Of a stretch of DNA of 64,000 nt, positions 1 to 64,000 are shown in pieces. The notes beneath the pieces are model-generated. The model worked only from the letters and a program-made list of their open reading frames with translations. It did no database searches and was not told where the DNA came from. The stretch covers positions 823,765-887,764 of the forward strand of contig CAJIZI010000001.1 in NCBI GenBank assembly GCA_905181885.1, given 5' to 3'. The position numbers were made by a program, and so were the translations under genes. The first letter of the stretch is position 1, and every line of letters begins with the position of its first letter. The stretch is from an uncultured Gammaproteobacteria bacterium (GTDB taxonomy: Bacteria > Pseudomonadota > Gammaproteobacteria > Nitrosococcales > Methylophagaceae).

Positions 1-1019
1 CTTTCGCTCCTGATAGCAAAGTGATGTCGGTCATTAAAGCTAATGCCTATGGGCATGGTGATATTCGGGTGGCTATTGCATTGGAAGAAAGTGATGCCTT
101 TGCAGTAGCAAGACTGTCAGAAGGCATCCACCTTAGACAAGCAGGTATTAAAAAAAACATTGTTTTGCTGGAAGGTGTTCATGATATAGAACAACTTCAA
201 TTGGCTGCTGAAAATGGTTTATCTCCTGTCTTCCATAACCAAGTACAGATTGACCTTTTATCAGATGCGGAACTTATAAGGCCACTCCAGTTTTGTTGGT
301 TAATGATAGAAACAGGTATGCACCGCTTAGGTATTTCGACAGATTCACTCCCCGCTGCCATAACAACATTAAGGAACAGTCATAAGATCAATGGTGAGAT
401 AGGAGTAATGACACACTTTGCCAATGCTGATAAGCCAAATGACTGCCGTAATAAGTCACAAATGGATAATTTATTAGAATCTAAAGAAGCCAAGAATGTT
501 ACTACTGCCATGGCGAATTCAGCAGCAATTATTTCATTACCAGGTAGTCATCAACAATGGATCAGACCAGGAGTTATGTTGTATGGATCTTCGCCATTTC
601 CAGATAAAACAGCAGACGGTTTAGGTTTAAAACCGGTAATGAAGTTAGCTGCACAAATTATTGCGATAGAACAACTGCAGGCAGGAGAGCAAGTAGGCTA
701 TGGTGGTGATTGGCAAGCGCAAAAAGAAATGAAAGTAGGGACAGTCAATATAGGCTATGGCGATGGTTATAGTCGCCAACTATCGAACAAGGGTAAAGTC
801 TGGGTGCACAATCAATTAGTTGATGTTTTAGGGCGAGTATCAATGGATATGATTTGTATTGACTTATCCTCAACGAACAATGTGAAAATAGGCGATGAGG
901 TAATACTCTGGGGGATAGAAGAATTGCAAATCGACTCTATAGCTACGTACGCAAACTCCATTTCTTATGAGTTACTATGCCAAGTTAACAATAGGGTTGT
1001 AAGGCAGTATGATGGCTAA
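1..1019 (+). CDS. alr: Alanine racemase, 5' end cut off by the window
   Basis: PLP-dependent racemase that converts L-alanine to D-alanine for the peptidoglycan stem peptide, in the cytoplasm. The frame is open from the first bases, and the earliest residues (APDSKVMSVIKANAYGHG) are the usual region around the PLP lysine, whose codon is at 36-38. About 20-25 residues are therefore missing upstream, and the ATG/GTG near 21-24 is internal. Further support is the GYGDGYSR segment, which holds the catalytic tyrosine, and the C-terminal VNNRVVR motif of the family. The product supplies D-alanine to Ddl (21471-22403). The gene overlaps radA by 11 bp, so the two are probably co-transcribed. Confidence 0.95.
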   Translation, partial: FAPDSKVMSVIKANAYGHGDIRVAIALEESDAFAVARLSEGIHLRQAGIKKNIVLLEGVHDIEQLQLAAENGLSPVFHNQVQIDLLSDAELIRPLQFCWLMIETGMHRLGISTDSLPAAITTLRNSHKINGEIGVMTHFANADKPNDCRNKSQMDNLLESKEAKNVTTAMANSAAIISLPGSHQQWIRPGVMLYGSSPFPDKTADGLGLKPVMKLAAQIIAIEQLQAGEQVGYGGDWQAQKEMKVGTVNIGYGDGYSRQLSNKGKVWVHNQLVDVLGRVSMDMICIDLSSTNNVKIGDEVILWGIEELQIDSIATYANSISYELLCQVNNRVVRQYDG

Positions 1020-2394
1020 GGTAAAGCGTATATATAGTTGTAAGGAGTGTGGAGCACAAACACCACAATGGGCTGGTAGATGCGGTGATTGTGGTGCATG
1101 GAATAGTTTAGCGGAAGAAATTCAAGCTGCCACGTCACCGATTAGTGAAGCTACTATCAGTCGCCATGCAAGTTATGCTGGAGAGCAAAAAGGACAGGTA
1201 CAGAGTTTAACTGAAATTACATCCGAGCAAGCCGTTCGATGGACTACAGGATTACCAGAACTAGATCGTGTCTTAGGCGGTGGTTTAGTGACCGGTTCGG
1301 TAGTGCTTATTGGTGGCGATCCAGGAATAGGAAAATCTACATTACTCTTGCAAGCGATGGCTATGATGGCTAAAACGAGTGGAGTTAGTCCTTTATATGT
1401 GAGTGGTGAGGAATCGTTACAACAAATTAGATTACGTGCGGAACGATTACAATTAGAAAATGTGTCCTTAGATTTACTAGCCGAAACGCATGCAGAGCAA
1501 ATGGTGGCAACAGCTAAGAAATTAAGACCTCAAGTGATGGTTATTGACTCCATTCAGACCGTCTTCACAGAACTACTACAATCAGCACCAGGTACGGTAG
1601 CACAAGTACGTGAAAGTGCAGCTCAACTAGTGCGTTTTGCAAAATCAAGTGGAACAACTATGATCTTAGTAGGCCACGTAACTAAACAGGGTGCTATAGC
1701 TGGGCCTCGGGTTTTAGAACATATGGTGGATACAGTATTATATTTTGAAGGTGATTCTTCAACGCGTTTTCGTATTTTAAGGGCAGTAAAAAATCGCTTT
1801 GGTGCTATAAACGAGTTAGGCATTTTTGGTATGACCGAGTTAGGGTTAAAAGAAGTAAGCAACCCCTCAGCTATCTTCCTATCACGTGGGGATGAGGCTC
1901 TCGCTGGAAGTGTTGTTACTGTAATCCGTGAGGGTAGTCGGCCGATGTTGGTTGAAGTACAAGCTCTAGTAGATGATAGTGCTTTAGGAAATCCTCGCAG
2001 GGTACCTGTAGGTTTAGAGCAAAACCGTCTTGCTATGTTGCTAGCTATTCTTCACCGACATGGAGGTATCACATGTAGTGACCAAGATGTTTTTATCAAT
2101 GTTGTGGGCGGCGTGAAACTTAGTGAGACAGGGGCCGATTTAGCTGTTTTATCAGCCGTATTATCTAGTTTAAAGAATAAAGCAATTGCTCGTGACTTGA
2201 TTATTTTTGGGGAAGTAGGGTTAACAGGTGAAATTAGACCTGTACAAGGAGGAGAGGAACGTATTAGTGACGCAGCAAAACATGGCTTTAAACATGCGAT
2301 TATTCCAACTGCCAATGCGCCACGAAAACCGATTAAAGGTATTAAAATAACCTCTGTACAACACCTTTCTGAAGCGATTGAAGCATTAAAGTAA
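1009..2394 (+). CDS. radA: DNA repair protein RadA (Sms)
   Basis: RecA-like ATPase that promotes branch migration during recombinational repair. Visible in order: an N-terminal four-cysteine zinc finger (C11, C14, C25, C28), a Walker A motif GDPGIGKST at about residues 103-111, the RadA-specific KNRFG motif near residue 260, and a C-terminal Lon-protease-like domain containing GEVGLTGEIRPV. At 461 residues it is the normal family length. Two adjacent ATGs (1009 and 1012) are possible starts. It overlaps the end of alr, so translation is probably coupled. No irregularity was seen. Confidence 0.96.
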   Translation: MMAKVKRIYSCKECGAQTPQWAGRCGDCGAWNSLAEEIQAATSPISEATISRHASYAGEQKGQVQSLTEITSEQAVRWTTGLPELDRVLGGGLVTGSVVLIGGDPGIGKSTLLLQAMAMMAKTSGVSPLYVSGEESLQQIRLRAERLQLENVSLDLLAETHAEQMVATAKKLRPQVMVIDSIQTVFTELLQSAPGTVAQVRESAAQLVRFAKSSGTTMILVGHVTKQGAIAGPRVLEHMVDTVLYFEGDSSTRFRILRAVKNRFGAINELGIFGMTELGLKEVSNPSAIFLSRGDEALAGSVVTVIREGSRPMLVEVQALVDDSALGNPRRVPVGLEQNRLAMLLAILHRHGGITCSDQDVFINVVGGVKLSETGADLAVLSAVLSSLKNKAIARDLIIFGEVGLTGEIRPVQGGEERISDAAKHGFKHAIIPTANAPRKPIKGIKITSVQHLSEAIEALK

Positions 2395-2477
2395 CGCGTG
2401 GCTGAGTCTTGGTTTCTAATATGGTCTACGCCGTGATAGATTAGTTCAATATTAGTGCTTACATGAGGGAGTTAGGG

Positions 2478-2903
2478 ATGTTGTGGGTGAAAGCGTTTCA
2501 CATTATCACTGTAGTAACATGGTTTGCAGCCTTGTTTTATTTGCCACGCTTGTTTGTCTACCACGCGATGTGCGACGATGAGTCGGGTAATGAAAGGTTT
2601 AAAGTGATGGAGCGAAAGTTATATCGGGGAATAATGACTCCGAGTGCGATATTAGTTTTAATACTAGGTCTTTGGCTAATGAGTTTTTATCCACTTGAAG
2701 CTATTTTACAAATGCATTGGTTGCATGCAAAGTTGATACTGGTAACACTACTTTTTGCTTATCACGGCATGTGTGGGCGAATCTTGAGAAACTTTGCTAA
2801 TAATAAGAATCAACGTTCTCATATTTATTACAGGTGGTTTAATGAGTTGCCCGTTATTATTCTGGTAGCGGTCATTATATTAGCAGTGGTAAAGCCATTC
2901 TAA
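2478..2903 (+). CDS. hemJ: HemJ-type protoporphyrinogen IX oxidase
   Basis: Small inner-membrane protein of the HemJ (UPF0093) family, which oxidises protoporphyrinogen IX in haem synthesis in bacteria lacking HemG or HemY. The sequence has about four hydrophobic segments, an N-terminal WVKAFHIITVVTWFA stretch and a YLPRLFVYH motif, plus HAKL, all typical of the family. I chose the ATG at 2478 because a GGGAG ribosome site lies 6-10 bases upstream and the protein then starts like its relatives. An in-frame ATG at 2463 would add five residues. The haem product could serve the cytochrome-like protein at 48987-49751, but that link is only inference. Confidence 0.88.
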   Translation: MLWVKAFHIITVVTWFAALFYLPRLFVYHAMCDDESGNERFKVMERKLYRGIMTPSAILVLILGLWLMSFYPLEAILQMHWLHAKLILVTLLFAYHGMCGRILRNFANNKNQRSHIYYRWFNELPVIILVAVIILAVVKPF

Positions 2904-2918
2904 ATGGCAAAGATATGA

Positions 2919-3495
2919 TTAATTTGAGTACTCAAACATTTTAACTACACGTTGCACACCGGCAGAGTTAGAAGTGATGCCGACAGCACGATCAGATTCT
3001 GATTGATTAACTATACCCATTAGATAAACGACTCCATGTTCTGTAACAACTTTTATGTAGAAAGGGTCTATCTGTCGATCAGATGTGATTTTTGCTTTGA
3101 CTTTAGACGTGATCCAAGCATCACTGCTACGAGAGGGTAAAGAGCTAGGTGCTGCGATAATTAGTTCATTATGAATAGTACGGACTTTGGGGATAACTCG
3201 AACTAGATCGTAAACTTGCTCGCTTAAGCTGTTCTGTTAGAGTTTCACCTGTTATTAGAATTATGCCGTTGTAGCTTGTGACATTAATATGGCTTTGCTC
3301 ATATATATCTTTGTTGTTGAATATGGCTAATGCAGCCTTGAATTCAACACCCTGATCGTCTATCACAGCGCCAGTAGTGCGTCGGTCATGCGCAATTGTG
3401 ACGCCAGTAGCAGCCCCAGTGATAATAGCAGTTGCACACCCCTGTAATAGAACAATAGTGATTAAAACTATGAGTGCAAACTTCGATATTGACAT
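2919..3495 (-). CDS. dolP: BON-domain lipoprotein (DolP/YraP-like), frame broken once
   Basis: Outer-membrane-associated lipoprotein with two BON domains; the E. coli homologue helps maintain outer-membrane integrity. The N-terminus has a hydrophobic signal followed by the lipobox LLQGC, then the first BON domain (NVTSYNGIILITGE). The frame breaks at about 3224-3228, where one surplus A/T base separates it from an intact second BON domain ending ...VQRVVKMFEYSN at the stop 2919-2921. Dropping that one base gives a normal protein of about 190 residues. The apparent 108-residue product stopping at 3169 is therefore an artefact of the shift or a recent mutation. It lies downstream of lpoA, as in many gammaproteobacteria. 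Confidence 0.82.
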
Positions 3496-3568
3496 GATGG
3501 CGTTCCTAAATTAGTGTGTAAGACTATTATCGCTTTCTAAAAACACTTTGGCTACTGTTGTTTGGTAG

Positions 3569-5499
3569 TTATTGTTCTGGGAACGAAGGACCTGCTGAAG
3601 GGTTATCTAAAGCTTTAATTTTACCCCTTACGAAGGTGGCCCATTGTAAACGACGGTTTATATAACCCCTATCGTCAACAGATAACAGACCGGTGGCACC
3701 TTGGTATGTTCATATCTGATGAAAGCCTTAACTGATTTATCTGAGTGGCCAACCGGTAAGCATCTGCACCGAGAGGCGTATAGGCGGATTAGTTGGTTAA
3801 AGGTCGGAGGCTGCTGTTTTCTTATGGCTCGATAAGCCAGATCGTTATGAGCCATTTCGGGAAATAGCCCAAGGGATGTCGTTGATGATAAAGGCCATTT
3901 AAATCGATATCTTGTTGTTTGTTTTTAGCACCAGTATATGCGTGAGAGGTTGCAACAACCGGCAATTGACCTGAGCGGTGAAATTTGAATTGCGGTACAA
4001 GCTGCCTGGCTTTTAGTGGCCGTGCGATTAGAAAAATAATGTCAATATCTTGTCGGCGACGTGGCTCAAAGCCGATTTTTATTGCAGCGGTTAGTGTCCG
4101 CTTTAGAGATTCATATCGTAGTTTGCTCACTCAATGATAGGTCAAAAACTGGAGTAATCACAGAGGAGTAATCATGCTCATCTTCATTGTAAATAGCTTG
4201 GCTCTAGTAACACACCACCTTGACTAAGCCACTGTTTTTTAAAAGCAATGGCAGCGCGTTGGCCCCACTCAGCATTAGGTGAGAACATAACTGCGCGCTT
4301 GTATCCTTTTGCTATTGCATTTTTGGCAGCAGAAATAGCATCATCTTCCGGAGCTAAACCAAATTGGTATAAATTATCAATCTGCTGAGAGTCGGGCAGA
4401 TGATTTAAAGCTATAACGGGTATTGGTAAGTTGGCAGACTGCTGCCAATATTTCTATTTTTGTTTTATCAAGTGGCCCAATGATGATGCTAGCATTAAGC
4501 TTAAGCGCTTTCTCATAAGCAACCTTCACCATACTTATATCATTTTTTATACTTGAATGAGTATTAATAAAGTGTAGTTTGGCACTGGCTTTTCCTGTGT
4601 AGTGCGCAGCAAAAATACCTTGTTTTATTGCTTCAGCAACCTGGGCATAAGGGCCCGACTCTGGGAGTAATATGGCGATACTTTTGGGCTTTTTCGGCAA
4701 TAAGTTAGCAGAAGAAATCACTCCCCTCGTTAGTGGGGGGCGAGGGATAATATAGTTCCGACGGAGAGCGCCGGGTGGTTTGGATAGTTTCGCTCCCAAT
4801 CCTCAATGGCTATAGAGAGGATTTCTGGCTTATCTATATAAGTTTGAATGGTATGAGCGAGCATAAACCAGCCGCTGTCATCAGCAGGTGCGGCCCCGGG
4901 GTTAAACAACTCTAAGGCTCTTAGGTGATAGAGCCATCAAGGACTTCCAGAGCTGTTGTTGGTTTTTACCGCGGCCAAGCTCAGTTAGTAATGGGGCTAA
5001 TTGTATGTGAGTCTTGGCCTTTTCTAGCCAGTTCTCGGGTTTCTTGATATGCACTTGATACGCAGTTCTAAAAAGCGCTTTTTTCTTTTTAGCGGATAAA
5101 TTTTCTGCTTTGTATGAGCTAAGTGAACGCTAAGGCACCCTCATAATTTTGCTGGCTGAATGAAATATTAGCTTCTAAGATATCTTTATAAAAGGCTAAA
5201 GCATCTGTTAGGTGATCGAAGTCAATCATGGCAAGATTAGCTTGCACCTGTTCTATTTGGCCTAACTGCCAGTGAGCTGAAGCAGCCTGTATATATAGCT
5301 GCGTACGATATGTTCCGCGTTTTGTTTCAGCTAACGCTTCATATTGTCGGGCGGCACTAGAAAAATCACCTGATTGAACGGCAATATGTGCTTGTGATTC
5401 GGCTTCCTTATCTTCCGTTTTGAGTGGCGATAATGACTGACAAGCACTCACTGTCAAAGAGAGTGTAGTTAGCAGTAATAAATGGCGCCATGAAGACAT
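3569..5499 (-). pseudogene. lpoA: LpoA, penicillin-binding protein activator, with about ten frameshifts
   Basis: Outer-membrane lipoprotein that stimulates PBP1A. The N-terminus (5499 down to about 5127) has a signal peptide with lipobox TVSAC and TPR-like helices. The C-terminal half is a periplasmic-binding-protein fold, with SIAILLPESGPYAQVAEAIK, GFEPRRRQDIDIIF and GATGLLSVDDRGYI near the stop at 3569-3571. As written it is split into about eleven pieces. I located single-base changes near 5126, 4914-4926, 4735-4740 (G run, one base short), 4438-4441, 4200, 4115, 3891, 3856, 3774 and 3703. All others are one base too many. Undoing them gives one open frame of about 640 codons with no stop, close to family length. 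Either a heavily mis-called region or a decaying gene; I favour the former. Confidence 0.85.
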
Positions 5500-5594
5500 A
5501 ATCTAATATCTAATAATAAATAAGTATGCGAAACATCTTACCTGTTCGCGTATATTACGACCAGAACTTAATGATTAAGAAAAGGTTGGTTTCC

Positions 5595-6443
5595 GTGTCA
5601 AATGTTGAACCAGAGAGTCTTTATATCGTTGCGACCCCAATTGGTAACCTAGCTGATATGTCAGCACGTGCTATTGAGGTTTTAAAAGATGTTGATGTCA
5701 TTGCTGCTGAAGATACTCGGCACAGTGGGCACTTGCTACAACATTATGCAATCAAGACACCAACTGTTTCACTCCATGAACATAACGAACAACAACGCAG
5801 TGAGGTATTGTTATCTCGTTTACAGGCAGGAGAGGCCATTGCACTAATTAGCGACGCTGGAACTCCATTAATTAGTGATCCGGGATATAGATTAGTGTCT
5901 TTAGTCCGTGCTCATGGCATTAATGTTGTGCCTATCCCGGGCTGTTGTGCGCTGGTGGCTGCGCTATCGGCTTCGGGCCTAGCCTCGGACAAATTTTCAT
6001 TTGAAGGTTTCTTACCCTCAAAACAAGCTGCGAGAAAACATACCTTAGAAAAATTAAAAAATGAAACCCGTACGATGATTTTTTATGAAAGCCCACGTCG
6101 CTTGAACAATACACTAAATGATATGGAAAGTGTCTTTGGACGAGAGAGACCTGCGTGTTTAGCAAGAGAGCTCACTAAACTACATGAAACAATTGTTACT
6201 AAGCCATTGGCTGAATTACAAAGCTGGGTTGATAGCGATAGTAATCAACAGCGGGGTGAGTGTGTCGTTTTGGTTGAAGGTAACCGAATCCAACAGGATG
6301 CGAGTGAAGCAGAAGTCGATCGTTTTTTAGCTATATTGCTAGATGACCTTCCAGTAAAGCGTGCAGCTGCTATTACAGCTGCATTGCTATCAGTTAGTAA
6401 AAATAAAGCTTATGAACAGGCATTGAAACTCCAGCAGAAATAA
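5595..6443 (+). CDS. rsmI: 16S rRNA (cytidine1402-2'-O)-methyltransferase
   Basis: Methylates the 2'-hydroxyl of C1402 in the 16S rRNA decoding centre using S-adenosylmethionine. The tetrapyrrole-methylase fold is clear: LYIVATPIGNLADMSARA at the N-terminus, AAEDTRHSG, the SAM-loop ALISDAGTPLISDPGY, PGCCALVAALSASGL, and FYESPRRL. The open frame extends to an ATG at 5526, but homologues begin shortly before LYIVATPIGN. The GTG at 5595, with AAAGG nine bases upstream, gives the usual length of 282 residues. It is divergent from lpoA, as is common. No typical promoter is evident in the very short gap. Confidence 0.93.
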   Translation: MSNVEPESLYIVATPIGNLADMSARAIEVLKDVDVIAAEDTRHSGHLLQHYAIKTPTVSLHEHNEQQRSEVLLSRLQAGEAIALISDAGTPLISDPGYRLVSLVRAHGINVVPIPGCCALVAALSASGLASDKFSFEGFLPSKQAARKHTLEKLKNETRTMIFYESPRRLNNTLNDMESVFGRERPACLARELTKLHETIVTKPLAELQSWVDSDSNQQRGECVVLVEGNRIQQDASEAEVDRFLAILLDDLPVKRAAAITAALLSVSKNKAYEQALKLQQK

Positions 6444-6468
6444 GTGGTGTCAGGTATGATCTTGATTA

Positions 6469-6829
<361 letters not shown>

Positions 6830-6857
6830 ATTTTTTAAAATTTGATAAAACAGACAT

Positions 6858-7649
6858 TTAGTGACTAAATAGGGGAGAGTACTCTCTTGAATCATTATTG
6901 TAGTTATAGTCATATTTCTGTAAATTGTTGTGCCGAATAATTGAACGTATTTCTTTTATGTAGTCCTGGCCTCTTTGAGAGTATTTGTCGAGACCTTTAG
7001 CGAGTTCATTACCGGTGACTGGTTTTGCTGCAGCCCTTAGACTCATTCTAATCTTACGAAGAGATTTGTATGCTTTATGGCTATTGATATTTCGAAGATA
7101 ACTTGCAATGGAGTCACTAGGCGAATTAAATACTGCAACCTCGTGAATATCTCCAGTTCCACGGTCGTTAGGCACCATACCGCAGCCCCTTTTGAAACAC
7201 CACTGACCATAATAGTTGTTTCCTTCACGAGCAAAACGTGATGTACCCCAACCGCTTTCATTGGCAGCCTGCGCAAGAGCAAGTGAAGCTGGTATAACAT
7301 CGACTCGTCGAAGCAATGTTGCCCAGTCTTTCTCATCGTTGGTATCAAAATTGTCGAGCTGGTAGACTTCTAAAAAGTTTTCTAGCTGAAAGTGGTCTAT
7401 CCACCCTATATTGTCATGATGCTGGCTCCACTTGCTGATTTTCTCGCGTGCTTTCAGAGTCGCAGCGTTATGATTATTGATCAAGGGTAATAAATAATTG
7501 AAAAATTCTTTTTTGCGTTCAGTGCCTGCTTCGAATTTGGTAAAGTCAGGGATAGTATCTGCAATAGCCGGTGAAAAGATTGAAAATCCGAGCACTAAAA
7601 TGCCACAAAGTTTAATCAGGTGTTTTATGTTAATAAATAGTTGACTCAT
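6858..7649 (-). CDS. Bax/FlgJ-like glucosaminidase, exported
   Basis: Predicted periplasmic peptidoglycan hydrolase of the Bax family (mannosyl-glycoprotein endo-beta-N-acetylglucosaminidase fold, related to the FlgJ C-terminal domain). Residues 1 to about 30 are a signal peptide ending SPAIA. The catalytic domain starts near residue 108 with VDVIPASLALAQAANESGWG; E131 is the expected catalytic acid. The YYGQWCFKRGCG segment with two cysteines is typical of Bax proteins. Length 263 residues matches the family. It converges on rnpB, with under 30 bp between them. The cell-wall role is inferred from the fold; the physiological role of Bax is not well defined. Confidence 0.87.
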   Translation of the reverse strand: MSQLFINIKHLIKLCGILVLGFSIFSPAIADTIPDFTKFEAGTERKKEFFNYLLPLINNHNAATLKAREKISKWSQHHDNIGWIDHFQLENFLEVYQLDNFDTNDEKDWATLLRRVDVIPASLALAQAANESGWGTSRFAREGNNYYGQWCFKRGCGMVPNDRGTGDIHEVAVFNSPSDSIASYLRNINSHKAYKSLRKIRMSLRAAAKPVTGNELAKGLDKYSQRGQDYIKEIRSIIRHNNLQKYDYNYNNDSREYSPLFSH

Positions 7650-8137
7650 ATTGTTGTTTTTTTCGGTTAAGTGACAAGAATTATTATCTCACCAAGCGTT
7701 GCTTGTTTTAATCATTTTATATCATGCATTGAATACAAATATGTTACTTATTAGTCTGTGTATTGTCAGAGTATTCTATTTTTGAGCGCTTTGTTACTAC
7801 ATATCTGCCACGAAAAGATAATCAAGGCCTTTCTCCTTGACTTGCTAAGAGCCTATTCAGACCGATATCCATAGCTAATATTACACCTAAAGCAAAGACT
7901 TAAAAGCGCGCGCTGATTTCATCATTTTTTCTCCAGACATGAAAAGTTGTCAGCTAGAAGTGCGTGTGAGTCTGTAGTCAAAAAAGTCATTTAATAGTTA
8001 GAATTCACATTAACTTCCCGTTGCACTTTAATGATAGAAAGGTAGTCCTTGTTATTAACTGCAGCATAGACTCAACCACTTTAATAAAATACTGCTAAGT
8101 CATTGTCCTTAATAGAGGATTTTGTCTATTTTGGTGC
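7650..8137. other. Non-coding gap between the Bax gene and the mra promoter
   Basis: About 490 bases without a credible gene. It is AT-rich and has stops in all frames. I saw no tRNA, riboswitch, clear terminator hairpin or repeat. It must contain the promoter of the leftward Bax gene, but no convincing -35/-10 pair stands out. Confidence 0.6.
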
Positions 8138-8166
8138 TTGACATAGACTTGACTCGCTCCTATAGT
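8138..8166 (+). promoter_or_regulatory. Sigma-70 promoter of the mra/dcw cluster
   Basis: A perfect -35 box TTGACA (8138-8143), a 17-base spacer and TATAGT (8161-8166) as -10, placing the transcription start near 8173, about 50 bases before mraZ. It is the best consensus promoter seen in the window and precedes a run of 16 co-directional genes. Confidence 0.85.
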
Positions 8167-8170
8167 GTCA

Positions 8171-8200
8171 AAAGTGGGTAAAAGTGGATCAAAGTGGATC
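8171..8200 (+). promoter_or_regulatory. MraZ operator: three tandem 10-bp boxes
   Basis: Three head-to-tail 10-base units, each of the form AAAGTGGRT plus one base, at 8171-8180, 8181-8190 and 8191-8200. GTGG repeats at 10-bp spacing upstream of mraZ are the known binding site of MraZ, which represses its own operon in E. coli. Here they start five bases after the -10 box and cover the predicted start site, so binding should block initiation. Confidence 0.85.
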
Positions 8201-8221
8201 GGTAATTTAGGAGAGTGAATA

Positions 8222-8674
8222 GTGTTTAGAGGCGTAGCAACATTTAATTTAGATGCAAAAGGACGAGTGGCGATTCCAGCCAAGTTCCGTAAGCATCTGG
8301 ATGCTTGTTGCGAAGGGCGTTTAGTAGTGACTATCGATCATAGTGATCATTGTTTGCAGATGTATCCCCTCTCAGAATGGGAACAGGTTGAACATAAGCT
8401 TTCTAGTTTACCAAGTTTGAATACTCAAGTCCGCCGCTTGAAAAGAATGTTACTTGGCTATGCGACTGAATGTGAGATGGATAAAAATGGTCGTATTTTG
8501 TTACCTGCAAAATTACGTGAGTTTGCAGGGCTTGAGAAAGATATCGTGATGATAGGTCAGGGTAATAAATTCGAATTATGGGATGAGGGCACTTGGAATA
8601 GTTTAATGGATGACTGTTTGGAAGAAGACTTTGACGGTATTTTACCGGCAGAGTTAGAAAATCTTTCTATCTAG
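8222..8674 (+). CDS. mraZ: MraZ transcriptional regulator
   Basis: DNA-binding regulator with two AbrB-like swapped-hairpin domains that assembles into a ring and represses the mra/dcw operon. Both signature repeats are visible: DAKGRVAIPAKFR near residues 11-23 and DKNGRILLPAKLREFA near 86-101. Length 150 residues is normal. Start is GTG at 8222, with AGGAGAG six bases upstream. It is the first gene of the cluster and should bind the three boxes at 8171-8200. Confidence 0.97.
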   Translation: MFRGVATFNLDAKGRVAIPAKFRKHLDACCEGRLVVTIDHSDHCLQMYPLSEWEQVEHKLSSLPSLNTQVRRLKRMLLGYATECEMDKNGRILLPAKLREFAGLEKDIVMIGQGNKFELWDEGTWNSLMDDCLEEDFDGILPAELENLSI

Positions 8675-8682
8675 CTCTGATT

Positions 8683-9621
8683 ATGACAAAAGCCTCTCCA
8701 GAACATATTCCTGTCTTATTAGATGAGACAGTAACTGCTTTGAATATCAAGCCAGATGGGCTTTATATTGATGGGACATTTGGCCGGGGTGGTCATGCGC
8801 GGGCTATATTGGGTGAATTGTCGTCTAAAGGACGAGTATTAGGACTTGATAAAGATCCAGAAGCTCTGGAAGAGGGTCAGGACTTAGCTGCAAAGGATGA
8901 AAGGTTCACGATTGAACAATGTTCTTTTGCAAAATTGTCCGATACTGTGAAAACAAGGTTTTGGCAGGGGAAAGTCGATGGTATTTTATTGGATATTGGC
9001 GTCTCATCACCACAGTTGGATATCGCGGAACGTGGGTTTAGTTTCCGAAAAGAGGGTCCTTTAGATATGAGGATGAACCCTGGTGAAGGTAAAAGTGCAG
9101 CAGAATGGCTTGCATATGCAAGTATGGATGAAATTACGACTGTACTAAAAACATTTGGTGAAGAGCGTTTTGGTAAACGAATAGCAAGAGCAATAGTAGA
9201 AACAAGAGACGCATCACCACTAAGAACGACTAAGCAGCTGGCAGATTTAGTTGATAAAGCAAGTCCATTTCGTGAAAAAAACAAACATCCGGCAACAAGA
9301 ACATTTCAGGCGATCCGTATTCACATCAATAATGAGTTGGATGATTTATCACTAGTACTACAGCAAGCTATCGATGTAATGGCTATTGGCGGGCGACTCA
9401 CTGTTATTAGTTTCCATTCTCTGGAAGATCGTATCGTTAAACGGTTTTTCCGTGATCAAGCCAAAGGTGATGATTTACCGGCGTACTTTCCTATTACTGC
9501 TGATCAGTTAAATCCTAGTATTAAGTTAATTGGCAAAGCTATTAAATCAGGCGAGGAAGAGTTGGCCAGAAATCCAAGAGCGCGTAGCGCAGTATTACGC
9601 GTTGTGGAGAAAATAAAGTGA
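8683..9621 (+). CDS. rsmH: 16S rRNA (cytosine1402-N4)-methyltransferase
   Basis: Methylates N4 of C1402 in 16S rRNA, the same nucleotide targeted on its ribose by RsmI (5595-6443), so the window holds both enzymes. The SAM-binding loop DGTFGRGGHA lies near residues 30-39. Other family motifs are GILLDIGVSSPQLD, ERGFSF, PLDMRM and ISFHSLEDRIVKRFF. Length 312 is normal. It starts nine bases after mraZ and overlaps ftsL by four bases. Confidence 0.97.
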   Translation: MTKASPEHIPVLLDETVTALNIKPDGLYIDGTFGRGGHARAILGELSSKGRVLGLDKDPEALEEGQDLAAKDERFTIEQCSFAKLSDTVKTRFWQGKVDGILLDIGVSSPQLDIAERGFSFRKEGPLDMRMNPGEGKSAAEWLAYASMDEITTVLKTFGEERFGKRIARAIVETRDASPLRTTKQLADLVDKASPFREKNKHPATRTFQAIRIHINNELDDLSLVLQQAIDVMAIGGRLTVISFHSLEDRIVKRFFRDQAKGDDLPAYFPITADQLNPSIKLIGKAIKSGEEELARNPRARSAVLRVVEKIK

Positions 9622-9911
9622 CTTTGACTCGAAATATCGGCATTCAAAGTCAACATTTCTCTTTGTATGTGATGCTTTTGGCAGTAATGGCTTCAGCTAT
9701 TTCAGTTGTGTATACCAAACATCAAAGTCGGGTTGAATTTGTTGCATTGCAAAAACTTGAGCAACACCGAGATGATTTGGATGAAGAGTGGGGTAGGCTT
9801 CTATTGGAACAGAGCACTTGGGCGAGCCCTGGACGAGTGGAGCATCAGGCTAAAATTAAGTTGGACATGATTATACCTATGGCTCGAAGTACGGTTGTAC
9901 TTAACCCATGA
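9618..9911 (+). CDS. ftsL: Cell division protein FtsL
   Basis: Small bitopic membrane protein of the FtsQLB divisome complex, which licenses FtsWI activity. One transmembrane helix lies at about residues 17-33, followed by a periplasmic coiled coil (LEQHRDDLDEEWGRLLLEQ) and the short conserved tail WASPGRVEHQAKIKLDM. At 97 residues, between rsmH and ftsI with four-base overlaps on both sides, its position is diagnostic even though FtsL sequences diverge widely. Confidence 0.93.
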   Translation: MTLTRNIGIQSQHFSLYVMLLAVMASAISVVYTKHQSRVEFVALQKLEQHRDDLDEEWGRLLLEQSTWASPGRVEHQAKIKLDMIIPMARSTVVLNP

Positions 9912-11614
9912 GCCGTAAAACTAGAGCAAACTCTCAGGTGGGCGTTTGGCGTTTAAATTTACTACGTTTGATGTTTATAACGATAGTACTAGGCTTAGGA
10001 TGGCGTTTAGCTGATATTCAAGTTTTTAATGCCGATTTTTTAAGGAACCAAGGGGATGCTCGTCACATACGTAACGTTGAAGTTATAGCTCATCGAGGTA
10101 TGATTTTAGATCGTCATGGCGAACCTTTAGCAATTAGTACACCGGTACATTCTGTTTGGTTAAACCCACAAGTGTTTGATGGTGATAGCACAGAGATAAC
10201 AATTTTAGCTAAAACATTAGGTATTAGAACCAAGTCGATTAATAAAAAAATAAAAAATAATAAAAAACGTGAGTTTGTTTATTTAAAAAGGCGAGTTACA
10301 CCAGAAGTGGCAAATAAAGTGGATAACTTGAATATTACAGGTTTGGCACTGCAACGTGAATACAAGCGCTATTACCCAATGGGAGAAGTTACATCGCATC
10401 TAGTTGGTTTTACAAATATAGATGACATGGGCCAAGAGGGACTTGAGTTAATGCATGACGATGTACTAACTGGATTGCCCGGTTTAAAAAAGATGGTTCG
10501 AGATAGTCGTGGTAATTATGTCGAAGGTGGAGAACAGTTAAAGCCAACGAAAGATGGCCAAAATATTCAGCTAAGTATTGATTTGAGACTACAGTATTTA
10601 ACTTATCAGTCTTTAAAAGAGGCCGTCACACATTATCGAGCAAAATCAGGATCAGCGGTTGTTTTAGATACCAGAACCGGTGAAGTATTAGCAATGGTTA
10701 ATCAGCCTTCATTTAACCCTAATAATCGACGAGGGTTAAAAAGTAGTGATTATCGTAATCGTGCAGTAACTGATTTATTTGAACCAGGCTCTACAGTCAA
10801 ACCTTTCACTATGGCAAGTGGGTTACAGTCAGGTAAATTCGTGCCCAGTTCGATCATTGATACACGTCCAGGGACTTTAAAAATAAGCGGCCATACCATC
10901 AAAGACTTTCGTGACTATGGTCAAATAGACATGGCAACCTTGATTCAAAAGTCGAGCAATGTAGGAGCAAGTAAAATTGCTTTGGCAGTCAAGCCTGAAG
11001 ATTTATGGCATGACTTTGCAGCTTTTGGGATGGCAGAGCCAACAGGAGGATATTTCCCTGGAGAAGCTACAGGTAGCTTGCCAGATCCTAAAAAATGGCG
11101 AGAGCTAGATAGGGCTACTTTATCATATGGGTATGGCCTAGCATTATCAGCCTTACAACTTGCCAGAGGCTATATGGTGCTTGCTAATGGTGGCATTTTA
11201 CAGCCTATAAGTTTCATAAAGCTGACAGAAAAGTCAGTGGGCCGACGAGTTTATTCATCGAATGTAATGAATCAAGTTGTCATAATGATGGAAGGGGTTG
11301 TCGAGGAGGGAGGGACAGCAAAATTAGCTGCGGTAGAAAATTATCATGTAGCTGGCAAAACAGGTACGGTTAAAAAAGCCAGTAGAGGTGGATATGCAGA
11401 AAAGCAATATTTGTCATTATTCGCTGGGATTATTCCTTCTAGCAAGCCCCGATTGGCTATGGTAGTGATGATTGACGATCCGAAAGGCGAAGAATATTAT
11501 GGTGGTTTAGTAGCTGGGCCTGTTTTTTCAAAAGTAATGACGGGTGCTATGCGTTTACTTAATATTCCCCCAGATGATTTGCCAGTCAATGAGCTTCAGG
11601 TGGCAGAAAAGTGA
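9908..11614 (+). CDS. ftsI: FtsI, septal peptidoglycan transpeptidase (PBP3)
   Basis: Class B penicillin-binding protein that crosslinks septal peptidoglycan together with FtsW. An N-terminal cytoplasmic tail and one membrane helix (about residues 19-36) precede the pedestal domain and the transpeptidase domain. Active-site motifs are complete: STVK with nucleophile S295, SSN at 349-351 and KTGT at 484-487. Length 568 is normal. The stop overlaps the murE start in TGATG, a coupling arrangement. It is an expected target of beta-lactams. Confidence 0.97.
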   Translation: MSRKTRANSQVGVWRLNLLRLMFITIVLGLGWRLADIQVFNADFLRNQGDARHIRNVEVIAHRGMILDRHGEPLAISTPVHSVWLNPQVFDGDSTEITILAKTLGIRTKSINKKIKNNKKREFVYLKRRVTPEVANKVDNLNITGLALQREYKRYYPMGEVTSHLVGFTNIDDMGQEGLELMHDDVLTGLPGLKKMVRDSRGNYVEGGEQLKPTKDGQNIQLSIDLRLQYLTYQSLKEAVTHYRAKSGSAVVLDTRTGEVLAMVNQPSFNPNNRRGLKSSDYRNRAVTDLFEPGSTVKPFTMASGLQSGKFVPSSIIDTRPGTLKISGHTIKDFRDYGQIDMATLIQKSSNVGASKIALAVKPEDLWHDFAAFGMAEPTGGYFPGEATGSLPDPKKWRELDRATLSYGYGLALSALQLARGYMVLANGGILQPISFIKLTEKSVGRRVYSSNVMNQVVIMMEGVVEEGGTAKLAAVENYHVAGKTGTVKKASRGGYAEKQYLSLFAGIIPSSKPRLAMVVMIDDPKGEEYYGGLVAGPVFSKVMTGAMRLLNIPPDDLPVNELQVAEK

Positions 11615-13164
11615 TGGATATACCGACTATTACTAAAAATATTTCTACGTTATTAGTAGGTATGGTTAGGACACCTGACTTGATAGGAAATACCTAGGTC
11701 ACAAGCATTTCGATGGATAGTCGGGGGGTGAATAAAGGAGCATTATTCATTGCAACAGCAAATGATGCTAAACATAGAACTTTACATTTTACGGAAGCTA
11801 TAGAAAAAGGGGCGAAAGTAGTACTGTTTGATCAGTTGTTACCATTAAGTGAGAAAGAAATAGATTGCATGGCGCTAGCAAAAGTACAGGCCATTCAAGT
11901 GATTGATTTAAGCGAGAAGGTTAGTGAAATTGCCGCACGATTTTTTGGTCACCCATCATTAGCTTTAACGATTATAGCCGTCACAGGCACAAATGGTAAA
12001 ACATCAGTAAGTCATTTTATTGCCCAATGTCTCGAGTCTTCTGGTCATGCTTGCGGTTTGATTGGAACGCTGGGAATAGGCTATTTGCGTGGTTTAACTG
12101 ATTCAGGTATGACGACGCCAAATCCCGTAAGTATACAAGCAAACTTGGCTGAATTTTGCCATCAAAAAATAATTTATGTGGTAATAGAGGCATCTTCTCA
12201 TGCTTTAGAACAAGGCCGTTTAAACAGTGTTGCGGTTGATGTTGCTGTGCTTACTAATGTAAGTCGAGATCATCTTGATTATCATAAAAATATGGAAGCT
12301 TATCAGGAAGCAAAAAAAAGTCTGTTCTATTTTCAGAGTCTTAAAGCAGTCGTTATTAATATGGATGATGGGTTCGGTGTAAGTTTAATAGATGATTTAA
12401 CAAGTCGCAAAGAGCTGGCAGTAATCACCTATAGTTCTGAACTTAAAGACATGACGTTGCAAGCTAAGGATATTGAGACATCATTGAAAAGCATTAAATT
12501 TATCTTAGCTAATAAATCTGAAGTGGGTCAGGTCGAGTGTGACGTATTAGGTCATTTTAATATTGATAACTTACTCGCAGTGGCAGGAAGTTTATTAGCA
12601 ATAAAAATACCTTTTAAGACAGTACTCAATTTAATAAATAAGTGCCATGACATTAATGGTCGTATGGAAATGTTGAGTAATCATGACAAAACAGATGTAG
12701 TGATAGATTTCGCTCATACACCAGATGCGCTAGAAAAAACATTGATGTCATTGAGACATGTCATGCATAAAGAAGGACAGTTATGGTGTGTCTTTGGATG
12801 TGGTGGTGAAAGAGATTTTGGAAAGCGTCCATTAATGGGCTCTATAGCTGAACAATATGCAGATAGAATTGTATTAACAGCAGATAACCCGAGAAGTGAA
12901 AGTAACAAAAATATTGTGGCCGAAATTTTAAAAGGTATAAAAAATAAAGATAAATTACACATTGAACATGACAGGAAACATGCTATTGCTTATGCGATAA
13001 AGAATGCAAAACACGAAGATATAATACTTATAGCAGGCAAAGGCCATGAGCAATATCAGGAGATTGCAGGTGAGAGACATTCATTTAATGATAAAGAAAT
13101 AGCTCTTAGTGCCTTGGTTACACCAAATGATGAGCGATCAATGTCAATTGGTTTTAAAAAGTGA
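11614..13164 (+). CDS. murE: MurE, UDP-MurNAc-tripeptide ligase, interrupted by an in-frame TAG
   Basis: Adds meso-diaminopimelate to UDP-MurNAc-L-Ala-D-Glu in the cytoplasm. GTNGKT is the ATP loop, and DNPR in TADNPRSE is the meso-DAP signature. The ATG at 11614 overlaps the ftsI stop and reads 27 codons with MurE-like sequence up to a TAG at 11695-11697. The same frame continues directly as VTSISMDSRGV, the normal substrate-binding strand and DSR motif. So a single codon is a stop, with no frameshift. From the next ATG (11713) a 483-residue product would lack the first N-terminal strand. A CAG-to-TAG change, real or a miscall, is the simplest explanation. It overlaps murF by four bases. Confidence 0.93.
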
Positions 13165-14516
13165 GTATTCAATTGATGTTGAATGATGCTGCTGAATTAT
13201 TAGGTATTGGTTCTTTTGACATTAATTTAGCTATTACAGGTGCGGCTATAGATAGTCGAAAAGTTAAAAGAGGGGACTTATTTGTAGCTATTGTGGGTGA
13301 CCACAACGATGGACATGATTATGTTTCTGCGGCGAGAAAAGCTGGTGCCAGTGCGGCATTAGTGAATAAATTACAAAAAGATAACTTACCTCAGCTTGTA
13401 GTCAATGACGTAGTGAGCGGATTTGGAAAATTAGCTGCTTATTGGCGGAAACAATGTCCTTGCAAAGTGATTGCAGTCACAGGTAGTAATGGTAAAACTA
13501 CAGTTAAAGAAATGCTAGCAGCTATATTGTCACAAAGCCATCATGTTATTGCAACAGAAGGCAACTTAAACAATAACTTAGGCGTACCTTTGTCATTGTT
13601 CAGAATTCAAGCGGGCACGGATTATGCCGTTATTGAAATGGGTGCGAATCATGTTGGTGAAATAGCAGAATTAGTAAAATTAGCTGGTCCTGCAGTGTCA
13701 CTTATTAATAACGTAAGTGAAGCGCATATTGAAGGGTTTGGAAGCATAGAGGGTGTCGTAGAAGCGAAGTCTGAGATTTACTCAAACCTGCCAAGTGATG
13801 GTGTGGGGGTTTTTAATGCAGATATGAGTTATGCCCAGTATTGGCAGAACGTATTAAATGAACAAAGAAGCCTATCTTTTGGAGTAAACAGTTCTGCTGA
13901 TATACAAGCATCAGATTATCAGTCATATATTACTTCAAGTAATTTTATGGTGAAGATAAATGAAGTTTTTCATTATATTAACTTACCGCTTCCTGGAAGT
14001 CATAATATGTCTAATGCACTAGCTGCAATGGCTGTGAGCACGGCATTATTTATTAATGTTGAAGATATGGTATTAGGTCTTGATAGTGTAAAAAGTGTGC
14101 CTCACAGGCTTCAATTACGTCTAGGGATTAAAAATGCCACGATCTTGGATGATAGCTATAATGCAAACCCAGCATCATATGAACAAGCAATTACAACATT
14201 AAAAACATTTCCAGGTGAACATTGGCTAGTTTTGGGTGACTTTGGTGAATTGGGTGTTAAAAGTGAAGAAATTCACACGGGTTTAGGTGTTAAAGCTAAA
14301 TCAGCAGGTATAAAACACTTATTAACTATCGGGAATAAAAGTCGTTCAGCCAGTACCGCTTTTGGCAAAGGAGCAATACATTTCTCAGACTTAACAAGTA
14401 TTCATGAGTATTTAGAGTCTAGGTTAAGCAAAAATATTACATGTCTTATTAAAGGTTCACGCTTTATGCAATTAGATAAGTTAGCAGATGAACTTGCTAT
14501 AAGTGGAGAAGACTAG
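13161..14516 (+). CDS. murF: MurF, UDP-MurNAc-pentapeptide synthetase
   Basis: Adds D-Ala-D-Ala to the UDP-MurNAc tripeptide, the last cytoplasmic step of stem-peptide assembly. Mur-ligase architecture: N-terminal UDP-binding domain with [20 protein letters not shown] loop [23 protein letters not shown], and the C-terminal domain with DDSYNANP and GDFGELG. Length 451 is normal. Its TAG stop overlaps the GTG start of mraY by one base, which also shows that TAG is an ordinary stop in this organism. Confidence 0.97.
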
Positions 14517-15598
14517 TGTTATTACATTTAAGTGAGTATTTAAGTCAGTATCATAGTGGTTTCTCTGTGTTTCAATACCTAACACTAAGGGCTATTTTGG
14601 GTGTAATGACAGCGCTTGGTATTGCACTAATTGTTGGGCCAACAATGATACGGCGATTAAGTTTTAAGCAAATAGGTCAAGTAATACGAGATGATGGCCC
14701 ACAATCACATTTGAGCAAATCAGGTACACCGACGATGGGTGGCGCTTTAATTTTAGTTGCAATAGCAATAAGTACTTTGTTATGGGCCGACTTAAATAAC
14801 CGTTATATATGGGTAGTGTTGTTGGTGACAATGTTGTTTGGTGTTATTGGTTTTATTGATGATTATATAAAACTAGTACGTCAAGATCCAAATGGCTTAG
14901 CAAGTAGATATAAGTATTTTTGGCAATCAGTTGTTGGTACAGGTGCAGCAGTTTTTTTATACACATCAGCCACAATTCCCGCTGAAACTGAGCTAATAAT
15001 TCCTTTTTTTAAGGATGTGATAATTCCATTAGGCGCATGGTACATATTGCTGGCATATTTAGTGATTGTAGGGAGTAGCAATGCTGTAAATTTAACGGAT
15101 GGTCTAGATGGCTTAGCCATAATGCCGACGGTTATGGTGGCAGGAGCACTAGGTTTATTTAGTTATTTAGCCGGACATGCTGAATTTGCTAGGTATCTAT
15201 CAATCCCATATATTCCGAGTGCAGGCGAATTAACGATATTTTGTGCTGCAATGGTAGGTGCTGGTTTAGGTTTTCTTTGGTTTAATACATATCCAGCACA
15301 AGTCTTCATGGGTGATGTGGGTGCACTTGCTTTAGGTGCAGCCTTAGGTTGTGTAGCAGTATTAGTAAGGCAAGAATTAGTATTATTAATTATGGGGGGT
15401 GTTTTTGTAGCTGAAACATTATCTGTTGTCGTTCAAGTAGCGTCATATAAATTGAGAGGAAAGCGTGTTTTCTTAATGGCCCCAATACATCACCATTACG
15501 AATTAAAAGGATGGCCAGAACCAAGAATAATAGTGCGGTTTTGGATAATTACTGTCTTTTTGGTCCTAGTTGGTATAGCGACGTTGAAAATTAGATGA
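14516..15598 (+). CDS. mraY: MraY, phospho-MurNAc-pentapeptide translocase
   Basis: Integral membrane enzyme that transfers phospho-MurNAc-pentapeptide to undecaprenyl phosphate, giving lipid I. About ten hydrophobic segments are visible, with the conserved cytoplasmic loops [40 protein letters not shown] and [11 protein letters not shown]. Length 360 is that of E. coli MraY. The GTG start at 14516 overlaps the murF stop, and the stop overlaps the murD start. Confidence 0.97.
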
Positions 15599-16953
15599 CA
15601 GCTATGAGCCGAGCAAAAGCAAACACAAAAGCATATTTGATAATTGGTCTGGGAAAGACAGGATTATCTTGTGCTCGCTTTTTGCTTGAGCAAGGCCATG
15701 CTGTTGCTATGATGGACACACGTAAGAATCCTCCATATATCGACATTGTACAAAATGAGTTACCTGAAGTTTTACTAAATAAAGATGGGTTAAACCTGAA
15801 GTTAATGCTTAAGAGTGATGTAATCGTTTTGAGTCCGGGAGTTGACCCACGTTTACAAGAGATAAAAGCAGCCCGTAGTCATAATATAGAGGTTATCGGG
15901 GATATCGAGCTCTTCGCACGATCTATCAATCAGCCCGTGATAGCAATTACAGGTTCAAATGGAAAGAGTACAGTCACAACGATGCTGACTGAAATGGGAA
16001 GAATGGCAGGTAAGAACATTAAAGTCGGTGGAAACATTGGTATACCGGCCCTAGGCTTGATTGCTGACCCCGAGCCAGACTTTTATATTCTTGAATTATC
16101 AAGTTTTCAATTAGAGACAGTTTCATCATTGAATGCTTATGCGTCTGTTGTATTAAATGTTAGTCCAGATCATCTAGATCGTTATGAGGATATTGAACAA
16201 TATCAAAAGACAAAAGCTAAGGTTTATATCGGTTCTGAAGTCATTGTGGTTAATCGTGATGACAACTTATCGTGTGAATGTGCTGAGGGTTTTCAAAATC
16301 AAACCGGCTTTACCTTGCATAAGCCTATAGGAAATGATTTTGGGGTTGATGAGGAGAGAGGTGAAGTTTATTTAGCTCGAGGTAAGGAGAGATTACTCCC
16401 AATAAGTGATATGCAAGTTATTGGAGAGCATAATATTTCGAATGCATTAGCTGCATTAGCTTTAGGGCATGCAATGCAGTTGCCCATGAAGGCTATGCTA
16501 GAAGCACTAAAGCAATATAGCGGTTTGCCACATCGATGCCAATTAGTCACAGAAAAGAATGGTGTTAAATGGGTTAATGATTCCAAAGCGACAAATGTAG
16601 GTGCAAGTATTGCTGCTATTAAGGGCCTAAGTTGTGGCCGGGATATCGTCTTGATTGCAGGGGGGGTTGCAAAAGGACAAGAATTTTCTGATTTAACACC
16701 AATTTTTGAGACACATCTGAAAAGCCTTTTATTGATTGGGCAGGATGCTAAAGAAATATCAGAAGTAACACCAAGAGATATTCCACAACAAACCGTGCGA
16801 AACATGTCAGATGCTGTAAAAAAAGCGAAAATGATCGCAAAAGAAGGAGATATTGTTTTGTTAGCACCTGCGTGTGCAAGCTTTGATATGTTCGACAACT
16901 ATGAAAAACGTGGCGATGCTTTTATCAATGAGGTAGAGGCTCAATTGTCATGA
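15595..16953 (+). CDS. murD: MurD, UDP-MurNAc-alanine:D-glutamate ligase
   Basis: Cytoplasmic ligase adding D-glutamate to UDP-MurNAc-L-Ala. The Rossmann-like N-terminus has [15 protein letters not shown], the ATP loop is [14 protein letters not shown], and the central motif ELSSFQLE plus [10 protein letters not shown] follow. C-terminal features VNDSKATN and [17 protein letters not shown] are typical. Length 452. Four-base overlaps with mraY and ftsW. An open frame on the opposite strand (16368-16898) is a shadow. Confidence 0.97.
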
Positions 16954-18096
16954 GTAAAATAAATTTAATGTATGAACTTGATGGAAAGTTAATGTTTTCA
17001 GTCTGTACTTTATTATTCATTGGATTAATCATGGTTGGATCAGCGTCAATATCAATTGCCGATGGCAAACTTGGTCAACCATTATTCTATTTTAACCGTC
17101 AGCTAGTTTTTGCAGCTATAGGGATAGCCATTGCAACTGTATTGATGACGATAAGATTATCAGTTTGGCGCCAACTGGCTCCACTATTACTAATTGTGGG
17201 AGTGGGTTTATTAATTTTAGTACTCATACCGGGTGTAGGAAGGGAAGTAAACGGAAGTAGACGATGGTTACCATTCGGTCCCGTAAATATACAGGTCGCT
17301 GAAGTGATTAAATTATTCTCCGTTATTTATGTTGCTGATTATCTTCAGCGCCATCATGGTCAGTTACAAGGGTCATTCTTTAAAGTTATTGGGCCATTAA
17401 TATTACTGGGTATCGCAGCAATACTGCTTTTATTGCAACCAGATATGGGTTCAGTAGTAGTGATTTTTACAACTGTTTTAGCAATGTTGTTTTTAGGTGG
17501 TTCTCGCTTGGATGTATTTGCTGCTTTGATAAGTACTTTTGCAGCATTATTTATGGCTCTAATTTGGTTTGCACCCTATCGGTTAGAGCGTTTACAGACA
17601 TTCATGGACCCATGGCAAGATCCATTTGGTAGTGGTTTCCAACTCACGCAATCTTTAATAGCCTTTGGACGAGGTGATTGGCTAGGTGTTGGACTAGGTA
17701 GCAGTATGCAAAAAATGTTTTATTTACCTGAAGCACACACGGATTTTTTATATTCTATTTTGGCAGAAGAGCTGGGCTTGATAGGGTCATTAAGTGTTCT
17801 AATATTATTCGCCATTTTTATCTGGCGTGCACTAGCTATTGGACGTGCGGCAGAATTATCAGGTCAAGTGTTTGGTTCACAAATTGCGTATGGAATAGGG
17901 ATATGGTTAGGTCTTCAAGCTTGCATTAACATGGGCGTCAATATGGGGGTGTTGCCCACAAAAGGTTTAACACTTCCATTTATGAGTTATGGCGGAAGTA
18001 GTTTATTAATAAGCTGTATCGGAATTGCTTTGTTATTTCCGGGTTGATATAGAGACACGTTTTCCTGAGCAAGCCTCAGTGAGAGTGAAACGCTAA
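16950..18096 (+). CDS. ftsW: FtsW, septal SEDS glycosyltransferase, one surplus base near the 3' end
   Basis: Polytopic SEDS-family polymerase that makes septal glycan strands with FtsI. About ten membrane segments, with GSRRWLPFGPVNIQVAEVIK, the catalytic-region QPDMGS, and FMSYGGSSLL near the C-terminus. The frame runs into a stop at 18045-18047 after IALLFPG. Removing one C from the pair at 18039-18040 gives the family ending LLFRVDIETRFP and a stop at 18094-18096 that overlaps the murG ATG, as expected in this cluster. As written the protein loses only about 17 cytoplasmic residues, so it might still work. Confidence 0.94.
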
Positions 18097-19170
18097 TGAC
18101 AACAATTATGATTATGGCTGGTGGAACAGGTGGACATGTATTTCCTGCATTAGCAGTGGCAGATATATTGACACAGCGTGGAGTAACAGTGACTTGGATG
18201 GGTACTACTTCCGGTATCGAATCTAGACTGGTTCCAGAGGCAGGCTATCCCTTGACTGAAATTAGTGTGCAAGGTTTACGTGGCAATGGAGCAGTGGGTT
18301 GGATACAAGCACCTTTCAAGTTAGCAAAAGCTGTCATTGAAGCTATCGCGGCAATTAAAAAAACAAACGTAGACGTCGTCTTAGGGTTAGGTGGCTTTGC
18401 ATCGGGGCCCGGCGGGGTAGCGGCGTGGTTGTTAAGAAAACCTGTTGTGATTCATGAACAAAATGCTGTCCCTGGTTTAACAAATAAATTGCTTGGGGTT
18501 ATCGCTACTAGAGTACTACAAGGTTTTCCCAACTGCTTTAAAGCATCAATGAAAGCTGAATGGGTTGGCAACCCAGTTAGAACAAGTATAGCAAAAACAG
18601 TAGAGCCAATAAAAAGTGTAGGGATGCCGCAGGATATTAAGCTGTTGGTACTAGGTGGGAGTTTGGGTGCTAAGTCCTTGAATGAGATATTACCGAAGAC
18701 TTTAGCTTTAATAGGCTCTAGCAAAAGTATTACAGTTAGGCATCAATGTGGTCAAAAAAACCTAAAGGACTGCAAGAGAAATTATCAACAAGTTAGTATT
18801 CAAGCTGAAGTAACAGCGTTTATTAGTAATATGGCTGAAGCCTACAGTTGGGCTGATTTAGTTGTATGTAGGAGCTGGTGCTTTGACAATTGCAGAGCTT
18901 TCAGCCGTAGGTGTGGCATCAATACTTGTGCCTTATCCTTATGCTGTGGATGACCACCAGACACATAATGCATCAGCACTATTGAATGTTGGTGCTGCAG
19001 TACTAATCGACGAGGCAGAGCTAGATGAGAAAGTGCTTTCGAATAGAATTATTGAGCTTACATCAAGCAGCGATAACATATTTAATATGGCTGTAGCGGC
19101 TAAAACGCAGGCAAAACTTGAAGCAGCAGTATCAATTGCAGACATCTGTATGGCGGTGAGCCATGGATAA
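18096..19170 (+). CDS. murG: MurG, lipid II-forming GlcNAc transferase, frame broken once
   Basis: Peripheral inner-membrane glycosyltransferase that adds GlcNAc to lipid I. The N-terminal half has [37 protein letters not shown] and [12 protein letters not shown]. The C-terminal donor-binding part has [34 protein letters not shown]. These lie in different frames, joined at 18871-18872, where TGTAGGAGCT has one G too many for the expected CRAGALT. Without that base the gene encodes about 358 residues, the family norm. As written the product lacks the UDP-GlcNAc site, and MurG is essential, so a sequence error is likely. Confidence 0.94.
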
Positions 19171-20584
19171 AAAAATGTCAGCAATGCAAAGTCGTGTCAA
19201 ACATATTCATTTTATAGGAATAGGTGGCGTTGGCATGGGGGGCATTGCTGAGGTGTTGCTTAATTTAGGCTACCAAGTTTCAGGCTCAGATATACGCGTA
19301 AATGATTTAATTAAACATTTACAAAAGTTAGGCGCCTTGGTGAATATTGGACACGATGAAAGTCATTTGTCAGGTGCAGATGTTGTTGTTGTATCAACAG
19401 CAATTAATGATAAAAATTCTGAATTGATGGCGGCAAAAAAACAACGTATTCCTGTTGTACCTCGTGCTGAAATGTTAGCTGAATTGATGCGTTTTAGTTA
19501 TGGTATTGCCGTGGCTGGTACCCATGGAAAAACTACAGTAACAAGTTTGATTGCGGCTTTGTTAAGTGAGGGTGATTTAGATCCAACTTTTGTGATCGGT
19601 GGTCGTTTAAATAGCGCTGGAAGTAACGCTCGGTTGGGAAATGGTCGTTACCTAGTGGCCGAAGCCGATGAGAGTGATGCATCATTCTTATATTTACAGC
19701 CGGTAGTCGCGGTAGTAACTAACGTCGATGAAGATCATATGGCGACTTATGAGGGGGACTTTAATAAGTTAAAATCAACATTTTTAGAGTTTTTACATCA
19801 TTTACCTTTTTATGGTCTAGCTGTGATGTGTATGGATGACCCTGTAGTAAGGGGTCTCTTACCTGATGTCACTCGTCCCGTTATTACATATGGTACAGCA
19901 GATGATGCTGATTTTAAATTAGCAGACTTTGAACAAACAGGGGGGCAAAGTCAGTTCACAGTAATTAGTAAGTCGACGGAACAAAGCTTTGTTATTACAT
20001 TTAATATGCCGGGTTTGCATAATGCTTTAAATGCAACAGCAGCGATTGTAGTTGCTATAAATTTGGGTGTATCAGTAGATGCTTGTCAACGAGCACTAAA
20101 TCAATTTGAAGGTATAGCACGTCGCTTTAATATTGTAGGTGATTTAACAGTAGATAGTGGGAAAGTCTTACTGATTGATGATTACGGACATCATCCAACC
20201 GAGTTAAGCGCAACAATAGCAGCTACAAGAGATGGTTGGCCAAACAGAAGACTAGTGGTTTTATTCCAACCCCATCGTTATTCGCGAACAAGAGATATGT
20301 TCGATGAATTTGCACAAGTACTATCAAGTGTGGATGTTTTATTGATACAGGATGTGTATCCAGCAGGTGAAATGTACATTGCTGGTGCTGATAGTAAGAG
20401 TCTTTGTCGAGCGATTCGACTACGTGGTCAAGTTGAACCAGTTTTTATTAAAGACAATTCGGTCTTACTTGAAATATTACCTGGGCTATTATCAGGTGGA
20501 GATATTTTACTTACATTAGGTGCAGGGGATATTGGAAGTACTTCTATAGAAATTGCAGAAAAGTTGGGAGTGCATACAGTATGA
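19163..20584 (+). CDS. murC: MurC, UDP-MurNAc:L-alanine ligase
   Basis: Catalyses the first amino-acid addition to UDP-MurNAc. Family motifs: [17 protein letters not shown] at the N-terminus, ATP loop [34 protein letters not shown], and the C-terminal [10 protein letters not shown] and FQPHRYSRT. Length 473 is normal. The ATG at 19163 overlaps the murG 3' end by 8 bp. A second ATG (19175) is also possible. The stop overlaps the murB start. Confidence 0.97.
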
Positions 20585-21471
20585 GTACTGACTTTTTAAA
20601 TATTGATGGTGAACTTCGAATTAATGAACCCCTAGCCAAATATACATCTTGGCGCGTAGGTGGTGTTGCACGTCAATTATATCGTGCAACGACTAAATTG
20701 GACTTGTCATCATTTTTATCGCAGCTGCCCAGAACCGAGCCGATTTTATGGCTCGGACTAGGAAGCAATCTACTAGTTAGGGATGGTGGATTTGAAGGTA
20801 CAGTAATTTCAACAGCAGGAATCCTAAAAGACGTAGAGGTTAAAGGTGAATCGATTGAGGCTGAAGTCGGTGTTTATTGCAGTAAATTAGCAAAGCAGGC
20901 AGCGCGTTCGGGTTTGTCTGGAGCAGGGTTTTTAGCTGGCATTCCCGGTACTTTAGGGGGGGCTTTAGCTATGAATGCTGGTGCTCATGGAACAGAGATA
21001 TGGTCATTGATTGTTGGCGTTACAACAATCGATAGGCAAGGACAGTTTCACGACAGAACACCAGAAGAATTTAAAGTCGGTTATCGGCATGTTGTGATTC
21101 CAACAGATGAATGGTTTGTTTCTGCAAGTCTGAGCTTAAGACATGGTGATAGAGCTCAGGAGATGGATGAAATAAAATCGTTGTTAAAGAAAAGGAATAT
21201 ATCTCAACCAACTAATCAGCCATCAGCAGGTTCGGTATTTAGAAACCCCGAAAATGATTTTGCTGGTCGTTTGATTGAAACTTCGGGGTTAAAAGGTCTC
21301 GCCATTGGTGGTGCAGCCGTATCAGAAAAACATGCGAACTTTATTGTGAATATGGGAAATGCTACAGCAGCAGATATAGAAGCATTAATTGTCCATGTGC
21401 AGAAGACAATAGAATTAGAACACGGTGTTTTGTTAGAGCCAGAAGTCCATATTGTAGGAGAGTTAGTGTAA
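20581..21471 (+). CDS. murB: MurB, UDP-N-acetylenolpyruvoylglucosamine reductase
   Basis: FAD enzyme that reduces UDP-GlcNAc-enolpyruvate to UDP-MurNAc. The FAD-binding region has [22 protein letters not shown] and [24 protein letters not shown]. The motif [10 protein letters not shown] holds the serine that serves as proton donor in the family. The C-terminal KHANFIVN and LEPEVHIVG are conserved. Length 296 matches the shorter MurB class common outside Enterobacteriaceae. It overlaps murC by four bases and ddlB by one. Confidence 0.97.
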
Positions 21472-22403
21472 TGATCTCTACCGTATATGATTTTGGAAAA
21501 GTGGCGGTACTAATGGGTGGGCGCTCTGCAGAGCGAAGTATTTCATTATTAAGTGGTGAAGCAGTGTTGTCTTCATTACAAAGTCAAGGAATAGATGCTC
21601 ATAAAGTAGACGTCGAATGTGATATTTCGCAGAAATTAACCGAAGGTCAGTTTGATCGTGCTTTTATCATGCTGCATGGTCGTGGTGGAGAAGATGGTCA
21701 GATTCAAGGTGTTTTAGATTCACTGGGAATACCGTACACGGGATCAGATTTAACGGGTGCTGTACTTTCAATGAATAAAGCACTTAGTAAAAGTATTTGG
21801 CAGCAACTTAATCTACCAACAGCTAGTTATTACCATGTGAATAAGAGCACAGAGTCAGATGAATTAATAAGTAAACTTGGATTGCCTCTGATTGTAAAAC
21901 CAGTGAATGAGGGTTCAAGTATTGGTATGACGAAGGTTGAGAACGCGTGGGACTTAAAAGAGGCTATTAATGATGCCTTGAACTACGATAGTGAGGTTAT
22001 TGCTGAATGTTGGATTGATGGTGATGAATACACAGTTGCTATTTTAGATGGAATAAGTCTGCCAGTTATTCTACTAAAAACACCAAATAAATTTTATGAC
22101 TTTAACGCTAAATATGAAGCGAATACGACAGAATACTTATGTCCAGCAGGTTTAAGTAATGAAGATGAAGCATATTGTAAGGAGTTGTCATTACTTGCTT
22201 TTGATGGACTAAGAATGAAGGGGTGGGGCAGGATTGATCTGATGCGAGATAAGCTCGGGGAGTTTTATCTAATAGAAGCAAATAGCATACCGGGTATGAC
22301 AAATCATAGTTTAGTGCCTATGGCAGCGAAACAAGAAGGATTAAACTTTGAAGAATTAGTTTTGAAAATTTTAAAGTCTAGCATTAAAAGAGGGCATAGC
22401 TAA
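21471..22403 (+). CDS. ddlB: D-alanine--D-alanine ligase
   Basis: ATP-grasp enzyme that joins two D-alanines for MurF. Visible motifs: VLMGGRSAERSISLLSG, LHGRGGEDGQIQGVLD, the ATP-grasp KPVNEGSSIGM, and the metal-binding end LIEANSIPGMTNHSLVP. Length 310 fits DdlB. TAATG overlaps join it to murB upstream and ftsQ downstream. D-alanine is supplied by Alr at the left edge of the window. Confidence 0.97.
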   Translation: MISTVYDFGKVAVLMGGRSAERSISLLSGEAVLSSLQSQGIDAHKVDVECDISQKLTEGQFDRAFIMLHGRGGEDGQIQGVLDSLGIPYTGSDLTGAVLSMNKALSKSIWQQLNLPTASYYHVNKSTESDELISKLGLPLIVKPVNEGSSIGMTKVENAWDLKEAINDALNYDSEVIAECWIDGDEYTVAILDGISLPVILLKTPNKFYDFNAKYEANTTEYLCPAGLSNEDEAYCKELSLLAFDGLRMKGWGRIDLMRDKLGEFYLIEANSIPGMTNHSLVPMAAKQEGLNFEELVLKILKSSIKRGHS

Positions 22404-23182
22404 TGTCAAAATCAAGCAAGAGAGGGGAAACACTCAAAGCAAAGCGTCAGGTTGAAAGCGCTATAGGTTGGAGCCATATTGCCCGTCTAAGTCTTATTAC
22501 TTTGTTGTTAATGGGATTGGTTGCTGTAAGTTGGGTTGTTAGCCAAAATAATATTTTGCCTATTTTGCATGTGACGGTAGAAGGCAGTTTTGAGCACGCT
22601 AATAAAGCCGTATTGGCGGAAGTAATTAAGCCTCATACGCGAGGAAGTTTTTTGAGTGTTGATGTTGCACAAATTAGTAATGCTGGGGAGTCTTTGCCCT
22701 GGGTTAAAAGTCTACAGGTGAGGAGGGTATGGCCTGATAGTTTACATTTAATTGTGAAAGAAAAAGTCCCCGTTGCTCGATGGAAAAATAAAAGTCTGGT
22801 TAACAAGGATGGCGAAACATTTATTTCTTCAAATAAAAATGTATTAGCAGCGCTATCAACCCTTTATGGACCGGAAGCTAGTCAACCAATAATGACAAGT
22901 CGTTTTATAGCAATGGAAGAAGCATTACAGCAACATGGTTTAAAGATAAAAACTTTAGTTATGGATAACAGAAGAGCATGGAGCATAGGGTTAACTAATG
23001 ACATTCTCATTGTGCTTGGTCGTGCAGAAAGTGAAGAGCGGTTTAATCGTTTTTTAAGGGTCTATCTGAATGAATTAAAACATTACCAGTCTCAGATAGC
23101 TGAAATGGATATGCGTTATCCAAATGGTTTATCAGTAATTTGGAGACCAGGTCAAAAACCTGATTTTAATGGAAAAGTATGA
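22403..23182 (+). CDS. ftsQ: Cell division protein FtsQ
   Basis: Bitopic divisome protein that partners FtsL and FtsB. A basic cytoplasmic tail is followed by a transmembrane helix (about residues 28-46), then a POTRA domain starting at ILHVTVEGSFEHANKAVL and a beta domain with LQVRRVWPDSLHLIVKEKVPVARW. Length 259 and position between ddlB and ftsA are typical. The stop overlaps the ftsA start. Confidence 0.95.
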   Translation: MSKSSKRGETLKAKRQVESAIGWSHIARLSLITLLLMGLVAVSWVVSQNNILPILHVTVEGSFEHANKAVLAEVIKPHTRGSFLSVDVAQISNAGESLPWVKSLQVRRVWPDSLHLIVKEKVPVARWKNKSLVNKDGETFISSNKNVLAALSTLYGPEASQPIMTSRFIAMEEALQQHGLKIKTLVMDNRRAWSIGLTNDILIVLGRAESEERFNRFLRVYLNELKHYQSQIAEMDMRYPNGLSVIWRPGQKPDFNGKV

Positions 23183-24432
23183 TGACTAAAAAAAATGATA
23201 GAGATTTGATTGTTGGCCTTGATATAGGCACTTCTAAAGTAGTTGCTATTGTTGCAGCACCAATTTTAGATGCAGGACCGAGTGATAACGCACTAGAAAT
23301 TATTGGGATCGGTTCACATCCTGCTCGTGGTATGAAAAAAGGGGTAGTAGTCAATATTGAATCGACGGTGCAATCAATCCAACGTGCAGTTGAAGAAGCA
23401 GAACTGATGGCGGGCTGTCAGATTCACTCGGTTTATGCAGGTATTGCTGGTAGCCACATTCGTAGCTTGAATTCGCACGGTACAGTAGCTATCAGGGATA
23501 AAGAAGTAACTCGGGGAGATATTGAACGAGCAGTAGATGCTGCGAAAGCAGTACATTTCCCGGGCGATCAAGAGCTACTTCATGTGATGCCTCAGGAATA
23601 TATTATCGATAATCAAGAGGGCATTCGTGAGCCCATTGGAATGTCAGGTGTTCGGCTTGAAGCTAAAGTACATTTAATTACTGGTGCTGTAAGTGCGGCA
23701 CAAAATATCAGTAAATGTATTGAACGATGTGGATTATCCGTGGATGGAATAATATTAGAACAAATGGCATCAAGCTACTCAGTATTAGTAGAAGATGAGA
23801 AGGAACTTGGCGTGTGTTTGGTTGATATTGGTGGAGGTACAACGGATATTGCGATTTTCGTTGAGGGTGCAATTCGACATACAGCAGTGATTCCTATTGC
23901 AGGTGATCAAGTGACAAATGATATCGCTGTTGCCCTACGAACGCCAACACAGTATGCAGAAGAAATAAAAATGAAGTATGCCTGTGCATTAACACAATTA
24001 GCTCGTGAGGATGAAACAATTGAAGTCCCGAGTGTTGGGGACAGGCCGCCAAGGCAATTAGCAAGACAAACATTAGCAGAAGTTGTTGAACCAAGGTATG
24101 AAGAATTATTAATACTAGTACAAGCAGAATTACGTCGTAGTGGCTTCGAAGAATTATTAGCCGCGGGAGTCGTACTAACCGGTGGGAGCTCAAAAATGGA
24201 AGGAGTTATCGAGTTGGCAGAAGAGGTCTTTCATTTACCTGTGCGATTAGGTTTACCACAACATGTTGGAGGATTAGTCGAAGCTGTAAGAAACCCAATA
24301 CACGCAACAGGTGTGGGGCTTTTACTGTTTGGAAACGAGATGGAAGCTAAAGTGCAATCTGAAATGAAGACGGGAAGTGGTTTTAAAGAAGTAATGATAC
24401 GAATGAAAGGTTGGTTTCAGGGAAATTTTTAA
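23179..24432 (+). CDS. ftsA: Cell division protein FtsA
   Basis: Actin-like ATPase that tethers FtsZ to the inner membrane. Phosphate-binding motif VGLDIGTSKVVAIV at the start, the 1C domain with AGIAGSHIRSLNSHG, CLVDIGGGTTDIAIF, and VLTGGSSKMEGV. The C-terminal amphipathic membrane-targeting helix is visible as IRMKGWFQGNF. Length 417. Two adjacent ATGs (23179, 23182) are possible starts; both overlap or abut ftsQ. Confidence 0.97.
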   Translation: MMTKKNDRDLIVGLDIGTSKVVAIVAAPILDAGPSDNALEIIGIGSHPARGMKKGVVVNIESTVQSIQRAVEEAELMAGCQIHSVYAGIAGSHIRSLNSHGTVAIRDKEVTRGDIERAVDAAKAVHFPGDQELLHVMPQEYIIDNQEGIREPIGMSGVRLEAKVHLITGAVSAAQNISKCIERCGLSVDGIILEQMASSYSVLVEDEKELGVCLVDIGGGTTDIAIFVEGAIRHTAVIPIAGDQVTNDIAVALRTPTQYAEEIKMKYACALTQLAREDETIEVPSVGDRPPRQLARQTLAEVVEPRYEELLILVQAELRRSGFEELLAAGVVLTGGSSKMEGVIELAEEVFHLPVRLGLPQHVGGLVEAVRNPIHATGVGLLLFGNEMEAKVQSEMKTGSGFKEVMIRMKGWFQGNF

Positions 24433-24491
24433 AAAATCACTTTAAGTACGAAACAAAATAACAACACATTCATCACTTTTGGGGAAATGAA

Positions 24492-25649
24492 ATGACATTT
24501 GAATTAATTGATACATATACACAAAATGCAGTAATTAAGGTAATTGGAGTCGGTGGTGGTGGTGGTAATGCACTAGAACACATGGTGGTAAGCGAAATTG
24601 AAGGTGTTGATTTTATATGTGCTAATACCGATGCTCAAGCATTAAGAAAAAGTTCGGCAACTACACAGTTGCAGCTTGGTACTGATATTACAAAAGGTTT
24701 GGGAGCAGGAGCAAACCCTGATATTGGTCGTCAAGCAGCATTAGAAGATAGAGAAAGAATTACTGAAGTAATTTCTGGTGCAGATATGATTTTTATTACA
24801 GCAGGAATGGGTGGCGGAACGGGAACGGGAGCAGCACCAGTGGTTGCACAAGTAGCTAAAGAAATGGGTATTTTAACGGTTGCAGTGGTAACAAAGCCAT
24901 TCCCATTTGAGGGCGCGAAACGTTTGAAGATAGCGAGCCAAGGTTTGGACGAGCTGAGCCAACACGTTGACTCATTGATAACAATACCAAATGAGAAGTT
25001 ATTGGCAGTGTTAGGTAAAGATATGAGTTTATTAGATGCCTTCAAGGCAGCTAATGATGTTTTATTGGGGGCAGTTCAAGGTATTGCAGAATTGATCACA
25101 CGCGAAGGAATGATCAATGTGGATTTCGCAGATGTTCGTACAGTAATGTCTGAAATGGGGATGGCGATGATGGGAACTGGTAAAGCATCAGGACCAAATA
25201 GAGCTGTTGAAGCAGCACAACATGCAGTTTCGAGCCCTTTATTAGAAGATGTAGATTTAGCTGGTGCACGTGGTGTATTAGTTAACATAACAGCAGGTTT
25301 GGATATGACAATAGGAGAATTTGAAGCTGTAGGTAATACAGTGAAAGATTTTGCTTCTGATGATGCGACTGTTGTTGTGGGTACAGTTATAGATCCAGAA
25401 ATGACAGACGAACTGAGAGTGACAGTTGTTGCTACTGGTTTAGGAGCTGAAAAAATAACTAAAATTGATATGGCAAATGAATTAGAAATGCCACAAATGG
25501 AGATAGTGAAAAAGCATGTGGATATAGATTATGATAAACCGACAGTCCTAAGAAATGAAGAGCAAGGACAGCAAAAAAAGGTGGTTAATGTTGATAGCAA
25601 CATGGACTATTTAGATGTGCCAGCATTTCTTCGTCGGCAAGCAGATTAA
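24492..25649 (+). CDS. ftsZ: Cell division protein FtsZ
   Basis: Tubulin-like GTPase forming the division ring. N-terminal [16 protein letters not shown], the tubulin signature [13 protein letters not shown] (in [13 protein letters not shown]), and [11 protein letters not shown] are present. The C-terminal peptide [13 protein letters not shown], which binds FtsA and ZipA, is nearly identical to that of E. coli. Length 385. Unlike its neighbours it sits 59 bases after ftsA, with GGGG four to seven bases before the ATG, so it has its own strong ribosome site. Confidence 0.98.
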
Positions 25650-25685
25650 GAAGAGAATAGAATCCTATTTGTATAGATAGTGATA

Positions 25686-25694
25686 TGCTACAAT
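25686..25694 (+). promoter_or_regulatory. Possible extended -10 promoter for lpxC
   Basis: TGCTACAAT fits the extended -10 pattern TGNTANAAT, 38 bases before the lpxC start, in the 82-base gap after ftsZ. The best -35-like hexamer (TTGTAT, 25669-25674) is only 14 bases away, too close, so the site would rely on the TG extension. Confidence 0.45.
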
Positions 25695-25731
25695 GCGCGT
25701 CTGAAATAGTGGTATTGGAGAGATAATTAGC

Positions 25732-26649
25732 GTGATAAAGCAACGAACATTGAAAAATGTGATTCGCGCGACAGGAGTCGGCTTACATAGTGGCGAAACG
25801 GTGTATCTAACTTTACATCCAGCGGCCATCAATACAGGTATTATTTTTAGACGTATTGATCTTGATCCTGTTGTTGAAATTAGTGCTAAAGCATGTAATG
25901 TAGGTGAAACTGCATTATCAACAACACTGATTGAACACGGTGAAAAAATATCCACAGTAGAACACTTATTATCTGCATTTGCGGGTTTGGGCATCGATAA
26001 TGCTTATGTTGATCTCAATGCTGCAGAAGTCCCGATTATGGACGGTAGTGCGGGTCCTTTTGTTTTCTTAATTCAGTCCGCTGGGATTGAAGAACAAACA
26101 GCCGCGAAACAATTTATTCGTATCAAAAAATCTGTATTGTTAGAAGATGGAGATAAATGGGCCAAATTTGAACCTTTTAATGGGTTTAAAGTTAGTTTTA
26201 CGATAGATTTTGAACACCCTGCATTTACCGAGCGTACTCAAAAGGTTGAAGTTGACTTTTCATCAACTTCATTTGTTAGAGAAGTAAGTCGAGCACGTAC
26301 ATTTGGCTTTATGAAGGATATCGAAAAGCTACGTGAAAACAACTTAGCGTTAGGTGGTAGCATGGATAATGCAATTGTTGTTGATGACTATCGTGTTATA
26401 AATGAAGATGGACTTCGTTACGAAGATGAATTTGTGCGCCATAAAGTATTGGATGCAATTGGTGATCTTTATCTACTTGGCCATAGCTTGATTGGTGCTT
26501 TTAATGGTCATAAATCAGGACATGAAGTAAATAATAAGTTACTTCGAAAACTACTCGCACAGGAAGATGCCTGGGAATTGGTCAGTTTTGAAGATGATGA
26601 AAATGCACCGATCGTATTCAGCAGGCCGGCTGCGTCAATTCTTAACTAG
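25732..26649 (+). CDS. lpxC: LpxC, UDP-3-O-acyl-GlcNAc deacetylase
   Basis: Zinc enzyme for the committed step of lipid A synthesis. The zinc-site motifs are intact: [18 protein letters not shown] (first histidine) and [16 protein letters not shown] (second histidine and aspartate). The [14 protein letters not shown] and [10 protein letters not shown] stretches are typical. Length 305 is normal. It follows ftsZ as in many gammaproteobacteria and converges with dciA, sharing four bases at the 3' ends. LpxH (59968-60718) acts later in the same pathway. Confidence 0.97.
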
Positions 26650-27089
26650 ATTTTTCGAGTAGCCAACTTCTCTAAAGCTGTTTTTAATGGTCCCTTATCC
26701 ATACTATCTGCAGTTTGCTGCAATGAGTTCGCAGCAGACTCTGGTAGAAACATCGGATTCAAAGGTTGCTTCTCAAAGGAAACGAAGTGAGGTCTAACTT
26801 TAACTTCGAGTTTCTTTATATCGACCTCAAGTTCTCGAGATAGCGCTTTACATAATACGGGAGACTGAAAGCGTAGTAGGCTACTATATGAAGCATTATC
26901 CGTATGAATTACAAGTGTATCACCCTTGATATTAGCTAACTTACAATGAGCTGAGAATTGTGCAGGGAGACTTTGCTGGAAAGTGTGATTGAGACGATTA
27001 AGCAATTGTGCATGTTTTGCTATTTTTGATAGTGCAGTGTTATTTTTAAAAATGTTGTTAATTACTTTTGGTTCTCTAGGCATAATCAC
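26646..27089 (-). CDS. dciA: DciA (DUF721) replicative helicase loader
   Basis: DciA proteins interact with DnaB and load the replicative helicase in most bacteria lacking DnaC or DnaI. The 147-residue protein shows the DUF721 core: [46 protein letters not shown], read here as two adjacent blocks, with the helix and beta strands in the usual order. A short, less ordered C-terminal tail follows. The true start may be the ATG at 27083 (MPREPK). Location beside lpxC and secA matches Pseudomonas. It converges on lpxC. Confidence 0.85.
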
Positions 27090-27232
27090 TGCTTAATTAA
27101 TATATGGATTAAGTGTTCAGGTTACCATTATTTGGCAATAAAAGTTAGCTCGAGGTTGTAAATTTCCCAGTAGATTCGGCCGTAGACGGAGAAATACATT
27201 TTAGAATTATCAGATGACTTAACGATAAGCGG

Positions 27233-27268
27233 AAGCGACTTTATATATAAGTAGCGCTTGTTTTTTTT
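27233..27268 (+). terminator. Hairpin with T run upstream of secA
   Basis: The arms AAGCGACTT and AAGTAGCGCTT pair around a TATATA loop, with a two-base bulge, and are followed by GTTTTTTTT. This is an intrinsic-terminator shape on the plus strand. It could end transcripts that run on from lpxC through the dciA antisense strand, or act as an attenuator if a promoter lies upstream. Confidence 0.55.
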
Positions 27269-27297
27269 AGTTTAGCCTCCATATTTGTATATAGTCC

Positions 27298-27327
27298 TTA
27301 GACCTCAGATTCTCTAAGCGTTATAAT
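27298..27327 (+). promoter_or_regulatory. Probable secA promoter
   Basis: A consensus -10 TATAAT (27322-27327) with TTAGAC (27298-27303) as -35, 18 bases apart. It lies just after the T-run hairpin and about 70 bases before the secA ATG. Confidence 0.6.
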
Positions 27328-27396
27328 TACGTATTTATTTTAATCTAGTTTCCCGATTGCATTTGGCTCGGCATCAGTACAAGGGTAGTGAACGGT

Positions 27397-30121
27397 ATGG
27401 TAAATAAGTTTTTCGGTAAAGTCTTTGGTAGTAGAAATGAGCGCGTGCTCAAAAAGTTAAAAAAAGTTGTTACCCAAGTAAATGATTTTGAGGCCTCCAT
27501 CGAAAAATTAGACGATAATGCTCTCAAAGAAAAAACTGCAGAATTTCGCCGAGAACTAGCTGATGGAAAAACATTAGAGGAAGTACTACCTGAAGCATTT
27601 TCAGTTGTGCGAGAAGCCGGAAAGCGTGTGCTCAACATGCGTCATTTCGATGTACAGTTAGTAGGTGGTTATGTCCTGAATGAGGGGAAAATTGCAGAGA
27701 TGCGAACTGGTGAAGGTAAAACATTAGTTGCAACATTAGCTGTATATTTGAATGCACTTGAAGGTGAAGGCGTGCATGTAATTACTGTCAACGATTACTT
27801 GGCGCAGCGTGATGCTGCATGGATGAGCCAGTTATATAGTTTTCTGGGGCTAACAACAGGTGTTATTGTGGGCGGGTTGTTACCAGATGAAAGACGTGCA
27901 GCCTATAACTCAGATATTACTTATGGCACTAATAATGAATTTGGTTTCGATTATTTACGAGATAATATGGCTTTCAGCATTGAAGAGAAAGTGCAGCGTA
28001 AATTAAATTTTGCGGTAATTGATGAAGTTGATTCCATCTTAATAGATGAAGCTAGAACACCACTTATTATTTCAGGACCAGCAGAAGATAGTTCTGAACT
28101 GTACGGAAGAATGGATGCTTTGATCCCAAACTTAAGCCAACAAATTGGTGAGGGTGAAGAAGTTGAAACTCCTGGTGATTACACGATTGATGAGAAATCA
28201 AAACAAGTCAATTTTACTGAAGATGGTCATGAGAAAATTGAAAACTTATTAACAGAAGCCGGTATTTTGGCAGAAGATGCTAGCCTATACGATGCAACAA
28301 ATATAGGTTTAATGCATCACGTGACAGCCGCGCTTCGGGCTCATGTATTATTTCAACTAGATGTAGATTATATCGTGCAAGATGACCAAGTCGTAATTGT
28401 TGATGAGTTTACTGGGCGTACGATGCCTGGTCGTAGATGGTCAGAAGGTTTGCATCAAGCGGTTGAAGCAAAAGAAAGCGTCACAATTCAGAATGAAAAC
28501 CAAACTTTAGCTTCAATAACATTCCAAAACTTTTTCCGATTGTATGAAAAACTCTCTGGTATGACAGGTACAGCAGATACTGAAGCGTTTGAGTTACAAT
28601 CTATATATGGCCTTGAAGTTATTGTTATTCCGACACATCGTGAAATGTGCCGCATAGATTCTGCTGATCAAATTTATTTAACTACAAAAGAAAAATACGA
28701 TGCAATTGTCGAAGATATTAAATTATGTATTGAACGACAACAGCCTGTGCTTGTGGGTACATCATCAATCGAAACATCTGAATATCTTCATAGCTTATTG
28801 CAAGAAGAAAAAATACCACATGAAGTTTTGAATGCTAAGTTTCATGAAAAAGAAGCCTATATCATTGCACAAGCAGGCCGGCCTGGCTCAGTAACAATAG
28901 CGACTAATATGGCAGGTCGTGGAACTGATATTGTCCTTGGTGGCAGTCTTGATGCTGAAATGACAGAGCTGTCTGATGATGTGTCAGAAGCTGAAAAGGC
29001 CCTGATTCAACAAGCATGGCAACAGCGCCATAATCGAGTACTAGAGTCTGGAGGTTTGCATATTATTGGTTCAGAGCGTCATGAATCTCGTCGCGTTGAC
29101 AATCAATTGCGTGGTCGTTCTGGACGTCAAGGAGATGCTGGTTCAAGCCGTTTTTATTTATCTCTTGAAGATAACCTTATGCGGATTTTTGCATCGGAGC
29201 GTATGTCAGGCTTAATGCAAAAATTAGGAATGGAAGAGAACGAGGCTATTGAACATCCTTGGGTATCACGTGCAATCGAAAATGCGCAACGCAAAGTTGA
29301 AGGCCATAACTTTGATATTCGTAAGCAAGTGTTAGAGTTCGATGATGTTGCAAATGATCAGCGTAAAGTTGTGTATGAGCAACGTAATGAATTAATGGCA
29401 GCTAAGGATGTGTCTAGTACTATTGTTTCAATGCGTGCTACGGTGGTTGATAATATGATTAGTATTTATATTGCTCCTGGAAGTATTGATGAGCAATGGA
29501 ATATTGCAGGCCTTTCTCCAGCCTTAAAAGAAGAGTTCGGATTAGATGTAGATATTGCATCTTGGTTGCAGGAAGATGAAGACTTACATGAAGAAACACT
29601 GCGTGAAAGAATTGTTACTGAAATTCAAAATCAGGCTGATGCTAAAGAAGCGATGACTGGAGCAGAGTTAATGCGACACTTTGAAAAAGCTATTACCCTT
29701 CAAACATTAGATTCTCAATGGAAAGAACACTTAGCTCAAATGGATTACTTACGTCAAGGTATCAACTTGAGGGGGTATGCTCAAAAAGATCCAAAGCAGG
29801 AGTTTAAACGTGAAGCCTTTAATATGTTCACATCAATGTTAGAGCGTATTAAACATGATGTGGTGTCACTTATTGCACGTGTTGAATTGACGGGCAGAAG
29901 AAGATGTCAAAGCAGTGGAAGAGCGCCGCCGTCAAACTGGTGATATTGAGTTGCAGCACGATCAAGTTGATGGTATGACTGGTAAATCTGAAGGACAAAA
30001 CCATAATATTAAGGAACAGAGTCAGCCGATCGAACGAGAGGGTCGAAAAGTAGGTCGTAATGAACCCTGCCCTTGTGGATCAGGTAAGAAATTCAAACAA
30101 TGTCACGGAGCATTGAATTAA
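27397..30121 (+). CDS. secA: SecA preprotein translocase ATPase, frame broken once near the 3' end
   Basis: Motor that drives proteins through SecYEG. Features: [13 protein letters not shown] (Walker A), [51 protein letters not shown] and [14 protein letters not shown]. At 29892-29894 (ACGGGCAGAAG) one surplus G shifts the frame; without it the sequence reads [20 protein letters not shown] and continues into the C-terminal zinc tail [21 protein letters not shown]. As written the last 60 or so residues, including the SecB/phospholipid-binding tail, are lost. The ATG at 27397 is preferred over the GTG at 27388 because it gives the usual N-terminus and better spacing to AAGGG. The stop overlaps argJ by one base. 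Confidence 0.95.
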
Positions 30122-31347
30122 TGGCTGTCAATTTATCTTTACCAAAAGCCAAAGAAATACTAACTATTAAAGGTATCCGATTAGCAACAGCTAATGCGGG
30201 AATAAAAAAAAATGGTAGTAGTGATTTAGTTTTAATTGAAATATGTAAAGGTAGCACGGTCTCAGCGATTTATACGCAAAATGCATTTTGTGCCGCACCA
30301 GTTACGATTGCAAAACTGCACCAAGGTGAGGTTACTCCACGCTACCTGCTCGTTAACTCAGGCAATGCTAATGCTGGTACAGGCCAGCAAGGACTAAAAA
30401 CGGCTATAGCTTGCTGTGAAGCTATAGCGAGCCAAGTGAATGAAATTACTCAAGCCGTGTTGCCTTTTTCGACGGGAGTGATTGGCGAACAACTTCCGTT
30501 AGATAAAGTTAAGGGAGCAATACCAGGGTTAGTGGCGGCATTAGGTGCTGAACGATGGCTTGAAGCTGCACAGGCGATTATGACAACGGACACGGTTGCT
30601 AAAGCAGTATCTAAACAAGTTAAATTAGCTGGAAAACTAATCACTGTAACTGGAATTGCAAAAGGTTCAGGAATGATAAGACCCGATATGGCAACAATGT
30701 TGTCCTATATAGCAACCGATGCTGCCATTGCACAAAATATATTAGATCTCATGCTAAAAAAAGCATCTGCACAATCCTTTAATCGGATATCTGTTGATGG
30801 TGATACATCAACTAACGATGCCTGTGTATTGATGGCAACTGGTAAAGCTAATAACGTTTTATTAACGGACTTTGATACGAGTGACTCCCAAACACTATAT
30901 AAAGCAATTGCTTCTATCAGTCAGCAGTTAGCTCATGCTGTTGTGCGAGACGGTGAAGGTGCGACAAAGTTTATTACAGTTGAAGTTGAACAGGGTACTG
31001 ATACTGAAGAGTGTAGGCAAGTGGCATACACTATTGCTCATTCGCCCTTAGTTAAAACAGCATTATTTGCATCGGATCCTAATTGGGGCAGGATCTTGGC
31101 AGCGGTTGGCCGTAGTGGTCTTAATGATTTTGACCTGACACAAGTCGCTATCTACTTAGATGATGTTTGCGTCATAAAAAATGGTGAACCAGCGGTAAAC
31201 TATACTGAAGCATTGGGTCAGCAGGTCATGAATCAAGAAGAAATAATGATTAGAGTTATATTGAAGCGTGGTAAAGCCACCGATACAATTTGGACCTGTG
31301 ACTTCTCCTATGATTACGTCAAAATAAACGCTGAATACCGAACATAG
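30121..31347 (+). CDS. argJ: ArgJ, glutamate N-acetyltransferase / amino-acid acetyltransferase
   Basis: Recycles the acetyl group from N-acetylornithine to glutamate in arginine synthesis. ArgJ precursors cleave themselves between Ala and Thr; the conserved KGSGMIRPDMATMLSYIATDA stretch with the MATM site is present (quoted from a longer conserved block). Other motifs are NSGNANAGTG, PFSTGVIGEQLP, SVDGDTSTNDACVLMA and SDPNWGRILAAVGRSG. Length 408 is normal. The ATG overlaps the secA stop; secA-argJ linkage is common in gammaproteobacteria. Confidence 0.96.
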   Translation: MAVNLSLPKAKEILTIKGIRLATANAGIKKNGSSDLVLIEICKGSTVSAIYTQNAFCAAPVTIAKLHQGEVTPRYLLVNSGNANAGTGQQGLKTAIACCEAIASQVNEITQAVLPFSTGVIGEQLPLDKVKGAIPGLVAALGAERWLEAAQAIMTTDTVAKAVSKQVKLAGKLITVTGIAKGSGMIRPDMATMLSYIATDAAIAQNILDLMLKKASAQSFNRISVDGDTSTNDACVLMATGKANNVLLTDFDTSDSQTLYKAIASISQQLAHAVVRDGEGATKFITVEVEQGTDTEECRQVAYTIAHSPLVKTALFASDPNWGRILAAVGRSGLNDFDLTQVAIYLDDVCVIKNGEPAVNYTEALGQQVMNQEEIMIRVILKRGKATDTIWTCDFSYDYVKINAEYRT

Positions 31348-31370
31348 TTAAGAAATATTTCGAAATAAGT

Positions 31371-32433
31371 ATGCCTAGTCATCAAATAACTACTTTAAGC
31401 GAATTCCTGCATCATAGCGGTGCAAAATATCGTGTATTCGATATGGGCCGCCGCGTGGCTAAACTGAGTTCAGATCAGTTTTTTAATTTTGAATCTGCTC
31501 AACAAGCGTACCCGTACCCATTACAAAAATCAGCATTATTTGGTGTGGTTTTTTGGAGTCCAACACTACCAGATAAACACTATATTTGGTTTCTTAAGTT
31601 CCCTTTAGATGAACAAGGGCTTCTGATACAAGGAGCCCGAGATGAGTTTTTATGTATGTTATTAGAGTCGTGTTGGAGAGTCTATGCTAGCAGCAACAGG
31701 TAGTGAGGACATCGAAGATGTATTGAATGATAGTCCTTATACTTTTACACCACTTGAGGAAAAGCTAGCAGCTTTTAATGCCAAAGCAAATAAGAGTCTT
31801 GGAAGACAACCTTCAAGTTATTATCACAATGCTTTGAATTACTTTATTGGTGATAAAGAACTGAATAGTTGGCAATCATTAGCGATACAAGGTGTGGCTG
31901 ACGTTGCAGAAAGACTAAATGAGGGTGGAGATACACAACGTCTTATTGAGGCATTGCCAAAAATACCAGAGAGACCCTTTATGGTGTTATGTAGCTTCCT
32001 GGAACACGTCGAACCTACGATTGGTATTGTAGAAACTTTAGCTCAACAGATTGAGTATGAATTGCAACAAAAAGAGCCTAACATCGAGAAGATTTGTGCT
32101 TGCCTTAGAGCAGCATCAAATAGCCCCGTACGTGCTTTGCTTGAACAGATGGTCATTAAAACTCTCAAAGATGATTGTAGTAAAAAGATAGAAATTCTCG
32201 CAGTCATTTCAGGCCGATTATGGCAACTACTAGAAAATAGCGAGATTTGTACATTGTTTGTTGAGCGGTTGGCAGAAAATGATGCCGACTATTCTGGCTT
32301 TAGCCAAGTGTTAGCGGATGCAATGTTTATGCCGGGTCTACGAGAACATATCATGAAAGCACTTCGGTGCCCAAAACGTAGTGATACGCTATCAAAAAGA
32401 GTTGGTGAAATGTTTGGACAAGTCGCGATCTGA
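31371..32433 (+). CDS. DUF3549 family protein of unknown function, frame broken once
   Basis: I recognise this as the DUF3549 family found in Pseudomonas and relatives; no function is established. The N-terminal part (TLSEFLHHSGAKYRVFDMGRRVAKL, PYPLQKSALFGVVFW, IWFLKFPLDEQGL) and the C-terminal part (YTFTPLEEKLAAFNAKANKSLGRQPSSYYHNALNYF, a helical remainder) are in different frames. They join at about 31668-31672, where one surplus base turns LESVGESMLAATG into LESCWRVYASSNR. Without it a protein of about 353 residues results, the family norm. No membrane segment is visible. Confidence 0.8.
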
Positions 32434-32448
32434 TTTTTATTCACAACT

Positions 32449-32982
32449 TTAGCGTTGAGAAATTAGCTTTAACCATTCTTGTTCAGCCATCATGTCATGG
32501 TTATCTTCTACTCTATCAGTAAAGACTAGGCCGTTGAGGTGATCTAACTCGTGTTGAAAAACACGGGCTAAGAAACCAGAGTAAGTTGCTTCAACATGTT
32601 CTCCAGTACGGCTAGTATAACGGGCCCTAATAGACTGATGACGTGGGACTAAAGCTCTAATACTTGGAACACTAAGACAGCCTTCCCAATCTTTTTCTAC
32701 TTTTTTTGCTACGGAAATTATCTCAGGATTTATTATTACAGTTGGCTGCATTGATGGGGCGTAGGGGTAGCGAATATTGGGCCTAGAAGACATTATAAAT
32801 AAACGTAGTGAATGATCAACTTGTGGTGCCGCAATTCCCATGCCATTAACTTCACTGACGAAGTGTAATAAATCATCTATGAAATTTTGCATATTATCAC
32901 TTTGGATACTTTCAACATTGCGTGCAGTGAGACGTAAATGTGGATGTCCTAATTGTAAAATAGTAAACTTTTCAGTAGACAT
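32449..32982 (-). CDS. def: Peptide deformylase family protein
   Basis: Metallo-hydrolase that removes the N-formyl group from nascent proteins. All three catalytic motifs are intact: GMGIAAPQV (motif 1), EGCLSVPS (motif 2, metal cysteine) and HELDHLNG (motif 3, metal histidines and catalytic glutamate). Length 177. It lies alone, not next to fmt, where the main deformylase gene usually sits, so it may be a second copy; the window cannot show this. It is 10 bases downstream of the oxygenase gene and probably co-transcribed with it. Confidence 0.88.
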   Translation of the reverse strand: MSTEKFTILQLGHPHLRLTARNVESIQSDNMQNFIDDLLHFVSEVNGMGIAAPQVDHSLRLFIMSSRPNIRYPYAPSMQPTVIINPEIISVAKKVEKDWEGCLSVPSIRALVPRHQSIRARYTSRTGEHVEATYSGFLARVFQHELDHLNGLVFTDRVEDNHDMMAEQEWLKLISQR

Positions 32983-32992
32983 AGCAGGTTAC

Positions 32993-33607
32993 TCAGTCAG
33001 TTATATTATCAGTATGAAACCAGCCAGCAATACTATAACGGTCATACTTTGTTGGTAGTACTTCATGTGGAAATTCCTCACTTAAAAAGAGGACCATGGT
33101 GCCAAAATGAGGTCTGATAGTGCATAAAATATTATCACTATCTGGTTCATATAGTATTAATTCACCACCGTTGTCATCAGACCAGTCAGGGTTTAAGTAA
33201 AACACACTAGAAACGATACGATGTGATTGGCCTTGAAAAGAATCAATATGGCGTTGATAAAAAGACCCTGTTTTATAGTAAGAAAAGTGAGCTTCAAAAT
33301 GTTGTATGCCTAAAAACAATCGCTTATTGAGTTGAATACGGCACTCTTCCATAATAGCAAGGTAGTTCTTCTCTATAGGATGCTTCTTACAAAGCCAGAG
33401 ACTTTTATCATTGCGAACCTTATTATTTAACTGTAAGTTGTTCTTTGAACCTACACGGGCTTGATGAAAACTCTCGTTAGGTAGAGCAATGACATGATCG
33501 TATAGTTGTTGCATAATTTGACTTGGTAAAAAGTTTGTCAGGACAATATAGCCATCTTTAGCTAAAGATGATGCTATAGATGTGTAAAGAGAGTCTTTAA
33601 TCGCCAT
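32993..33607 (-). CDS. 2-oxoglutarate/Fe(II) oxygenase, SM-20/PiuC-like
   Basis: Double-stranded beta-helix dioxygenase. The iron triad is visible as H-x-D in YQRHIDSF and a distal H in FPHEVLP, followed by the 2-oxoglutarate arginine in DRYSIAGW. The stretch SSVFYLNPDWSDDNGGELILY is characteristic of SM-20/prolyl-4-hydroxylase-type enzymes. Length 204. Bacterial relatives hydroxylate elongation factor Tu or other proteins, but the substrate here is unknown. It sits between a SpmA-SpmB-like gene and a deformylase gene on the same strand. Confidence 0.82.
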   Translation of the reverse strand: MAIKDSLYTSIASSLAKDGYIVLTNFLPSQIMQQLYDHVIALPNESFHQARVGSKNNLQLNNKVRNDKSLWLCKKHPIEKNYLAIMEECRIQLNKRLFLGIQHFEAHFSYYKTGSFYQRHIDSFQGQSHRIVSSVFYLNPDWSDDNGGELILYEPDSDNILCTIRPHFGTMVLFLSEEFPHEVLPTKYDRYSIAGWFHTDNITD

Positions 33608-33625
33608 GATTGTATATAGCGTCGC

Positions 33626-34855
33626 TCAACCAAAGAACAAATAGGCAACTGCAATTGCAGTTAATATGCCAGCAATATCAGCAGCTAAACCACAAGCTGC
33701 AGCATGGCGTATTTTCTTAATGCCCACGGAGCCAAAGTAAACGGCCAATACATAAAATGTCGTTTCAGTACTCCCTTGAACTATTGAGGATAATCGGCCG
33801 GCAAAAGAATCTGCACCATGTACTTGCATTGTATCAATCATCATAGCGCGGGCACCGCTGCCACTGAAAGGTTTCATTAGTGCTGTTGGTAGCGCATCAA
33901 TAAAACGGTCATCCATATTAAATGACAAGATTATATTTCGTAGCCCATCAGAGAGTAATTCTAAAGCGCCGCTAGCACGAAAAACCCCAATTGCTACCAA
34001 CATTGCGACCAAGTAAGGAATGATTGTTATTGCGGTGTCAAAGCCCTCTTTAGCCCCATCAATAAATGCATCGTAAGCATTAACTTTTTTAAATACTGCG
34101 CCAGCAATAAATAACATGACCAATGAGAATAAAACAACATTACTGATCAAAGCTGATTGCACAAGCATTTGTGCCTGTGGCAAGCTAGAAAAGTATGCTA
34201 ACAATCCAAAGACAAAGGCTGAGAAACCACCCAAATAAGCTAGGATCACTCTATCAAACAAGTTGATTTTTTGTACTGCTGCTACTGTCATTAACCCAAT
34301 TAGTGTTGAAGCATAGGTTGCAATTAAGATAGGAATAAATACATCAGTAGGGTTTGCTGCTCCCATTTGTGCTCGATATGTGAATATGGTGACTGGAAAT
34401 AAAGTCACGGCCGAAGTGTTTAGTACTAAGAAGAGAATTTGTGCGTTGCTTGCCGTGTCTTTAAACGGATTGAGTTTTTGTAGCTCTTGCATGGCTTTGA
34501 TGCCCAGAGGTGTGGCTGCATTATCGAGCCCTAATGCATTGGCTGACATATTCATTACTATTGCACCTATCGCTGGATGGTTTTTAGGTACTTCTGGCAT
34601 CAGACGAATAAATAGTGGGCTTAACCACCTTGTGATCACTTGAATAAAACCACTACGCTCACCAATTTTCATAATGCCCAACCATAAAGCCAAGACACCA
34701 GTGAGGCCAAGTGCTATTTCAAATGCAGTTTTTGATAGACTAAACATTGCTTGCATCATCTGACTAAATACTTGCGTGTCACCAAAAGCTAATAACTTAA
34801 TTAGTGCAACGATAAAGGCAGTGGCAAAAAAGAAGATCCAAATGAAATTTAGCAT
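33626..34855 (-). CDS. SpmA-SpmB-type fused membrane protein (nucleoside recognition domains)
   Basis: Polytopic membrane protein of 409 residues, with about ten hydrophobic segments. The N-terminal half contains the SpmA-type block NMSANALGLDNAATPLGIKAMQELQ, and the C-terminal half the SpmB-type block GSGARAMMIDTM and STETTFYVLAVYFGSVGIKK. In Bacillus these are two spore-maturation proteins; in non-sporulating Gram-negatives a fused form is common and of unknown function, probably transport. It is 18 bases upstream of the oxygenase gene, so they may share a transcript. Confidence 0.8.
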   Translation of the reverse strand: MLNFIWIFFFATAFIVALIKLLAFGDTQVFSQMMQAMFSLSKTAFEIALGLTGVLALWLGIMKIGERSGFIQVITRWLSPLFIRLMPEVPKNHPAIGAIVMNMSANALGLDNAATPLGIKAMQELQKLNPFKDTASNAQILFLVLNTSAVTLFPVTIFTYRAQMGAANPTDVFIPILIATYASTLIGLMTVAAVQKINLFDRVILAYLGGFSAFVFGLLAYFSSLPQAQMLVQSALISNVVLFSLVMLFIAGAVFKKVNAYDAFIDGAKEGFDTAITIIPYLVAMLVAIGVFRASGALELLSDGLRNIILSFNMDDRFIDALPTALMKPFSGSGARAMMIDTMQVHGADSFAGRLSSIVQGSTETTFYVLAVYFGSVGIKKIRHAAACGLAADIAGILTAIAVAYLFFG

Positions 34856-34992
34856 AGTGTCATTTTACATGCTGAAATCGTAAGATAAAGTAATATATTT
34901 GAATATATGTATATGAAATAAACCTGAAAAAATAAATTTACTATTTATTATGCGTAAAATGTTGTTTGTGCTGGAAAATGAGATTAGTAAAT

Positions 34993-35481
34993 ATGGAAAA
35001 ACTAGTTGTACTTGTAGATGTACAAAATATCTACTACACGACGAAGCAATCTTATGGTTGCAATTTTGATTATAATAAGTTTTGGGCGAAAATCACCTCA
35101 GATAGGAAGATGATAAAAGCAGTTGCCTATGCAATAGATAGAGATGATGAAAAACAAAGACAGTTTCAAAACATCCTTAGAGGAATTGGTTTTGAAGTAA
35201 AACTTAAGCCATTCATTCAAAGGGTCGATGGCTCAGCAAAAGGTGATTGGGACGTGGGGATTGCTCTTGATGCTATGGAGTACGCTAAAGGTGCAGATGT
35301 AGTGGTGTTAGCATCGGGTGACGGAGACTTTGATTTACTGGTTGATAAACTCTGTAAAGACTATCAAGTAAAAGTAGAGGTATATGGTGTGTCTAAATTC
35401 ACATCAACTTCACTAATTAGTTCAGCATCAAAATATTTTCCAATTAATGAGAAATTATTATTGAATCCTTTGAAAAGATAA
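34993..35481 (+). CDS. NYN domain protein (LabA/DUF88-like, PIN fold)
   Basis: Predicted nuclease-fold protein of the NYN/LabA-like group. The acidic metal-site positions expected for this fold are present: D in VLVDVQNIYY, D in KGDWDVGIALDAM, and LASGDGDFDLLVDKL. No accessory domain (OST-HTH or zinc finger) is present; the protein is the bare domain of about 162 residues. I chose the ATG at 34993 because the fold begins immediately after it; ATGs at 34966 and 34978 would add residues. It stands alone between divergent and convergent genes. RNase activity is only inferred from the fold. Confidence 0.78.
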   Translation: MEKLVVLVDVQNIYYTTKQSYGCNFDYNKFWAKITSDRKMIKAVAYAIDRDDEKQRQFQNILRGIGFEVKLKPFIQRVDGSAKGDWDVGIALDAMEYAKGADVVVLASGDGDFDLLVDKLCKDYQVKVEVYGVSKFTSTSLISSASKYFPINEKLLLNPLKR

Positions 35482-35519
35482 GTTTTGGTAATGTTTCAGG
35501 GTGATTTCTTAGGCTTTAG

Positions 35520-35771
35520 CTATCTTTGATTGGATTTTCGAATACTTTTAGTACCCCAACCCAATAGCAAAAAGCTTATAAAGGCAGCCACTGCTGAGAC
35601 AAGTAAACCAAGGTGTGGTTCTCGACAGCGGTTGTATTCATGAAAAAGTGAAAACTGGCCTTGGCAGAATTCATTTGCTAAATTTGTTGCCGAGAAAAAC
35701 CACGCGAGCCCCCATAATGATGCAGGGAATAGGATCATGGCGAGAATAATAATTATAAAACCTTTTTTCAT
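35520..35771 (-). CDS. Small two-helix membrane protein, unknown
   Basis: 83 residues with an N-terminal hydrophobic segment (about 4-27), a short external loop with two cysteines (EFCQGQ and NRCREPHLG), a second hydrophobic segment (about 54-72) and a basic tail. I do not recognise a family. The basic ends suggest both termini face the cytoplasm, placing the cysteines in the periplasm where they might pair. It converges with the NYN gene. The start has no strong ribosome site in view, so coding status is only moderately sure. Confidence 0.5.
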   Translation of the reverse strand: MKKGFIIIILAMILFPASLWGLAWFFSATNLANEFCQGQFSLFHEYNRCREPHLGLLVSAVAAFISFLLLGWGTKSIRKSNQR

Positions 35772-35985
35772 TTTAATCCTAAATTTGGCCGCTAGTTTGA
35801 AGTGAGCAAGTAATTATAATAAAGGTTCTAGAAGTTAATTACAGGAATTGCTCATTATATTTTTTTAAGGATGATTGTTATAGCTATATAACGAGACATT
35901 TTTAATGTGGTTTTTAGGGTATATTTAAAGTGATTAGCTTTCCTTTATACTGAGCCACTAATTTTTAAATGAGTTTAGAACAAGT

Positions 35986-36204
35986 ATGACTGAACAGAAA
36001 GATCCTGGCATTTTATATATCATATTGAGCGTACTATCCGCTTTTTTTGGTGTATCGAATAAAGAGAATTATGATCGTGACCGCGCCTATATCGAAAAGG
36101 TAGGGTTGAAACCTTATATTATTGCAGCCCTTATTTTGGCGTTTTTATTTGTAGCGTCTATCTATGCTGTGGTCACAATAGTATTGAATAGTGCGGGTGT
36201 TTGA
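35986..36204 (+). CDS. DUF2970 small membrane protein
   Basis: 72-residue protein of the DUF2970 family, known only from proteobacteria and without assigned function. The conserved N-terminal pattern LSVLSAFFGVSNKENYDRD is followed by one membrane helix (about residues 45-68). A TATACT at 35946-35951 could be its -10 box. It converges on deaD with a shared terminator hairpin between them. Confidence 0.75.
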   Translation: MTEQKDPGILYIILSVLSAFFGVSNKENYDRDRAYIEKVGLKPYIIAALILAFLFVASIYAVVTIVLNSAGV

Positions 36205-36222
36205 GCTTACTACATCACACTC

Positions 36223-36254
36223 AAAAGCCCCCCCATATTATGGGGGGGGCTTAG
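36223..36254. terminator. Bidirectional terminator between the DUF2970 gene and deaD
   Basis: Arms AAGCCCCCCCA (36225-36235) and TGGGGGGGGCTT (36241-36252) around a TATTA loop. The stem is very GC-rich and flanked by AAAA on the left, which reads as a T run for the leftward deaD transcript. On the plus strand the T tract is short. It overlaps the deaD stop codon. Confidence 0.7.
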
Positions 36255-38071
36255 TCTTCTTTTTGGGCTTGGCGACGTTGACTCGGTCGTCTTGCCTTAT
36301 CACGAGCACGCGTACGTGGTTTACCAGAGCGCCTTGATTTACGCGGGCTATCACTACTCTCAGTTTTTTCAAATGATTCGGCTGAACTAGCATTCATGAG
36401 ACTGATTTGTAATTGTTTATTGCAGACCCAAACTTTACGAAGTTGCTGAAATAAATCTTTAGGCATGCCTTCAGGTAGATCAATTGTGCTGTATGCATCT
36501 TGCAGACTAATGCGGCCAATATCTTTACTATTAATTCCTGCTTCATTTGCAATAGCACCGACAAGGTTTTTTACTTCAGCACCGTGATCTCTGCCGACTT
36601 CAACCCTATAGGTTTGCATACCCGCTTCAGATTCTCTTATAGCAGAACCGATGGTACGGCGTGGCGATGATCGTTCACTTTTATTATTACGATCACGGCT
36701 ACGATCTTCTCGGTCTGCACGTGCAGGACGGGATTCAACATGCTTGACAGGTTTAAGTGGCCGGCTTTTTTGTACTAAGTAAACTAAAGCAGCTGCAACC
36801 TCTAATGGATCGGCTTCGTGCTCTTGCTGGTAGTCATTAATAACTGTTTGGAAGAAGGCTAAATCTTGTGATTCTATAGTTTCACTGAGTTGTTGATTAA
36901 ATTGCATAACACGGCGATCAGCTATATCTTCCGAACTAGGTAACTGCATTTTAGTAATTGTTTGACGGGTCGCTTTTTCAATCGCAAATAACATCCGTTT
37001 TTCACGTGGTGAAATAAACAGGATAGCCTCACCTTTACGGCCAGCACGCCCAGTACGGCCAATACGGTGAACATATGATTCTGTATCGTACGGCACATCA
37101 TAGTTAACAACATGACTTATTCGCTCAATATCTAAACCACGAGCAGCTACATCGGTGGCGACTAAAATATCAAGCTTTCCTTTTTTCATGCGATCAACAG
37201 CTTTTTCACGTGCAGCTTGGTTCATATCACCATTGAGTGGTGAACTAGAGTAGCCACGAGCTTCTAGTTTCTCTGCAAGTTCAGCAGTGGCATTTTTTGT
37301 ACGAACAAAAATGATCATAGCATCGAAGTTTTCGACTTCAAGTATGCGTGTTAAGGCATCTAATTTATGCGTGCCAGTAACCTGCCAGTATCGCTGGTTA
37401 ATGGTATCAACAGTCGACGTCTTTGTTTCGATGCGGATTTCAACGGGGTTTTTCAAGTAGCGCTTAGAAACACGATGAATTGGAGCGGGCATAGTGGCAG
37501 AAAACAGGGCGACCTGACGTTCAGCTGGTGTTTCTTTTAGTATGGTCTCTACATCATCAATAAAGCCCATACGCAGCATTTCATCTGCCTCATCAAGGAC
37601 GAGTGATTGAAGCTCACCTAATTTCAATGTACCTCGGCGGATATGATCTAATACACGGCCTGGTGTACCTACAATAACTTGAGGGTGGCGCTGTAATTGA
37701 CGTAGCTGAATGCCCATGCTTTGGCCACCGTAGATAGGCAAGACGTGAAGGCCTTTTAAATATCGAGCGTAGCTTTGGATGGCTTCTGCGACTTGAATTG
37801 CAAGTTCACGAGTAGGAGCAAGCACTAACATTTGTGGCGATTTAGCTTTAGGATTAATACGACTTAATAAGGGTAAAGCAAAGGCTGCAGTCTTACCTGT
37901 CCCTGTTTGTGCTTGGCCTAATAAATCACGGCCTTCCAACAATGGGGCGATACTTTTTGCTTGGATCGGAGAAGGGGTTTCATACCCCGCTTCCTGAACT
38001 GCTTTAAGGATCGGAGCAGCCAGCCCTAATTCAGAAAATAAGGGCGTAGATGATGATTGTTCTGTTGACAT
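36251..38071 (-). CDS. deaD: DEAD-box RNA helicase DeaD (CsdA)
   Basis: ATP-dependent RNA helicase used in ribosome assembly and RNA decay, important at low temperature. Helicase core motifs: AQTGTGKTAAF, PTRELAIQV, GTPGRVLDHI, DEAD in LVLDEADEMLRMGF, SAT, ATDVAARGLDI and HRIGRTGRAG. A DbpA-like RNA-binding domain follows (VGRDHGAEVKNLVGAIANEAG). The C-terminus is a basic tail rich in Arg, Lys and Ser, as usual for CsdA. Length 606. Its long upstream gap (38072-38310, no gene seen) leaves room for a regulated leader. Confidence 0.95.
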   Translation of the reverse strand: MSTEQSSSTPLFSELGLAAPILKAVQEAGYETPSPIQAKSIAPLLEGRDLLGQAQTGTGKTAAFALPLLSRINPKAKSPQMLVLAPTRELAIQVAEAIQSYARYLKGLHVLPIYGGQSMGIQLRQLQRHPQVIVGTPGRVLDHIRRGTLKLGELQSLVLDEADEMLRMGFIDDVETILKETPAERQVALFSATMPAPIHRVSKRYLKNPVEIRIETKTSTVDTINQRYWQVTGTHKLDALTRILEVENFDAMIIFVRTKNATAELAEKLEARGYSSSPLNGDMNQAAREKAVDRMKKGKLDILVATDVAARGLDIERISHVVNYDVPYDTESYVHRIGRTGRAGRKGEAILFISPREKRMLFAIEKATRQTITKMQLPSSEDIADRRVMQFNQQLSETIESQDLAFFQTVINDYQQEHEADPLEVAAALVYLVQKSRPLKPVKHVESRPARADREDRSRDRNNKSERSSPRRTIGSAIRESEAGMQTYRVEVGRDHGAEVKNLVGAIANEAGINSKDIGRISLQDAYSTIDLPEGMPKDLFQQLRKVWVCNKQLQISLMNASSAESFEKTESSDSPRKSRRSGKPRTRARDKARRPSQRRQAQKED

Positions 38072-38310
38072 GGTTAAACCTGTGAAAGTCAGTTTTAAAT
38101 AGAAACTGATAGAGGGGAGAAAACTTAATCAAATATTATACGCGGTTAAGTCTATAAAATATAGTTAAATCAGTCTGTTAAATATTATTATGAGTGACTG
38201 TGACGAACAGGCTTGAATTAAGGCACAACTAAATATCACACGAGCCTATGTGATGGCTAGTTAGAAATGGAGTTATTTTTAATTGATGCTAAAAGTAAGC
38301 ATAAAAAGAA

Positions 38311-39906
38311 CTATGCTATACCTTGGCTAATGAGATACTCATCATAATTGCCTTTGAAGTCAATTATGCCACTATCAGACATATCAAAAATTCGAGTGGC
38401 GAGAGAAGATACAAATTCTCGGTCATGACTGACAAAAAAGAGAGTTCCTTCATATTGTCCTAAAGCCATATTTAATGATTCAATAGACTCCATGTCCATA
38501 TGATTGGTCGGCTCATCCATGATGAGGATATTCGGTTTTTGTAGTAAGAGCTTGCCGAACATCATTCTGCCTTTTTCACCCCCAGATAATACTCTCGCTT
38601 TTTTATCAATCATGGTGCCTGAGAATAAAAGTCGACCAAGAGTGCCTCGTATCGCCTGTTCATCATCGGTTGGCTTGCCCCATTGTTGCATCCACTCAAA
38701 AAGGGTTAGGTCATTGTCAAAGAAGTGCTCATGATCTTGGGCATAATACCCGATATGGGCATTTTCAGACCATTTAACCTGCCCAGACTTGGGTTGCATT
38801 TCAGTAGCTAAAGTTTTTATAAGTGTTGATTTTCCGATACCATTTGGACCGATAACAGCGATGCGCTCACCGACCTCACTCATAAATTTTATACCATTAA
38901 ATAAAGAATCTTCATTATCATAGGATTGACTAATATTATTAACCTCAAGCGCATTTCTGAACAATTTCTTGTCTTGTTCAAACCGAATAAAGGGATTAAC
39001 ACGGCTTGACGGTTTAATATCATCAAGCTGAATTTTATCAATTTGCTTTGCACGCGACGTGGCTTGTTTTGCTTTTGAAGCGTTAGCAGAGAAGCGGCGG
39101 ACAAAGTCCTGCAATTCTATTATTTGAGCTTTTTTCTTCTCATTATCAGAAAGTTGCTGAGCCCGGGCCTGAGTTGAAGCCAACATGTATTCATCGTAGT
39201 TACCGGGGTATACACGCAACTCACCGAAATCCATATCAGCCATGTGAGTACATACACTGTTTAAAAAGTGGCGGTCATGAGAAATAATGACCATAGTGCC
39301 ATTACGTTGATTAATCATATCTTCAAGCCAACGAATTGTATTAATGTCTAAATGGTTAGTAGGTTCATCAAGTAAGAAAATATCAGGGGCAGCGAATAAG
39401 ACCTGAGTTAATAGAATACGCAATTTCCAACCAGGGGCTATTTCACTCATTGGGCCATAGTGTTGCTCTGTAGGAATACCCACTCCAAGCAATAATTCAC
39501 CGGCACGAGATTCAGCTGTATAACCATCCATCTCAGCATACTCACCTTCAAGGTGAGCGACTTTCAAGCCATCCTCTTCAGACATTTCTGGCAAGTTATA
39601 GATCCGCTCGCGCTCTCGGTGTACTTCCCACAACTCCGCATTACCCATAATTACAACATCGATGACTCGCTGGTCTTCATAAGCAAATTGATCTTGTTTC
39701 AATACGGCAAAACTTTCGTTAACATCGAGACTAACATTACCTGCCGTGGGTTCTAACTGCCCGGCCAAAATTTTCATGAAAGTGGATTTACCGCAACCAT
39801 TTGCACCGATAAGCCCGTAACGATTACCCCCGCCAAATTTAACTGATACGTTTTCAAATAATGGTTTGGCACCAAATTGCATGGTGATATTTGCTGTTGT
39901 TAACAA
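38311..39906 (-). CDS. ybiT: ABC-F ATPase, YbiT type
   Basis: Soluble ABC-F protein with two ATPase domains and no membrane part; members act on ribosomes. Both cassettes are complete: GANGCGKST and GPNGIGKST (Walker A), [10 protein letters not shown] and MDEPTNHMD (Walker B), and LSGGEKGRM as the second signature. The first signature is the divergent APGWKLR typical of YbiT. The interdomain linker holds [15 protein letters not shown]. Length 531 equals E. coli YbiT. It is one of three ABC-F genes within 10 kb. Confidence 0.93.
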
Positions 39907-39978
39907 GACAATGTTCCTGTGATAGTTGGGAGTTATGTTTTAACTGAAGCTCAGAAAAACCCACAACTATACATGCTC

Positions 39979-40242
39979 TTACTCTTGTTTGATAAGCGCT
40001 ATTTTTTCTTTTCGAGAGAGTTTCTTAATAGATGCTTCACGTTTAGATGCGCTACTGCGGTTGGAATGGGGCTCGTGGAAGACTATTTTCTTTGGCGGAC
40101 TAATATTAAAAAACTTTGCTCCGGCTTGTTTTGTTTGATGCTCAGAAAAACGGCGCGCTAAATCAGTGGTAATACCGGTGTAAAGATAGCCATTTTCAGC
40201 TTCTGTGATATATACAAACCACTTTTTTTCATTAAGGCTCAA
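39979..40242 (-). CDS. GIY-YIG nuclease superfamily protein (UPF0213/YhbQ-like)
   Basis: Small 87-residue protein made of one GIY-YIG fold. The two motifs are read as VYIT...YLYTGIT, followed by the conserved RRFSEHQ and the KREASIKKLSRKEK basic helix. YhbQ-type proteins have been linked to DNA repair, but the role is not settled. It ends four bases from the msrB region on the same strand, so the two probably share a transcript. Confidence 0.82.
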   Translation of the reverse strand: MSLNEKKWFVYITEAENGYLYTGITTDLARRFSEHQTKQAGAKFFNISPPKKIVFHEPHSNRSSASKREASIKKLSRKEKIALIKQE

Positions 40243-40245
40243 TAT

Positions 40246-40635
40246 TTATGCTTTGAAGTTAATAGATGCGGAATTGATGCAGTAACGTATGCCGGAAGGA
40301 TCTGGACCATCATTAAAGACATGGCCTAAATGAGCATCGCATTCTGGGCAGCGAACTTCAACACGTCGCATACCATGGGCTAAATCAACTTCCTCTATTA
40401 TGCCGTTGGCAATGAGCTCTGATGAGAAACTAGGCCAACCACAACCAGAATCAAATTTAGCTTCCGATGAAAATAAAGGGTGTTGGCAGCATATGCAGCG
40501 GTATGTTCCTTTCTCATGATGGTCAACATAAATGCCGGAGAAAGGGGGTTCCGTTCCTGCCTGGCGAGTAATGCGATACTGTTCTTCATTAAGCTGTAGA
40601 CGCCATTCTTCTTCAGTTTTTTTAATGTTAGCCAT
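40246..40635 (-). CDS. msrB: Peptide-methionine (R)-S-oxide reductase MsrB
   Basis: Repairs oxidised methionine (R-sulfoxide) in proteins. The structural zinc site is built from two CxxC pairs, CICC and CPEC. Conserved blocks are SGCGWPSF, HLGHVFNDGP and the catalytic-cysteine motif RYCINSAS. Length 129 without a signal peptide indicates a cytoplasmic enzyme. It lies upstream of the GIY-YIG gene on the minus strand. Confidence 0.95.
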   Translation of the reverse strand: MANIKKTEEEWRLQLNEEQYRITRQAGTEPPFSGIYVDHHEKGTYRCICCQHPLFSSEAKFDSGCGWPSFSSELIANGIIEEVDLAHGMRRVEVRCPECDAHLGHVFNDGPDPSGIRYCINSASINFKA

Positions 40636-40671
40636 GTTAAACCCAAATAAAATTAGAAATGAAAAAGTATA

Positions 40672-41995
40672 TTAACTTATATTTTGTTTTATTAACCTAC
40701 GCATATGTACAAACTGTAAGCTCACGGTTAACCAGCTTGCGATAGCTATCGACCACCAAACACCAAAAATGCTTGTTTCGAAAACGACGAGTGAGATGAT
40801 GATGAATATCGAAGGCAGTAAGAGCTGACGAATAAGGTTAAAATACATTGGGATAGCAGCACGTTTCATCCCTTGTAATACGGCACCAGAAACAAAAGAT
40901 AAAACGTATGCAGGTAAGATTAATGCTTCGACTCGCAAATAGCCGACGCCAATATCAATGATGTGGTTATTGTCTGTAAATATAGATATTAGAGGCCTAG
41001 CAAAGGTAAAGATTAAAATACCACCCAAAATCATGAAAATAGTTCCGATACGGACAGAATCATTGGCTACTTCATCCATTCTTTCAAATTGTTTTGCACC
41101 AAAATTGACACTAATTAGTGAGAGTACGGCGATATTAATTCCCACTGTCGGCAACAAGACTAGTTGTTCTATTCTTAAAGCTATTCCTAACCCAGCCACC
41201 GCATTCTCACCGAAGCGAGCTACAGCCGATGTTATAATGATAGAACCTAATGCAATAAAAAACATATTAGTACTAGCAGGTAAAGACTGATTAAAAAGCG
41301 CCTTATATTGCGACCAATCAGGTAATAAATTTGTTAGGGTCAAACTGTTGCCAAGCCTGCTTTGGCGAACCTTAATGGTTAAATAAATTCCACTACCTAA
41401 TTGCGTTAATGCGGTAGCAGCTGCTAAGCCGTAAACACCCCACCCAAAAGTGAACATTAACAAGGGGTCTAGAACTATATTAGCGAAAAAAGCGACGATC
41501 AAACTATTCCGAAAGCTGGTTGTATCACCCAATGAATTGAGTATGCCATTAGCTGTCATTGAATGGGCTGAAAAAACTAACGTTGGCAGAATTATAGAAA
41601 GGTACTTGATGGAGTCTTGAGTATATTCACCCTCAGCTCCCATTAAGCTAAACAAATCAGCCGCGAAAAATAATACAGTAAGACCAATTAAAAGATGCAG
41701 ATAACCAGGCAAAAGAAATTGCTTTGCCAGCAATTTTCTCTGCTAAATCCTCGCGGCCCTGACCATTAGCATTACCCACCAGTGCATTTGTACCCTGGCC
41801 TACACCGATAGATACAGCCATACCCATAAAGTAGATGGGAGCAGCAAGTGAAATTCCTGCCAAAGCGGTTGATGACAGCATACCGGCATAAAAATTATCG
41901 ACAATGTAATACATTGTACTAAAGAACATACCTACACTGGCAGGGATCGCAATCTTTTTAAGTAAGTGTGGTATTGGATCTATAGTGAGGTTCAA
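40672..41995 (-). CDS. MATE-family efflux transporter, frame broken once
   Basis: Polytopic membrane transporter of the multidrug and toxin extrusion family (cation-coupled efflux). The N-terminal part has the MATE pattern KIAIPASVGMFFSTMYYIVDNFYAG and VGQGTNALVGNANGQG. The C-terminal part carries the remaining helices, including SLPASTNMF and GAVLQGMKRA. The two lie in different frames that meet at about 41688-41694. Dropping one A/T there reads ...ASFIGLTVLFF and gives about 440 residues, the family norm. Substrate cannot be told from sequence. Confidence 0.85.
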
Positions 41996-42223
41996 GTTTT
42001 TTCCTGACGGGCCGTTAAGAGAAAATAGCTATTGTGATGAACAATGCCATATTGATACTTTTTTTGTGGATTATTTGATTAGTTGGTTTGGCTGAAAATT
42101 AGTTTATGAGGTTTTTAGTTTGCATTAAAAGAATGCCGTTGATGTTACTCACTTGTAATAGAGTAGTCCTTACTTTAAAAAAAGAGGAATAATGACCTCG
42201 TTTATTGTATGTTTTAATTTTAT

Positions 42224-42853
42224 CTAATTGTCCTTAACAACAGGGATTAGTACTTCATTGCGCCTCAGAAACCAGAGCGTAAATGGGGGGTTATACCTAG
42301 CCCAGATAGCATCGCCACTCTCCTGATAATTGGATTGTTGGATCCAGTTTTCTAGTGTTGATTTATGTTCTAAGTAGTTAGATTGGCTCCATAAGCCAGA
42401 GTAACGAATTGCTGCAATGGTTTGGCTAGGAATCTGCCGTAACTTGATACGTGCATCACTAGGGCGAGGTAGAGTCTCAATAGTGTATGAATTGGGCATT
42501 TTAAAATTAACCGCCCAGCCAGACTTTAATTTTTCTTGACGAACGGGGACGGTCATAGCAATCTCTTCGCTAGCAATTTTCTGTCCTACAGGTGCAGTCA
42601 TAGCAATGGTAGATTGCGTAATATTATTGCCTGAGATATATCCAAATAATCGTTTAAAAGCTATATTACCAGCTTCTTCTATATCGGCATTGACAATCGT
42701 TTCAGCAATAACTTGTGGAGTGTAATGGCGAATTTCAATTTTTTTGTCTTTTGAAATAACGCTGTACTTTGCTTCTTCGGTAGCCATAGCTGAACTTATT
42801 GATATAGCGACAAACAAGAATAGTGGTAGGTGTGTGTATTTCGGGTTATTCAT
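42224..42853 (-). CDS. SOUL-family haem-binding protein, exported
   Basis: 209-residue member of the SOUL/HBP family, whose animal members bind haem. An N-terminal signal peptide of about 24 residues ends near SSAMA. The SOUL core is recognisable from KIEIRHYTPQVIAETIV, FGYISGNN, IAMTAPV and IAMTVPV, and YNPPFTLWFLRRNEVLIPV at the end. Export suggests a periplasmic role in haem binding or sensing, which is inference. It stands alone. Confidence 0.85.
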   Translation of the reverse strand: MNNPKYTHLPLFLFVAISISSAMATEEAKYSVISKDKKIEIRHYTPQVIAETIVNADIEEAGNIAFKRLFGYISGNNITQSTIAMTAPVGQKIASEEIAMTVPVRQEKLKSGWAVNFKMPNSYTIETLPRPSDARIKLRQIPSQTIAAIRYSGLWSQSNYLEHKSTLENWIQQSNYQESGDAIWARYNPPFTLWFLRRNEVLIPVVKDN

Positions 42854-43000
42854 AGTGAGTTAATTTAAAGATTGAAAATATCAGTATCCTCCAATTATAT
42901 ATCTTCAGCAAAGGAGTAAGTTTTCTTCCTCATCTAAATAGCGATAAAATAGATATTTAGATGATACTAAATTAGCAGAATATATAAGGAAAGTTACCCG

Positions 43001-43681
43001 ATGGTCTTAGAAAATTCACCGAGTTGGCAGGCAAAATTATCTCAAGAGTTTGAGATGCCATATATGAAACTTTTAATGGCTTTCCTACTTGATGAAAAAG
43101 ATCAAAATAAGGATATTTACCCCAAGAAATTAAATTGGTTTTACGCTCTTGAAGCTACTCCGTTAGATAAAGTAAAAGTCGTTATATTGGGGCAAGATCC
43201 TTACCATCAACCAGGTCAAGCACATGGCTTATGCTTTTCTGTGCAACCAGGCATCAAAGTACCGCCTTCACTGTTAAATATTTATAAAGAATTAGCAACT
43301 GATGTGAATGCAGAAGTAGCACAACATGGTTGCCTAGAAAGCTGGACAAAACAAGGCGTTTTATTACTAAATGCAGTACTAACAGTAGAAGATTCAAATC
43401 CAAACTCTCATCAGGGAAAAGGCTGGGAAATATTCACCGATAAAATCATTAATGTAGTCAATGAACACTGTGACAATGTTGTATTTATGTTGTGGGGTAA
43501 TTATGCCCAGCAAAAAGGTGCAAAAATTGACAATAAAAAGCATCTTGTTTTAAAAGCGGCACATCCATCACCACTATCAGCCTACCGTGGCTTTTTTGGT
43601 TGCCAACATTTTAGTGAGGCTAATACTAATTTAGTTGAGAATGGAAAAACTGCCATTAGATGGAATATACCACCACAATAA
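43001..43681 (+). CDS. ung: Uracil-DNA glycosylase, family 1
   Basis: Removes uracil from DNA. The active-site motif [18 protein letters not shown] holds the catalytic aspartate (D66), and [14 protein letters not shown] holds the catalytic histidine and intercalation loop. [12 protein letters not shown] is also conserved. Length 226 is normal. An AAGGAAAG ribosome site lies seven bases before the ATG. Confidence 0.97.
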
Positions 43682-43747
43682 ATAGTCTTATTAGATTGGC
43701 AGATATTGATCAGTTGGGAAGTGCATTGTTCGCGTACAATACCTGCC

Positions 43748-45645
43748 ATGATAAAGCTACAAAACCTCTCTGTCCGTCGTGGCATTCGATTACTCTTTGA
43801 ATCGGTTAATTTGACGATTAACCCAGGCAAAAAAGTTGGTTTAACGGGTTCAAATGGTACTGGGAAATCTAGCTTATTCGCTTTATTGCAAGATGAGTTA
43901 GATGCGGACCACGGGAATGTCTCTTTCCCTCTTCATTGGGTAACAGCCCATGTTGCTCAAGAAATACCTGCTACGGACATATCAGCATTAGATTATGCCT
44001 TACAAGGTGATGCTGAATACATTGTATTACAAACTGCATTGAAGATGGCTGAAGCCACACAGGATGGTGCTAAGCAAAGTGAAATACACGAGAAGCTAGT
44101 TGTTATTGATGGTTACACAGCGCGTAGTCGAGCTGGTAAGTTACTACATGGTCTTGGTTTTAAAGCAGAGCAAGAAATAGTACCAGTGGCTAGTTTTTCA
44201 GGTGGTTGGCGGATGCGGTTAAACCTAGCCCAAGCTTTGATGTGTCGATCAGACTTATTATTACTCGACGAACCAACTAATCACTTAGATCTAGAAGCAG
44301 TTTTTTGGCTAGAAGAATGGCTAGGGAATTATCAAGGTACTTTACTCTTAATTTCACATGACCGCGATTTTCTGGATCGGGTGGTGACACAGATCTGTCA
44401 TATTGAACACCAAGGTATTAAGAGCTATACGGGAAACTACTCTGATTTTGAATTAGCACGAGCAGAGCATCTAGCTAATCAACAAGCAGCTCATCAAAAG
44501 CAGCAACGTGAAATTGCCCACATTCGGAGTTATGTGACACGTTTTAAAGCGCAGGCTACAAAAGCCAAGCAAGCACAAAGCCGCATCAAAGCACTTGAAC
44601 GAATGGAATTAATCGCCCCAGCACACGTTGATTCACCATTTCACTTTAAGTTTTTAACACCATCACGCATAACTACACCATTATTGAGCCTAGATAAAAT
44701 TGCTGTCGGATATGGCGATGAAGCTCTACTAACTGGAGTAAAGCTATCCTTAGCACCTGGGGACCGTATTGGTTTACTCGGTCCTAATGGGGCAGGTAAA
44801 TCTACCTTGATTAAATTAATTGCGGGTGTATTACCACCCTTACAAGGTAAACGTAAAGTAGGTAAGGATATCCGTATTGCCTATTTTGCTCAACATCAGT
44901 TAGAGCAACTCTATGTTGAAGATAGTCCGATTAAACATCTACAACGGCTGAATTCTAAAGCGCCCGAGGGAGAGTTACGTAACTTTATTGGCGGCTTTGG
45001 TTTTCATGGTGATGATGCCTTGGCTCCAGTTGGTCCATTTTCTGGTGGTGAAAAAGCTCGTTTAGTATTAGCTTTATTGGTTTATCAAAAACCCGCTGTT
45101 CTATTACTAGATGAGCCAACTAATCATTTGGATTTGGAAATGCGACTAGCGCTAACTATGGCTTTACAAGATTTTGAGGGTGCTTTGATTGTGGTGTCAC
45201 ATGACCGGCATTTACTGCGTACGGTTGCTGATGACTTATGGTTAGTATCAGATGGCCAAGCCAAGATATTTGATGGCGATCTGGATGACTATAAACAGTG
45301 GCTGATGGCTAAAGATAGACCGTTAAAGATAAAATAGATATAGATACAGTACCAAGTAATAGTAAAAAAGAAGATAGGCGAGCAGCTGCTGATGCAAGGC
45401 AACAATTACAACCACTTAGAAATATGGTGAAAAAAGCAGAACAACAAATGACATCTCTACAAAAAGTTATCCGTGATATCGAGCAAGAATTAGCGGAACC
45501 TAGTATTTATCAAGCAGAAGCAAAGCAAAAACTTAAAAATATGTTAACAGAGCAAGCATCAGCAAAGTCAAAATTAGAGCAGGTTGAAATAGATTGGTTA
45601 GAAGCCACGGACAGCCTAGAGCAGAAAACACAACAAGCTAAATAA
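43748..45645 (+). CDS. yheS: ABC-F ATPase, YheS type, frame broken once near the 3' end
   Basis: Two-cassette ABC-F translation factor. Walker A GSNGTGKSS and GPNGAGKST, signatures FSGGWRMR and FSGGEKAR, Walker [11 protein letters not shown] twice, and a linker with KAKQAQSRIKAL. The frame ends at 45337 after RPLKIK. The next frame then carries the YheS C-terminal coiled coil, from KKEDRRAAADARQQLQPLR to about 45645. Here one base appears to be missing at about 45325-45333 (the opposite sign to most breaks in the window). The ATG at 43748 gives the family N-terminus MIKLQNLSVRRG; the longer open frame from 43706 is not needed. Confidence 0.92.
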
Positions 45646-45677
45646 ATCCATTTAGCTTGTATATTTGAGGAAAGAAT

Positions 45678-47567
45678 GTGGCGTTATTGTCATTAAAACA
45701 AATCGTCGTCAGTTTTGGCGGCCCAAACCTATTAGACAAAGTGGATTTTCAGCTCGATAGAGGCGAACGTGTTTGTCTTGTTGGCCGTAATGGGGCAGGA
45801 AAGTCTACTTTAATGAAACTTATTGCGGGCGATATCACAGCAGATGCTGGCGAAATTATGGGGCAAAAGCTAAAAATAGCTAGATTAGAACAAGAGGTGT
45901 CTGGTAGCACTGATGGCTCAGTGTTTGACGTGGTAGCTCAAGGATTAGGAGAGGTAGCGCCACTGTTAATTGAATATCACCATGTTTTGCATAGGCTTGA
46001 AACTGATGCTTCCGAAGGAGTGTTAGCTGATCTTGAGAAAGCTCAGCATAAACTAGAGGCGGTGGATGGGTGGACTGTTGAACAACGAGTTGAAAGTGTA
46101 ATATCACGTTTATCATTAAATGCTGATAGCGAATTCTCAGAGCTATCTGGTGGTATGAAACGTCGAGTATTATTGGCACAAGCTTTGGTTAAAGACCCTG
46201 ATATTTTATTGCTTGATGAGCCAACTAATCATTTAGACATAAGCTCCATAACTTGGTTAGAAGAATTTTTAAAATCATACAGTGGCACAGTTTTATTTAT
46301 CACTCACGATCGTACATTCTTGCAGGCATTAGCGACTAGAATAGTACAGTTAGATCGTGGGCAGTTGGTTAGTTTCCCTGGTGATTATCGAGGTTATATT
46401 GAACGTCGAGAAGCATTATTAGCTGATCAAGAGCAGCAAAATGCTTTATTTGATAAAAAGCTAGCTCAAGAAGAGGTCTGGATACGACAAGGTATTAAAG
46501 CACGGCGGACACGTAATGAAGGTCGAGTTAGGGCTTTGGAAAAATTAAGGCGTGAGCGAAGCCAACGGCGAGAAAAGTTGGGCAATGTTAAAATGCAGCT
46601 ACAAGATGCACAGCGTAGCGGAAAATTAGTTATTGAAGCTGAAGACCTTAGTCAAAGTTATGGTGGTAGAACCTTATTCAAAGAATTTACGACACTGATT
46701 CAACGTCGAGATCGCATTGGTGTTATTGGACCGAATGGCTGCGGAAAAAGCACATTGCTTTCTATTTTGTTAGGTAAAAATAAGCCTGATACTGGTGAGG
46801 TGACACTTGGCACAAATCTAGAGGTGGCCTATTTTGATCAACTACGGAGTCAATTGGATGAAGAATCCACCGTGCTTGACAATGTGGGACAAGGAAGTGA
46901 TTTCGTTGAGATTGGTAGTGAACGCAAACATATAATGGGCTACCTACAAGACTTTTTATTCACTCCAGAACGCTCTAGAACTCCTGTTAAAGCATTATCT
47001 GGGGGTGAGAGAAACCGTTTATTATTAGCAAAACTATTTACTCAGCCTGCCAACTTATTGGTAATGGATGAACCTACAAATGATCTGGATGCTGAAACCT
47101 TAGATTTATTAGAAGACTTATTGATGAATTATCACGGTACTCTGTTGTTAGTAAGCCACGATCGTGCATTTCTCAACAATGTAGCAACAAGCACCATTGT
47201 GTTTGATGATGATGGTCAAGTGCGGGAATATGTTGGTGGTTATGATGATTGGGTTCATCAGCGTCAGCAAGATTTACAGGAAGAGATTGGTAAATCAAAA
47301 GTAGTCCTAAAGAAGGTTAAGTCAGGGAGTAAAAAGTCCGCATTAACCTATCAAGAACAACTTGATTTGACTGCACTTCCAAAGAAAATTGAAAAGTTAG
47401 AATTAAAACAAGCAGAATTGTTAAATCGTGTTGGTCAGCCAGAGTTCTACCAGCAGGAAGCAGGAAAAATTACTGAAATGCAAGAGCAGTTGGCACAATT
47501 GACGGGTGAGTTGGAAGATAATTATAATCGTTGGCAGCAACTTGAAGCTAAGCAGGAAAATAATTAA
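45678..47567 (+). CDS. uup: ABC-F ATPase Uup
   Basis: ABC-F protein linked in E. coli to transposon excision and ribosome assembly. Walker A GRNGAGKST and GPNGCGKST, signatures LSGGMKRR and LSGGERNR, Walker [11 protein letters not shown] and MDEPTNDLD. The C-terminal coiled-coil DNA-binding domain characteristic of Uup is present (LTYQEQLDLTALPKKIEKLE onward). Length 629. The GTG start at 45678 follows GAGGA; an overlapping ATG is out of frame. It lies directly after yheS, 32 bases apart. Confidence 0.95.
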   Translation: MALLSLKQIVVSFGGPNLLDKVDFQLDRGERVCLVGRNGAGKSTLMKLIAGDITADAGEIMGQKLKIARLEQEVSGSTDGSVFDVVAQGLGEVAPLLIEYHHVLHRLETDASEGVLADLEKAQHKLEAVDGWTVEQRVESVISRLSLNADSEFSELSGGMKRRVLLAQALVKDPDILLLDEPTNHLDISSITWLEEFLKSYSGTVLFITHDRTFLQALATRIVQLDRGQLVSFPGDYRGYIERREALLADQEQQNALFDKKLAQEEVWIRQGIKARRTRNEGRVRALEKLRRERSQRREKLGNVKMQLQDAQRSGKLVIEAEDLSQSYGGRTLFKEFTTLIQRRDRIGVIGPNGCGKSTLLSILLGKNKPDTGEVTLGTNLEVAYFDQLRSQLDEESTVLDNVGQGSDFVEIGSERKHIMGYLQDFLFTPERSRTPVKALSGGERNRLLLAKLFTQPANLLVMDEPTNDLDAETLDLLEDLLMNYHGTLLLVSHDRAFLNNVATSTIVFDDDGQVREYVGGYDDWVHQRQQDLQEEIGKSKVVLKKVKSGSKKSALTYQEQLDLTALPKKIEKLELKQAELLNRVGQPEFYQQEAGKITEMQEQLAQLTGELEDNYNRWQQLEAKQENN

Positions 47568-47612
47568 GAGCAGTGTCTTAATTTTTATTTTGTGCGATAA
47601 GGAAAAAGCTTG

Positions 47613-48959
47613 ATGGAGATATTAGGAGCTATAACTAATTGGATTAAGGTCTTAAATGACATTGTTTGGGGTCCAATCATGTTAATACTCATTTTAGGCA
47701 CAGGATTTTTCTTAATGATAGGCCTCAAGTTTATGCCTATATTTAAGTTGGCTTATGGCTCAAGAATGTTATGGCAAGGACGTGATCCATCGCTTGGTGA
47801 GGGTGATATATCATCTTTTAATGCTTTAATGACGTCACTTTCTGCAACGATTGGCACGGGAAATATTGCCGGCGTCGCGACTGCAATTTTCTTAGGCGGT
47901 CCTGGAGCTTTGTTTTGGATGTGGATCACAGCATTAGTGGGTATGGCGACTAAATATGCCGAGGCAGTATTAGCTGTTCATTATAGAGAAACGGATGCCA
48001 ACGGTAGTAAAGTTGGCGGTCCGATGTATTATATAAAAAATGGGCTAGGCGAAAGATTTGCATGGTTAGGAACAACTTTTGCGATCTTCGGTGCTTTAGC
48101 TGGTTTTGGCATTGGTAATACTATTCAAGCTAATTCTGTTGCTGATGCTTTGTATTCGAAATTTTCTATATCGCATACAGTTACCGGAATAATTATTGCT
48201 CTTTTAGTGGGAGCTGTGCTGCTCGGAGGTATTAAACGTATTGGTCATGTGGCCGGTAAATTAGTCCCGTTTATGGCTCTAAGTTACGTGATAGCAGCTG
48301 GAATTATACTAATTTTAAATGCTGAAAAAGTCCCTGATGCTTTCAACTTGATATTTACTTATGCTTTTACACCAGTAGCTGCGACAGGTGGCTTTGCTGG
48401 CGCTGCTGTTTGGGCTGCAATTCGTTTTGGCGTGGCACGTGGGATCTTTTCTAATGAAGCGGGTTTAGGTAGCGCTCCAATTGTACATGCCTTAGCTATG
48501 ACAAATAGCCCTGTTCGTCAAGGTACTGTCGCCATGATAGGCACTTTTATTGACACGATTATTGTTTGCTCAATGACGGGTTTAGTGATTATTGTCTCAG
48601 GTGTTTGGAGTAGTGGTGAAACAGGAGCAAGCCTATCTGCTTTAGCTTTTGAATCAGCAATGCCAGGTATTGGTGGCTATATTGTTACATTAGGACTAAG
48701 TGTTTTTGCTTTCACTACTATTCTGGGCTGGAGTATTTATAGCGAGAAGTGTGTTGAGTACTTATTCGGTGTTAAAGCTGTTATTCCCTTTCGTATCTTG
48801 TGGGTATTGGCTGTGCCAATAGGAGCGATGGCCAATTTATCACTCATATGGTTGGTGGCTGATACTTTAAATGCATTGATGGCAATACCTAATTTGATTG
48901 CACTACTGCTGTTGAGCCCAATAGTATTTAAGTTAACAAAAACTTATTTTTCAAAATAA
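47613..48959 (+). CDS. Sodium:alanine/glycine symporter, AGCS family
   Basis: Inner-membrane sodium-coupled carrier for small neutral amino acids. Family motifs: SLSATIGTGNIAGVATAIFLGGPGALFWMW in the N-terminal half (two adjacent blocks), GGPMYYIKNGLG, ARGIFSNEAGLGSAPI, and FTTILGWSIYSEKC. About 10-11 membrane segments; length 448. The ATG at 47613 has GGAAAA upstream; the TTG at 47610 is less likely. It is 45 bases after uup; no terminator is seen in the gap, so read-through is possible. Confidence 0.93.
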   Translation: MEILGAITNWIKVLNDIVWGPIMLILILGTGFFLMIGLKFMPIFKLAYGSRMLWQGRDPSLGEGDISSFNALMTSLSATIGTGNIAGVATAIFLGGPGALFWMWITALVGMATKYAEAVLAVHYRETDANGSKVGGPMYYIKNGLGERFAWLGTTFAIFGALAGFGIGNTIQANSVADALYSKFSISHTVTGIIIALLVGAVLLGGIKRIGHVAGKLVPFMALSYVIAAGIILILNAEKVPDAFNLIFTYAFTPVAATGGFAGAAVWAAIRFGVARGIFSNEAGLGSAPIVHALAMTNSPVRQGTVAMIGTFIDTIIVCSMTGLVIIVSGVWSSGETGASLSALAFESAMPGIGGYIVTLGLSVFAFTTILGWSIYSEKCVEYLFGVKAVIPFRILWVLAVPIGAMANLSLIWLVADTLNALMAIPNLIALLLLSPIVFKLTKTYFSK

Positions 48960-48986
48960 AATATTTACTAGTTTTAACAATCTATT

Positions 48987-49751
48987 TTATTCATCGAGTA
49001 AGGCGTTACGATCATCTTCACGAATACGGGGTAAGATCCACATTTCATAAATCGAAACAATCCACATAAATGCGAAGGATAGTGCCATAGAGCCACCACC
49101 AATAATTACTAGCCATGCAAAATGTGGATTTAATTTTGTTAGCCACCATGATGCAATATCAATAACTAAAAAGATATATGGCATGACGATAACGGTTGAT
49201 TTTAAGGCTTTAGAAATGCCTGAAGCGAGACTGAAAATCAGTCCGACAAACATAAAGATAAAAGCAATACCGAAGAGATGAATGTGAGAGACTCGGGCTA
49301 AGGATGAAAAGCTTATACCAGTGTCAGTTTCCGATACCTTGACTACATCCTCAAACTTAGTGAAGTCTGGAATTGGGAGGCCGGAAGCTGCACTATGGCA
49401 AGCTATGCAATTGGTATCCATTATTTTTCGGATGCCATTATCGTGAAAGGCCTTCTCATTGGCTCCTTTACGAACCCAATTAATTATTTTAAGTCTATCT
49501 TTTTCAGAAGCCATTGCTTTCATCGAACCATTAAGTTGTGATTCGATAACTGATCCTGAACGTTTACCATAGTAACTATAGACAATATCATCTACAGATA
49601 TACCGAGCTTGCCATCCGCCATGCCGTGGGTAAATTGAATCTGTACTAAGGCCATGAGATAACCTATAGCAATAACAATTAAGTATCCAGTAAATAGAGA
49701 TTTAATTGCTGTACCCTGACTGGACAGGTTGATTTTATATGTTGTTGACAT
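48987..49751 (-). CDS. Membrane protein with one c-type haem site, unknown function
   Basis: 254 residues. One membrane helix near the N-terminus (about 18-40), a periplasmic domain of about 110 residues, then three helices (about 157-178, 186-205, 211-236) and an acidic C-terminal tail. The periplasmic part has one covalent-haem motif, CIACH (C115, C118, H119), but not an ordinary compact cytochrome c fold. At the start of the second helix is HIHLFG (H156, H158), whose histidines could also bind a cofactor. I have seen similar uncharacterised proteins in related gammaproteobacteria but know no function. It stands alone, next to no oxidase or cytochrome maturation genes. Confidence 0.7.
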   Translation of the reverse strand: MSTTYKINLSSQGTAIKSLFTGYLIVIAIGYLMALVQIQFTHGMADGKLGISVDDIVYSYYGKRSGSVIESQLNGSMKAMASEKDRLKIINWVRKGANEKAFHDNGIRKIMDTNCIACHSAASGLPIPDFTKFEDVVKVSETDTGISFSSLARVSHIHLFGIAFIFMFVGLIFSLASGISKALKSTVIVMPYIFLVIDIASWWLTKLNPHFAWLVIIGGGSMALSFAFMWIVSIYEMWILPRIREDDRNALLDE

Positions 49752-49973
49752 GGCTATGCTCGCTAATTGAGTTTTTGCTGGAGTTCTTTTCAGACTGATT
49801 ACAAACCAGATGATATTATTAGAGTATTCACATGAATAAGTTATAAGTATTTAACCGTTGTTAAGGTAGTGTAAACTGGTTGTGACGAAAAATAGTTAAA
49901 ATAACAAAAGATAAATATTTAATACTAAAAGTACTGTGACTACAGTCTCAATTTGATGAGAGGTAGTGCCAAT

Positions 49974-50009
49974 AAAAAAGCCAGGTAACAAACGTTAGCT
50001 GGCTTTTTT
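49974..50009 (-). terminator. Intrinsic terminator of csp
   Basis: Read on the minus strand, CTAACG and the arms AGCCAGC/GCTGGCT-like stem (AAAAAAGCCAG at the left and CTGGCTTTTTT at the right on the plus strand) form a hairpin with T runs on both sides. It lies 22 bases after the csp stop and can work in both directions. Confidence 0.8.
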
Positions 50010-50031
50010 ATTTTATAGTAGGAAGTACTAT

Positions 50032-50241
50032 TTAGCCTGGAACTACGTTCTCAGCTTGAGGACCTTTCTGTCCTTGTGACACTTCCATTGTTACTGCTTG
50101 GCCTTCTTTTAACGATTTGAAACCGTCTGCTTGGATAGCCGTATGATGTACGAATACATCTGGACCATCTGCTTGCTCAATAAAACCAAAACCTTTTTCG
50201 TCGTTAAACCATTTAACGGTGCCTGTTACTTGCTCTGCCAT
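50032..50241 (-). CDS. Cold-shock domain protein (CspA family)
   Basis: 69-residue OB-fold RNA/DNA chaperone. RNP1 reads KGFGFIEQ and RNP2 reads VFVHHTAI, with the standard [10 protein letters not shown] start and [18 protein letters not shown] end. Only 41 bases separate it from yggX, so it lacks the long cold-shock leader of E. coli cspA. It may be transcribed from within or upstream of yggX and need not be cold-induced. Confidence 0.96.
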
Positions 50242-50282
50242 GTTAACCTCTGTACTTAATTAGTGTTGTAGTAATTTAAAAT

Positions 50283-50549
50283 TTATTCAGCGACAAACTC
50301 TGCTGGAGGCGCTGAACCTTCACCAAAGAAAAACTTTTCTAATTCTTCTTTGAGAAATTGTTGTGATTTTGAATCTGCTAATGATAATCGATTTTCATTG
50401 ATTAACATGGTTTGCTGGCTTAACCACATTTGCCAAGCTTCCTTAGAGACTGACTCATAGATTCTCTTGCCCAAGTCACCGGGGTAGGGAGGAAAGTCCA
50501 TACCTTCAGCTTCTTTGCCTAATTTTACGCAATGGACAAGATTTGTCAC
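50283..50549 (-). CDS. yggX: YggX, Fe(2+)-trafficking / oxidative protection protein
   Basis: 88-residue cytoplasmic protein that protects iron-sulfur clusters against oxidation and is implicated in iron trafficking. The conserved cysteine is C7 in [14 protein letters not shown]. The family blocks [20 protein letters not shown] and [12 protein letters not shown] are intact. It lies 13 bases downstream of mutY; mutY-yggX is a well-known pair in gammaproteobacteria, and MutY itself contains a 4Fe-4S cluster. Confidence 0.96.
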
Positions 50550-50562
50550 GTTGTGCCCTTAT

Positions 50563-51607
50563 CTACTCTAATAACGTTAAAAATGCTTTAACTGGCGCGG
50601 GTATACCGAGCTGTAATGCATCTCTTATTGTATACCAGCCGAAAATTTTATTGTTGTCTATCTTCTGGTAGTTATCAGAAGAGTGGACGAGATAGGGGGT
50701 AATGTCCAGTTTGAAGTGTGTAAAAACATGGCTGATTGATGTTTGGTGTTGAATTTCTTCTGGATTAACTTTAAGTTTTTCCTGGCTAAAAGATACGAGA
50801 TTGATAGGGCAATCGAACTCTGGAAAACTCCAAAGCCCACCCCATATTCCGTTGTTAGGCCTTTGTTCAAGTAGAATTTTACCATTATTTGATTGAGCTA
50901 TTAGCCAGTGGCTTTGACGTGTAGGAATTTCTTTTTTAGGCTTTGATGTAGGAAAGAGCTCAGGTGTTCCCAATTGAAATGCTTTGCAATCTTCATGTAA
51001 GGGACATTGTAAACAAAGTGGTTTATTGCGCTTGCAAATAGTCGCGCCAAGATCCATTTGCGCTTGAGTATAATGTGTAATGCGTTTTTCAGGTAGCAAG
51101 CTTTCGGCTATTTTCCACAGCTTCTGTTCTACAGGCTTTTTCCCCGGCCAGCCTGAAATAGCAGTATACCGAGCCAAAACACGTTTTACATTGCCGTCTA
51201 ATATTGGGTGTTTTTGTTGGTGGGCTAGAGCCATTATTGCGCCTGCAGTGGAGCGACCAATACCGGGTAATGCTATTAATTCATCAATCGAGAATGGCAT
51301 TTCTGCTTTGTGTTGTCTGACAAGGATATTAGCCGCTTTATGTAAGTTTCTGGCTCTTGCGTAATAGCCTAAGCCTGCCCACAATGCTAAAATGTCATCG
51401 AGTTTAGCGCTCGCAAGGGCTAGTAATATCGGCGTATTGTGTAATGAAACGCAAATAGTAAGGGATAACAGTTGATACTTGTGTCTGCTGAAGCATGATC
51501 TCGGATAACCAAACATGGTAAGGGCTAATGTCATGTTGCCATGGCAAGTCTTTTCGACCATGAATGTCATACCAGTCTAGCAATCGTTCGTGAAAAGGAG
51601 CAGTCAC
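50563..51607 (-). CDS. mutY: MutY, adenine DNA glycosylase, frame broken once
   Basis: Removes adenine mispaired with 8-oxoguanine. The N-terminal fragment has GRKDLPWQ, PYHVWLSEIMLQQTQVSTVIPYY. The rest, in another frame, has LWAGLGYYARARNLHKAA, the helix-hairpin-helix LPGIGRSTAGAI with GNVKRVLAR, the 4Fe-4S cysteines in CKRNKPLCLQCPLHEDC, and the C-terminal NUDIX-like domain. The frames meet at 51417-51419, where a GGG (CCC on the coding strand) has one base too many; removing it reads YADITSLASAKL and gives about 347 residues, the family norm. The start overlaps the end of the corB-like gene by one base. Confidence 0.94.
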
Positions 51608-52881
51608 TATCTCTGCTTAGGTTGATTTTCTTTGCGAATACGAACAGTACGGATAGTGTTATCAGAAGTTTGCACAACCTCAATAAGGTGGTCTTCAATT
51701 CGTAAGCTTACGTTAGGTTCAGGGATGCTTTCCAAATATTCCAGAATCAGACCATTGATAGTTTTTGGGCCATCGGTTGGGAGCTGCCAATCATTCTGTC
51801 TGTTTATCTCGCGAATATTAGCTGAACCATTGATATAATAACTGCCATCAGCTTGTGGGTGAATATCTTTATCTTCATCGATATAATCAGCGGTAAACTC
51901 ACCCACAATTTCACGAAAGATATCTTCCAAGGTAATGAGCCCAATAATGTCACCATATTCATCAACAACTAAGCCCGTTCGTCGTTTATGTCGTTGAAAC
52001 TGAATTAACTGAGTGTTTAAAGGTGTATTTTCAGGAACAAAATAACTAGGCTTAATAATACTTGTGAGGGTTTCTAATGTTAGATTGTCTTGAGCTAACA
52101 GATGAAGTGCTTTACGTACATGTAGTATGCCAATAAGGTTATCCAAACTTGTCTCATAAACTGGTAACCGGGTGTTAGCACAATAAGAGAGTTGTTTAAT
52201 GATTTCAGCTAGCGAGGCATTGAGATTTAAGCCATCAATTTCACTCCGAGGCAGCATTACATCATTAACCGTTACTTTTTCTAAATCGAGAATACTGACA
52301 AGCATTTTTTTATGGCGTTTTGGGATCAGACTGCCCGCCTCTTTTAAAGCCATCCTTAATTCTTCAGAATTAATAGCATCTGACATGGCTACTTCTGGTG
52401 TGACCCCAAAAAATCCAAGCATCCTATTAGTGATGCTGTTAGTAAACCAGACTAAAGGATAGAGTAATATTAGTAAGGGTTTTAGTAGAAAACTAGCAGG
52501 GAAAGCAATCCGTTCAGGATGAAGAGCTGCTAATGTTTTTGGAGTGACCTCTGCAAAAAGAAGAATGATGAGAGTCAGGGTGAGAGTTGCCACGGCAATA
52601 CCATTTTCCCCTAAAAGTTTAACGCCGATAATTGTGGCAATAGCAGAAGCTAAAATATTTACGAAGTTATTACCGAGTAGAATAAGTCCAATAAGGCGGT
52701 CAGGTCGCTTTAAGAGTTCGTTAGCACGAATAGCGCCCGGGTGGCCCTCTTGTACTAGATGGCGAAGACGATAACGGTTTAATGACATTAAGGCTGTTTC
52801 AGAACTAGAGAAAAAAGCAGAAAAAAGCAATAAAATGAATAGAATAGAAAATAAAAGTGTGAGCGATGTGGTTTCTAGCAT
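51607..52881 (-). CDS. CorB/YfjD-like membrane protein with DUF21, CBS pair and CorC domain
   Basis: Member of the CNNM/CorB family implicated in magnesium or cobalt transport. Order: DUF21 membrane domain (about residues 1-180, with FFSSSETALMSLNRYRLRHL and LILLGNNFVNILAS), two CBS domains (about 200-320, with DVMLPRSEIDGLN and GLVVDEYGDIIGLITLEDIFREIVGEF, the latter given as one conserved block), then a CorC_HlyC domain (about 335-415). Length 424. It is adjacent to ypjD, a gene also linked to cation resistance, as in many gammaproteobacteria. Confidence 0.9.
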   Translation of the reverse strand: MLETTSLTLLFSILFILLLFSAFFSSSETALMSLNRYRLRHLVQEGHPGAIRANELLKRPDRLIGLILLGNNFVNILASAIATIIGVKLLGENGIAVATLTLTLIILLFAEVTPKTLAALHPERIAFPASFLLKPLLILLYPLVWFTNSITNRMLGFFGVTPEVAMSDAINSEELRMALKEAGSLIPKRHKKMLVSILDLEKVTVNDVMLPRSEIDGLNLNASLAEIIKQLSYCANTRLPVYETSLDNLIGILHVRKALHLLAQDNLTLETLTSIIKPSYFVPENTPLNTQLIQFQRHKRRTGLVVDEYGDIIGLITLEDIFREIVGEFTADYIDEDKDIHPQADGSYYINGSANIREINRQNDWQLPTDGPKTINGLILEYLESIPEPNVSLRIEDHLIEVVQTSDNTIRTVRIRKENQPKQR

Positions 52882-52905
52882 AGTGATATTTCTTGAGCAG
52901 CCTAT

Positions 52906-53703
52906 TTAGCGAACTAAAATATATTCTAAGACGAGTTTGCTACCAAAGTACGCTAGAACAAGAAATAAGAACCCAACCAATGTCCATTTTATGGCCGTTT
53001 GTCCTCGCCATCCATGACGCCAACGGCCCCAGAGTAAAGTCGCAAAAACACACCAAGCAATGAGTGAGAGTATTGTTTTATGAGCTAAATGCTGGATAAA
53101 AATATCATTAAGAAATACAAAACCAGTTATTAATCCTCCAGTTAGTAGAATAAAGCCACCAATGATTAGTTGAAATAAGCTGAGTTCCATAGATTGCAAG
53201 GGTGGTAGCTTTCTCATAATCCCGGCAACATGTCGTTGGTGTAACTGCTGCTCTTGAATAGCTAGTACGCCAGCTTGTAGAGCTGCTAGTGTAAACAAAC
53301 TGTATGCCGAAAGGGATAATAAAACGTGCCACTCTAGCGCTGGCGTAGATAACCCTTGAACCTGATTAGCTGGCAAGCTGGCCTTCAAGATCAATGTCAA
53401 AGCTACGAGAGGGTAGATTAGCATGCCAGGATGGGCTTGCTTAGATCTGAGTCCTATGGCGTAAGCAAAAAAAGCCATGATCCAAGCTACGAGGGTCATC
53501 ATACTTAGAAGGCTTAAATCCCAGCCACCTGCGGACTTCATAGTAAAAAAGATGTCAGCACCATGAAAGATAAGAGCTAAAATTGTCATAATACTGACAG
53601 GAAGTACGATAGTATCGCTTAGCTCGCGCTGGAAAAAATGGCGAATTAGGATGGCACTACAGGTCAGGTATAACAATAGGGCTAGAGCATTGGCTAGGGC
53701 CAT
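52906..53703 (-). CDS. ypjD: YpjD, CcsA/HemX-like inner-membrane protein
   Basis: 265-residue protein with about eight membrane helices, related to the cytochrome c assembly protein family. The typical central stretch LEWHVLLSLSAYSLFTLAALQAGVLA, then QEQQLHQRH and the C-terminal HKTILSLIAWCVFATLLWGRWRHGWRG are present as consecutive conserved blocks. Its exact function is unsettled. It is divergent from ffh, a conserved arrangement, with a 122-base gap carrying a 14-base palindrome. Confidence 0.88.
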   Translation of the reverse strand: MALANALALLLYLTCSAILIRHFFQRELSDTIVLPVSIMTILALIFHGADIFFTMKSAGGWDLSLLSMMTLVAWIMAFFAYAIGLRSKQAHPGMLIYPLVALTLILKASLPANQVQGLSTPALEWHVLLSLSAYSLFTLAALQAGVLAIQEQQLHQRHVAGIMRKLPPLQSMELSLFQLIIGGFILLTGGLITGFVFLNDIFIQHLAHKTILSLIAWCVFATLLWGRWRHGWRGQTAIKWTLVGFLFLVLAYFGSKLVLEYILVR

Positions 53704-53737
53704 TAATAATTTTCCATATCAAGCATTAAAGTATTTG

Positions 53738-53751
53738 TCATTCATGAATGA
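53738..53751. promoter_or_regulatory. Perfect 14-bp palindrome in the ypjD/ffh gap
   Basis: TCATTCATGAATGA is its own reverse complement. It sits 35 bases before ypjD and 75 before ffh, upstream of a TATAAT (53788-53793) that is a probable ffh -10 box. It could be an operator for either gene. I do not recognise the regulator. Confidence 0.35.
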
Positions 53752-53825
53752 TAAACGATGTAATCCGATTCCTACTAATATATCAGTTATAATTGGAGAT
53801 AACTGTGTTAATGAATGAGTGAGCC

Positions 53826-55193
53826 ATGTTTGATAGTTTAACTGATCGCCTCAGCGGTACATTACAAAAACTTCGTGGTCAGGGCCGACTGACTGAAAAT
53901 AATATTAAAGATAGCCTACGTGAAGTTCGCATGGCCCTTCTTGAAGCTGATGTTGCTTTAACGGTGGTCAAGAGTTTTATTGACCGTGTGAAAGAACGAG
54001 CGGTGGGGCAGGACGTCATTCGAAGCTTGACTCCAGGTCAAGCATTAATAAAAATTGTCAATGATGAGCTAGTGGCAGTTATGGGGGATGCGAATGAATC
54101 GCTTAACCTTAATATGCAACCGCCTGCAGTAATAATGATGGCAGGTTTACAAGGCGCAGGTAAAACTACCAGTGTTGCTAAGCTGGCCAGATGGCTTAAA
54201 GAAAGCGAAAAGAAATCTGTCATGGTAGCCAGTGCAGATATATATAGACCGGCAGCAATTGAGCAATTAAAAACATTAGCACTTGAAGTCGAAGCGACTT
54301 TTTTCCCGAGTGATAATAGCCAAAAACCAGTAGCGATAGCACAAGCAGCGATAGCTGAAGCAAAGTTAAAGTTTATTGATGTCGTTATTATTGACACTGC
54401 TGGTCGTCAGGCGATCGATGAAGTCATGATGAGTGAGATCAAAGAGCTCCATCTTGCTATCAATCCAATCGAAACCTTATTCACTGTAGACAGTATGACG
54501 GGCCAAGATGCAGCTGTCACGGCGAAAGCATTTAATGAAGCCTTGCCGATAACAGGTATTATTCTTACTAAAACTGATGGTGATGCTCGTGGTGGTGCAG
54601 CACTTTCTATCCGACATGTCACAGGTAAACCAATTAAGTTTATGGGTGTGGGTGAAAAAACGACAGCACTAGAGCCATTTCATCCTGATCGTGTTGTGTC
54701 CAGAATCTTGGGCATGGGAGATGTATTATCGCTGGTCGAAGAAGCTCAGCGTAAAATGGACCACGGCTCAGCTGAGCAGTTAGCGCAAAAGCTGAAAAAA
54801 GGCAAAGGTTTTGATCTCGAGGACTTTAGAGATCAGTTAAGACAAATGGGCAATATGGGTGGCATGGCCTCTATGATGGATAAATTGCCGGGGATGAGTG
54901 CTATTCCTGCGGCGGCTAAGCAACAAGTTAATGATAAGGAGTTGGCTAGGTTAGAGGCGATTATCAATTCAATGACTAAAAGAGAACGGAAGAAGCCAGA
55001 CATAATTAAAGGCTCACGTAAGAAAAGAATTGCGGCAGGTTGTGGTATGAAGATCCAAGATGTTAATCGCTTACTTAAACAATTTTCGCAAATGCAAAAG
55101 ATGATGAAAAAAATGAATCAAAAAGGCGGAATGGCCAAGATGATGCGTGGTTTGGGTGGTAGGTTTCCATCTGGTGGAGGGATGCCTTTTTAA
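53826..55193 (+). CDS. ffh: Ffh, signal recognition particle protein
   Basis: GTPase subunit of SRP that targets membrane proteins to SecYEG. N domain, then G domain with GLQGAGKTTSVAKLA, DTAGR, and TKTDGDARGG; the C-terminal M domain is methionine-rich (MKKMNQKGGMAKMMRGLGGR) and contains the SGSRKKRIAAG-like RNA-binding helix, here KGSRKKRIAAGCG. Length 455. The gene heads the rpsP-rimM-trmD-rplS group, a conserved order. Confidence 0.97.
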   Translation: MFDSLTDRLSGTLQKLRGQGRLTENNIKDSLREVRMALLEADVALTVVKSFIDRVKERAVGQDVIRSLTPGQALIKIVNDELVAVMGDANESLNLNMQPPAVIMMAGLQGAGKTTSVAKLARWLKESEKKSVMVASADIYRPAAIEQLKTLALEVEATFFPSDNSQKPVAIAQAAIAEAKLKFIDVVIIDTAGRQAIDEVMMSEIKELHLAINPIETLFTVDSMTGQDAAVTAKAFNEALPITGIILTKTDGDARGGAALSIRHVTGKPIKFMGVGEKTTALEPFHPDRVVSRILGMGDVLSLVEEAQRKMDHGSAEQLAQKLKKGKGFDLEDFRDQLRQMGNMGGMASMMDKLPGMSAIPAAAKQQVNDKELARLEAIINSMTKRERKKPDIIKGSRKKRIAAGCGMKIQDVNRLLKQFSQMQKMMKKMNQKGGMAKMMRGLGGRFPSGGGMPF

Positions 55194-55278
55194 GACAAGC
55201 TCAATTTAAGCTTTTCAAATGCAATATAAGTGCGTAAAATGTTTCTGTTTTTCGCTCCCGTTTTCAACAGGCAGAAAT

Positions 55279-55530
55279 ATGGTCACAATTAGAATGTCAC
55301 GCAGCGGTGCTAAAAAGCGCCCTTACTATAATGTTGTTGTTGCAGACTCACGTAATAAACGTGATGGACGCTGTATTGAGCGTGTAGGTTTCTTCAATCC
55401 CTTAGCGCAAGGTCAAGAAGAAACATTACGTCTTGATTTGGAACGTATCAAACATTGGGTAAACCTAGGTGCGCAAACATCTGAACGTGTTGCAAGTTTG
55501 GTTATGCAAGCCCAAAAAACAGCAGCATAA
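55279..55530 (+). CDS. rpsP: 30S ribosomal protein S16
   Basis: Small-subunit assembly protein of 83 residues. It begins [21 protein letters not shown] and contains [14 protein letters not shown], both diagnostic. The open frame extends upstream to 55219, but the ATG at 55279 is correct by comparison with S16 and has CAGGCAG before it. It is followed by rimM. Confidence 0.96.
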
Positions 55531-55551
55531 GTTATTACAGAGGATACTAGT

Positions 55552-56070
55552 ATTCAGACTACCGAGACTTTTATACCGGTTGGGAAGATTGCTGGTGTGT
55601 TTGGAATCAAAGGTTGGATGAAGGTATTTTCATTCACTGATCCTAGAAAAAACATATTAAGTTATTCCCCGCTCTACCTTTTTACAAAAGGACAGTGGAT
55701 TGAAGCAAAAGTGACTGATGGGCGTGTTCAAGGTAAGGGTATCGTCATTGCATTCGACAATATTGCGGAACCGGATGATGTTTTACCATTGATTGGTAAG
55801 GAGTTGGCTATCAAAGAGCATCAGTTAAAGCCAACCGAGAAAGATGAGTTTTATTGGTCTGATTTAACGGGCTTAGAGGTGGTAAATTTGAACGGTGTTC
55901 ATCTGGGTCATGTAGATAGCATAGTCGAAACTGGTGCACATGATGTATTGTTGGTAAAAGACAAAGCACAAAATACGCAGCGTCTAATCCCTTTTGTAAT
56001 GGGAGAGACTGTTAAAGAGGTCAGCTTGATTAACAGTGTTATACGGGTTGATTGGGAATTAGATTATTGA
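55552..56070 (+). CDS. rimM: RimM, 16S rRNA processing factor, with a likely ATT start
   Basis: Assists maturation of the 30S head. N-terminal domain begins TFIPVGKIAGVFGIKGWMKVFS, and the C-terminal PRC-barrel has YWSDLTGLEVVNLNGVHLGHV and DVLLVKD, ending RVDWELDY. Conserved sequence starts before any ATG, GTG or TTG in this frame: between the rpsP stop (55530) and the GTG at 55597, which is inside the conserved loop, none exists. The ATT at 55552 has an excellent AGAGGA site seven bases upstream and gives 172 residues, the family norm. Either a genuine rare AUU start or an ATG misread. Confidence 0.92.
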   Translation: MQTTETFIPVGKIAGVFGIKGWMKVFSFTDPRKNILSYSPLYLFTKGQWIEAKVTDGRVQGKGIVIAFDNIAEPDDVLPLIGKELAIKEHQLKPTEKDEFYWSDLTGLEVVNLNGVHLGHVDSIVETGAHDVLLVKDKAQNTQRLIPFVMGETVKEVSLINSVIRVDWELDY

Positions 56071-56079
56071 GGTAACATC

Positions 56080-56829
56080 ATGCGCGTAGGTGTAGTGTCA
56101 CTGTTTCCTCAAATGTTTGATGCAATAACGCAGTACGGTGTTACTAGCAGAGCAGTTAATCAAAAAAAGTTGATATTAGACTATTGGAATCCGCGTGACT
56201 TTACTCAGGATAGGCACGAAACAGTAGATGATAGACCTTATGGTGGTGGCCCTGGAATGGTGATGAAAGTTGAGCCATTGCAACAAGCCATTTATACTGC
56301 AAAGCAGAAGTTGGGATACGAAGCAAAAGTAATTTGTATGTCACCACAAGGGCGGCGGTTAGACCAGCAAGGTTTATTGGAACTAGTAACAAGAGATGCA
56401 ATGATTTTAGTTGCAGGACGCTATGAAGGTATTGATGAGCGTCTTATAGAAAAAGAGATTGATGAGGAATGGTCTATTGGTGACTATGTTCTCAGTGGGG
56501 GTGAACTTGCAGCCATGGTTATGGTAGACGGTATGGCAAGATTACTACCAGGTGTGTTGGGTGATGAGGAATCAGCAAAGCAAGATTCTTTTATGGCGGG
56601 ATTATTAGACCATCCACACTATACACGCCCAGAAAATTTGGCTGAGCAAGCTGTACCCAGTGTGTTATTGGGTGGCGATCATAAGGCGATACGAAAGTGG
56701 CGCCTTAAACAGTCGATAGGACGAACTTGGTTAAGGCGACCTGATTTGTTGGCAGTGATGACACTGGATGATGAGCAGAGAGTATTATTAGAACAATTTA
56801 TTGCCGAATATAGGCATGAAGAGAAGTAG
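56080..56829 (+). CDS. trmD: TrmD, tRNA (guanine37-N1)-methyltransferase
   Basis: Makes m1G37 in tRNAs to prevent frameshifting. The trefoil-knot SPOUT fold is recognised from [45 protein letters not shown] and [14 protein letters not shown]. Length 249. It is nine bases after rimM and 17 before rplS. The tRNA-Pro at the end of the window belongs to a class of TrmD substrates (G37). Confidence 0.97.
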
Positions 56830-56846
56830 GAATTAGGAGTAGTACA

Positions 56847-57191
56847 ATGAGTAATATTATTGAACAGCTAAATGCTGAACAAATGAGACAGGATATTCCT
56901 GCCTTTTCTTCAGGCGATACTGTTGTGGTAAAAGTTAAAATAAAAGAAGGCGATCGTGAACGCGAACAGGCCTTTGAAGGTGTTGTAATTGCAAAACGAA
57001 ACCGTGGTCTACACTCAGCATTCACGGTACGTAAAATATCGAATGGTGTTGGTGTTGAACGTGTTTTTCAAACACATAGCCTTGCTGTTGCAAGTCTTGA
57101 AGTTATTCGCCGCGGTGATGTTAGACGCGCCAAACTTTACTACCTACGTGAATTAACAGGTAAAGCTGCACGTATAAAAGAAAAACTGTAA
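56847..57191 (+). CDS. rplS: 50S ribosomal protein L19
   Basis: 114-residue protein at the 30S-50S interface. Diagnostic blocks: [43 protein letters not shown] (adjacent blocks), and the end [22 protein letters not shown], slightly abridged here. It closes the rpsP-rimM-trmD-rplS group and is followed by a strong terminator. Confidence 0.97.
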
Positions 57192-57233
57192 TTATAGAAT
57201 AATTAAGTATCATAACTGATGCTTAATTGGTTG

Positions 57234-57271
57234 AAAAAAGGGTATAGCTGCTAGCAGTTATGCCCTTTTTT
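57234..57271 (+). terminator. Intrinsic terminator after rplS
   Basis: Arms AAAAAAGGGTATA and TATGCCCTTTTTT (one mismatch) with a loop containing a small secondary CTGCTAGCAG hairpin, followed by the T run. It lies 43 bases after the rplS stop. Confidence 0.9.
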
Positions 57272-57310
57272 AATGCGGTAAAATTGGGCTAGGTTAGGTA
57301 TGATGATTAC

Positions 57311-57808
57311 ATGACTCAAAGCCAAAAAAAACATTGCCAACAGTTTGTACTTAATTTACCAGCAAGCCCGATTAAACGTTTGTTACTTGAAACAGATGGT
57401 AAAGTTATTCAGGGTGTTTCGGTGTTGTTTGATGATGAGATGTCGGAAGAACCTCTGACTGATGTGCCTGAATATTTAAGTGTCATTGCGGAACAATTAC
57501 GTGATTATAGCCTGCAAGCACACAATAAGTGGCTGGTAGATTTACCAGAGAAAGGAACGCTTTTCCAACGTAAGGTTTGGTGTTACCTGCAAAATATTCC
57601 CATGGGTACAACTCAGAGTTACGGGCAAGTAGCTAAAGTTTTAAATAGTTCAGCTAGAGCAGTAGGTAATGCGTGCCGTCAAAACCCATTTTTATTAATT
57701 ATACCGTGCCATCGAGTCGTTAAAAGCACAGGGATTGGTGGTTTTGGCGGTAAAGTAGATGGCGAAGCTCTAGCAATCAAGCATTGGTTATTGGCTCATG
57801 AAAAATAA
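57311..57808 (+). CDS. ogt: Methylated-DNA--[protein]-cysteine methyltransferase
   Basis: Suicide repair protein that removes methyl groups from O6-methylguanine. The active-site motif IPCHRVV holds the acceptor cysteine; GTLFQRKVWCYLQNIPMGTTQSYGQVA (two blocks) and RAVGNACRQNP form the helix-turn-helix and arginine finger. Length 165 without an Ada domain indicates the Ogt type. It overlaps xerD by 11 bases. Confidence 0.94.
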   Translation: MTQSQKKHCQQFVLNLPASPIKRLLLETDGKVIQGVSVLFDDEMSEEPLTDVPEYLSVIAEQLRDYSLQAHNKWLVDLPEKGTLFQRKVWCYLQNIPMGTTQSYGQVAKVLNSSARAVGNACRQNPFLLIIPCHRVVKSTGIGGFGGKVDGEALAIKHWLLAHEK

Positions 57809-58709
57809 GCAGGAATATGAAGTGATACCGCATCATTTGCAGTCATTTTTAGATGCTTTATGGTTAGAATCAGGTTTAAGTAATAATACTATAGATGCAT
57901 ATAGGCGAGATTTATTAGCTTTTGCAAGTTGGTTAAAAGAAGATAGCGTTGACTTGACCGGTGCATCACGTGAAGATATCCTGCGTTATCAGGGTACTAG
58001 GTTGCGAGAAGGTCGGAAAGCGCGCAGTGAGGCGCGATTACTATCAAGCCTTCGGCGGTTCTATCGTTATTTATGCCGTGAGGAAATACGTGAGTCAGAT
58101 CCTACTGCTAAAATTGAATCACCACGAATAGGAAGAGCATTACCGAGTGGTTTAACGGAACAAGAAGTTGAAGCTTTACTAGCTGAACCAGACTGTGGTG
58201 TACCTTTAGGGCTTCGTGATCGAGCCATGTTAGAAGTTTTATATGCCAGCGGGTTACGTGTCTCTGAACTAGTAAACTTGAAGGTAGAGCAAGTCAACAT
58301 GCGGCAAGGTCTAGTGCGTTGTGTCGGAAAGGGTAATAAAGAGCGGTTGGTACCATTGGGAGAAATAGCACTTGATTGGTTACAACGTTATTTACTAGAA
58401 GCAAGAGCTGACTTAATATTTGGCTCTGCAACGGATGATTTATTTCCAACTAGGCGAGGAAAAGCAATGACGAGACAAGCATTTTGGTATTTAATTAAAC
58501 GCTATGCAATGCAAGCAAGTATTGTTAAACCATTATCTCCCCATACTTTACGTCATGCTTTTGCAACCCATTTATTGAATCATGGTGCTGATTTACGAGT
58601 TGTGCAGCTGCTACTGGGGCATGCTGATTTATCAACAACACAAATATATACGCATGTCGCACGAGAAAGGTTAAAATCCTTACATGCAACGCATCATCCG
58701 AGAGCCTGA
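57798..58709 (+). CDS. xerD: Tyrosine recombinase XerD
   Basis: Site-specific recombinase that, with XerC, resolves chromosome dimers at dif during division. N-terminal SAM-like domain with SGLSNNTIDAYRRDLLAF. The catalytic set is complete: R in YASGLRVSELV, K in VGKGNKERLVPLG, HTLRH, LLGHADLSTTQIYTHV with the nucleophilic tyrosine. Length 303. I assign XerD rather than XerC from overall resemblance and the neighbouring dsbC, a known xerD neighbour. No dif site was found here. Confidence 0.93.
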   Translation: MKNKQEYEVIPHHLQSFLDALWLESGLSNNTIDAYRRDLLAFASWLKEDSVDLTGASREDILRYQGTRLREGRKARSEARLLSSLRRFYRYLCREEIRESDPTAKIESPRIGRALPSGLTEQEVEALLAEPDCGVPLGLRDRAMLEVLYASGLRVSELVNLKVEQVNMRQGLVRCVGKGNKERLVPLGEIALDWLQRYLLEARADLIFGSATDDLFPTRRGKAMTRQAFWYLIKRYAMQASIVKPLSPHTLRHAFATHLLNHGADLRVVQLLLGHADLSTTQIYTHVARERLKSLHATHHPRA

Positions 58710-58751
58710 TGATGTTAGAATATTCATCGTATTATGGAGCTAGAGAATAAA

Positions 58752-59237
58752 ATGCCTACCTTTGATATTGTGTCCGAAGTGGATAAACATGAATTAACTA
58801 ATGCAGTTGATCAAGCAAATCGTGAGGTAGATAATCGTTTCGACTTCAGAGGAACTGACGCCAGTGTTGAACAGTCTGATAAAGTACTAACACTAAATGC
58901 TAACAGTGATTTTCAACTTGACCAGCTCCTTGATATTTTACGAATGAAGTTAATCAAACGAAAGATTGAAGTTAGTTGTTTGGAAGTCAAAGATTCAATT
59001 GGTAATGGCAAAATGAGGAAGCAGGAAGTCATAATACGAGAAGGTATTGATAAGGATCTTTCACGTAAAATAGTTAAGTTAGTCAAAGAAAGTAAGATCA
59101 AAGTACAGTCGGCTATACAGGGCGAGAGTGTCCGTATAACCGGCAAGAAGCGTGATGACCTGCAAGCTGTAATGGCCTTATTGAAAGGTAATGAGAGCCT
59201 TGAAATGCCCCTACAATACAATAACTTTAGAGATTAG
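58752..59237 (+). CDS. yajQ: YajQ family nucleotide-binding protein
   Basis: 161-residue cytoplasmic protein. Members bind nucleotides, and some bind cyclic di-GMP. The sequence starts [19 protein letters not shown] and has NRFDFRG and [19 protein letters not shown], all typical. I use the ATG at 58752, which gives the family start; the ATG at 58734 would add six residues. It stands between xerD and dsbC on the same strand. Confidence 0.94.
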
Positions 59238-59245
59238 TTGCCCCT

Positions 59246-59951
59246 ATGCTAAAACACTTCTATTTATACATCTCTTTACTGAGCCACAATGAGCTTAGCG
59301 CAGGCTGATGTGGTTTTAAAAGATAAATTAGAAGCACTTCTACCGGGTATGATAGTCCAGAGTTTGGAGCCACTGGAAAATACTGGCTTATATGAAGCTT
59401 TGGTTGACGGTGAAATAATTTACTTTTCAAAAGATGGCCGTTATGTATTTCAAGGCGATATTATAGAAATAGAGTCTCGTCAAAATATTACTGAGAATAA
59501 GCGGATAGGTTTAAAAAAGGAAGTACTAGCCTCATTTAATGAAGCCGATATGATTATATTTGAGCCTGAAAAAACAAATCATACGTTAACTGTATTTACT
59601 GATATAGATTGTGGCTACTGTCGTAAGTTACATCAGCAAATGTCGGAATATAATGCTCTAGGCATTAAGGTTCGTTATATGGCTTTCCCAAGGTCAGGCA
59701 TAGATTCTGAATCATTTGATAAAGCAGTCAATGTATGGTGTGCCGATGACCGTAAACAAGCGATGACAGACTCAAAATCAGGAGCGAACATAGAGGTAAA
59801 TAAATGTGATAACCCTATCAAAGATCATTTCGAAGCAGGCCGACGATTGGGAGTCACTGGTACTCCGGCGTTGTTTTTAGAGTCGGGTCAACTATTGCCA
59901 GGATACATCCCACCTATGCGTTTAAAGAAAATTCTGGATGAACAAGTTTAA
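59246..59951 (+). CDS. dsbC: DsbC, periplasmic disulfide isomerase, signal peptide in another frame
   Basis: Dimeric thiol-disulfide isomerase. The mature protein has an N-terminal dimerisation domain and a thioredoxin domain with active site CGYC (DIDCGYCRKLH) and the cis-Pro loop GTPALF; two further cysteines, VWCADD and NKCDNP, form the usual structural pair. The open frame starts at 59289 without a signal peptide. Upstream, an ATG at 59246 begins MLKHFYLYISLLS in another frame. One surplus C at 59284-59285 explains this: without it the protein reads MLKHFYLYISLLSTMSLAQA, a proper signal peptide. As written DsbC could not be exported. Confidence 0.93.
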
Positions 59952-59967
59952 GGTAATGTGGTTTTCC

Positions 59968-60718
59968 CTATGATAACTTGAGGGTTGTAGCAGTGCTACC
60001 CTCAGGAATACGAGGGTCAAATAATTGAAATTGGTAGCCATCAAAAATGATAAAGCTTGGCTGTTTTTGCCAATCGCCCAAGACAATGCGGTATTGTTCA
60101 TACCCTAGATCGTGAATAGCTGGCCTATGTGTGTGGCCATGTAATAAGTAATTCACACGAAATTTAGCCATTACCCTATCTACTTCCTTATGGTTAACAT
60201 CCATAATTTCGGCTGATTTATGCTGCTTTTTATGATGACTTTTTTGTCTTTATTTTGTCAGAAATACTCTGGCGATAAGTTGCTGGAAGCAATAAAAAAA
60301 AATATTGTAAAAAGCGGTTACGGCTCCAGCGACGATAACGTTGATAGCTAATATCATCAATACATAAACTATCCCCATGCATCAATAGAACTTTACATTG
60401 GCCTATTTCAATTAAGGTAGGTTCTTGCAATAAGTTCATTCCACTAGAGTCAGCAAAACCTTTACCTAGCATGAAGTCACGATTGCCAACCATTAAGTAG
60501 CATTTAATGCCTACTTGTTTGAGTTTTGTTAGTTGTTCTATCAGTGGCTGAAACTCATCAGGCACAATATCATCACCTAACCAGGTATTAAATAAGTCTC
60601 CTAATATATAGAGTTGATCTATCTTTGAGGCTTGCTGTGCCAAAAAGTCGACAGTGGTCTGAATGAGCTCCGGATTTGAAGGACTTAAGTGCAGGTCTGA
60701 AATAAACAGCGTTGACAT
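59968..60718 (-). CDS. lpxH: LpxH, UDP-2,3-diacylglucosamine hydrolase, frame broken once
   Basis: Metallophosphoesterase producing lipid X in lipid A synthesis. The first fragment (60718 to about 60247) holds the metal motifs DLHLS, GDLFNTWLGDD, GNRDFMLG and LLMHGDSL. The second holds GHTHRPA (in LLHGHTHRP). A run of six T at 60240-60245 (A6 on the coding strand) appears one base too long; with five, the frame reads KTKSHHKKQHKSAEIMDV, joining the halves in a protein of about 250 residues. All metal ligands are then in one chain. LpxH is normally essential in Gram-negatives that use it. Confidence 0.93.
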
Positions 60719-60793
60719 AGGCTTAGCTTAGAAATGAGTATAATAAACCGACAACAAGTAATCGGTTGTTTTTTAATAAAGTCATTAGAAATT

Positions 60794-61376
60794 TTATTTG
60801 AGGACACTAGCGCTGAGAATTACCACATTGTTGGCTGGAACATTCTGGTGATGGCCACGGTTACTGGTACTGAGAGCCCGGATGACTTCAACCACATCAT
60901 GTCCTTCAATAACCTGTCCAAAGACAGCATAACCCCATGCAGCATCATTTTCACCACGAAAATTAAGGAAGTCATTATCTACAGTATTTATAAAAAATTG
61001 AGCAGTAGCTGAGTGTGGGTCACCTGTTCTTGCCATAGCGACCGAACCTTTCACATTAGTTAAGCCGTTATTAGCCTCATTTTGAATGGGTTCATTAACT
61101 TTCTTTTGAGTGAATTCTTTATCAAAACCACCACCTTGAATCATAAAATCCTTAATAACGCGATGAAAAAGAGTATCTGTATAAAAGTCCACTTTCTACA
61201 TAGGAAATAAAGTTTGCGACTGTATTAGGTGCTTTGTCAGCATTAAGCTCGATGACAATATCACCATGAGATGTAGTTAATTTAACTTTTTGCAAAGCAT
61301 TGCCTCCTTCGGCATGGGCAATAAATGATGAAATGGCGAACAACAAGGCTGCCAAAGACTTAAAAAATAATTTCAT
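60794..61376 (-). CDS. ppiA: Periplasmic peptidyl-prolyl isomerase (cyclophilin), frame broken once
   Basis: Cyclophilin-type proline isomerase with a signal peptide ([22 protein letters not shown]). The first fragment reads [31 protein letters not shown]. The second has [36 protein letters not shown] and [13 protein letters not shown]. They join at 61187, where one surplus base turns [10 protein letters not shown] into [12 protein letters not shown]. Corrected length is about 193 residues, like PpiA. I chose the ATG at 61376, because the upstream part of the open frame has no homology and the signal peptide starts there. Confidence 0.92.
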
Positions 61377-61489
61377 ATCGAAGTTTATCCGATGATTTAT
61401 GGAGTAAGTAATAGCATAGTGCAAATAAGCTGAAGAAGTGGAATATTTTATACTACTTTTCATGTCCGACATCACGTAAAATAGTCCCC

Positions 61490-62875
61490 ATGCTACATAT
61501 TCATAACAGTTTAACTAAACAAAAAGAACTATTCACCTCAATTGTGCCTGGTAAAGTTAAACTTTATGTATGCGGGATGACTGTCTATGACTTTTGCCAT
61601 GTTGGGCATGCCAGAGTTATGGTGGTGTTTGATGTAGTGACCCGTTACCTTAAAGCGAGTGGTTATGAGGTTAATTATATTCGTAACATCACAGATATTG
61701 ACGATAAGATCATCGCCCGAGCTAATGAAAAAAATGAAACGATTCAGGAGCTAACAGAACGGTTTATTTCTGAGATGCATAAAGATGCGGATGCTTTGGG
61801 TGCTGAACGTCCCGATGCAGAACCAAAAGCAACGGAATCGATATCAGAAATGTTAGTAATGATAGAAACGCTCATTAGCAAAGGCTTAGCCTATACTGCT
61901 GGGAATGGCGATGTGTATTATGATGTTAGTGAATTTCCAAATTATGGCAAATTATCGGGTCGTAATATAAATGAACTTAGGGCGGGCGAACGGGTTGAGG
62001 TGAATGAAGCTAAGAATGACCCGATGGATTTTGTATTGTGGAAAGCAGCTAAGCCAGGTGAGCCTGCGTGGGAGTCACCATGGGGTAAAGGACGACCAGG
62101 CTGGCATATTGAGTGTTCAGCGATGTCAGCCCATTGTCTGGGTGAGCATTTTGATATCCATGGCGGGGGTCTGGATCTGCAGTTTCCTCATCATGAAAAT
62201 GAAATAGCACAGTCAGAAGGTGCTCATGGATGTCAATCGGTCAATTATTGGATGCATAATGGATTTGTTCGTATTGATGATGAAAAAATGTCTAAATCAT
62301 TGGGCAACTTCTTCACGGTGCGAGAAGTATTAAAGCAATATCAGGCAGAAGTTGTACGTTATTTTATCTTAACGAGCCAGTATCGGAGTCCACTAAATTA
62401 TTCGGATGAACAATTAGAGCAAGCTAAAAATTCACTTACTAAATTTTACAGCGCTTTACGTGGTATTGAAGCAGATGAAAGTGTTATCTGGCAAAATAAT
62501 GAAGAATATGGGGCACGTTTCAAAGCAGCAATGGATGATGACTTTAATACGGCACTAGCCTTATCTGTTATGGCTGATGTGCGGCAAGACTTGAATAAAT
62601 TACTGGAACAAGGTTCATCAGGACAACAAGGTTATTTAGCTGGACTCCTACACTCTTTTGGTGAGGTTTTAGGGCTGTTTCAGCAAGATACTGAAGCTTT
62701 TTTTGATAGCGATAAGGGTGATGATGTCGAGCTTATTAAAGCTTTAATTAGTGCACGAAATAAAGCAAGAGACGATAAAGATTGGGGTAAAGCCGATCAA
62801 GTTAGGGATGAACTGAAGGCAAGAGGGATTATTCTGGAGGACGCGGCGGGTAAAACAATTTGGCGGCGAACATAG
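61490..62875 (+). CDS. cysS: Cysteinyl-tRNA synthetase
   Basis: Class I aminoacyl-tRNA synthetase that charges tRNA-Cys. [19 protein letters not shown] includes the HIGH-type signature (HVGH) and the first zinc cysteine; ECSAMS and [11 protein letters not shown] carry other zinc and cysteine-binding residues. KMSKSLGNF is the KMSKS loop. Length 461 is normal. It is divergent from ppiA, with about 110 bases between them. Confidence 0.97.
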
Positions 62876-62905
62876 AAATATTAATGTATATTTCTTAATA
62901 CTGGT

Positions 62906-63763
62906 TTAATTCTGTGCTAACTTCTCGGCAGCATAAAGTGTATTTTCTAATAAGGTAGCTACCGTCATCGGACCAACTCCACCCGGAACAGGGCTGATCC
63001 AAGCGGCTTTTTCTCTAGCAGCATGAAACTCAACATCACCAACTAAAGATCCATCTTTAAGCCTGTTAATACCTACGTCAAGAACAATTGCACCAGGTTT
63101 AACCCACTCACCAGGTATAAAGTTTGGTTTACCAACAGCCACTATTAATATATCGGCTCTTCGGACATGAAGCTCGAGATCTCTTGTCATGCGGTGGCAA
63201 ACAGTGGTCGTACATCCAGCTAACAAAAGCTCTAGACTCATTGGGCGTCCGACAATATTTGAAGCACCAATAACAACAGCTTCTTGGCCTCTCAAATCAA
63301 TACCTGTTTCATTTAGCATAGTGATCATGCCTTTGGGTGTACATGGTCGAAGCTGTGGGTTTCGCTGTGCTAGGCGGCCTATATTATATGGATGAAAACC
63401 ATCTACATCTTTATGAGGTGCAATATGTTCAATGATATTGTCTGCGTTAATATGAACTGGCAATGGGAGTTGTACTAAAATCCCATCAATTTCAGAGTTA
63501 TGATTAAGCGTATTAATAAGTTCTAATAACTCAGCTTCAGTTGTAGTCACGGGTAGGTCGTAGGAAGTTGATTTAAAGCCAATTTCTTCACAACCACGAC
63601 GTTTACTGCTGACATAAACTTCGGAAGCGGGATCAGCACCTAACAATACAACCGCAAGGCCTGGAGGACGCTTGCCTGATTTCAACCGTATGTCAGTGGC
63701 TCGTTTTAAATCTTGCTTTAATGATTCAGCAATGGCCTTTCCATCAAGTATTTGGGCTGTCAT
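62906..63763 (-). CDS. folD: FolD, methylenetetrahydrofolate dehydrogenase/cyclohydrolase
   Basis: Bifunctional enzyme interconverting methylene-, methenyl- and formyl-tetrahydrofolate. Catalytic lysine in [23 protein letters not shown], the NADP loop [12 protein letters not shown], and the C-terminal [18 protein letters not shown] are intact. Length 285. It supplies formyl-THF for initiator-tRNA formylation, the group later removed by deformylase. It converges on cysS. Confidence 0.97.
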
Positions 63764-63838
63764 AAAGAGGTCCGGTCAATCAAAAGAAGCTATGGTCTCA
63801 TGTTGAGTTAACAACAGCAAAAAATATCAATTAATGGA

Positions 63839-63867
63839 TTGACTGTTGTGCCCCATCAGCGTATTAT
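63839..63867 (+). promoter_or_regulatory. Promoter of tRNA-Pro
   Basis: TTGACT (63839-63844) and TATTAT (63862-63867), 17 bases apart, with the -10 about 38 bases before the mature tRNA. Both hexamers are one base from consensus. Confidence 0.65.
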
Positions 63868-63904
63868 CTCGCCTTTCTTCGGGGATGTCTGTTCTTCGAT
63901 ATGT

Positions 63905-63981
<77 letters not shown>

Positions 63982-64000
63982 CTTCAAATAGTTCACGCTC

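Follow-up and report, generated by a model that had tools for sequence, protein, structure and literature searches.

Whether a reading frame broken many times over records a gene in decay or bases that the organism does not carry is the question raised by lpoA in the 64,000-nucleotide stretch analysed here (the window, C1:823765-887764). The genome to which the window belongs is 99.73% complete, its 1,504,707 bases being distributed over three contigs. Its closest available relative, which we call the sister (G022), is a 1.2-Mb draft of 100 contigs with 84% completeness, collinear with the window over positions 391-54280 at roughly 86-90% identity save for two gaps (18138-19145 and 48996-49888); these gaps and the sequence beyond 54280 are the parts of the window without a sister alignment. 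Because the sister and 31 other relatives carry an intact lpoA, decay can be tested by comparison.

The second gap, of about 890 bases, holds most of a minus-strand ORF of 254 amino acids with a CXXCH motif, which from its sequence is perhaps a cytochrome-like gene specific to the present genome.

The lpoA locus and its frame breaks

The gene lies across several frames; when the genome was searched with the LppC-family profile PF04348, four pieces of lpoA matched, three of them above the cut-off, and no second lpoA copy was found (copy number was examined for lpoA and murG). Read from its N-terminus, the protein has a hydrophobic stretch with SAC at its end, a possible lipobox as judged by eye. 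The LpoA of Escherichia coli is an activator of PBP1A, as described in the accessible part of PMC4111904; the present gene resembles it in matching PF04348 above cut-off, albeit in pieces, and in adjoining a dolP-like gene, and differs from it in that its frame is broken in the present assembly. The best NCBIfam model for the dolP-like gene, NF008247, scores 157.3 bits, below its cut-off of 184. Gene order across rsmI, lpoA and the dolP-like gene is conserved in 32/32 relatives, in one of which (L042) 2.5 kb separates rsmI from lpoA, and lpoA matches without internal stops, some of them partial, were obtained in all 28 same-genus genomes searched. In relative L034, some 370 additional bases, which may be a yraN-type gene, lie between lpoA and the dolP-like gene; they are absent here (3495-3570) and in the sister.

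Table 1. Genes and intervals discussed in the text, with the frame breaks they carry (window coordinates unless a separate stretch is named).
Feature	Coordinates	Strand	Description
dolP-like lipoprotein gene	2920..3495	-	One +1 gain at 3219
Dense-gain stretch	3219..5125	-	Reaches from most of lpoA through the intergenic gap into the dolP-like gene, covering its first half
lpoA (LppC family, PF04348)	3569..5499	-	Single copy; about 14 base gains break the frame, otherwise reads intact and constrained
rsmI	5526..6443	+	Intact neighbour, used as control; name from homology and gene order
ftsW	16950..18091	+	+1 at 18036, near the C-terminus
murG	18096..19163	+	Only copy; +1 near 18874, in the C-terminal domain; profile positions 5-263 and 263-352 fall in consecutive frames
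secA	27388..30117	+	+1 at 29889, truncating the C-terminal tail relative to the sister
DUF3549 gene	31371..32433	+	+1 at 31668; sister frame open
MATE-family transporter gene	40672..41995	-	+1 at 41696; sister frame open
ABC-F protein gene	43706..45640	+	+11 at 45329; sister frame open
mutY	50563..51607	-	+1 at 51422; sister frame open
nuoM-like gene	L060:7168 (outside window)		+1
GXGXG-domain gene	L062:19739 (outside window)		+1
hisC	L061:676 (outside window)		-1
Phosphoribosyltransferase gene			Break near gene end
Helicase piece	near contig edge		Two losses

Aligned to the sister LpoA with a low shift penalty in a frameshift-aware alignment, lpoA has 480 identical codons among 636 aligned and no stops. 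The shifts in this alignment fall near 5124, 5072, 5053, 5037, 4916, 4765, 4710, 4442, 4204, 4122, 3887, 3865, 3774 and 3707; two further shifts, at 3592 and 3570 in the extreme C-terminus, are uncertain. The break near 4120 (~4122) is a +4, and the total for the gene comes to about 14 base gains. Six frameshift-aware runs, combining three references with two penalties, gave 10 to 17 shifts each, exclusively gains. When all gaps over 2920-5499 are counted there are 19 gains and 3 losses, the losses in lpoA being one of 9 bases in frame (scored as 2 + 7, 4531-4539) and one of 3 bases at 3596 near the C-terminus, both in variable parts.

A preliminary description of this locus had listed about ten single-base shifts in lpoA, and every one of its ten places is covered by our three-way DNA and frameshift-aware protein alignments. 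Its number was an undercount: it missed a +1 gain near each of 5065, 5053 and 5034, since the three together total +3. The single loss that it placed in a G6 run (~4737) finds no support in the six gains-only runs and is more readily taken as gains, and the site is ambiguous because it lies in a variable linker, where one loss may be mimicked by two gains. That no nonsense codon is left after correction holds against the sister under both penalties; against two distant references at the higher penalty one stop is crossed, because the path thereby avoids paying for a shift. Nor is the damage limited to single-base shifts in lpoA, given the break in the dolP-like gene and the 9-base and 3-base losses.

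No direct repeat family of at least 16 bases was found in 2900-5600, where two imperfect inverted pairs are present. Run-length error or slippage was considered as a source of the gaps and rejected: 2/15 single-base gaps in the block lie beside an equal base, against 31/77 in non-coding DNA, a difference that is a hint only, being non-significant (P = 0.075).

Constraint on the broken copy

Real early decay, the alternative named in the preliminary description, would mean that lpoA function was lost in this small-genome lineage and that neutral mutations have been accumulating since. The size of the genome (1.50 Mb) is in keeping with this, and several of the other broken genes are possibly dispensable, as lpoA itself can be. 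A gene in decay should, in comparison with the intact sister, evolve faster at constrained sites, and we examined this leaving out, for dN/dS, branch lengths and residue changes alike, the three codons that flank each break on either side. Over 509 codons and 33 sequences, the branch leading to the broken lpoA measures 0.051 at codon positions 1 and 2 and 0.366 at position 3, compared with 0.083 and 0.283 for the sister. The resulting broken-to-sister ratio at positions 1 and 2 is 0.62, within the spread of the control genes, which runs from 0.46 (mraZ) to 2.67 (murE), hemJ apart; short genes give unstable branch lengths, as seen for hemJ and for the third positions of the dolP-like gene.

Pairwise dN/dS for the whole of lpoA is 0.19, a value resembling those of the controls bax (0.25), alr (0.20) and murD (0.21; named from gene order). 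Split by part, the first 124 codons, which are free of breaks, give 0.27, and the final 245 of the codons compared, which contain many breaks, give 0.11; the middle third, at a fairly high 0.33, exceeds all three controls and counts in favour of decay. Amino-acid change is not in excess over the intact sister, with 36 changes assigned to the broken lineage, 42 to the sister and 37 unassignable to either, and none of the 69 columns that are invariant among intact copies (constant over 32 intact sequences, with at least 28 present per column) is altered in the broken lpoA.

The indels themselves also fit neutral accumulation poorly. Non-coding DNA of the lineage has 12.0 substitutions per indel, once alignments below 1000 bits and below 84% identity, or sharing over 200 bases with a better one, are dropped; the ratio is rough because the non-coding counts are unpolarised and BLAST-based. 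At this ratio 13-17 indels would be accompanied by 157-205 neutral substitutions, producing about 7-9 stops where there are 0 relative to the sister. Conversely, the absence of stops and of changes at invariant columns permits about 26 neutral substitutions, equivalent to about 2 indels (probability of at least 13, 4e-7). The spectrum of gaps also departs from that of the non-coding DNA: single-base gaps comprise 15 gains and 0 losses in the block and 41 gains and 36 losses in non-coding DNA (P = 3e-4), and gaps of all sizes 19 and 3 compared with 66 and 65 (P = 0.002). As far as the available text of PMC2916853 goes, bacteria show a strong deletional bias, against which the gains-only single-base gaps stand out, and young bacterial pseudogenes share with lpoA several short frameshifting indels in a single gene; lpoA differs from them in having neither relaxed constraint, nor a stop relative to the sister, nor a deletion bias. 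Decay thus fails on constraint, on residues, on stops relative to the sister and on the gap spectrum, and lpoA does not look like a pseudogene, its constraint being unrelaxed, its stops fewer than its indels would predict and its indel spectrum unlike that of the lineage's non-coding DNA.

Breaks in other genes

Across 111.5 kb of aligned coding DNA, comprising the window and six other stretches, we counted 22 break clusters where the sister ORF is open, a cluster being scored where a net change of frame lies 15 codons or more inside either end of that ORF. Eleven of these lie in the roughly 2.5 kb of lpoA and the dolP-like gene, where 0.25 would be expected at the rate seen in the other 109 kb, bearing out the preliminary description's statement that the breaks are far denser here than elsewhere. 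Both edges of the dense block fall within genes, a position that by rough estimate is not significant and carries no weight in our reading. The remaining eleven occur at about one per 10 kb, and nine of them are gains, the two loss clusters being in hisC and the helicase piece. Overall, gains that add up to +1 modulo 3 make up 17/22 clusters, and single-base gaps in coding DNA outside the block number 14 gains and 8 losses. The reverse search, starting from ORFs that are open here, found no sister-specific breaks, since its 7 clusters were all at sites already counted, and at lpoA the gains are private to the present assembly, the sister and the relatives being open. Both rpoB and rpoC are unbroken, which indicates that error is sparse outside the dense block.

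Bacteria that have peptidoglycan cannot do without MurG, and the murG of this genome carries a break similar to those in lpoA, one that is read from the family profile because murG falls in a gap between sister contigs; no other murG copy was found in the genome. This break is the strongest argument against tolerated real mutations. With murG broken as well, and given the tests above, we consider decay of lpoA improbable.

A real burst of insertions in one strain, too recent for substitutions to have followed, would fit both the unrelaxed constraint alongside many gains and the grouping of those gains within 1.9 kb. We know of no mutational process, however, that would fill a single 1.9-kb stretch with gains mostly of one base and away from base runs, and a burst would not account for how a living cell could carry the broken murG, so that we regard this as very improbable.

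We also searched for a sequence signal common to 23 gain sites (those of the window, L060 and L062). The best 3-mer near these sites has a family-wise P of 0.064; the best 4-mer, GAGC, lies no more than 5 bases from the gain at 5/23 sites where 0.74 are expected. This is marginal on the coding strand (family-wise P of 0.044), the value rising to 0.12 when the two strands are pooled, and may reflect chance or a systematic error context. ARAGORN reported 9 tRNA genes and one tmRNA in eight 20-kb stretches of the genome. Recoding, in which ribosomes meet genuine gains and shift by +1 at many unrelated sites, including in the only murG, such that even an lpoA with some 14 gains yields a working protein, would suit the predominance of net +1 clusters, the constraint across the breaks and the break in an only murG copy, but is scarcely credible when the sister has none of the gains, losses and a +11 also occur, and the 23 sites have no clear common signal.

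Probable origin of the gains

Since the broken lpoA evolves as a functional gene, its breaks are most likely surplus bases from sequencing or assembly and not signs of gene loss. We are confident that they are an artefact of the assembly, and that the organism has lpoA, probably in intact form. The preliminary description had likewise preferred an assembly fault to decay, and the unrelaxed constraint, the gains-only single-base gaps and the +1 in the only murG bear it out; as an account confined to one locus it was incomplete, similar isolated breaks being found elsewhere. Indel error that went uncorrected would leave surplus bases in the assembled sequence, sparsely across the rest of the sampled sequence and densely over 3.2-5.1 kb. 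Such error would arise in sequencing or in assembly, with thin read support at the dense block, the cause proposed in the preliminary description, presumably explaining the cluster, and a consensus built from very few reads, in which a base is preferred to a gap, may be how insertions alone came to survive. LpoA would then perform its usual role, predicted here from sequence, as an outer-membrane lipoprotein stimulating the cell-wall synthase PBP1A.

Several observations sit less easily with an artefact. A gains-only spectrum is unusual for sequencing platforms: the sections of PMC4719071 available to us describe deletions about twice as common as insertions in early Nanopore reads, and PacBio errors that are mainly indels with little homopolymer bias, while PMC12007338, in the part accessible, reports that indels fragment genes in long-read assemblies, deletions exceeding insertions and the insertions not being tied to any one homopolymer. 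The present breaks resemble those of such assemblies (PMC12007338, same part) in being stop-free frameshifts in otherwise intact genes, and differ from them in that every single-base gap of the block is a gain and the gains crowd within 1.9 kb, although the platform used here may be a different one. Outside the block, the two loss clusters and the 14:8 ratio of coding single-base gaps depart from gains only. Several of the broken genes could be dispensable, in secA and ftsW the break lies close to the C-terminus, where a real mutation would be tolerated, and rpoB and rpoC are unbroken; the dN/dS of the middle third of lpoA and the non-significant run-context difference also weigh on this side.

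Our analysis serves chiefly as a caution, and as a worked example of how assembly error can be told from decay without reads: the two can be separated by testing constraint against a single collinear sister, an approach that could be applied to other genomes. Taken at face value, the assembly would make pseudogenes of lpoA, the dolP-like gene, murG, the nuoM-like gene and mutY, and would portray a small-genome bacterium whose envelope is decaying; most likely, the breakage of lpoA is not a real feature of this organism.
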